The notes beneath the pieces were generated by a model. The model worked only from the letters and a program-made list of their open reading frames with translations. It was not told the DNA's origin and did not search any database. From Merismopedia glauca CCAP 1448/3 (GTDB taxonomy: Bacteria > Cyanobacteriota > Cyanobacteriia > Cyanobacteriales > CCAP-1448), in NCBI RefSeq assembly GCF_003003775.1, contig NZ_PVWJ01000055.1, forward strand, positions 1-32,999: a DNA stretch of 32,999 nt, given 5' to 3'. Shown here in pieces: positions 1-32,999 of this stretch. The stretch's first letter is position 1; every line of letters begins with the position of its first letter. The position numbers and the translations under genes were made by a program.

Positions 1-288
1 GATACACTCTACTTGATTGCCATTTTGGGAAACAACACCTAGTTTATAAGACTTTGAAGCTTAACTGAACCGTATTGGATTAAAATCAAATGTTAAAATA
101 GTTGCACTAGCTACTTGACACCCCCCCCCACATATGCTATGACAGCGCCAGTTAATAAGGTAGAGGCAAATCTACTTTTTCCAAATTTGTGGCTGTTTCT
201 GAAGATATCCATCAAGTTCTCCTTGAATTTTGAAATCTAATATAACTGAGATTTAGAGAGAAAGTATACCTATTTAACAATAAATAAC
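1..288. other. Left-edge intergenic stretch, nothing assigned
   Basis: No supported gene is seen between the left edge and the end of the helix-hairpin-helix gene. The stretch is AT-rich and includes a run of nine C at 121-129 directly after TTGACA (115-120). No convincing -10 box lies at normal spacing, so no promoter is called. Confidence 0.5.
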
Positions 289-792
289 TCAAAACAATAG
301 GTAGTACATTAACTGTGCAACAGCTTCTCCACTCAAGGAAAGACGCTGTTGGAAGTCAGCTAAATTGCGATATTTACCAGCGATTTTTCGGTTCTCTATT
401 ATTACAGTGGCTAGAGAAATGTTAATGACTGGAACTGCGATTAGTTCTTCAAATGAGGCGGTATTGAGGTTAATTTTCGATGCAGATGGCAACTCATGGT
501 AATAGAAGAACTTAACGATCGCCGCTACAGGTAATAATCTTTGTACTGGTAAACTTAACGCCGCCGCTACATCTTCGATAGAATAGAATTTGACACCAGA
601 TTGAGAAAGTTGTACAAGCGATCGCGCCTGATGAATCGATATTCCTGGTAACCTCAACCAATCATCTATAGTGGCTTGATTAGCATCGATATAAACCCCT
701 AATTCCGCAGCTAAAGCAACTTCTGCCGCAGATTGTAACCGATAATAAGGATCTTTGAGTAGTTTTTGCCGGATTAAATGTTGACCAAACAT
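289..792 (-). CDS. ComEA-like helix-hairpin-helix protein
   Basis: A 167-aa protein with two helix-hairpin-helix-type regions. The first is around residues 35-65 (IDANQATIDDWLRLPGIS). The second, around 105-150, begins INLNTASFEELIAVP, the hallmark of the ComEA/HHH_3 fold that binds DNA without sequence specificity. No signal peptide or membrane segment is visible, unlike true ComEA competence receptors, so this is a cytoplasmic HHH protein of the kind often found in cyanobacteria. The exact role is unknown; DNA binding is inferred from the fold. It lies downstream of the TM2 gene on the same strand with a 22-nt gap, so the two may be co-transcribed. Confidence 0.75.
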   Translation of the reverse strand: MFGQHLIRQKLLKDPYYRLQSAAEVALAAELGVYIDANQATIDDWLRLPGISIHQARSLVQLSQSGVKFYSIEDVAAALSLPVQRLLPVAAIVKFFYYHELPSASKINLNTASFEELIAVPVINISLATVIIENRKIAGKYRNLADFQQRLSLSGEAVAQLMYYLLF

Positions 793-814
793 ATTTAAAT
801 CGAATTTGCCTAAA

Positions 815-1234
815 TCAAGACATTTTATCTAACCACTGGCGGCGTTTTTGCTCAAATTCGTATTCAGACACCAAACCTTCTTGACGGAGTTGTTCGAGTT
901 GGCGTAATGTATCGGCTGTGATGCTGACTGAGGGGCGATTATTCGTAAATTCGACCAAATTAAAACTAAGTGGACGCGGATCGAAGTTTGATTGAAAATC
1001 TGTTGAATCTTGGAGTAAATACCAAACTGCTTCAATCGCACTAGCAATATGGGGAATGGGAGTCCAAGATAATAATAGATAAACTACACCCCATATAGGT
1101 TGCCCTAAATAGAACTTATGCAACCCAACTATGGGCGTAAATATGCCGCAAACGGCTAATAAAGTGGCAATAGTACGGTTTTTAGGTTTATCTAACATTA
1201 CTCCTCTGGGCGATCGCATTCTGGACTCAGCCAT
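815..1234 (-). CDS. TM2 domain-containing membrane protein
   Basis: A 139-aa protein. Residues ~18-75 form a TM2 domain: two hydrophobic helices joined by a short turn with the family's G-x-H-x-F-Y-L-G motif (GLHKFYLGQ). The C-terminal ~30 residues (LRQLEQLRQEGLVSEYEFE...) resemble a SHOCT-type short helical module that often follows membrane or pleckstrin-like domains. It is probably an inner-membrane protein; no function is established. ATG 1234 is used; M6 and M13 are possible alternatives. It is followed closely by the HHH gene. The petE terminator at 1250-1285 lies just upstream, so transcription probably starts independently of petE. Confidence 0.75.
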   Translation of the reverse strand: MAESRMRSPRGVMLDKPKNRTIATLLAVCGIFTPIVGLHKFYLGQPIWGVVYLLLSWTPIPHIASAIEAVWYLLQDSTDFQSNFDPRPLSFNLVEFTNNRPSVSITADTLRQLEQLRQEGLVSEYEFEQKRRQWLDKMS

Positions 1235-1249
1235 CGTAGCTTAAACCAT

Positions 1250-1285
1250 AAAAAAGAGTAACTGTCAATCTAGATACAGTTACTC
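1250..1285 (-). terminator. Rho-independent terminator of petE
   Basis: A perfect 10-bp inverted repeat (1256-1265 and 1276-1285; arms GAGTAACTGT and ACAGTTACTC) with a 10-nt loop is followed, in the minus-strand reading direction, by six T (1255-1250). It lies about 60 nt beyond the petE stop codon and fits a classic intrinsic terminator. Confidence 0.85.
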
Positions 1286-1347
1286 CTTGTGTTTAATTTG
1301 TTTATAGAGCTTGACTAGGGTACAAAAATACGGCTCTACTCAGACAA

Positions 1348-1764
1348 CTACTGAACAGTAATTTTGCCACCCATACCAGCGCCACGATGTGGTTCGCAGT
1401 AGTAGGAATACTCTCCTGTAGGCATATCTGAGGTGAAAGTGACGGAGAAATCTTCGCCAGGGCTAAATACTAGTTGTTTGTGAGACAGAGATTTTGCCAA
1501 ACCAGCATCTGCTCCAGGTACTTTCTGAGCATCAAACACCGCGTTGTGAGGGGCTAACTTATTGTTTACCCACTTGACGGTATCTCCCTGTTTGACAGTC
1601 AAACTAGAAGGCTCGAAAACTAACATCCCGTTATCAGCACCCATTTTAACACTATAGGTTTCAGCAGATGCTGGAGCTATGGAAAATACCCAGCTACCTA
1701 CAACTAAAGCTACAGCTAATAAAGTCAGACTAAAACGCCTTGTCATCACAGCGATAAGATTCAT
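1348..1764 (-). CDS. petE: Plastocyanin precursor
   Basis: Plastocyanin, the soluble lumenal copper protein that carries electrons from cytochrome b6f (cytochrome f) to photosystem I. The 138-aa precursor has an n-region with Arg9-Arg10, a hydrophobic core and a cleavage site after Ala-Ser-Ala34, giving a mature protein of ~104 residues, normal for the family. All four type-1 copper ligands are present: His73 (in APHNAVFD), Cys123, His126 and Met131 ([11 protein letters not shown]). ATG 1764 is supported by a GGGAGG Shine-Dalgarno (1770-1775 on the plus strand) with 5-nt spacing. It is monocistronic, with a strong terminator downstream. In other cyanobacteria petE is copper-induced; an inverted repeat upstream (1806-1829) may be the operator. 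Confidence 0.97.
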
Positions 1765-1805
1765 AACAGCCTCCCAAATTGAAGCGATTTAATTTGATTA
1801 AACTA

Positions 1806-1829
1806 GGTAACTGCAATACTACTGTTACC
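1806..1829 (-). promoter_or_regulatory. Possible operator upstream of petE
   Basis: GGTAAC (1806-1811) and GTTACC (1824-1829) form a 6-bp inverted repeat about 42-65 nt upstream of the petE ATG. A -10-like TAGTAT (minus strand) lies between the arms. Its position fits a repressor site, and petE is copper-regulated in other cyanobacteria, but no specific regulator is shown by the sequence. Confidence 0.3.
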
Positions 1830-1902
1830 TTGAAGCAGTAATGCGATCGTAGCAGATTTTAGCTAATCATTAACCACAAGCGATATGCTTCCAGCACGCT
1901 TC

Positions 1903-2009
1903 GCGATCGCTCGGCGGCTGGCGACTGGAAGTCACGCCTATACAAACAAAGTCTACTCAAGAAACCTGCGTAGGCGGGTTTTGATTGTATAGCTGCGGTT
2001 TGAACCGCC
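1903..2009. repeat. 107-bp dispersed repeat, copy A
   Basis: Begins with the HIP1 octamer GCGATCGC, contains a GTCACGCCTATAC segment, an inner GC-rich hairpin around 1964-1981, and ends with a GCGGTTTGAACCGC palindrome. Copy B at 2426-2532 has the same length, order and orientation with scattered substitutions. The 3' part recurs at 5483-5581 and 16001-16048. Confidence 0.85.
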
Positions 2010-2014
2010 CAACC

Positions 2015-2209
2015 TCACTTGCTCTGGTTCAACTTTTCTGCAATCAGTTTTTCCATCTCTTCCAAAGGCAAATTAGCTGGGTAACGAACTCTATCGCGAC
2101 TGCGACTCATTAGTTCTTGCAAAGCTTCGCTAAAAGCATCATCATCATTTCTATGAGTTGCTAAATATTGTTTTAATTCAGCATTACTCATTTCTTTTAA
2201 ATTAAACAT
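2015..2209 (-). CDS. DUF6887-like small protein
   Basis: A 64-aa acidic/basic helical protein beginning with a MSNAELKQYL segment and containing ATHRNDDDAF, which I recognise as typical of the DUF6887 family of cyanobacterial small proteins. Its ATG abuts the stop codon of the upstream DUF6888-like gene with no gap, so the two are translationally linked. The family has no established function. The pairing of two tiny genes suggests, but does not show, a toxin-antitoxin-like unit. The pair lies between two direct copies of a 107-bp repeat. Confidence 0.7.
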   Translation of the reverse strand: MFNLKEMSNAELKQYLATHRNDDDAFSEALQELMSRSRDRVRYPANLPLEEMEKLIAEKLNQSK

Positions 2210-2398
2210 TTAGACAAACTCCCATGCTCCATTTTGGTCAATTACTATTGCTAGTCCGTCATTTGTTCCTGCTTGAATATACAAAGTTTTCAACTTTTCA
2301 TCGTAACGGAAAATATTAATTGGTTGAAATGTATTGGATAACATCTGACAGACAAATACACAAATTTTTGCCTGAATTTCTGTAGGCAAGAGTGCCAC
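2210..2398 (-). CDS. DUF6888-like small protein
   Basis: A 62-aa protein containing a VCQMLSNTFQPINIFRYDE segment, followed by a beta-rich half ending NGAWEFV. This matches what I know of the DUF6888 family, usually encoded just upstream of DUF6887 as here. No catalytic motif or membrane segment is visible. The gene starts 28 nt from repeat copy B, so its promoter may lie within or beyond that repeat. Function unknown; a two-gene addiction-type module is one possibility. Confidence 0.7.
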   Translation of the reverse strand: MALLPTEIQAKICVFVCQMLSNTFQPINIFRYDEKLKTLYIQAGTNDGLAIVIDQNGAWEFV

Positions 2399-2425
2399 TC
2401 CTTATGTTTTGATACCTACATTTTA

Positions 2426-2532
2426 GCGATCGCTCGGCACCTGGCGACTGAAAGTCACGCCTATACCAACAAAGTCTACTCAAGAAACCCGCGCAGGGGG
2501 GTTTAGATCGTATAGCTGCGGTTGAAACTGCC
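2426..2532. repeat. 107-bp dispersed repeat, copy B
   Basis: Direct repeat of copy A (1903-2009), starting at HIP1 and ending in the degenerate palindrome GCGGTTGAAACTGCC. The two copies bracket the DUF6888/DUF6887 gene pair in the same orientation. Confidence 0.85.
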
Positions 2533-2656
2533 AAGCCCAAAGATTAAACTGAAGCGATCGCCTCAATCATCTGCACTACAATCGATAGATAGATTTTGTC
2601 AGAACCAGAAATGGGATAATATCAGTAATTCCTGATAAAGCCGAGGAGAAGCCAAG

Positions 2657-3364
2657 GTGGTTCCTTTACGCGACGATAATCCAACTCGCATCACCCCTTA
2701 TGTTACTTATGCATTAATTGCGATCAATATTCTGGTGTTTTTGTACCAATTAACTTTGAGTGCGTCAGATCCCAGATTGCTAAGTAGCTTTTTTCAAGAC
2801 TGGGCGGTAATTCCTAAGCAACTAACTGCCAGTTTTCAGGGATTACCCACTCCCGATCCTATACCAGAACCCCTGACTTTGATTAGTTCTCAATTCCTGC
2901 ATGGCGGTTTTTTACACTTAGCGGGTAATATGCTATTTTTGTGGATTTTTGGGAATAACGTTGAAGATAAGTTAGGACATATCAAATATATTATTTTCTA
3001 TCTTGCTTGCGGCATTTTAGCGGCTTTAAGTCAGTGGTACTTTGCCACTAATTCGGGGATTCCTTCTTTGGGTGCTAGTGGCGCTATAGCTGGAGTAATG
3101 GGGGCATATATTCTGCGTTTCCCCAAAGCTGAAGTCTTGACTTTAATCCCTTTGGGTTTCTTCTCCACCTTTGCCAAAATTCCCGCAGTTTACTTTATCG
3201 GTTTCTGGTTCTTACAGCAAGCATTTTATGGCGTAGCTAGCTTAGGGGTACGCACTAATATCGGTATGAGCGGCGGAATCGCTTACTGGGCACACGCTGG
3301 AGGATTTCTGTTTGGAGTTATATTAGGCCCTTTATTAGGTTTGTTTAGCGATCGCGATTATTAA
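2657..3364 (+). CDS. Rhomboid family intramembrane serine protease
   Basis: A 235-aa polytopic membrane protein of the rhomboid family (S54), which cleaves transmembrane substrates within the lipid bilayer. The catalytic serine is Ser141 in the GASG motif (LGASGAIAG) and the catalytic histidine is His213 in the last segment (WAHAGGFLFG). His87 and Asn91 (FLHLAGN) supply the conserved oxyanion region. Hydrophobic segments are visible near residues 16-36, 85-100, 110-130, 140-155, 165-195 and 210-230. The start is GTG 2657, with GAGGAG at 2643-2648 spaced 8 nt. The substrate is unknown. It stands alone upstream of the dienelactone hydrolase on the same strand, with a 126-nt gap. Confidence 0.92.
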   Translation: MVPLRDDNPTRITPYVTYALIAINILVFLYQLTLSASDPRLLSSFFQDWAVIPKQLTASFQGLPTPDPIPEPLTLISSQFLHGGFLHLAGNMLFLWIFGNNVEDKLGHIKYIIFYLACGILAALSQWYFATNSGIPSLGASGAIAGVMGAYILRFPKAEVLTLIPLGFFSTFAKIPAVYFIGFWFLQQAFYGVASLGVRTNIGMSGGIAYWAHAGGFLFGVILGPLLGLFSDRDY

Positions 3365-3490
3365 GAAAGAAGAAAGGAGGAAGAAGAAAGAAGGAACAGA
3401 TTACTAAACTATTTTAGTAAAAAATCTCATTTTAATCTCCCCTCTGCTCCTCTGCTCCTCTGCCCCTCTGCTCCCAATACCCAACACCCT

Positions 3491-4327
3491 ATGAAAGATA
3501 TTACCCGCCGTCAATTTATCATTGTCACGTCTTTAGCTGCTGGTTTTGCTCTTGCCGTACAGCCAATTGTGGCTGCGGTAATTAAGACTAGTACAAGAGG
3601 CTTAGAAGCAGGAGAAGTTAAAATACCTGTAGCTGATGGAGAAATTCCAGCTTATAGAGCTATGCCCGCTAAAGGAAAGAATTTTCCCGTCATTTTGGTA
3701 GTCCAAGAAATCTTTGGAGTTCACGAACACATACGGGATATCTGTCGGCGATTGGCGAAATTAGGTTATTTAGCGATCGCTCCTGAATTATACGCCCGTC
3801 AAGGTGATGTTTCTCAAGTTACCGATATCCAAGAAATCATCTCTACAGTAGTTTCCAAAGTACCGGATGCTCAAGTTATGTCGGATTTGGATGCAACTGT
3901 CAAATGGGCATCTGCTTCTAGTAAAGGCAATACTAATAAGCTGGGAATTACCGGTTTTTGCTGGGGAGGGCGAATTGTTTGGCTATATGCCGCCCACAAC
4001 CCTAAAGTTAAAGCAGGAGTGGCTTGGTATGGGCGCTTAGTTAGCGAAAAAACCGACTTAACCCCCAAACATCCCATAGATATAGCTAAATCCCTGAAAG
4101 TGCCAGTTTTAGGGCTGTACGGCGCGCAAGATGATGGCATACCTAACGATACTGTTTTCCAAATGCGTCGCCTGCTGCGCCAAGGTAAGAGCAATTCTAA
4201 GATAATTCTCTACCCGAATACACCCCACGGCTTTAATGCAGATTATCGCCCTAGCTATCGGCAAAAAGAAGCCACTGATGGGTGGAAACGGTTGCGAAAT
4301 TGGTTTAAAAGGAACGGAGTTGGTTAG
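3491..4327 (+). CDS. Dienelactone hydrolase family protein, Tat-exported
   Basis: A 278-aa alpha/beta hydrolase of the dienelactone hydrolase (carboxymethylenebutenolidase) family. The N-terminus [18 protein letters not shown] is a twin-arginine signal peptide, so the folded enzyme is probably exported to the periplasm. The catalytic triad is visible: nucleophile Cys157 (GFCWGG), Asp214 (GAQDDGIP) and His246 (PHGFNADY). A conserved early segment ([11 protein letters not shown], ~71-81) also matches the family. Classical members open dienelactones in chlorocatechol breakdown. No aromatic-degradation genes are nearby, so the physiological substrate cannot be named. Confidence 0.9.
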
Positions 4328-4353
4328 TTGAAGGAAAAAGGAAGAGGGAATAA

Positions 4354-4475
4354 GTCAGAAGTCAGAAGTCAGAAGTCAGAAGTTCCCAATCCCCAATCCC
4401 CAATCCCCAATGAAAGAAATAAGTCGTCGTCCTCCCGACACCCGACACCCGACACCCGACACCCGATTCCCGACT
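4354..4475. repeat. Three heptamer tandem repeat arrays (STRR type)
   Basis: Three different 7-mers lie in succession: GTCAGAA four times (4354-4381), CCCCAAT-type four times (4384-4411, first copy imperfect) and CCCGACA-type six times (4434-4475, last two degenerate). Heptamer short tandemly repeated repetitive sequences are characteristic of many cyanobacteria. They fill most of the gap between two convergent genes. Confidence 0.9.
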
Positions 4476-4492
4476 AAAGTCACTTAAGATTG

Positions 4493-5407
4493 CTATAGAT
4501 GCCCTTTTCTAGCAATAACTCCGACAGTTCCGTAGTAGATAGCCCAGGTTTGAGGATCGTCTGCAAATTGGCAATAGCGATCAATGTCTGTACTATCTAC
4601 TACACTGGTGGAAATGTATTTTTCTGCCAGTTGCACTGTAGACATCTTCATTACCTTTGCTATTCCTGAACCACCATTAGATAGAGGAACATCATTTTCT
4701 ACAGATAATTGCTGCAAACCGCATTGTTGAAAGATAGCTGGTAACTTGATTCCGAATGCATAATCCAAGTTTAGCTGAGCAAACATTTGACAAATAGCTT
4801 CATAAACTCGATTAAAGGATTCAAGAGCATCTTTTTCGCCATAAATTGCTCTTGCTACTGAAAAATCAGGCTCTTCGATAACAATCCAGCCACCTGGTTT
4901 GAGGAGATCTAGCATTCTGGATAGAGCAACTTGGAAATCTGGGATATGAATCAGAACATAACGGGCATGAACCAGGTCAAAAAGGGGATAATTTAGGGGA
5001 AGGTATCGGATATCAGCTTCTATTACTTCTAAGTTAGGCGATCGCAGGTTGTTTAAAAAGCGAGTATTGAGATCTACAGCCACCACACTACCATTATCCC
5101 CGACAACTGTTGCCATCCACTGAGCGATCGCTCCTGCACCCGCGCCAACTTCCAAGCAGCGCCAACCTGCTGATATTCCGGTTGATTCAATCTTTTTGCG
5201 CGTAGCTGGATCGAATACTTGCTCTAAAGCTTGCAGTCTTTCTAATTCTTGGGAATGCTGGGTACTGGTGAATATATACTCAGAATTTGACATGGGTAGG
5301 GCGATCGCGTTTCCATTATTTTGACTAACGTTAGGAATCCGAATTGCACTTCCAGGACTCAGTTCTCTACTTTTGATGGGTTTAGCAACAGAGGTAGCTG
5401 CAAGCAT
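4493..5407 (-). CDS. SAM-dependent class I methyltransferase
   Basis: A 304-aa protein with a Rossmann-fold methyltransferase domain. Motif I is LEVGAGAGAIAQWMA (~91-105), the acidic end of strand 2 is VVAVDLNTRFL, and the post-strand-4 region is ARYVLIHIPDFQ followed by LLKPGGWIVIEEPDF. These are SAM-binding features of the UbiE/Methyltransf_11/25 type; the substrate is not evident. The first ~38 residues look unconserved, and an internal ATG at 5293 (MSNSEYIF...) may be the true start; neither start has a clear Shine-Dalgarno. It converges with the hydrolase gene across the heptamer arrays. Confidence 0.85.
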   Translation of the reverse strand: MLAATSVAKPIKSRELSPGSAIRIPNVSQNNGNAIALPMSNSEYIFTSTQHSQELERLQALEQVFDPATRKKIESTGISAGWRCLEVGAGAGAIAQWMATVVGDNGSVVAVDLNTRFLNNLRSPNLEVIEADIRYLPLNYPLFDLVHARYVLIHIPDFQVALSRMLDLLKPGGWIVIEEPDFSVARAIYGEKDALESFNRVYEAICQMFAQLNLDYAFGIKLPAIFQQCGLQQLSVENDVPLSNGGSGIAKVMKMSTVQLAEKYISTSVVDSTDIDRYCQFADDPQTWAIYYGTVGVIARKGHL

Positions 5408-5770
5408 TGTAGATTACTTTTTGTCCATTTTCTAAAACTTTCAGTCTTTCTTTAATCTCAGTATCGGCGATTAAAATCGCTTCTATACAGACAAAACCCG
5501 CCTGCGCGGGTTCAATAATTCAATATGTTCCGCAGTCCGCGTAGGCGGACGAAAGATTGTGTAGCTGCGGTTTGAACCGCCAGCTTTATTTTACCGAGAG
5601 TAATAAATTAGGTATCTAGATCGCAAGTTTCATTAAGTCGGTTAACTACATACCGATGAAGTTTGTTATGCTTTTCAGTAGTTTCTCGTAGATTTGGCGG
5701 TAACGAAACGTTTTTTGTCTCTAACGCTAAACAATAACTCAAGTTTCATTAGGTGAATTTACCAACATAT
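5408..5770. other. Intergenic region between divergent genes
   Basis: About 360 nt between the methyltransferase (minus) and the PEP-CTERM gene (plus). It holds a member of the dispersed repeat family (5483-5581) and a short direct repeat CAAGTTTCATTA (near 5622 and 5740). No coding potential or clear promoter was identified. Confidence 0.5.
5483..5581. repeat. Dispersed repeat, copy C
   Basis: Contains the ACCCGCCTGCGCGGGT hairpin, AGTCCGCGTAGGCGGAC, a GTGTAGCTGCGG segment and the GCGGTTTGAACCGC terminal palindrome. It shares the 3' end of copies A and B, and its second half closely matches the short copy at 16001-16048. Confidence 0.8.
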
Positions 5771-5805
5771 ATGCAAAAAGCACTCAAAAAATGGTCGGTC
5801 AATCC

Positions 5806-5832
5806 AGGGAATTTGGCGTAGCCAAATTCCCT
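5806..5832. repeat. Perfect 27-nt palindrome inside signal-peptide coding
   Basis: Arms AGGGAATTTGGC (5806-5817) and GCCAAATTCCCT (5821-5832) are perfectly complementary around a GTA loop. Read in the frame opened by ATG 5771, the loop creates TAG at 5819-5821. The element is exactly nine codons long and looks like a small mobile palindromic repeat. Confidence 0.9.
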
Positions 5833-5845
5833 CTCTCTCGCGGCT

Positions 5846-6823
5846 TTGTTATCTATTAGTGCAGCCAGTTTTTTGGTCTCTCAACCCGCACAAGCCGCTA
5901 GTTTTTCAGGATTTGGTTGTATTGATAATCCTGACTGCCAGTATTATGTTGAACGAATAAACGCAGTTGTAGATGCCGAAACTGTCTCAGAGGTTAACTT
6001 TATTGTTTTACTTGGTGGTAGATACTCTTCAACGCCATTAGGATTTGATGGTTCTAGCTCTATCAGTGCAACTGCTGATATAAACCTTCTGGATGATGTA
6101 AATCGTGATGGTATTCTGGAAACTTATAAAGAAAGCGCTTTAGCTTTTGCCAGTGTAACCACTGGATTACAACTAGGTCAACTCAGAGCCAAAGCTTTTG
6201 CAAGCGTTCAGTCTAATACTACATATCCACTAGGTTATCCATCACTTTCTAGGGCGGGTACGCAAAATAATCTTAGTTGGGGCGATTATATAACTGTTAC
6301 ATCCTCTACTTTAGCAAGTGGAACACTAGTCCCTTTTGAACTACGACTGGATCTAGATCGCACAGTCAGTGCTAGCGGTTTATTTGAAGGTAATACTCAA
6401 GCTTTTGTTGGTGCTTCACTTAGAATAGGCGATCCAGGTTACTCAGGCTTAGGGGGAGTATCTATTTTCGATACTAACTACTATCCTTCCAACGTATTCA
6501 GTAAAACCACTACTGTCTATTTACCTGTGGGAATCACTACTGCAATCGAAGGGAATTTAGAAGTTTTGGCGGCTGCTCAAACTGGTTTGGGAGTCAGTAC
6601 ATCAGATACTTCAATTGCTGACGCATCTAACACTGCCAACTACTACCTGACTCCATTACTAGCAGATGTGAGTTATACCTCAGCTAGTGGTAGAAGCTAC
6701 TTTTATTCTCCCACAGCAGTTCCCGAACCAACTACCATACTGGGTACGCTAGCTTTTGGAAGTTTGGGTGCGGGTTCTTGGCTGAAGCGCCGCCAGAAAG
6801 GGAAAAAAGCACGTAGCGTTTAA
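5846..6823 (+). CDS. PEP-CTERM sorting domain protein, N-terminus disrupted
   Basis: The open frame encodes 325 aa from a possible TTG at 5846. The C-terminus carries the PEP-CTERM sorting signal: AVPEPTTILG, a hydrophobic helix, then basic WLKRRQKGKK. Such proteins are exported and processed by an exosortase-type system. The N-terminus here is only the hydrophobic and cleavage part of a signal peptide (LLSISAASFLVSQPAQA). The missing basic n-region lies upstream in the same frame from ATG 5771 (MQKALKKWSVNP), separated by an in-frame TAG inside a 27-nt palindrome (5806-5832). Removing the palindrome joins the halves in frame. The gene is therefore probably a recent pseudogene or starts weakly at TTG 5846. 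The mid-region is a beta-rich secreted domain of unknown function. Confidence 0.7.
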   Translation: MLSISAASFLVSQPAQAASFSGFGCIDNPDCQYYVERINAVVDAETVSEVNFIVLLGGRYSSTPLGFDGSSSISATADINLLDDVNRDGILETYKESALAFASVTTGLQLGQLRAKAFASVQSNTTYPLGYPSLSRAGTQNNLSWGDYITVTSSTLASGTLVPFELRLDLDRTVSASGLFEGNTQAFVGASLRIGDPGYSGLGGVSIFDTNYYPSNVFSKTTTVYLPVGITTAIEGNLEVLAAAQTGLGVSTSDTSIADASNTANYYLTPLLADVSYTSASGRSYFYSPTAVPEPTTILGTLAFGSLGAGSWLKRRQKGKKARSV

Positions 6824-6838
6824 AATACATAACATATT

Positions 6839-6866
6839 GTAGGGGCGCAATGCGTTGCGCCCCTAC
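6839..6866. repeat. 28-nt palindromic repeat, possible terminator
   Basis: Arms GTAGGGGCGCAA (6839-6850) and TTGCGCCCCTAC (6855-6866) are perfectly complementary around TGCG. It lies 15 nt after the PEP-CTERM stop and may end transcription on either strand, although no T-run follows immediately. This type of palindrome is dispersed in many cyanobacterial genomes. Confidence 0.75.
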
Positions 6867-6878
6867 TGGATAAAAAAG

Positions 6879-7175
6879 TTAATTTCCCTGTCCGGTAATA
6901 TGTCGCATCACAATATCGAATTTTCGCTCTAGTTCCGCGAATCGCCCTTCAAGTCTGTCAAATCGCCCTTCAAGTCTGTCAAATCGCCCTTCAAGTCTAT
7001 CAAATCGCTCATTCATCTCAGCTTGTAGATCGTCAATCTCTTCATAAACGCGATCAAAAGAATCGTTTAGCTCCCCCCAAGTGACTTGGGTATCTTCCAA
7101 TCTACTAATTCTACGGTTAAACGCTCTTAGAGTTCGATCTAATCCCCTATCGTCTGGTTCCCTGGGTTGTGTCAT
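6879..7175 (-). CDS. Coiled-coil protein with heptad repeats
   Basis: A 98-aa, highly charged protein. Residues ~20-90 form a continuous predicted coiled coil, with RFDRLEG repeated three times at residues ~61-82, encoded by a 21-bp tandem DNA repeat (6940-7002). No signal peptide, membrane helix or catalytic motif is visible. Similar small proteins with DRLEGRFDRLE-type repeats are common in cyanobacteria and vary in repeat number; their function is unknown. The start is ATG 7175. It is convergent with the PEP-CTERM gene and divergent from gatB. Confidence 0.7.
   Translation of the reverse strand: MTQPREPDDRGLDRTLRAFNRRISRLEDTQVTWGELNDSFDRVYEEIDDLQAEMNERFDRLEGRFDRLEGRFDRLEGRFAELERKFDIVMRHITGQGN
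6940..7002. repeat. 21-bp tandem repeat, three units
   Basis: Units 6940-6960, 6961-6981 and 6982-7002 are identical apart from one base near the end of the third. Each encodes one heptad (RFDRLEG) of the coiled coil, so expansion or contraction keeps the frame. Confidence 0.9.
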
Positions 7176-7337
7176 TATAATAGTAATAATTATGATTTTT
7201 GGGTTTAAATTCTCCGTTAGTTGAGTTGCCGACGAAGATATCTTTATTTTAAGTTCTCAATCCCAGATCGAGAGCGATCGCCTCTACTCCAAAATCGATC
7301 TACAATAGAGCCTTAATGCTTTCTATACTTCGGTTCT

Positions 7338-8828
7338 ATGCCTACAACCGCCACAGCACCAGTCAAAACTCAATACGAAGCAATTATCGGTTTAGAAACT
7401 CACTGTCAGTTGAGTACCAATACCAAGATATTCTGCAACTGTTCGACTGAATTTGGTGCGACTCCCAACCAGAATATTTGTCCGGTTTGCGTGGGTTTAC
7501 CTGGCGTGTTACCAGTTCTCAACCAAAAGGTATTAGAATCTGCCGTCAAAGCGGGATTAGCTTTAAATTGCCAAATCGCCCCCTACAGCAAATTTGACCG
7601 CAAGCAGTACTTTTATCCAGATTTACCCAAAAACTATCAAATTTCTCAATATGACTTGCCCATCGCTGAGCATGGCTGGTTAGAAGTAGAAATATTAGAT
7701 GAAGCTGGTAACCCCACCCGCAAGAAAATCGGGATTACTCGTCTGCACATGGAAGAAGATGCGGGAAAATTAGTCCATGCGGGAAGCGACAGGTTATCCG
7801 GTTCCACTCACTCTTTGGTAGACTACAATCGCACGGGGGTTCCCCTGATTGAAATCGTCTCCGAACCAGATATGCGTTCTGGGGTGGAAGCTGCTGAATA
7901 TGCTCAAGAAATCCGCCGCATTATCCGTTATTTGGGTGTAGGCGATGGGAATATGCAAGAAGGTTCCCTGCGCTGCGATGTGAATATTTCTGTCCGTCCA
8001 GTGGGACAAAAAGAGTTTGGCACTAAAGTAGAGATTAAGAACATGAACTCCTTTAGTGCCATTCAACGGGCGATAGATTACGAAATAGAAAGACAGATTG
8101 AAGCTGTAGAAACTGGAGAGGAAATCTTTCAAGAAACTAGGTTGTGGGAAGAAAACAACCAACGCACCATCAGTATGCGGAAAAAAGAAGGTTCTAGTGA
8201 CTATCGCTACTTCCCCGAACCAGATTTAGTCCCCATCGAAGTTCCAGCAGCACAGTTGCTAGAGTTCAAATCCAAACTTCCTGAACTTCCCGCCCAAAAA
8301 CGGGAACGTTACGAAGCCGAACTGGGTTTATCGCCCTATGATACCCGCATTCTCACAGACGATCGCCAAGTCGCTGAATACTTAGAAGCAACCATTGCAG
8401 CTAATGGTAATCCCAAACAGGCAGTCAACTGGATTATGGGAGATATTACTGGCTACCTCCGTAACGAAAAGCTTAATATTTCGGAAATAGCCCTCAAACC
8501 AGAAACCCTAGCGGAACTGATTGAATTAATCGATAAAGGAACAATTAGCGGCAAAATTGCCAAAGATATTCTTCCTGAACTGCTAACTAAAGGTGGATCG
8601 GCTCAAGAACTCGTAGAACGCCAAGGATTGGTGCAAATCTCCGATACTTCAGAAATTGAAAAAATAATTGATGAGGTAATTGCCTCTAGTCCAAAAGAGT
8701 TAGAACAGTACCGTAGTGGTAAAACTAAGTTACTGGGCTTTTTTGTCGGTCAAGTGATGAAGAAAAGTAGCGGACGTGCCGATCCCAAAGTTACCAATCA
8801 AATTTTGGCACAAAAGCTCAATAGTTAA
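7338..8828 (+). CDS. gatB: Aspartyl/glutamyl-tRNA amidotransferase subunit B
   Basis: GatB, the kinase/transamidase subunit of GatCAB. This complex converts Glu-tRNA(Gln) (and Asp-tRNA(Asn)) to the amide form using ammonia from GatA, and is the normal route to Gln-tRNA in cyanobacteria. The 496-aa length is typical. The catalytic cradle occupies residues ~13-300 with the signature IGLETHCQL. Zinc-binding cysteines Cys33, Cys35, Cys48 and Cys51 are in place (FCNCS, ICPVC), with the conserved [17 protein letters not shown] and [10 protein letters not shown] segments. The C-terminal ~150 residues form the helical YqeY-like tail domain that contacts tRNA. The start is ATG 7338; gatA and gatC are not in the window. 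Confidence 0.97.
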
Positions 8829-8850
8829 GAGATGCTATGCATCTTTATTT

Positions 8851-8876
8851 GTTGGGTTTCCTGTCGTCAACCCAAC
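8851..8876. repeat. Palindromic repeat GTTGGGTT...AACCCAAC
   Basis: Arms GTTGGGTT (8851-8858) and AACCCAAC (8869-8876) enclose TCCTGTCGTC. Two related copies lie at 13756-13820. Located just after gatB, it may also act as a transcript end. Confidence 0.75.
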
Positions 8877-8946
8877 CTACAATTCTTCTAACCCCCTTCC
8901 CTACGTAGCTTGCTTCCCTGAAGGAGTGGAAAGGGGAATTTCAAAG

Positions 8947-8969
8947 CCTCTCTCCTACAAGGAGAGAGG
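8947..8969. repeat. Hairpin-forming inverted repeat upstream of ALS gene
   Basis: CCTCTCTCC (8947-8955) and GGAGAGAGG (8961-8969) form a perfect 9-bp stem around TACAA. It lies 35 nt before the start of the acetolactate-synthase-like gene. There is no T-run, so termination is uncertain; it resembles a dispersed cyanobacterial palindrome. Confidence 0.6.
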
Positions 8970-9003
8970 TTTGGAGAGAGGTCTTTAAAACTTAGGTAAA
9001 CCC

Positions 9004-10641
9004 ATGAACACCGCCGAACTTTTGGTACGCTGCCTAGAAAATGAAGGAGTACGGTACATTTTTGGACTGCCTGGAGAAGAGAATCTCCACGTTTTAGAAG
9101 CACTCAAGCACTCTTCAATTCAATTTATCACTACCCGCCACGAACAGGGTGCAGCCTTTATGGCAGATGTCTACGGACGTTTGACAGGGAAAGCTGGCGT
9201 ATGTCTGTCTACCCTAGGTCCAGGGGCGACTAATCTGATGACTGGGGTGGCTGATGCTAATCTAGATGGTGCGCCCTTAGTTGCGATTACGGGGCAAGTG
9301 GGAACCGATAGGATGCATATTGAATCCCACCAATATTTAGATTTAGTAGCGATGTTTGCTCCGGTTACCAAGTGGAACAAACAAATAGTCCGCCCAAGTA
9401 TTGCGCCAGAATTAGTACGTAAAGCCTTTAAAATTGCTCAAAGTGAGAAGCCAGGAGCAGTACACATCGATTTACCTGAAAATATCGCCGCAATGGCAGC
9501 CCTGGGCGATCCTCTGAGTAAGGGAGATTTGGAAAAAACTTACGCTTCTTTCAACAGTATTGAACACGCAGCCAAGCTGATTGCTGAAGCTAAGAATCCT
9601 TTGATTTTAGTAGGAAATGGAGCCATCCGCGATCGCGCAAGTGTTGCTTTGACAGATTTTGCCACCCAGCTAAATATTCCCGTAGCTAACACTTTTATGG
9701 GAAAAGGCGTAATCCCTTACACCCATCCTCTGGCTTTATGGGCAGTGGGGTTGCAACTGAGAGATTATATTAATTGTGGATTCGATCGCACCGATTTAGT
9801 CATTGCGATCGGCTACGATTTGATTGAATATTCTCCCAAACGCTGGAATCCTGATGGCAAGATTCCCATAGTTCACATTGCAACTACTCACGCCGAAATT
9901 GATAGTAGCTACATTCCTGTAGCTGAAGTTGTGGGAGATATTTCTGATTCCTTGGCAGAAATCTTAAAACGAACCAGTAGAGAAGGGAAATCAGATGCCT
10001 ACGCTTTGGAACTGCGAGATGACATTCGCGCAGATTACGAACAGTATGCCAATGATGAAGGGTTTCCGATTAAACCCCAAAAACTAATTTACGACTTGCG
10101 CCAAGTCATGGGAGCAGAAGATATCGTCATTTGCGATGTCGGCGCGCATAAAATGTGGATGGCGAGACATTATCATTGCGATCGCCCCAATACTTGTATT
10201 ATTTCTAATGGGTTTGCCGCGATGGGAATAGCTTTACCAGGTGCGATCGCGGCTAAGCTAGTCTCTCCCCAACAAAAGGTAGTTGCAGTGACGGGAGATG
10301 GCGGATTTATGATGAATTGCCAAGAATTAGAGACTGCTTTAAGGATTGGTACGCCTTTTGTCACCATTATTTTTAACGATGGCGGTTATGGATTGATTGG
10401 GTGGAAGCAACACAACCAAATGGGCGAAGAGTCTTTTGTGAAGTTTGGCAATCCAGATTTTGTTAAATTTGCGGAAAGTATGGGGTTAAAAGGTTATCGA
10501 GTGACTTCTACTCAAGACTTTATTCCTACTTTGAAAACTGCTTTAGAACAATCAGTTCCAGCAGTGATTGATTGCCCCATAGATTATCAAGAAAACATCC
10601 GTTTTACCCAAAAATCTGGGGATTTAAGTTGCATAATCTAG
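9004..10641 (+). CDS. Acetolactate synthase large subunit-like TPP enzyme
   Basis: A 545-aa thiamine-diphosphate enzyme of the acetohydroxyacid synthase family, which condenses two pyruvates (or pyruvate and 2-oxobutyrate) as the first step of branched-chain amino acid synthesis. The N-terminal pyrimidine-binding domain has the catalytic glutamate Glu47 (TTRHEQGAAFMAD). A central domain follows, and the C-terminal domain carries the TPP/Mg motif starting GDGGFMMNCQELE and ending NDGGYG (~430-460). It is somewhat shorter than the ~600-aa classical cyanobacterial AHAS, and no regulatory small subunit is adjacent. It could be the biosynthetic enzyme, a second paralogue or a related decarboxylase, so no symbol is given. 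The start ATG lies after a repeat-rich 175-nt gap from gatB. Confidence 0.85.
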   Translation: MNTAELLVRCLENEGVRYIFGLPGEENLHVLEALKHSSIQFITTRHEQGAAFMADVYGRLTGKAGVCLSTLGPGATNLMTGVADANLDGAPLVAITGQVGTDRMHIESHQYLDLVAMFAPVTKWNKQIVRPSIAPELVRKAFKIAQSEKPGAVHIDLPENIAAMAALGDPLSKGDLEKTYASFNSIEHAAKLIAEAKNPLILVGNGAIRDRASVALTDFATQLNIPVANTFMGKGVIPYTHPLALWAVGLQLRDYINCGFDRTDLVIAIGYDLIEYSPKRWNPDGKIPIVHIATTHAEIDSSYIPVAEVVGDISDSLAEILKRTSREGKSDAYALELRDDIRADYEQYANDEGFPIKPQKLIYDLRQVMGAEDIVICDVGAHKMWMARHYHCDRPNTCIISNGFAAMGIALPGAIAAKLVSPQQKVVAVTGDGGFMMNCQELETALRIGTPFVTIIFNDGGYGLIGWKQHNQMGEESFVKFGNPDFVKFAESMGLKGYRVTSTQDFIPTLKTALEQSVPAVIDCPIDYQENIRFTQKSGDLSCII

Positions 10642-10687
10642 TTGTGTTCTTCAAGTAGAAGTGGCGGATTCCTGTTTCACTATAAGA

Positions 10688-12511
10688 TTAAAAGTTACCG
10701 AAATTAGCGATCGCCTGCTGCACCTTATCGATGACTTCAGATGCAGGTATTGCCCCTAATTCGCCAGAGGCGCGGGTGCGGATGCTGAGGGAGTTAGATT
10801 CTACCTCTTTAGCACCTACAACCCCCATGACGGGGATTTTCTCTTTCTCAGCATTGCGGATTTGTTTACCCAGACGCTCATTGCTGGTATCAACTTCAGC
10901 GCGAATGCCGAGCGATCGCATTTTTGCTACTACTTCTAAAGCATAAGCCAAATATTCGTCTCCCACTGGCAATAATCTCACCTGAATCGGCGCTAACCAC
11001 AAGGGGAAGTCTCCCACATACTCTTCAATCAAAATCCCAATCAATCGCTCTAAAGAGCCAAACGGCGCGCGGTGAATCATCACGGGGCGTTGACGGAAGC
11101 CATCTTCTCCCACATACTCTAATTCAAACCGTTCTGGTAAAATATAGTCTACCTGGACTGTACCCAGTTGCCATTCTCTTTCTAAAGCATCTTGGAAGAT
11201 AAAATCTAATTTAGGACCATAAAACGCCGCTTCACCAATCCCTTCAAAGTGATCCATCCCCAAGGTTTCTACAGCGTGGCGAATCGCTCCTTGAGCTTTC
11301 TCCCAAGCTTCATCGGAACCGATATACTTATCAGAATCTGGATCGCGGAAACTCAATCTAGCTTTGAATTTCTTCAGTTGTAAACTCTTAAACACTGTCA
11401 AAATCAAATCCACTACGCTGAGAAATTCGCTCTCTAGCTGATCTGGAGTCACAAAAAGGTGAGAATCATCGACTGTAAAACCCCTTACCCTGGTTAATCC
11501 CCCTAATTCTCCCGATTGCTCGTAGCGGTAAACTGTCCCAAACTCTGCCAACCGCATCGGTAATTCCCGATAGGAACGCAACTGACTTTGATAGATTTGA
11601 ATGTGGAAAGGGCAGTTCATCGGCTTCATGACAAAGCCTTGCTCTAATTTCGCTGCTTCCTCATCTTCCGCCATTAAGGGGAACATATCTTCTTTATATT
11701 TCTGCCAGTGTCCAGATATTTTAAATAAATCGACTCTAGCAATATGAGGAGTTACTACTGGCAAGTAACCCCGCTTTATTTGCTCTTGTTTCAGGAAATC
11801 TTCTAAAATAGAGCGTAAAATTGTGCCTTTAGGAGTCCACAACGGTAAACCAGGACCCACAGGATCGGAAAAGATAAATAATCCTAATTCCTTCCCTAAG
11901 CGCCTGTGATCTCGTTTTAAGGCTTCTTCTTTACGGCGCTTATACTCTGCTAGCTGTTCTGGATTTTCCCACGCTGTACCGTAAATTCTCTGTAACTGAG
12001 CGCGGTTTTCATCTCCCCTCCAGTAAGCACCAGCTAAGCTTTCTAATTCAATGGCTTTGGGGTTCAATTCGCTAGTATTTTCGACATGAGGACCAGCGCA
12101 CAAATCCCACCATTGATCTCCTAAATGATAGATGGTGATTGGCTCGGTTAAACCTGCTAATATTTCGAGTTTGTATGGCTCATTAATCGCGTTAATTCGT
12201 CTTTCTGCTTCTTCTCGGCTGACTTCTTCGCGAATTACTGGTAATTTACGGTTAATTATCTTCACCATCTCTTTATAGATGGCTTTCAGGTCTTTTTCGC
12301 TAAATGGTTCTGGACTGTCGAAATCGTAATAAAATCCCTGCTCGATCCAAGGACCTATGGTAACCTGGGCTTTAGGAAATAGCTTTTGCACCGCCATCGC
12401 CATGACGTGAGAAGTCGTATGGCGAATCTTTTTCAAGGTTTCCGATTCGCTGGTGCGGGGTAAGTGAATTGCTTTTTGGGGTTGGAGATCGGAATTTTCT
12501 ATGGCGAGCAT
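10688..12511 (-). CDS. thrS: Threonyl-tRNA synthetase
   Basis: Class II aminoacyl-tRNA synthetase that charges tRNA(Thr). About 607 aa from ATG 12511 (MLAIENSDL...); a TTG at 12544 would add 11 residues but lacks support. The protein begins almost at the editing domain (HTTSHVMAM with the HxxxH metal motif, later LCAGPH), so the N-terminal TGS domain of E. coli ThrRS is absent or vestigial, as in other cyanobacteria. The catalytic core has the zinc-cysteine motif KPMNCPFHIQ, motif 2 around FGTVYRYEQSGELGGL, and motif 3 HRAPFGSLERLIGIL. The C-terminal ~100 residues are the anticodon-binding domain. It is convergent with the acetolactate-synthase gene, 46 nt apart. Confidence 0.96.
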   Translation of the reverse strand: MLAIENSDLQPQKAIHLPRTSESETLKKIRHTTSHVMAMAVQKLFPKAQVTIGPWIEQGFYYDFDSPEPFSEKDLKAIYKEMVKIINRKLPVIREEVSREEAERRINAINEPYKLEILAGLTEPITIYHLGDQWWDLCAGPHVENTSELNPKAIELESLAGAYWRGDENRAQLQRIYGTAWENPEQLAEYKRRKEEALKRDHRRLGKELGLFIFSDPVGPGLPLWTPKGTILRSILEDFLKQEQIKRGYLPVVTPHIARVDLFKISGHWQKYKEDMFPLMAEDEEAAKLEQGFVMKPMNCPFHIQIYQSQLRSYRELPMRLAEFGTVYRYEQSGELGGLTRVRGFTVDDSHLFVTPDQLESEFLSVVDLILTVFKSLQLKKFKARLSFRDPDSDKYIGSDEAWEKAQGAIRHAVETLGMDHFEGIGEAAFYGPKLDFIFQDALEREWQLGTVQVDYILPERFELEYVGEDGFRQRPVMIHRAPFGSLERLIGILIEEYVGDFPLWLAPIQVRLLPVGDEYLAYALEVVAKMRSLGIRAEVDTSNERLGKQIRNAEKEKIPVMGVVGAKEVESNSLSIRTRASGELGAIPASEVIDKVQQAIANFGNF

Positions 12512-12572
12512 GGCTGATGAAATAATAATGATGGGGGAAAGCAATTACTTTGTGTCTTAAGTTAGGTAGGCA

Positions 12573-12695
12573 AAATTAATTGTATAAGTTGGTTTTGGGC
12601 ACGGGGCATAGGGCATGGCGGTAGGCTTAAGTGTCGGAGGAAACCTCCGACACCGCCTACCTTGGGCATAGGAATCGGAAATATACAATTAATTT
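12573..12695. repeat. MITE-like element with 14-bp inverted ends
   Basis: Perfect 14-bp inverted repeats, AAATTAATTGTATA at 12573-12586 and its complement at 12682-12695, flank a 95-nt core. The core contains a long hairpin (12620-12661: GGTAGGC...GCCTACC outside, GTGTCGGAGG/CCTCCGACAC inside with an AAA loop). No coding frame is seen. It lies upstream of thrS, so it may be part of the thrS leader or a miniature transposable element. Confidence 0.5.
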
Positions 12696-12768
12696 CGTTG
12701 AGGTACTTATAGTGTATCTTCAGTAGAATCTACCTGATCCTACAGGTTTCTCGATTCTAATTCCTATT

Positions 12769-12951
12769 TTACAATTCGAGTTGGCTTTGAATGTCTTGGG
12801 CAGCGTTGAGTATTCTGACAATTTCTACAGCATCACTTTGAATGCGGTCAAAAATTAAGATTTTATTGAATCCTTTAACGTGCCATTGTCGCAGATTTTG
12901 TCAGCGATCTGGTTGAGCAGATGAGAAGAAAGAATCGATCTTGGATAAATG
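12769..12951 (-). pseudogene. Remnant of RelE/ParE-family toxin
   Basis: Minus-strand translation gives the C-terminal part of a RelE/ParE-type toxin: LRQWHVKGFNKILIFDRI followed by DAVEIVRILNAAQDIQS and a stop at 12769. The VKGF..LIFDRI..D.VEIVRIL pattern is the terminal beta-sheet of this family. An in-frame TGA (12901-12903, complement) splits it from a short upstream stretch that ends at another stop. There is no start codon and no antitoxin gene next to it, so this is a decayed toxin-antitoxin locus. Confidence 0.65.
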
Positions 12952-13009
12952 TTAAGAAATATAAATAACGTTAAGATAATGATGTAAATTAAAATTGGGC
13001 TTTAATATA

Positions 13010-13333
13010 ATGACTAATTTTCGACTGCCAGAACCAGAGTTGCTCAAAACCATACTCAAACCATTATTAGAAGATTTTCAATATTGGCTAGGGAGATCTA
13101 GAAATCTGTTGGAGACGGAAACAATTTCCTTCCTCACCCCCGAAGAGCAATCTCATCTTTTAGAAAGAGTCAAACAAGCTCAACAAGAAGTTAGTGCCGC
13201 GCAAATGCTATTTAATGCCACCGATGGTCAAGTCGGGATAGAAACAGCTAGTATGATACCTTGGCATCAACTAATTGCTGAATGTTGGCAAGTTTCGATG
13301 CGCTGGCGCACCGAGCAATCTCGGAGCCTATAA
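13010..13333 (+). CDS. DUF2605 domain protein
   Basis: A 107-aa protein starting at ATG 13010 (MTNFRLPEPELLKTILKPL); an upstream TTG at 12995 would add five residues and is less likely. The whole length matches what I know of DUF2605, a family confined to cyanobacteria: LLKTILKPLLEDFQYWLGRS, then a helical EEQSHLLERVKQAQQEVSAA and a C-terminal PWHQLIAECW. It looks cytoplasmic and all-helical. It is followed 53 nt later by a DUF2973 gene, the usual partner, which suggests a conserved operon of unknown role. Confidence 0.8.
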   Translation: MTNFRLPEPELLKTILKPLLEDFQYWLGRSRNLLETETISFLTPEEQSHLLERVKQAQQEVSAAQMLFNATDGQVGIETASMIPWHQLIAECWQVSMRWRTEQSRSL

Positions 13334-13368
13334 AAAGGCCCTTCACCACTACCACCCTTAACTGACCT

Positions 13369-13376
13369 GGAGGAGG
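13369..13376 (+). promoter_or_regulatory. Shine-Dalgarno that decides the DUF2973 start
   Basis: GGAGGAGG (13369-13376) lies 1 nt from ATG 13378, too close for initiation there, but 10 nt from ATG 13387, favouring the second start. Confidence 0.6.
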
Positions 13377-13386
13377 AATGCCTGTT

Positions 13387-13701
13387 ATGCTACATCTACT
13401 TTATATCGTAGTTTTCGCTATTTTAGCCGTGCTGGCTGTGGTCAATTTAGTGCGTAATCTAGTCACGTTGAGTGTAGACGCTCAACGTCATTATGCTCCT
13501 AGAAGTACATCTTCAGGGATGACAGGGATGTACCCATCTCGCCTTGTACCTCATCCAGAATTGTTAGACGATACTGGCAATTTAATTAATGAGCCATTGT
13601 TAGTCATGCGTTCAATAGATATTGAAGATGCTCGTCAGCAATTAGACTCTCTATATAATTCTTCTCCTAGTAGAACTGAAGATTCTCAAGAAGAAGGCTA
13701 A
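13387..13701 (+). CDS. DUF2973 domain protein
   Basis: A 104-aa protein from ATG 13387 (107 aa from ATG 13378). An N-terminal membrane helix (MLHLLYIVVFAILAVLAVVN) is followed by a cytoplasmic tail with the family's conserved HPELLDDTGNLINEPLLVMR segment and a C-terminal DARQQLDSLYNSSP. DUF2973 is a cyanobacterial family of unknown function, commonly next to DUF2605 as here. The strong GGAGGAGG upstream is best spaced for the second methionine. Confidence 0.8.
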   Translation: MLHLLYIVVFAILAVLAVVNLVRNLVTLSVDAQRHYAPRSTSSGMTGMYPSRLVPHPELLDDTGNLINEPLLVMRSIDIEDARQQLDSLYNSSPSRTEDSQEEG

Positions 13702-13755
13702 TAGTGCGAGATGTTGGTTATTTTCGCCGCAGCAGAAAATATTGAACGATTGGCT

Positions 13756-13820
13756 GTTGGGTTTCCTGTCGTCAACCTAGATTGGGTGTTGGGTTTCTAT
13801 CGTCCTATCGTCAACCCAAG
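13756..13820. repeat. Two adjacent copies of the GTTGGGTTTC repeat
   Basis: GTTGGGTTTCCTGTCGTCAACC (in part) at 13756-13777 and a longer variant at 13788-13820 ending CGTCAACCCAAG. Both relate to the palindrome at 8851-8876. They occupy the space just upstream of the ABC exporter start. Confidence 0.75.
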
Positions 13821-13838
13821 CTACGGTTCTAATCGATT

Positions 13839-15467
13839 ATGAATTTGATTTGGCTACTTTTAAAGGCTTCTTGGATCAATGTAGCCATCGCCAGTTTTAC
13901 AGGTTTAATTAGTGGTGCTTGTAGTGCTAGACTCATTGCTTTAATCAATAATGCTCTGAATGAAACGAATACGCCATCAATTACCTTAGTTAGAAGTTTT
14001 ATCTTATTAGCTTTAGTCGGTTTGGTGACTAGTGTAATTTCCCAAATACTCCTCATCCGTCTGTCCGAAAATACCATGTTCAATTTGCGGATGCGTTTGA
14101 GTAAATGGATTTTGGCTTCTCCTTTGCGTCATCTCGAAGAATTGGGTGCTAATCGGCTTTTAGCTACTTTAACTGATGACGTGCAATCAGTTTCTAGTAC
14201 TGTTTTTGTTATTCCCACTTTTTGTATCGATATTGCGATTATTTTAGGATGTTTAATTTATTTAGGTTGGCTCTCTAAAATAGTATTTCTGCTGACCTTT
14301 TTGTTTATGGTGGTAGCAATCTTCAGTGTTCAAATCTTTTTAAACATAGCCAGAAAATATTTAGCAGTAGCGCGGGAAGAGCAAGACAATTTATTCAAAC
14401 ATTTTCGCTCCCTAACTGAAGGAATTAAGGAGTTAAAAATTAATGCGGATAGACAAGCAGATTTTTTAAACTCTGAGTTTAAACCAACTGCTATATCTTA
14501 TCGAGATTATAGTATCAGTAGTTTAAATACTCTTAGTCTAGCGTTTGGATGGGGACAAATCCTGATTTTCACAATTATTGGATTATTATTATTTCTAGTT
14601 CCTAATAACTTTGACATTAGTAAGCCAGTTCTATCTGGATATATATTAACTATTATTTATTTAGTTCAACCATTTACCGATATATTGAGACTTTTACCTA
14701 ACTTGAATCGAGCGGCTGTAGCACTGAATAAAATCGATACTTTAGGTTTATCTTTGGCAGCAAATTTAGAAGCTAATTCTGCATCTATCACTCCTAAAAT
14801 AACAGATTGGCAGGAGTGGAAGTTAAGCGGTGTCACCCATCAATATCGCGGAGAACAAGCAGACCATCGTTTTATTTTAGGTCCTATCGATCTAAGTTTT
14901 GTTCCAGGAGAGTTAGTTTTTATTGTCGGTGGAAATGGCAGTGGCAAATCTACTTTAGCTAAACTATTAGTAGGTTTATACATCCCAGAATCTGGTAATA
15001 TTTATTTAGATGATAGAGAAATCAGCGATCGCAATCGAGATTGGTATCGTCAACATTTTTCCGTGGTTTTCTATGACTTCTATTTATTTGAAAGACTGTT
15101 GGGAGTCAGTCACCACAATCTAGATACTCAAGCTCAAGCATATTTAACCAAGCTACAATTAGAGAACAAAGTGACTGTCAAAGAAGGGACTCTTTCGTCT
15201 ATAGCTTTATCTCAAGGACAGCGCAAACGTTTAGCTTTACTAACGGCTTATTTAGAAGAAAGACCGATCTACTTATTTGATGAGTGGGCATCAGACCAAG
15301 ATCCATTCTTCAAAGAGGTATTTTACCAGCAATTGCTGCCAGATTTAAAACAAAGAGGTAAAACCGTGATTGTGATTAGTCATGACGATCGCTATTTTCA
15401 TTTAGGCGATCGCCTGATCAAATTAGATTACGGTAAAATTGAATACAATCGATTGATTAACAAATAA
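13839..15467 (+). CDS. Cyclic-peptide-type ABC exporter (fused TMD-NBD)
   Basis: A 542-aa half-transporter with an N-terminal transmembrane domain (hydrophobic helices ~15-35, 52-75, 122-145, 147-170, 238-256 and 265-283) and a C-terminal ATPase domain. The ATPase has Walker A GGNGSGKST (364-372), signature LSQGQ (457-461), Walker B IYLFDEW (477-483) and switch His515. The short linker and the degenerate DEW..DQDP in place of DEPT..D match the SyrD/PvdE/YojI group, which exports siderophore intermediates, lipopeptides or microcin-like peptides. No peptide-synthetase or precursor-peptide gene is visible nearby, so the cargo is unknown. The start ATG 13839 lacks a clear Shine-Dalgarno and is preceded by dispersed repeats. 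Confidence 0.88.
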   Translation: MNLIWLLLKASWINVAIASFTGLISGACSARLIALINNALNETNTPSITLVRSFILLALVGLVTSVISQILLIRLSENTMFNLRMRLSKWILASPLRHLEELGANRLLATLTDDVQSVSSTVFVIPTFCIDIAIILGCLIYLGWLSKIVFLLTFLFMVVAIFSVQIFLNIARKYLAVAREEQDNLFKHFRSLTEGIKELKINADRQADFLNSEFKPTAISYRDYSISSLNTLSLAFGWGQILIFTIIGLLLFLVPNNFDISKPVLSGYILTIIYLVQPFTDILRLLPNLNRAAVALNKIDTLGLSLAANLEANSASITPKITDWQEWKLSGVTHQYRGEQADHRFILGPIDLSFVPGELVFIVGGNGSGKSTLAKLLVGLYIPESGNIYLDDREISDRNRDWYRQHFSVVFYDFYLFERLLGVSHHNLDTQAQAYLTKLQLENKVTVKEGTLSSIALSQGQRKRLALLTAYLEERPIYLFDEWASDQDPFFKEVFYQQLLPDLKQRGKTVIVISHDDRYFHLGDRLIKLDYGKIEYNRLINK

Positions 15468-15597
15468 ATATTACATTCTCACATTTCACCCACAGAAGTG
15501 CATCAGTAATCCCACGGATTTATCATCACTGAAATAATTTCAAAATTCCGAAGTTCCACCCAAGCACTAACTATCACCAGTCCATTACTATAAGAGA

Positions 15598-15715
15598 CAT
15601 AGATGGGGTGCTAAGAGAAACGCAAGGGGTTCTACAAAAATTTTTTAAATCTCTTTAAATGCTTTTATCACTAACAATATTTGGGGGTGGAAGGGGTTCC
15701 TCCCCCCATTTTTTT
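15598..15715 (+). ncRNA. Candidate small RNA, copy 1
   Basis: A -10-like TACTAT (15586-15591) would start a transcript of ~118 nt ending at a strong intrinsic terminator (15683-15715). Inside, AAGAGA (15613-15618) can pair with TCTCTT (15650-15655). There is no conserved reading frame, and the -35 box is not recognisable. Inferred only from promoter-like and terminator signals and from duplication of the whole unit. Confidence 0.4.
15683..15715 (+). terminator. Intrinsic terminator, repeat copy 1
   Basis: The stem GGGGGTGGAA/TTCCTCCCCC has one T-T mismatch and a GGGG loop, followed by A and seven T (15709-15715). It is a strong rho-independent terminator on the plus strand. Confidence 0.8.
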
Positions 15716-15842
15716 GGGATTTAATATAGCAGATTTAACCATAGTTTATCAGTAATCTCACGGATTTACCATCACTGAAATAATTTCAAAATTCCGAAGT
15801 TCCACCCAAGCGCTAACTATCACTAGTCTATTACTATAAGAG

Positions 15843-15960
15843 ACATAGATGGGGTGCTAAGAGAAACGCAAGGGGTTCTACAAAAATTTAAAAATCTCTT
15901 TAAATGCTTTTATCACTAACAATATTTGGGGGTGGAAGGGGTTCCTCCCCCCATTTTTTT
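15843..15960 (+). ncRNA. Candidate small RNA, copy 2
   Basis: Equivalent to the candidate in copy 1, with the same -10-like box (15832-15837) and terminator (15928-15960). The changes relative to copy 1 fall mainly upstream of the putative start and in the loop-side A/T tract, as expected if the transcript ends are under selection. Confidence 0.4.
15928..15960 (+). terminator. Intrinsic terminator, repeat copy 2
   Basis: Same GC-rich stem-loop as copy 1, followed by seven T (15954-15960). Confidence 0.8.
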
Positions 15961-16000
15961 GCTTATACTAAATCCTGTTTTAAAATACTCTTTATTTTTT

Positions 16001-16048
16001 AGTCCGTGCAGACGGACGAAAGTTTGTGTAGCTGCGGTTTCAACCGCC
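16001..16048. repeat. Dispersed repeat, short copy D
   Basis: AGTCCGTGCAGACGGAC hairpin, then GTGTAGCTGCGG and GCGGTTTCAACCGCC. It matches the second half of copy C (5533-5581) and the 3' end of copies A and B. Confidence 0.8.
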
Positions 16049-16141
16049 AGCGTAAAAAAGGGGTTATCTATGCGGATTTGGTATTATATGCTAATCAGAA
16101 AAGTTGATAATTAAGAGACAAAACCACAAATTCCCAAACAG

Positions 16142-17479
16142 ATGCAGAATCATCCTCGTCAACTAGCTTTTCTGGCACTTTCAGCCATTGAACGGGGAGT
16201 GTATGCAGATGTAGCGCTGCATCGGGTGCTAGAATCAGAGCCACTAGCTCAAGGTGAACGTAGCTTAGTCACAGAATTAGTTTACGGCACAGTCAGAAGA
16301 AAGCGATCACTTTCCGCCCTCATCCCTGCATTAGCTACCCGCAAATCTCGTCAGCTTCCCCCTAAACTCGCCACAATTCTGAACCTGGGATTATACCAAT
16401 TACGCTATCTAGATCGTGTTTCCCCTAGTGCGGCTGTTAGCTCCACTGTGGAACTTGCCAAGCAAAATGGTTTCTCTGGACTATCTGGGTTTGTCAATGC
16501 CTTAATGCGCCAATACGTGCGATTGGAAGCAACAGGTGTAGATGTTCTCCCAACCCCTACAGATCCCGTGACTCGCTTGGGAGTTTTACACAGTTATCCC
16601 GATTGGATAGTACAACTGTGGATCGAACAATTTGGCGTAGAAGAAGCTGAAAAACTCTGTATTTGGGGCAATCAATCTCCCAGTATCGACTTGCGAGTTA
16701 ATCCTTTGCGGAGCAATATGGAGGAAGTGATACAGCAGTTAGAAAACGTGGGCATTGCAGTGACTCGCGTTCTAGAATTACCTCAAACTTTGAGAATTAG
16801 TGGTAATGCGGGTAAAATAGAAAATTTGCCTGGGTTTAGTAGTGGTTGGTGGAGCATTCAAGATACCAGCGCTCAACTAGTGAGTCATTTATTAGACCCG
16901 CAACCAGGGGAAGTAATTATCGATGCTTGCGCCGCTCCTGGGGGGAAAACCACCCATATTGCCGAACTTATGCAAGATAAAGGTCAAGTTTGGGCTTGCG
17001 ACTTGAAAGCTTCCCGACTCAAAAAGCTAAAACAGAATCAAGAGAGGCTAAATCTACAATCGATTCAGATTTTTGAAGGGGATAGTCGCAACTTACCTCA
17101 ATTTAAAAATACAGCAGATCGCGTCTTATTAGATGTCCCTTGCTCTGGATTGGGTACATTGCACCGTCATGCTGATGCTCGTTGGCGACAGACTCCCGAT
17201 TCTGTCACGGGACTGACCATAATTCAGCAGCAACTTTTAGAAGAAGCAATTACCTGGGTGAAGCCAGAGGGCACCTTGGTTTATTCTACTTGTACTTTAC
17301 ACCCATTAGAAAACGAGCACGCTCTAGCTTCTTTTTTATCTCGTCATCCTGATTGGGAAATAGCAACCCCACCCGCTACTTTTCCTCAAAGTTTAGTCAG
17401 TCCAACTGGCGAAATTAAGATCCTACCCCACCAATTTTCCTTAGACGGGTTTTTCATGGTGCGACTGCGGAGGAGATAA
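16142..17479 (+). CDS. rsmB: 16S rRNA (cytosine-967 C5)-methyltransferase RsmB
   Basis: A 445-aa Sun/RsmB-type enzyme that methylates C967 of 16S rRNA with SAM. The N-terminal NusB-like RNA-binding domain spans residues ~1-130 (ERSLVTELVYGTVRRK). The C-terminal methyltransferase has the SAM-binding DACAAPGGKT (261-270). The two cysteines of the m5C mechanism are Cys334 in DVPCSGLGT and the catalytic Cys384 in YSTCTLHPLEN. The length is normal for RsmB, and the NusB domain distinguishes it from RsmF. The start is ATG 16142. It is monocistronic by appearance. Confidence 0.95.
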   Translation: MQNHPRQLAFLALSAIERGVYADVALHRVLESEPLAQGERSLVTELVYGTVRRKRSLSALIPALATRKSRQLPPKLATILNLGLYQLRYLDRVSPSAAVSSTVELAKQNGFSGLSGFVNALMRQYVRLEATGVDVLPTPTDPVTRLGVLHSYPDWIVQLWIEQFGVEEAEKLCIWGNQSPSIDLRVNPLRSNMEEVIQQLENVGIAVTRVLELPQTLRISGNAGKIENLPGFSSGWWSIQDTSAQLVSHLLDPQPGEVIIDACAAPGGKTTHIAELMQDKGQVWACDLKASRLKKLKQNQERLNLQSIQIFEGDSRNLPQFKNTADRVLLDVPCSGLGTLHRHADARWRQTPDSVTGLTIIQQQLLEEAITWVKPEGTLVYSTCTLHPLENEHALASFLSRHPDWEIATPPATFPQSLVSPTGEIKILPHQFSLDGFFMVRLRRR

Positions 17480-17539
17480 GAGAGAGGGGAAGAGGGAGGG
17501 GGATAAGTTAGCTCTTACCCAATCCCCAATCCCTAAAAG

Positions 17540-17761
17540 TTACAGATCGTTTGGATCTTTGGTTTGTCCTGCGTCAACGCTAGGAACAGTATCAGGTCTT
17601 TCTTTGTCTTCCCAACCTACAGGTCTTTTAGAGTTGTACCAGGCAATTGAGCCAATTGTTACAGCAGCAATGAATCCAACTACATAGACTAAGACAAATG
17701 ATGTTGGGAATTGGTTTCCAGTGTTGGCTGTATCTGCTGCCGCTTGCAATAATAAGTCCAT
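17540..17761 (-). CDS. psb35: Psb35-like photosystem II small membrane protein
   Basis: A 73-aa protein with one transmembrane helix (~residues 21-42, SFVLVYVVGFIAAVTIGSIA) followed by a strongly conserved YNSKRPVGWEDKERPD tail. I recognise this as the cyanobacterial family named Psb35, a thylakoid protein associated with the CP47 assembly module of photosystem II; the name rests on memory of the motif, not on an alignment. The start ATG 17761 is preceded by GAGG (minus strand, 10-nt spacing). It is convergent with rsmB. Confidence 0.7.
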   Translation of the reverse strand: MDLLLQAAADTANTGNQFPTSFVLVYVVGFIAAVTIGSIAWYNSKRPVGWEDKERPDTVPSVDAGQTKDPNDL

Positions 17762-18067
17762 GATTAAATATCCTCAGAGAATTGACTAACAACTAATAAA
17801 CTCATTTATATCCCAACAATACCACTGATACTAGATACGCTCTCTCTTCCTGATGACTTAATCTGTTGAGTAATGACTTACATCTATAGTTAGAGTGAAT
17901 CTATGCTAACCTGCTACTGCTGGTGTAACTGCAAACCAAGTAATTGCTAAACTTTGTGCAGGTTCTCATGAGGCTATCTAAACTTAATTGATTGAGCAGT
18001 TAAGAATGTCTAATTAAATTAACTTTGAATCAAGTTCGAGGTCTTTGATTTTACCGGAGTCACGCAT
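17762..18067. other. Divergent intergenic region, no gene seen
   Basis: About 306 nt between the Psb35-like gene (minus) and the TerB-like gene (plus). AT-rich and without repeats or obvious structure. It must hold both promoters, but no box is convincing enough to call. Confidence 0.5.
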
Positions 18068-18490
18068 ATGACAGACGATCGCAAAGTCAAACAAATGATG
18101 AAAATCTTGATTGGCGCAGCTTGGTTAGATGGCAAAATTCAGCCAGAAGAAAAAGCATATTTAGAAAAAGTTGCCAAACAACAGGGTGTGGGTGAAGATT
18201 CAGAAATTCAGTCTTTATTAAATGATTTAACTTCCGTTAAACCCGAACAGTTTTATCAATGGTTAGAGGAACATTTAGGCGATCGCCCTAGTGTTGACGA
18301 CTACAATCAACTCATAGATACAATTAGCGGCTTGATCTATAGTGATGGAGACATAGACACACAAGAAGCAGAACTGCTCAACCGCTTACAAGCACTAGAT
18401 CCGGCTCAGATCTCCCAGCAATCTCGTCGTGATTCTGTCTTGAAGACGATTCAAAAACTATACCGCAGATGGATTGCTCAACAAGGGTGA
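18068..18490 (+). CDS. TerB-family protein
   Basis: A 140-aa, mostly helical, acidic protein. Residues ~8-130 match the TerB/TerB-like fold: KILIGAAWLDGKIQPEEKAYL in the first half, and ISGLIYSDGDIDTQEAELL in the second. The paired aspartate-rich DG segments coordinate metal in this fold. TerB was named for tellurite resistance, but stand-alone cyanobacterial versions have no proven link to tellurite and are probably general stress or membrane-associated metal-binding proteins. ATG 18068 has GGAG 8 nt upstream (18056-18059). No other ter genes are nearby. Confidence 0.8.
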   Translation: MTDDRKVKQMMKILIGAAWLDGKIQPEEKAYLEKVAKQQGVGEDSEIQSLLNDLTSVKPEQFYQWLEEHLGDRPSVDDYNQLIDTISGLIYSDGDIDTQEAELLNRLQALDPAQISQQSRRDSVLKTIQKLYRRWIAQQG

Positions 18491-18732
18491 AGCTGGTATC
18501 TATATAAATCAGGTATCTGGTTAGTAGTTTTTTCTCTGAAAATTTAACCTCAATCAGACGGAAACAAATATCTAGAAAAAACGACTATATAAATAGATAC
18601 TGAAAAAGCTTGAAAACACCAAATAGTTGAGTAAAATATGGTTTTCTCATTGAGAATTATCAGGGATAACCAAAACCTTTTAACATAAACATAGATAATT
18701 TGTCTATGGTTAATTGGCTGAAAATTTAGTTT

Positions 18733-18738
18733 GAGGAG
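18733..18738 (+). promoter_or_regulatory. Shine-Dalgarno for the SLH protein
   Basis: GAGGAG lies 13 nt before ATG 18752. The upstream TTG (18731) overlaps this site and so is unlikely to be the start. Confidence 0.55.
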
Positions 18739-18751
18739 TCTTATCAACCAC

Positions 18752-20011
18752 ATGAATAGTATTAACATTAGGCGCTCTGGAACGGCATTATTAATGGGAT
18801 TAGGATTGACTGTTACTAGTCTTACTCCTACCGTTTCCCTATTGACGGCTAGCAGTCCTGTAGTCGCCCAAACCAATAGTTTTAAGGATGTATCTAATGA
18901 CTATTGGGCAAAAGACTTTATCACTGCTTTAGCTGCCAATGGTATTATTAAAGGCTTTCCCGATAATACCTTCAAACCAGAAGAACCAGTGACTCGCGCC
19001 CAATTTGCAGCGATGGTACGCAATGCATTTGACCGTACAGGTGGTCGTCAGGCAATTAGTTTTGGCGATGTTCCTAGTAATTATTGGGCAAAAAGTGCAA
19101 TTGAGAAATCCTATGAAATGGGCTTTCTTTCTGGTTACCCAGGTAACCTATTTCGTCCAGATCAAAAAATTCCCCGCGAGCAAGTTTTAGTGTCTTTAGT
19201 TAGTGGGTTAAATTACAAACCTACTAACAGCCAAGTCATAAATTATTATAACGATAGCTCCGAAATTAGCGGCTATGCACGCGATGCGATCGCCGCCGCT
19301 ACAGAGAAGAATTTAGTCGTTAATTATCCCAATCTCAAATTCCTCAATCCTAGTAACAACGCCACTCGTGCCTCAGTAGCTGCATATATTTACCAGGCTT
19401 TGGCAAATTCTGGCAGATTACAAGCGCTAAATTCTCCTTACATCGTCTCTTTGGGAACCACTCAACCCCCCCAACCAACCAGCTATGTCATCGCTTCGGG
19501 AACCGTGCTTCCAGTTAAATATACCAAAGATAAAATTTTGGTTACAGCCGACGAAAAAGCGCCCCTGACGCTGACAACAGATGCTAATGTCAGAGCCAGT
19601 AATGGAACCATTCTCATTCCCGCTAACACTCAAGTCGTCGGGGAATTACAACCGGCGACGGGTGGAGTGACAGGTTCTCAATTCGTTGCTCAAAAACTGA
19701 TTTTCCCCGATGGTAAAGAGCAAACTGTAAGCGGTATTTCCAAGCCAATTACCAAAACCGAAACAGTGAAAAAAGGTGCCAAACTAAGTACCGTAATTAA
19801 AAACACAGCTTTAGGTGCTGGTGCGGCGGCGGCTATTGCAGCCGTCACAGGCGATCGCGCTATTGCTACTGAAGAAGTTTTAGGTGGTGCGGGAATAGGT
19901 GCCTTAATCGGCGTATTTTTAGGTCGTCAGCAGGTAGATCTGATCGTGATTGAGCCAGATACCGATCTAGATGTTACTCTCAGTCAAGATTTAACGCTAA
20001 GCGGTAAGTAA
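18752..20011 (+). CDS. SLH-domain secreted/envelope protein with glycine zipper
   Basis: About 419 aa from ATG 18752. The signal peptide has an early basic NIRRSG, a hydrophobic core and probable cleavage near SSPVVAQ. Three S-layer homology repeats follow: one with FKDVSNDYWAKDFI and GFPDNTFKPEEPVTRAQFA, a second with FGDVPSNYWAKSAI, and a more diverged third to ~residue 225. SLH domains bind peptidoglycan-linked polymers and anchor proteins in the cell envelope. The C-terminal half is beta-rich and ends with a glycine/alanine-rich segment (GAGAAAAIAAVTG, GGAGIGALIGVFLG) like a glycine-zipper membrane motif. It lacks the C-terminal OprB-type beta-barrel of the large cyanobacterial SLH porins, so it is a separate class. 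A terminator follows at 20065. Confidence 0.88.
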   Translation: MNSINIRRSGTALLMGLGLTVTSLTPTVSLLTASSPVVAQTNSFKDVSNDYWAKDFITALAANGIIKGFPDNTFKPEEPVTRAQFAAMVRNAFDRTGGRQAISFGDVPSNYWAKSAIEKSYEMGFLSGYPGNLFRPDQKIPREQVLVSLVSGLNYKPTNSQVINYYNDSSEISGYARDAIAAATEKNLVVNYPNLKFLNPSNNATRASVAAYIYQALANSGRLQALNSPYIVSLGTTQPPQPTSYVIASGTVLPVKYTKDKILVTADEKAPLTLTTDANVRASNGTILIPANTQVVGELQPATGGVTGSQFVAQKLIFPDGKEQTVSGISKPITKTETVKKGAKLSTVIKNTALGAGAAAAIAAVTGDRAIATEEVLGGAGIGALIGVFLGRQQVDLIVIEPDTDLDVTLSQDLTLSGK

Positions 20012-20064
20012 GAGGCTAATAGTTTAATCGCCAAGATCTCTGTTAAATAAAAGATCTTATAAAG

Positions 20065-20103
20065 CAGGTAATTGTAGGTAATAACCTTCGATTACCTGTT
20101 TTT
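20065..20103 (+). terminator. Rho-independent terminator of the SLH gene
   Basis: CAGGTAAT (20065-20072) pairs with ATTACCTG (20091-20098), with a nested AGGT/ACCT hairpin in the loop, followed by five T (20099-20103). It starts 53 nt after the SLH gene stop. Confidence 0.8.
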
Positions 20104-20260
20104 AGTGGAGATGAACACATTTATACCTATAAGTTTCATTCAGTAGAATGAATGCTTCCAGCAGTTGAATTGCAAATTTTCTTGGATTTAGATTGATTTC
20201 TATTTATAAAACAGTTAAGAATATCTATTAAAAATATAAAAATGTTTAGACAACAAGTTA

Positions 20261-20896
20261 ATGAGAAATCTGACGATTGCCGAACTACTACAGAATAATC
20301 AAGCCTGGGTAGCCGAAAAACTAAATTTAGAACCAGATTACTTTGAACGTTTGGCAAATGGACAAAACCCATCCTATCTTTATATTGGTTGCTCTGATAG
20401 TCGGATGCCTTTGAGCAATTACATCAAAACCGAACCTGGCGAAATGTTTGTACATCGTAATATCGCTAACCAAGTTTCTCTAACAGATATTAACTTTCTG
20501 GCGATCTTAGAATATGCAATTTTGCATCTCAAAGTTAAACATATTATTGTTTGTGGACATTATGGGTGTGGGGGTATAAAAGCAGCTTTAGAAGGTACGG
20601 CGACAGGATTGGTAGATAATTGGGTTAATCCAATTCGAGAACTATATTTACAACGGAAAATAGAGATAGATTGCCTAAAAACTCAAGAAGAGAGATGCGA
20701 TCGCCTTTCAGAAATTAACGTCATCGCTCAAGTCAAAAATATATACCAAACCTCAAAGATGCGTAAAGCCTTGAGAGAAGGTAGAGCGCCACAAGTACAT
20801 GGTTGGGTATTAGATATCCGCACTGGATTAATCAAAGATTTACAAATTCCCACCGCCATGTGGGAAATGCAGTCTCAAGTAACTCTGACCCCATAG
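20261..20896 (+). CDS. Beta-class carbonic anhydrase
   Basis: A 211-aa beta-carbonic anhydrase, which interconverts CO2 and bicarbonate. Zinc ligands are Cys44 (GCSDSRMP), His100 and Cys103 (CGHYGCGG); the Asp46-Arg48 catalytic dyad is intact. It is full length for the short bacterial type, and lacks both the C-terminal extension of carboxysomal CcaA/IcfA and a signal peptide, so it is probably cytoplasmic and not the carboxysomal enzyme. The start is ATG 20261. No carbon-concentrating genes are adjacent. Confidence 0.92.
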   Translation: MRNLTIAELLQNNQAWVAEKLNLEPDYFERLANGQNPSYLYIGCSDSRMPLSNYIKTEPGEMFVHRNIANQVSLTDINFLAILEYAILHLKVKHIIVCGHYGCGGIKAALEGTATGLVDNWVNPIRELYLQRKIEIDCLKTQEERCDRLSEINVIAQVKNIYQTSKMRKALREGRAPQVHGWVLDIRTGLIKDLQIPTAMWEMQSQVTLTP

Positions 20897-21008
20897 ACAA
20901 CACTAGAGGCTTCATTCCGTCCTCTGCAACAGCATTGTTGTACTGCTCGGCATCGGTCGGCAATAGTCATCACTTAACCTAAAAAATAAAAATAGTGACC
21001 TTTTGGTA

Positions 21009-22433
21009 TCAACTTAATTCATCAAGTATAGCGATCGCAGTCACCCCCCACCGATTTTTCTTTTTGTCTAATTTTCTCACAGCAACAAGATTAACTATTT
21101 GGTTATCCTTTAGTTGGCTAGCTAGTTCATGTGGAACATAAACATCATCTACGAAACCAAATCCCTTTTGGTTAAGCTGAAACTGACCAGATCTAGAAAG
21201 CATACTATCAAAAGGTTGACCTAATTCACGTTTTTTAACGGCAACAACTGTTGGGCGATCGCCACTTTCATCAATAGTCACTATCACAGGATCGCCAAAG
21301 GTAAGAGTTAAATTGTTCAGCATACCTCGTTCAGGACTGACAATCTCTTGAGCTTCTCCATTGGACTTTAGAGCAAATTTGACCATTCTTGTTCCTTTTT
21401 GGGTTGAGAAAGTACCGAGATAGTTAGCATTATATTTTGGACATTGTGACCAAATAATTGTTTCGGCATCAACGGCTAAATGAGATAATATCTCTTTTGC
21501 ATCAGGCATACTCTCATCATGAGAATGCCAATCACTATTTAGCAAATTACGAAGTGACTGAGGAATTTTCCATCCATTTCTATTACGAATATAGAAGGCT
21601 TGTCTAGTAGCCCATTTAGCAATTTGTATTTCGTTCTGTTGCGCTGCCAAACGGCTCAGATCCTCAAAAACATTAACCCCAAAGTTTTCATCCCTACAGG
21701 TCAAACAAGCCTTTGCACATAATGCTAGAGCAAGTTTAGCGTCAGAGGCTTCAACAACCTTAGCTAAAGCGTACCAAGTCCAGTAATCACTTCTTTTTTG
21801 TTGTACGAAAGAAGTCAAGAGTTTCCGAGAATTTTCTGACCTTCCTAATTGATGAAATAGTAGAGCTTTGTGATAATGAAGCCATTCTGGTTTTTGAACC
21901 TTAGCTTTTTCAAGAGCAAAATCTATCAGTGTAATAGCGAAATCTTGTACTTCTCTAAAATCAGAGTAATCTTGCAAAGTTAAATCACGAGAAATCTTAC
22001 CAGTAGTTCTAGCTACTTTTTCAACTAATGATTCAAATACTTTATCGTCATTACCAGTCTGCGTCTGAAAGTCCTCTGCTCTGAAGCTATTAACTCCAGC
22101 CCACATCATAAATTTAGGTAGAAACTTAAGCTCATTTGGAAATTGAAGAACTTGAGATAATAGAAGACTAAAAAGCAGATCTGGTCGAGTAACATCGAGT
22201 CTTGCATATTCTCTAAGTATTTCCCTGAGATTGTTTGACGATCCCTCATATGCTGACTGGGATTTTTTAACCTCAGAAACTAAGTTTTTAATTTTTTCAT
22301 AAAGTACCCATCCAATAGCACTTGCAAGATATTTATCTTCAGGGTTTGATTTGAGAAGTTCATATCCTCTGAGATAAGCCTCTTCTAATTGCCCATCTTT
22401 TCTTAAAGCTGTAATCTCCTTTGCTAGTGACAT
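21009..22433 (-). CDS. Helical-repeat protein with C-terminal OB/cold-shock-like domains
   Basis: A 474-aa protein. Residues ~1-300 are helical with TPR-like spacing (EEAYLRGYELLKSNPEDKYLA; LALALCAKACLTC). Residues ~345-400 form one beta-barrel-like segment. The last ~65 residues are a clear cold-shock/S1-type OB fold: GQFQLNQKGFGFVDDVYVPH, then LKDNQIVNLVAVRKLDKKKN, in which GFGF-VDD resembles an RNP1-type nucleic-acid contact. It resembles the S1/CSD-like plus DUF7017-type proteins that I associate with TOTE conflict systems; this is from memory. Its ATG is 2 nt after the stop of the helicase-like gene, so the two are surely co-expressed. HIP1 sites are nearly absent, suggesting transfer. 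Probably a nucleic-acid-binding partner; function unproven. Confidence 0.7.
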   Translation of the reverse strand: MSLAKEITALRKDGQLEEAYLRGYELLKSNPEDKYLASAIGWVLYEKIKNLVSEVKKSQSAYEGSSNNLREILREYARLDVTRPDLLFSLLLSQVLQFPNELKFLPKFMMWAGVNSFRAEDFQTQTGNDDKVFESLVEKVARTTGKISRDLTLQDYSDFREVQDFAITLIDFALEKAKVQKPEWLHYHKALLFHQLGRSENSRKLLTSFVQQKRSDYWTWYALAKVVEASDAKLALALCAKACLTCRDENFGVNVFEDLSRLAAQQNEIQIAKWATRQAFYIRNRNGWKIPQSLRNLLNSDWHSHDESMPDAKEILSHLAVDAETIIWSQCPKYNANYLGTFSTQKGTRMVKFALKSNGEAQEIVSPERGMLNNLTLTFGDPVIVTIDESGDRPTVVAVKKRELGQPFDSMLSRSGQFQLNQKGFGFVDDVYVPHELASQLKDNQIVNLVAVRKLDKKKNRWGVTAIAILDELS

Positions 22434-22435
22434 TT

Positions 22436-25114
22436 TTACAACTCCAATGCCAAATGAACTGCTTCAACAATTTTAATACTTGTGTATCCTAAAGGGGCGA
22501 CTTTGGTAATAAATCCATCACCATCATAATGGATTCGCAGCTTCAAGTTTTCATCTTCTAACTTAAGATAATAAATTTCCTGAAAGTTGTTATGCTCAAT
22601 ACTTTGAATCAGTATCTTGTTTGTAGCGAGCTTTTCTTTAAGAAAATTGTAAACTTGTTTCTGAAAATCTGTTTCTAAGCGAACGCTTGATGTAATTAGC
22701 TCCCGAACATTAGATGCAAATTCAACTGGCTCTGATCTAATTGATTCAATTCTTGTAATTTGATATTTACCATTGTAATGTAATCGAATAGAACAAGAAG
22801 CTTGATTCACTCTATCCTCAAAATCATAAACCTCTTGGTAATTATGATGCTTATTGGAACATACATTAATTCCTTCAGATTTGATACTATCTACAATGTA
22901 TAAATAAAGATTTTTTAGGGGCTTATCAGAGATAGAGAATTGTGAAATGCTTCCACTGTCTACTTCAATATTAGGATCAAAGGCTATCAAATTAATAGGG
23001 CGAACAGAGTCAAGTTTGCCTTGCGTACTGTCCCAAATGACCTTATAAAAAGGTGTAATTTTGGGAATGTTTGACAAGATGATTTGTTCTTGAGGTATTG
23101 AAAGTAAAGTGTAAACCCAACGAAAATAAGACTCACTTGTTTTACCTTGTTCAATATCCATATTTGCAAAGACAGTTTTGAATTGCTGTCCTTGAGCGCG
23201 ATGTAAAGTTAGTGCATATCCAAATTTTAATCGAGCAGCATTAAAATAGGGATCATTACGCAGAAAATTGGATAATTCAAAACTATAGTTGGATTCTTCT
23301 ACATTACCTAAATTACTATTCTTCCAATATCTATCAAACTTTGTTTTTGTAGAAACAAATAGTGCTATAAGAGTATCCTTGTCAAGTTCAGGCTTATCAG
23401 CATACAGATAGTTCTTGAGGCAGAAAAACTCAATTTCTTTTGGAGTTTGAAGCAATTTTACTTTAAGTCTCAAAAAAGGAACTGTAATAGGATTTTCGCG
23501 TCCTTTAAGACGTTGCACCAATGGCTCAACATTTTCATTAACTTCTATTACCTCAGCAAAAGAATCATTTGATATATAAATAGGACGCTCAAAATCATCT
23601 TTATTTTCTAAAGAAAAACTGTTGTGGATATGTACAATATCACCTGAACTGATACTATTGCCACGTTTAAAAACATTTTGTCTTAACCAATTATTGAACT
23701 GATTAACTTCTGAATTGGAAAAGGCAATAAACTTTGTAGATATTGAATCTTTTAAGAATAATTCTTGGATTAATTGATGCTTAGAGGTTTGTTCAGATGG
23801 AGATTCAATAAGTTTTATCCCATCAGTAGCAATATCCATTTGATTGAATATCTTTTCATTTATGCGCTCTGCTAACTTTAAACAGTTAAGAATAAACAAA
23901 TCATTTTCTTTCTCAGGGAAAATATACTCAAGCACAACCTCATTTACCTGAAAACCAGTAACAGAGTGTAAGCGTTCGTTACATAGTGCTAACTCATCTG
24001 CTTTACCTCTTGTTATTTGAAATGGATCTCCAAGAAAAATAATTTGTCGTTCTGACTCTTTGAGGTTAATGAAACTAAGAAGATCTGTCAGGATTTGCCC
24101 ACTGCCGTAGCGCGAATCATCTGTCTCAAACTTTGAATCTGAAATCAAGTGGGCATCACCAATAATGTAAAGCTGATTTCTAGTATCCTTGTTATCAGTT
24201 AGTGCATAGATAAATTTTTCGTTGTCAAGCTTTGGATTTCGCGAATAGATATGAGTATAAACACTGTCTGCTTCGACTAAATAATGTGAGGCTAGACGAC
24301 GATTAGGTGCAAGAACAGAATAGTATCGACTTTTTTCTAATGCTTTAGAAGCAATAACATCAATTAATTGCTCCAAACCAGTTCCAATCATTCCAGAAAT
24401 GATTAAAATTCGTTCTGATGATTCTAGAAAATTTTCAATCTGAGAAATTGCAAACTGAAAAGAGCTAGGTAATTCCCGTTCATCTGTATCAACTACTTTT
24501 GTCGAAAAACTAACTGCTTTAACATCTGTTCCTACTGGTTTGTACTCAGGAATAGATAATGTCTTTGTAATGTAATCTAAATCTTGATTGGATAGACTAA
24601 TCCCACGGCTAGTAATTTGTGATAACCGCTCTATTACATGGTCAAAGTCAACTATGTGAAACCACCTTTCAATGTTGGGTGGTAATTGGCTATCATCAAA
24701 CGTAATAGATTTGTGAAAAAGCACTAGCCCAGATATATGTCCTAGATTTGGTTGAGTACCCGAAAGGAAACTAATTCTCTTTAAGACTTCAAGTAGTGCA
24801 AACTTGTTATCTCTGATTTGAATATATGGATTTTGCTTGTTACCCCCTCTAATTTCAACTTTATCTGCAAACCATTTACCATTTTCGGAAAACTTAATAA
24901 TTCCCCCATAGTCTTTGAAGTCAATAACAGTAATGCTGTCTTTCTTCAAAATTGCTGCATCAATCTCAGAGCCTTGACAATGAAAATTGCCCAGGAGAAG
25001 AACAATATCTTCTGAGTTACCCCAAACTTCTTCTAGCCTGCCCAATAACGCATCGAATATGCGATTCTCATGCATTGTTGTGTAAGGTTGTGTTCGATAT
25101 GCTTGGATAGCCAT
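22436..25114 (-). CDS. NERD nuclease-like / SF1 helicase-like fusion protein
   Basis: An 892-aa protein. Residues ~10-115 form a NERD (nuclease-related) domain with Glu50/Asp52 (GSEIDAAI) and Asp65-x-Lys67 (VIDFKDYGG). Residues ~215-700 have an SF1 (UvrD/RecD-like) layout: a Walker A position SGMIGTGLEQL (240-250) in which the usual Lys-Thr is Leu247-Glu248, Walker B-like YIIGDAHLIS (316-325), motif III LGDPFQI (361-367) and the late motif YALTLHRAQGQQF (633-645). Two similar C-terminal beta domains follow (~731-808, ~812-892), each with a CSIRLHYNG/LKLRIHYDG core. The missing Walker lysine suggests weak or absent ATP hydrolysis. It is the first gene of a tight two-gene operon with the OB-fold protein. 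Likely role: DNA or RNA targeting in a defence or conflict system (inference). Confidence 0.75.
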   Translation of the reverse strand: MAIQAYRTQPYTTMHENRIFDALLGRLEEVWGNSEDIVLLLGNFHCQGSEIDAAILKKDSITVIDFKDYGGIIKFSENGKWFADKVEIRGGNKQNPYIQIRDNKFALLEVLKRISFLSGTQPNLGHISGLVLFHKSITFDDSQLPPNIERWFHIVDFDHVIERLSQITSRGISLSNQDLDYITKTLSIPEYKPVGTDVKAVSFSTKVVDTDERELPSSFQFAISQIENFLESSERILIISGMIGTGLEQLIDVIASKALEKSRYYSVLAPNRRLASHYLVEADSVYTHIYSRNPKLDNEKFIYALTDNKDTRNQLYIIGDAHLISDSKFETDDSRYGSGQILTDLLSFINLKESERQIIFLGDPFQITRGKADELALCNERLHSVTGFQVNEVVLEYIFPEKENDLFILNCLKLAERINEKIFNQMDIATDGIKLIESPSEQTSKHQLIQELFLKDSISTKFIAFSNSEVNQFNNWLRQNVFKRGNSISSGDIVHIHNSFSLENKDDFERPIYISNDSFAEVIEVNENVEPLVQRLKGRENPITVPFLRLKVKLLQTPKEIEFFCLKNYLYADKPELDKDTLIALFVSTKTKFDRYWKNSNLGNVEESNYSFELSNFLRNDPYFNAARLKFGYALTLHRAQGQQFKTVFANMDIEQGKTSESYFRWVYTLLSIPQEQIILSNIPKITPFYKVIWDSTQGKLDSVRPINLIAFDPNIEVDSGSISQFSISDKPLKNLYLYIVDSIKSEGINVCSNKHHNYQEVYDFEDRVNQASCSIRLHYNGKYQITRIESIRSEPVEFASNVRELITSSVRLETDFQKQVYNFLKEKLATNKILIQSIEHNNFQEIYYLKLEDENLKLRIHYDGDGFITKVAPLGYTSIKIVEAVHLALEL

Positions 25115-25261
25115 TGATTATAGTGGCGAGTTGTAATACCTCAGTATATACGTGCTGGGTCTAGCATCCTACCAATATAAGTAGAAATTGCCAAGAATCG
25201 ACAAGTAAAAGGAGAAGCAGGAGAGTATAACTGATCTGACTAAACGGGCAACAACTTAGTT

Positions 25262-26137
25262 TTAAATTCCCACATATCGACGCAAAAAGCTATCTAAAGA
25301 TTCAAGTTTCATGTCAAACATTTCCTCTAGCTGAGCTACTTCACCAGGGGTGCAGAAAAACTCATTGGCTAGTAAGGTGCGTAAAGTTCCTAAAGCCTTT
25401 TGAGTTTGAGGTTGCAGAAAACCAATTGCACTCCTAATTCCATCAAAAGCTACCAGTGGTGGATTAATAATAATAGGTTCGCGATTAAATAATCTGCCAA
25501 AGATGCGGGGAATATCCTGTCTTTGTAAAATATCCGCTCCACCGACAGCTAAAACTTGATTTTTTGCCCCAGGTACTGTCACCGAGTCGATCGCAATTTT
25601 CGCCAAGTCATCGGTACTAACTATTGAAGTCCGAGATTTGGGATCGCCGATCAGGACGTAAATCCCCGTTTGGCGAAATGTTTCGGCTAAACCCAGTAAA
25701 TTGGACGCAAAACCAGCCGGACGCAAAATGGTGTAATTTAACCCACTAGCTTGTAAATACTTCTCTACGGCTCGTTTAGCCTTAAATGCGGGAGCGTCTT
25801 CATAGCCTCGATCTGCCCCTAAAACTGAAATAAAAACAAAATGCTCGACTCCATTGGCTTTAGCTGCATCAATCAGGTCAATGTTAGCTCGATAATCTAA
25901 ATCTTGAGGCGATCGCCCAGATCCATGCGCGCTAATTACATATTTCACTCCCTGACAGGCTCTCTCAATATCCCGAACTTGGCGTAAATCACCAATCAAG
26001 ATTTCTGCACCTTTATCTTCTAATTCTCGATAATGAGAGGTCAAGCGGACGAATGCTTTGACGGGAATCTCTTGTTCCCTTAGCCGTCGCACGATCCGAC
26101 GACCTAATCCCCCAGTTGCTCCAGTCACTAAAAACAT
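25262..26137 (-). CDS. NAD(P)-binding SDR-family (NmrA-like) protein
   Basis: A 291-aa atypical short-chain dehydrogenase. The N-terminal nucleotide-binding loop is VTGATGGLGRRIVRRL (4-19), followed by VKAFVR, the acidic GDLRQ after strand 3, and FVFISVLGAD around strand 5. The C-terminal half has the family segment NYTILRPAGFASN. There is no clear Tyr-x3-Lys catalytic pair, which fits NmrA/HSCARG-type NAD(P) sensors or isoflavone-reductase-like enzymes; related cyanobacterial proteins (e.g. Ycf39 type) act in pigment-protein assembly. The substrate cannot be named. It starts 31 nt after the restriction-modification gene on the same strand, so it is possibly read from the same transcript. Confidence 0.82.
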   Translation of the reverse strand: MFLVTGATGGLGRRIVRRLREQEIPVKAFVRLTSHYRELEDKGAEILIGDLRQVRDIERACQGVKYVISAHGSGRSPQDLDYRANIDLIDAAKANGVEHFVFISVLGADRGYEDAPAFKAKRAVEKYLQASGLNYTILRPAGFASNLLGLAETFRQTGIYVLIGDPKSRTSIVSTDDLAKIAIDSVTVPGAKNQVLAVGGADILQRQDIPRIFGRLFNREPIIINPPLVAFDGIRSAIGFLQPQTQKALGTLRTLLANEFFCTPGEVAQLEEMFDMKLESLDSFLRRYVGI

Positions 26138-26168
26138 AATTTTAAGCCTTTCTTTCCATCATACGCGC

Positions 26169-28682
26169 TCAAATTTTGAATGTGGGATGCTCCCCGTCTT
26201 CATAAGGACCAAGGAACCTTTCCCCGTCAAAATGAATCATATGTTCGGGTTGATCTGCTACCCATACCTCTGTTTCCCAAGAAATTTCAGCAAGATAGCG
26301 AGTCATCTCTCTGCGACTCGTAAAAGCAGTAACAAAGACTAATCCTTTACTACTTGACTGAAATATTTGTCTTAGCTCATTACGACGTTTCAAGCTGATT
26401 GGCCCATGACTGGTTACCGCTTCCACCAAAACAAGCCAATCTTGCTGCTGGTAGTGAACTACAAGATCGGGCATTTTTCCATGAGGATCTAATTCGAGTC
26501 CCATCTCTTTCATCTTTTGAGCTTCATTGATGACAAATTTATCTCCAGCATCACCGATATACAGAACAATGCCTCCTGGCGTAAATCTTGGGCAAAAATT
26601 CTCGACAATACTTTTTATCAATTGGTTCTGACCCCCTGATGAAAGTTGAATTGATCGACCATCAGGTAAAGTTACAGGAATAAAAGGTAGGTTTCGATCT
26701 TTTTCGAGCAAAAAGTTTTCTACTGAAGCTCTGTATTCTTCTATTGAGTTTTCCCAACTACTAGCGCCATAATTTTTTAGAAGTCGCAATGCAGGGGCAG
26801 AAAGTTTGTAGCAGTAATCCTGGCTATTAACAGCCCTATCAGATTGGTCGGGATTTTCGATAACTAACCCCATCTGGACAAATGGCTGAATAGACTCTTT
26901 CCTAATAGATTCACGAGAATTGGGTTTATACTCAACACCATAAAACTGTTTGAACCACTGCATCATTTGAGTGATGCCAAGCTTGGGATCGGTTGATTGA
27001 TTCCAAAGTGTTTCAGTTTGAATATCTGCTAACGCCAGTAAACACAGTGCAGAACGAATATTTTGTTGTTTTCTTGGTGCAGTAATTGTCTTAAGAATAT
27101 CAAGTGCTTCATTAACACGTTTATTATTTTTGACTACTGCTGTAACTTTGCTCATAATAGGTAAGATTTGATGAACGAGTGCATCCACTTGGTCTTGGTC
27201 AAAAACAGCATCACCAATTTTTTCTCCTAATTGCATTAAATCTTCTTTGCATGGATATCTAATCCTGCGTAAGTCTGTGGCATTAACTTGTGTATGTCCA
27301 CTGAATTGGCGGAAATAGTTATCAAATAAAGTTGAATTTAGAAATGCTGTTAGACCCTGTGCCAGGTGTACATTCATCCCGATTCCGTTAGCATGGTAAT
27401 AGTTAAGGTGATTTTCAATACCAATAGCTGGTGCATTTATAGGAGGGCATACGGCAGCAATAATACGCCGTTTCTCCTCTTTAGCAGAAAAACGCTTTAC
27501 TAAAACATACCAACCTGGATGAACTAACCATTTTGAAGTTTCTTCGTTTTTCTCAATAGCTATTGGCTTGCGAGGTTTGGTTGGTGGAAAATAGACTTTG
27601 CCAGCTTTCACCGATTCTGGATAAAAAAGAGGAACATCACGATCGCCTAAGCAATTTCTCAAAGCAGATTTAAGACGAAAATCAACCACTGGCCCTGTTG
27701 ACACCTCTACACCAAGTTCTTCCAAGGTTGAGGGAAACTTTTCCATCTGTACTTTTAAAAAGTTTTCCAATGAATTGGTAACGATATGGATTATATTATC
27801 TGAATCCCTTTCCTCAACCACCTCACTGTAAGGAACAAATCTGATCTCTGAAAATTCTTTCATTTCATCTTTGATGTTATTTGTTACTTCTATAAATTCA
27901 GGTTTTTCTGCTGTTTTAATAGCATGAAATATAACATTTTCTTGTAATATACTGTCATCTGAAAAAGCTTCTAAACGACTCTCAAAAAGATGAATCTTAT
28001 TCAGTGACATTTCTTTGAGAAAAGCTTTACGGAAGGTGCGAAAATATGTGCCATTACAAAAGCTTCGAGGTGTAATGGCAGCCATTTCACCACCTTCAGC
28101 CAGATGTAACATAGCAAGCCAAACAAAAGCACTGTACAAATTGACTGTATCAATTCCTAGACTTAAGAGAATTTTTTTTTCTAACGATTTACTGTTTATC
28201 TTTCTATAAGGTGGGTTCAGAATTGTGTGAGTGAAATAACTGCGGGATGTAGCTAACAGTGGCAAAGCAATTTCCGCACTAGCCTCGATAAAACTTTGAT
28301 GATGTAAACAGTAATCTGCCTGAATTCCGTGCTTCTTTAAAGAAGAGCAGCACTCTAGAAGACACTGTTCTAAAGGTGCCAAAAAACTTGCTTCTACTTC
28401 ATAAACAGTCATAAAGCAACTTTCAACATTTTGAGATTTTGCCAATAACTGCTCGACAAAGGCAGCAGTAAGCATCCCTACTCCAGCACCAGGGTCCAGA
28501 AGACTAATATGACCTGAAAGATTGCTAAACTGATTCGCCAGAAAACGAGCAATCGGTGCTGGAGTTAAAAACTGTCCTAATTCACTACGCTGCTTCAGAT
28601 TCAGTCTTGAGGAGCAATGAATCTGGGTAATGTCAGTAGAGTCTGTGATGAACGTCGTCATACTGTCAATTAACTCTCTCAT
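26169..28682 (-). CDS. Fused adenine DNA methyltransferase / PstI-BsuBI-type restriction enzyme
   Basis: About 837 aa from ATG 28682 (MRELIDSMTTF); ATG 28661 is also possible, and a TTG at 28754 would extend into poorly conserved sequence. The N-terminal half is a DNA N6-adenine methyltransferase with a LKQRSELGQFLTPAPIA start, SAM motif LDPGAGVGML (~62-71) and catalytic NPPY (~156-159). The last ~300 residues match the BsuBI/PstI endonuclease family: a helical region, then VLYIGDAGDKFV, HGKMPDLVVHY and WLVLVEAVTSHGPISLKRR with the Asp...Glu active-site pattern, ending EHMIHFDGERFLGPY. BsuBI and PstI cut CTGCAG; no CTGCAG was found in this window. It is therefore a single-chain restriction-modification protein, divergent from thrB. 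HIP1 octamers are absent from the gene. Confidence 0.88.
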   Translation of the reverse strand: MRELIDSMTTFITDSTDITQIHCSSRLNLKQRSELGQFLTPAPIARFLANQFSNLSGHISLLDPGAGVGMLTAAFVEQLLAKSQNVESCFMTVYEVEASFLAPLEQCLLECCSSLKKHGIQADYCLHHQSFIEASAEIALPLLATSRSYFTHTILNPPYRKINSKSLEKKILLSLGIDTVNLYSAFVWLAMLHLAEGGEMAAITPRSFCNGTYFRTFRKAFLKEMSLNKIHLFESRLEAFSDDSILQENVIFHAIKTAEKPEFIEVTNNIKDEMKEFSEIRFVPYSEVVEERDSDNIIHIVTNSLENFLKVQMEKFPSTLEELGVEVSTGPVVDFRLKSALRNCLGDRDVPLFYPESVKAGKVYFPPTKPRKPIAIEKNEETSKWLVHPGWYVLVKRFSAKEEKRRIIAAVCPPINAPAIGIENHLNYYHANGIGMNVHLAQGLTAFLNSTLFDNYFRQFSGHTQVNATDLRRIRYPCKEDLMQLGEKIGDAVFDQDQVDALVHQILPIMSKVTAVVKNNKRVNEALDILKTITAPRKQQNIRSALCLLALADIQTETLWNQSTDPKLGITQMMQWFKQFYGVEYKPNSRESIRKESIQPFVQMGLVIENPDQSDRAVNSQDYCYKLSAPALRLLKNYGASSWENSIEEYRASVENFLLEKDRNLPFIPVTLPDGRSIQLSSGGQNQLIKSIVENFCPRFTPGGIVLYIGDAGDKFVINEAQKMKEMGLELDPHGKMPDLVVHYQQQDWLVLVEAVTSHGPISLKRRNELRQIFQSSSKGLVFVTAFTSRREMTRYLAEISWETEVWVADQPEHMIHFDGERFLGPYEDGEHPTFKI

Positions 28683-28778
28683 TTGGGATGTGATACCAAG
28701 TATCAGTAGTAGCTGCAATCTGGATGACTTCCATGAGATGCTAGGGGATGGCAAAACTCAGAATATTATCTAAGCTAC

Positions 28779-29699
28779 ATGAGTGCGATCGCTATTACTG
28801 TTCCTGGTACAACGGCTAACTTAGGACCTGGATTTGACTGCTTGGGAGCAGCTTTAACTATCTATAATCGATTTGGTTTTAGCTTGTCTCAAACTACTAC
28901 CACAATCGCAGTAACAGGATTAGAAGCTGCTAGAGTCGGTACAGATGAGAGTAATTTAGTCTATCAGTCATTTTTAAAGCTATATCAGCACATAAATCGA
29001 ACTCCACCTGCTGTAAATATCGAAATTGAGTTAGGAGTACCTCTAGCTAGGGGTTTAGGGAGTTCGGCGACGGCGATCGCAGGTGGGTTAGTTGGTGCTA
29101 ATATTTTGGCTGGTTCTCCTTTATCAATGCCAGAGATTGTAGATTTAGCGATAGAGATTGAGGGACATCCAGATAATGTAGTTCCTGCTATTTTAGGCGG
29201 TTGTAAGCTAGCAGCCACTAATATGGCTGGTAATTGGGTCATCTGCGACTTAAATTGGCATAGTGAAGTTATCCCAGTCGTCGCCATTCCCAACTTTGAA
29301 CTATCTACCGCAGACGCGCGACGGGTTTTACCAGATAGTTATGCTCGCGCTGATGCCATTTTTAATACGGCTCATTTGGGGTTATTATTGCGGGGGTTAG
29401 AATCTGGTAACCAAGATTGGTTGAGTGCCGCTTTACAAGATCGGATTCATCAGCCATATCGTCAAGCTTTGATTCAGGGATATACAAAGGTTCAGACAGC
29501 AGCTATTGAAGTTGGTGCCTATGGCATGGTAATTAGTGGTGCAGGGCCAACTTTATTAGCTTTGACAGATGCTCAAAGTGCTGATGGTGTAGTTACCGCG
29601 ATGGAATCAGCTTGGAAACGAGAAGGGATTGAAGCCGATGTGCGATCGCTCCATCTTGACTATACAGGACTTCAATTTGAGAATAGACCTCTTGCATAA
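28779..29699 (+). CDS. thrB: Homoserine kinase
   Basis: A 306-aa GHMP-family kinase that phosphorylates L-homoserine with ATP, the penultimate step of threonine synthesis. Diagnostic features are the N-terminal VPGTTANLGPGFDCLG, the ATP-binding loop VPLARGLGSSATA (87-99), and the C-terminal GAYGMVISGAGPTLLAL. The start ATG 28779 overlaps a HIP1 octamer; transcription diverges from the restriction-modification gene ~97 nt away. The last codons (RPLA and stop) are encoded by the end of a small transposon-like element (29684-29869), so the native C-terminus was probably slightly different. The core is intact and presumably active. Confidence 0.95.
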   Translation: MSAIAITVPGTTANLGPGFDCLGAALTIYNRFGFSLSQTTTTIAVTGLEAARVGTDESNLVYQSFLKLYQHINRTPPAVNIEIELGVPLARGLGSSATAIAGGLVGANILAGSPLSMPEIVDLAIEIEGHPDNVVPAILGGCKLAATNMAGNWVICDLNWHSEVIPVVAIPNFELSTADARRVLPDSYARADAIFNTAHLGLLLRGLESGNQDWLSAALQDRIHQPYRQALIQGYTKVQTAAIEVGAYGMVISGAGPTLLALTDAQSADGVVTAMESAWKREGIEADVRSLHLDYTGLQFENRPLA

Positions 29700-29869
29700 G
29701 TCCGATATTTCTGGCGTATCGGGAATCGGGATATGCGCTGCGCGCAGCCTGCGGCTACGGGAGTCGGGAATCGTTTCCAGCACTAAAGAGTTGGATTTCT
29801 CTGATTAATTAAAAAGTGTCTCAAACCCTTAGCGTGAAACAATATTGCTTTAGTTTCGCAAGAGGTCTA
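29684..29869. mobile_element. Transposon-like remnant (MITE) with 12-bp inverted ends
   Basis: TAGACCTCTTGC (29684-29695) and its exact complement GCAAGAGGTCTA (29858-29869) bound a 186-bp segment. The ends begin and finish with TA, compatible with TA target duplication of IS630/Tc1-type elements, and resemble insertion-sequence ends common in cyanobacteria. There is no transposase; the core contains heptamer-like GGGAATC repeats and the GCTGCGCGCAGC palindrome near 29738-29749. The left end overlaps the thrB stop codon. Confidence 0.6.
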
Positions 29870-29998
29870 ATATACCTGGAGATTAACGTATCAATATTTC
29901 CGTCAAAATCTGAAATCAGGTTTCGATAGTCCAACGCTGACCATAGACACAACTTAATATTATTAATAAAGGGTTTTTTCACCAGGGAGTCAGAAACT

Positions 29999-30892
29999 GT
30001 GGTTGTCAAACCAGAGTGGTTGCGGGTTAAAGCACCGCAGTGGGAACGGGTCGGCAGTGTTAAAGATATTTTGCGAGATTTGCAGCTAAATACAGTTTGC
30101 GAAGAAGCTTCTTGTCCGAATATTGGCGAATGTTTTCAGGCAGGTACAGCAACTTTTTTAATTATGGGACCTGCTTGCACCAGAGCTTGTCCTTACTGCG
30201 ACATAGATTTTGAGAAACAGCCGAAAGCTTTAGATCCGACGGAACCAGAACGCTTAGCCGAAGCGGTGCGTCGTTTGAAGCTGAATCACGTAGTTATCAC
30301 TTCTGTCAATCGCGATGACTTACCAGATGGGGGTGCGTCTCAATTCGATCGCTGCATCCAGCAAGTGAGATTGCTTTCTCCAGGGACGACGATTGAAGTT
30401 TTAATTCCCGATATGTGCGGCAATTGGCAAGCTCTAGAGGCGATATTAGCAGCCAATCCCGAAGTTTTGAATCATAATACCGAAACTATACCCCGCTTAT
30501 ATAAACGAGTTCGTCCTCAAGGTAAATACGATCGCTCCCTCGAATTGTTACAGAAAACCCGCCAATTGGCTCCTTGGGTTTACAGCAAATCTGGCATTAT
30601 GGTGGGATTGGGAGAAACTGACGCGGAAGTCAGAGCAGTGATGGAGGATTTACGACGGGTAGATTGCGATATTTTGACTATCGGACAGTATTTGCAGCCT
30701 TCAGCTAAACATTTAGGGGTAGTTGAATTTGTCACTCCAGAACAGTTTGATGCATGGCGAGAGTATGGCGCAAGTGTCGGCTTTTTACAGGTAGTATCTT
30801 CGCCTTTGACTCGCAGTTCCTATCATGCTGAAGAAGTGAGAGCTTTAATGGCAGCATATCCCCGTTTACCTGCGAAAACAGCACTTATATAG
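29999..30892 (+). CDS. lipA: Lipoyl synthase
   Basis: A 297-aa radical-SAM enzyme that inserts two sulfurs into octanoyl groups on the E2 and GcvH lipoyl domains. Both iron-sulfur sites are visible: auxiliary cluster Cys34, Cys39, Cys45 ([12 protein letters not shown]) and radical-SAM Cys60, Cys64, Cys67 (CTRACPYC). Conserved [10 protein letters not shown], a [10 protein letters not shown] segment and the C-terminal RSSYHAEE (the serine ligand of the auxiliary cluster) are present. The start is GTG 29999, with AGGGAG at 29984-29989 (9-nt spacing). It could be LipA1 or LipA2, because many cyanobacteria carry two. No lipB is adjacent. Confidence 0.95.
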
Positions 30893-30931
30893 CATTCCTA
30901 AATGATTGATAAGATTTACTGTAGAGCAGGA

Positions 30932-30958
30932 GTGGGACAGCCGAGACGGCTATCCCAC
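30932..30958. repeat. 27-nt palindrome after lipA
   Basis: Arms GTGGGACAGCCG (30932-30943) and CGGCTATCCCAC (30947-30958) have one C-A mismatch around an AGA loop. It lies 40 nt past the lipA stop and may act as a transcript end, although no T-run follows. The architecture (12+3+12) matches the palindrome in the PEP-CTERM gene. Confidence 0.7.
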
Positions 30959-31086
30959 AACTCGTTTATGATTGCTATAGCAGTTTGAGATTTCGTTGAG
31001 TACTCAGTGACAGGCAAAATGCCTAGACAACAAGAGTTTCAGAGAATCAATTTGTACTTGACCCCATATTTCCCGAAGTAATCGCG

Positions 31087-31092
31087 AGGAGG
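31087..31092 (+). promoter_or_regulatory. Shine-Dalgarno that decides the gpsA start
   Basis: AGGAGG (31087-31092) overlaps the GTG at 31092 and sits 5 nt before TTG 31098, making TTG 31098 the most likely initiation codon. Confidence 0.65.
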
Positions 31093-31097
31093 TGAAG

Positions 31098-32039
31098 TTG
31101 GTTAACTATCAACCTCAAGATCCCATTTTTAATTCACCAATAGCCATTCTAGGTGCTGGTGCTTGGGGTTCGGCTTTAGCTACTTTAGCCGAAAGAAATG
31201 ACAATCAGGTCAAAATTTGGTCGAGGCGCTCTGCTAGTCTTCTAGAAGAAGTTGTGGTCGGTTGCGATATGATTGTCTCAGCAGTATCTATCTCTGGAGT
31301 CAGTACGGTAGCGAAACAACTCCAAACGGTGCTTTCACCTCAGACAATTATTGTCACTGCGACTAAGGGTTTAGAACCGCTTACTGCTCGTACTCCCGCT
31401 CAAATCTGGCAAGATTTTTTGCCTAATAATCCCGTAGTTGTGCTTTCTGGCCCCAATCTGGCTAAAGAAATACAGCAAGGGCTACCAGGCGCAACCGTAG
31501 TAGCTAGTGCTAACCATAAAGCCGCCTCAACTGTTCAGCAAGCGTTTTCATCGGCTCAGTTTCGAGTCTATACCAACGAAGATCCTTTGGGAGTTGAGTT
31601 GGGAGGAACCCTGAAAAACGTGATGGCGATCGCGGCTGGAGCTTGCGACGGTTTACAATTAGGAACTAATGCTAAAGCGGGCTTGCTCACGAGAGGTTTA
31701 GCCGAAATTATCCGCGTTGGTCAGCATTGGGGGGCAAAACCGGAGACTTTTTACGGATTATCAGGATTGGGTGATTTATTAGCTACTTGCAACAGCCACC
31801 TCAGCCGTAATTATCAAGTTGGCTACCATATGGCTCAAGGAAAAACTCTTTCAGAAGCCTTAGCTATGATTGAAGGGACAGCCGAAGGAGTAAATACGAC
31901 TAGGGTATTAATCCAGCGCGCCGAACAGCAAAATATCTCAGTTCCTGTATCTTACCAAGTATATCGCCTGATTCAAGGTGAAGTTACCCCAGAAGCAGCC
32001 ACTAGAGAATTGATGTCAAGAGACGCGAAGTCGGAGTAG
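31098..32039 (+). CDS. gpsA: Glycerol-3-phosphate dehydrogenase [NAD(P)+]
   Basis: About 313 aa. Reduces dihydroxyacetone phosphate to sn-glycerol-3-phosphate for phospholipid and glycolipid synthesis. The N-terminal Rossmann loop is IAILGAGAWGSALA, followed by VKIWSRR. The catalytic-domain signatures are LSGPNLAKEI and GVELGGTLKNVMAIAAGACDG (in part), with the substrate-binding Lys in GTNAKAGLLTRGL. It is compact relative to the ~330-aa E. coli enzyme because the segment after WSRR is short, as in other cyanobacteria. Start choice: AGGAGG overlaps GTG 31092, so TTG 31098 (residue sequence MVNYQPQ) is preferred. No neighbour shares the pathway. Confidence 0.95.
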   Translation: MVNYQPQDPIFNSPIAILGAGAWGSALATLAERNDNQVKIWSRRSASLLEEVVVGCDMIVSAVSISGVSTVAKQLQTVLSPQTIIVTATKGLEPLTARTPAQIWQDFLPNNPVVVLSGPNLAKEIQQGLPGATVVASANHKAASTVQQAFSSAQFRVYTNEDPLGVELGGTLKNVMAIAAGACDGLQLGTNAKAGLLTRGLAEIIRVGQHWGAKPETFYGLSGLGDLLATCNSHLSRNYQVGYHMAQGKTLSEALAMIEGTAEGVNTTRVLIQRAEQQNISVPVSYQVYRLIQGEVTPEAATRELMSRDAKSE

Positions 32040-32040
32040 A

Positions 32041-32061
32041 AGAGTAAAGAGTAAAGAGTAA
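32041..32061. repeat. Heptamer tandem repeat AGAGTAA x3
   Basis: Three exact AGAGTAA units (32041-32061) directly after the gpsA stop codon; the same STRR class as the arrays at 4354-4475. Confidence 0.8.
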
Positions 32062-32076
32062 ATGCTAGCCTTGATA

Positions 32077-32141
32077 ATCGGGAGGCAGGGCAGTATATGT
32101 ACCATAAAATGTCAATATACCAATAATTTTGCCTGCCCGAT
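32077..32141. terminator. Possible bidirectional terminator
   Basis: ATCGGGAGGCA (32077-32087) and TGCCTGCCCGAT (32130-32141) form an inverted repeat with one bulged base, enclosing an AT-rich loop. It lies between the convergent gpsA and phycobiliprotein-like genes. There is no strong T-run at either end. Confidence 0.35.
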
Positions 32142-32153
32142 CAACATAATAGA

Positions 32154-32723
32154 TTAGGTGAAGCGAGTCATGTCGGAAATTAGGCGATCGAAGTAGGGAG
32201 CTAGATTAGCTGCTGGCGATCGCTTACAACTGGAGTTTTTTAGCCCTTCTAAGCCACATAACATCGCATCTAGGGGTACTTTTAACTCTTGATAGAGTAA
32301 CTCCATATAGTGCATTCCTGACTCGCTTAAGAAATCAGTTCTTTCCCCAGCGACTCCATAGCTGACACAACGCAGAAAATGCCAAAAATCTCGCCAGCAA
32401 GATTCAGATCTTACCTCTGGGTAAAGCGCACCTCCAGGTTCGGTAATCCCAGGAAATTGAGTTAAGACTTGTTCTCTGGCTTCACTAACAATGTCTGGAG
32501 CCAAATCTCGCAACTGACGCGCAATTTCTAGTTTGGAGACACTTTGAGGTGATAAGCTGCCTATTGTTTCTAAATCTCGATCTGTCAGATAGCGTCCTTC
32601 ATCATCAGCCATTTGGAAAATGGTGATTATTTCTGGTAAATACTCGCTTTCCCAGCTAGAAAAGCTGACAATTCTAGCTTTGGTGATTAACTCTTTAACT
32701 TTTTCACTCAACTGTGTCGTCAT
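32154..32723 (-). CDS. Phycobilisome/phycobiliprotein-family protein
   Basis: A 189-aa all-helical globin-like protein of the phycobilisome family. Residues 105-135 (SESCWRDFWHFLRCVSYG then AGERTDFL) align by eye with the helix-E region of phycobiliproteins, with Cys109 at the chromophore-cysteine position followed by the conserved Arg111-Asp112. The rest is diverged from alpha or beta subunits of phycocyanin and allophycocyanin. It is not next to cpc or apc genes and may be a minor core-like or regulatory relative. Whether it binds a bilin cannot be decided from sequence. The start is ATG 32723. It is convergent with gpsA. Confidence 0.78.
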   Translation of the reverse strand: MTTQLSEKVKELITKARIVSFSSWESEYLPEIITIFQMADDEGRYLTDRDLETIGSLSPQSVSKLEIARQLRDLAPDIVSEAREQVLTQFPGITEPGGALYPEVRSESCWRDFWHFLRCVSYGVAGERTDFLSESGMHYMELLYQELKVPLDAMLCGLEGLKNSSCKRSPAANLAPYFDRLISDMTRFT

Positions 32724-32811
32724 AGTTTTTTTATTCTTCAGTTATGACATTTATAGCAGTCGCAACCACAACTTAGCTGAGTTTTTGTTAAATGCGATCG
32801 CCAGCTAATTT

Positions 32812-32999
32812 CTAATTACTATTGTGTCCAAAAACAGCCGTAGGCGCTAAAGGTGCAATATCTGGATCGAATCCTCCTAATTGATTAGTTCTCACAATCC
32901 ACGCACTAAGTAAGTCGGCAAGCTGACGGGGTGACAATAATAGCTAAAACCTTGACTGTATCAAGCGCATAGCCCGTAGACCTCGTTGGTAAAATGGAC
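32812..32999 (-). pseudogene. Partial, interrupted reading frame at right edge
   Basis: The minus strand gives a plausible C-terminus, LSPRQLADLLSAWIVRTN then QLGGFDPDIAPLAPTAVFGH, ending at TAG 32812. The same frame continues upstream as FYQRGLRAMRLIQSRF, but an in-frame TAG at 32944-32946 separates the parts. Both parts look protein-like. This could be a pseudogene with a nonsense change, or two ends of different genes. The family was not recognised, and the 5' part lies outside the window. Confidence 0.45.

What the first reader, a model, noticed from the sequence alone, without database searches (positions are those of the whole stretch)
21009..25114. Two-gene candidate conflict system: NERD/SF1-helicase-like protein plus helical-repeat/OB-fold protein
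The genes are 2 nt apart on the same strand. The first fuses a NERD nuclease-like domain to an SF1 helicase-like core and two C-terminal beta domains. The second pairs a TPR-like array with cold-shock/S1-like OB folds. This is the architecture expected of a nucleic-acid-targeting defence module, and it sits near a restriction-modification gene in a HIP1-poor block. I associate such S1/CSD-like domains with TOTE conflict systems, but this arrangement without a primase is not one I know to be characterised.
Basis: partly seen in the sequence, partly recalled or inferred. Interest (0 to 1): 0.75.

Follow-up and report, generated by a model that had tools for sequence, protein, structure and literature searches.

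The report
TOTE-type defence candidate with dead helicase
Two neighbouring cyanobacterial genes, already listed in a defence database as an untested candidate anti-phage system, encode a predicted DNA-cutting domain fused to a helicase that appears to have lost its ability to use ATP, plus a partner protein of a type that binds RNA or single-stranded DNA.

Summary
Gene A (22436-25114, minus strand, 892 aa) is NERD + SF1 helicase fold + two TBP-TOTE repeats. Gene B (21009-22433, minus strand, 474 aa) is a TPR-like solenoid plus two OB-like modules. They lie 2 nt apart.

This matches the TOTE recipe (TPR, OB, TBP, Effector), and the pair is PADLOC candidate PDC-M16A/B. It is catalogued, but I found no published test. 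B follows A directly in every locus with a complete A gene and readable 3' flank. In 386 cyanobacterial genomes, strong hits to both partners fall in the same four. The pair moves horizontally: on plasmids, among E. coli insertion sequences, and inside a nifH interruption element.

The new point: in this cyanobacterial clade (11 sequences, one group) the helicase has lost four ATP-site residues invariant in 16 relatives (Q-motif Gln, Walker A Lys, Walker B Asp, motif VI Arg). Motif III and V residues and the NERD catalytic residues are kept. One sublineage lost NERD cleanly in frame; its A gene then shows weaker constraint than B. Likeliest reading: a nuclease effector on a static, ATP-independent nucleic-acid clamp. 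Defence function is inferred, not shown; neighbouring genes were not clearly defence-enriched.

The parts
22436..25114 (-). Gene A, 892 aa: NERD nuclease + degenerate SF1B helicase core + two TBP-TOTE repeats (PADLOC PDC-M16A)
21009..22433 (-). Gene B, 474 aa: TPR-like alpha-solenoid + two OB-like modules (PADLOC PDC-M16B)
24635..25114 (-). NERD (PD-(D/E)xK-type) region of A, residues 1-160; E16, E50, D52, K67, Q99 invariant in seven aligned NERD regions, position 65 Asp or Glu in all seven
   Evidence: Pfam PF08378; alignments
23054..24475 (-). SF1B (Dda/RecD2/Pif1-like) helicase core of A, residues 214-687
   Evidence: VIA-align Z 25.4 to Dda 3upu, 24.7 to RecD2 3gp8
24374..24394 (-). Degenerate Walker A GMIGTGL, residues 241-247; invariant Lys of live relatives replaced by Leu/Ile in the whole clade
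24146..24166 (-). Degenerate Walker B IIGDAHL, residues 317-323; invariant Asp replaced by Gly/Ser in the clade
24017..24031 (-). Motif III GDPFQ, residues 362-366; G, D and Q retained
23189..23209 (-). Motif V TLHRAQG, residues 636-642, retained (Thr invariant, His nearly so)
23096..23125 (-). Degenerate motif VI FRWVYTLLSI, residues 664-673; the Arg invariant in relatives at 673 is Ile/Val in the clade
22694..22924 (-). TBP-TOTE repeat 1 (PF22721)
   Evidence: E=2.5e-16
22478..22669 (-). TBP-TOTE repeat 2 (PF22721)
   Evidence: E=1.1e-17
21453..22433 (-). TPR-like solenoid of B (residues 1-327), includes DUF7017 at 21465-21887
21231..21437 (-). First OB-like beta module of B (residues 333-401)
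   Evidence: predicted strands only; no Pfam match
21024..21200 (-). Second OB-like module of B (residues 412-470), S1CSD-TOTE-2
   Evidence: Pfam PF22707
25115..25148 (-). 34 nt upstream of A's start codon, still homologous to the Pseudanabaena mucicola copy; homology ends here

Best explanation
A mobile two-gene conflict system of the TOTE type (PADLOC candidate PDC-M16). B is the sensor/adaptor: its OB modules bind RNA or ssDNA and its TPR solenoid docks A or a phage or host protein. A is the effector: the TBP repeats and the SF1B fold hold a nucleic-acid structure and the fused NERD PD-(D/E)xK domain cuts it. In this cyanobacterial clade the helicase core no longer hydrolyses ATP and serves as a static clamp or recognition scaffold, while the nuclease remains active. 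Shown by sequence: architecture, pair conservation, mobility, loss of ATP-site residues, retained nuclease residues, weaker constraint after NERD loss. Inferred: anti-phage role, A-B complex, nuclease activity and target, clamp function.
For: All four TOTE elements are present (acronym in PMC12458937). Both proteins match PDC-M16 models. B directly follows A in 28 loci; exceptions are truncated or broken copies and one distant helicase. Within 386 cyanobacterial genomes, TBP-TOTE above cut-off and strong DUF7017 hits fall in the same 4 genomes, about 1e-9 by chance. Patchy: 10 of 391 genomes of the order. Horizontal: AB is 84% identical DNA to the P. mucicola copy in a different context, while the other matches of that stretch are 64-80%, the longest 70%. 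Also on plasmids, in 53 of 5426 E. coli genomes, at differing IS-flanked sites in the four chromosomal copies read, and inside a nifH interruption element. ATPase loss: Q219, K247, D319, R673 lost in 11/11 but invariant in 16/16 relatives, one group at 100/100 support. NERD residues kept; NERD omega 0.07-0.19, lower than the whole helicase and the TBP part in every pair. After in-frame NERD loss, A omega about 0.6 against 0.15 for B (replacement:silent 18:7 vs 12:27, p=0.002).
Against: No experiment. No defence-neighbour enrichment in a small control test. NERD is absent from plasmid, Nostoc and Bacteroides-like members, so the nuclease is not universal in the family. No solved structure matches the NERD or TBP part by sequence. 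Loss of catalytic motifs is strong but indirect evidence for loss of ATPase activity.
Confidence: 0.58

Rival explanations
1. Active helicase-nuclease: the divergent core still binds and hydrolyses ATP by non-canonical residues and unwinds DNA for the NERD nuclease, as a RecBCD- or Dna2-like machine.
For: Fold is clearly SF1B; motif III and V residues are retained; the helicase region is under purifying selection, omega 0.15-0.27.
Against: Lys of Walker A, Asp of Walker B, Gln of the Q motif and Arg of motif VI are all replaced in all 11 clade members, and kept in 16 of 16 relatives.
Confidence: 0.12
2. Not defence but a mobile-element maintenance or competition module (plasmid or element stability, exclusion of rival elements).
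For: Carried by plasmids beside stbA, in a nifH interruption element, and between insertion sequences; weak defence neighbourhood.
Against: Also chromosomal in many cyanobacteria; PADLOC lists it as a defence candidate; TOTE domains are otherwise described in conflict systems.
Confidence: 0.2
3. RNA-directed system: NERD or the whole complex acts on RNA or R-loops, with OB modules and the SF1 fold recognising RNA, giving growth arrest instead of direct DNA cleavage.
For: S1/cold-shock type OB module in B; Foldseek also lists Schlafen and Upf1, but far below Dda.
Against: NERD belongs to a nuclease superfamily mostly acting on DNA (general knowledge); the helicase fold is nearest to DNA helicases Dda and RecD2; TBP-like domains suggest DNA.
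Confidence: 0.15
4. A decaying remnant with no present function in this genome.
For: Degenerate ATP site; NERD-less A in Microcoleaceae with raised omega; broken A in a Leptolyngbya plasmid.
Against: Window copy is open and full length, omega 0.13-0.27 against P. mucicola, and the replacements are conserved across genera.
Confidence: 0.05

Closest known systems
TOTE conflict systems (TPR, OB, TBP, Effector; Aravind, Iyer and Burroughs 2022, as cited in PMC12458937)
   Same: All four element types, found with the TOTE-specific Pfam models TBP-TOTE and S1CSD-TOTE-2
   Different: Effector and TBP are fused in one protein, the effector is NERD with a degenerate SF1B helicase, no primase domain found; I could not read the 2022 review itself
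PADLOC PDC-M16 (PDC-M16A + PDC-M16B)
   Same: A matches model PDLC04469 end to end (892 of 892, 1783 bits); B matches PDLC04483 (871 bits)
   Different: The family mixes live and dead helicases, and NERD, DUF4145 or no N-terminal domain; I found no description of the ATP-dead subclade in what I could search
[quoted passage not shown] PMC12458937)
   Same: NERD nuclease, TPR-CSD fusion and TBP together
   Different: TALON has a YprA-family helicase with these as further genes, largely in Chloroflexota; here the helicase is SF1B and fused to NERD and TBP
SF1B helicases Dda / RecD2 / Pif1
   Same: Fold of residues 207-687, Z 25.4 (Dda) and 24.7 (RecD2)
   Different: ATP-site residues lost in this clade

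Membership tests
TOTE conflict systems | TPR component | tested here: met
   DUF7017 E=1.8e-40; model matches TPR proteins, best Z 15.8 at 7.7 A rmsd over 273 residues. Single TPR Pfam models stay below cut-off in the window protein.
TOTE conflict systems | OB (S1/CSD-like) component | tested here: met
   S1CSD-TOTE-2 E=3.8e-15; two beta modules in the model
TOTE conflict systems | TBP component | tested here: met
   TBP-TOTE, two stretches, E=2.6e-33
TOTE conflict systems | Effector component | tested here: met
   NERD 35.4 bits, cut-off 22.1, catalytic residues present
TOTE conflict systems | Role in biological conflict | not testable with these tools
   needs phage or plasmid challenge
TOTE with primase effector | AEP primase domain | tested here: not met
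   no such domain in A or B by Pfam at E up to 10
PADLOC PDC-M16 | A and B models both matched by adjacent genes | tested here: met
   adjacency
PADLOC PDC-M16 | Demonstrated anti-phage activity | not testable with these tools
   PDCs described as mostly unvalidated (PMC12988326)
TALON | YprA-family helicase in the locus | tested here: inconclusive
   A's helicase is SF1B by Pfam and fold; neighbours were scanned with PADLOC only
Active SF1B helicase | Walker A Lys, Walker B Asp, motif VI Arg, Q-motif Gln | tested here: not met
   all four replaced in 11 of 11 clade members
NERD (PD-(D/E)xK) nuclease | Conserved catalytic E, D, (D/E)xK, Q | tested here: met
   E16, E50, D52, K67, Q99 invariant, position 65 D/E, in seven aligned NERD regions

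The most novel reading that the evidence does not exclude
A lineage of helicase-nuclease defence proteins that abandoned ATP-driven unwinding and turned its SF1B helicase into a passive, nucleic-acid-structure-recognising clamp that positions an active NERD nuclease, with a TPR-OB partner as trigger.
Probability: 0.45. Interest if true: 0.66.

Novelty: new variant of a known kind. Interest (0 to 1): 0.52.

Why it matters
TOTE-type systems have been proposed from sequence, and I found no experimental test of this pair. This family offers a natural experiment: live helicase without NERD (plasmids, Nostoc), live helicase with NERD (Bacteroidota and others), dead helicase with NERD (this clade), and dead helicase without NERD (Microcoleaceae). 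Comparing them would show which activity does the work. A relative of the pair sits on E. coli plasmids and chromosomes, so the core family can be tested in a standard laboratory host.

Tried and rejected
Search of viral contigs with the A alignment found no relative; four 'phage' records match, and the one opened (L071) looks like a bacterial chromosome by its ORFs. DUF7017 hits across cyanobacteria at weak E-values are general TPR proteins and were not counted. Synteny with the same-family genome G001 gave no shared neighbourhood and no clean empty site. Defence-neighbour enrichment was tested with PADLOC on 67 neighbours against 67 control proteins: both sets returned mostly generic hits (a NifS-like protein as DndA, an FtsH-like one as IetA, a TnpB-like one as Cas12f, by my reading), so no enrichment is claimed. 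PDB sequence searches with the TBP and NERD regions gave nothing credible. The structural list for A is filled by the helicase, so the TBP and NERD folds were not independently tested by structure. Literature searches for PDC-M16, DUF7017 and 'TOTE conflict systems' returned no paper on this system.
Full report
WHAT IS THERE. Two minus-strand ORFs, A (22436-25114, 892 aa) and B (21009-22433, 474 aa), are separated by 2 nt. A carries Pfam NERD (38-133), UvrD_C_2 (632-672) and two TBP-TOTE repeats. B carries DUF7017 (183-323) and S1CSD-TOTE-2 (415-469). The predicted model of B (mean pLDDT 82.7) is an all-helical solenoid to residue 327 followed by two beta modules; the solenoid matches TPR proteins, best Z 15.8. 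The model of A (mean pLDDT 75.1; the linker and parts of NERD are poor) contains a helicase core that matches T4 Dda (Z 25.4, 412 residues, 6.0 A) and RecD2 (Z 24.7, 334 residues, 3.9 A), and two helix/4-strand/helix repeats at the C-terminus. The sequence profile also points to Dda and RecD2. TBP and NERD assignments rest on Pfam, not on structure comparison.

IS IT A PAIR. Iterated profile searches over fetched loci found a B homologue next to A in 28 loci, some of them duplicates of one another. The four exceptions are two copies cut short near contig ends (L050, L054), one broken copy (L070) and one distant helicase fragment match (L065). Gaps are mostly between -40 and +3 nt; one is 245 nt. 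In the same 386 cyanobacterial genomes, TBP-TOTE above cut-off and strong DUF7017 hits fall in the same four genomes; the chance of such coincidence is about 1e-9. These four share the same gene family, so the figure measures linkage, not independent events.

MOBILITY. A-family genes occur in 10 of 391 genomes of the order. The P. mucicola copy is 84% identical in DNA over window 21024-25148, the two genes plus 34 nt, in a different context; other matches of the same stretch between these two genomes are 64-80%, the longest (window 30005-30861) 70%. Plasmids: 108 records with A-like and 67 with B-like hits; some Acinetobacter hits among the 108 are stand-alone NERD proteins. E. coli: 53 of 5426 genomes, 42 with at least 80% coverage, 29 places on chromosomes and 24 on plasmids; the four chromosomal contexts read have insertion sequences nearby and differ from each other. 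In locus L043 the pair lies between the two halves of a nifH gene, with 15-bp direct repeats CCGTGAAGGTAAAGC at 5784 and 14225 and a protein with a weak phage-integrase match inside. nifH interruption elements with xisA-like recombinases are known (PMC4874684).

THE DEAD HELICASE. Aligning 27 A proteins, Gln 219, Lys 247, Asp 319 and Arg 673 (window numbering) are invariant in 16 relatives and replaced in all 11 members of the window clade (Walker A GMIGTGL, Walker B IIGDAHL, motif VI YTLLSI), whereas Gly 362, Asp 363, Gln 366 and Thr 636 are invariant in both groups. Some other residues invariant in relatives also changed (for example Asn 499 and Trp 645), so loss is concentrated in, not confined to, the ATP site. 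The clade is one group with support 100/100 on a tree of residues 214 onward; two rows (L071, L101) have long branches. Omega across the whole helicase region is 0.15-0.27, so it is maintained. Synonymous sites are near saturation in the more distant pairs; the window/P. mucicola pair is the most reliable.

THE NUCLEASE. E16, E50, D52, K67 and Q99 are invariant in seven aligned NERD regions, including Bacteroidota and an Acinetobacter plasmid protein. NERD omega is 0.07-0.19, below the whole helicase and the TBP part in every pair. In three Microcoleaceae the start codon and the DNA just upstream match those of a full-length sister (L041), but the reading frame joins directly to about residue 212, an in-frame loss of NERD. 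Within that lineage A shows omega about 0.6 against 0.15 for B; single-change codons are 18 replacement to 7 silent in A and 12 to 27 in B, Fisher p = 0.002, while the two comparisons with full-length A show no such difference. Counts are small. The simplest reading is that in this clade A without its nuclease is under weaker selection.

HOW IT MAY WORK. By domain logic: B senses RNA or ssDNA through OB modules and contacts partners through TPRs; TBP repeats and the SF1 groove of A hold DNA; NERD cuts. In live relatives ATP-driven translocation could help; in this clade recognition would have to be ATP-independent. Motifs III and V of SF1 enzymes contribute to strand contact and coupling (general knowledge of SF1 helicases), hence the clamp idea. 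None of this is shown experimentally.

KNOWN OR NEW. PADLOC lists the pair as PDC-M16; PDCs are described as candidates mostly awaiting validation (PMC12988326). TOTE is expanded as TPR, OB, TBP, Effector, and TALON is a TOTE-like system with a NERD nuclease and a YprA helicase (PMC12458937). I therefore file the find as a variant of a known kind. The ATP-dead NERD subclade, its NERD-less offshoot and its presence in a nifH element are points I did not find described in the library searched.

LIMITS. The neighbour test was small and used generic models. Rooting is by midpoint, so which N-terminal state or ATPase state is ancestral is not settled. Some MAG sequences assigned to different phyla are nearly identical (L061, L062), which may be transfer or mis-binning.

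Noticed in passing
window 26169-28754 (-): Single 861-aa protein fusing an adenine methylase to a BsuBI/PstI-type restriction endonuclease.
   Followed up: partly
L043:5359-14687: nifH interruption element carrying the A-B pair and an integrase-like protein, with 15-bp direct repeats.
   Followed up: partly
L042/L052/L053 upstream of A: Clean in-frame loss of NERD with start codon and upstream region preserved.
   Followed up: yes
L099:8001-8837: Stand-alone NERD protein on large Acinetobacter plasmids, 35% identical to A residues 1-217, without an adjacent annotated helicase.
   Followed up: no
L070:8118-9128: Leptolyngbya plasmid copy of A broken after about residue 360.
   Followed up: no
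L040:2790-4445 and L043:8759-10372: B homologues with an extra segment of about 70 aa between the two OB-like modules, possibly a third OB module.
   Followed up: no
L061 and L062: Nearly identical A-B loci in MAGs labelled Bacteroidales and Ignavibacteria: recent transfer or mis-binning.
   Followed up: no
L071:5221-11418: Record labelled phage but with bacterial-looking ORFs; its A-B pair lacks NERD and is followed by two further same-strand genes.
   Followed up: no
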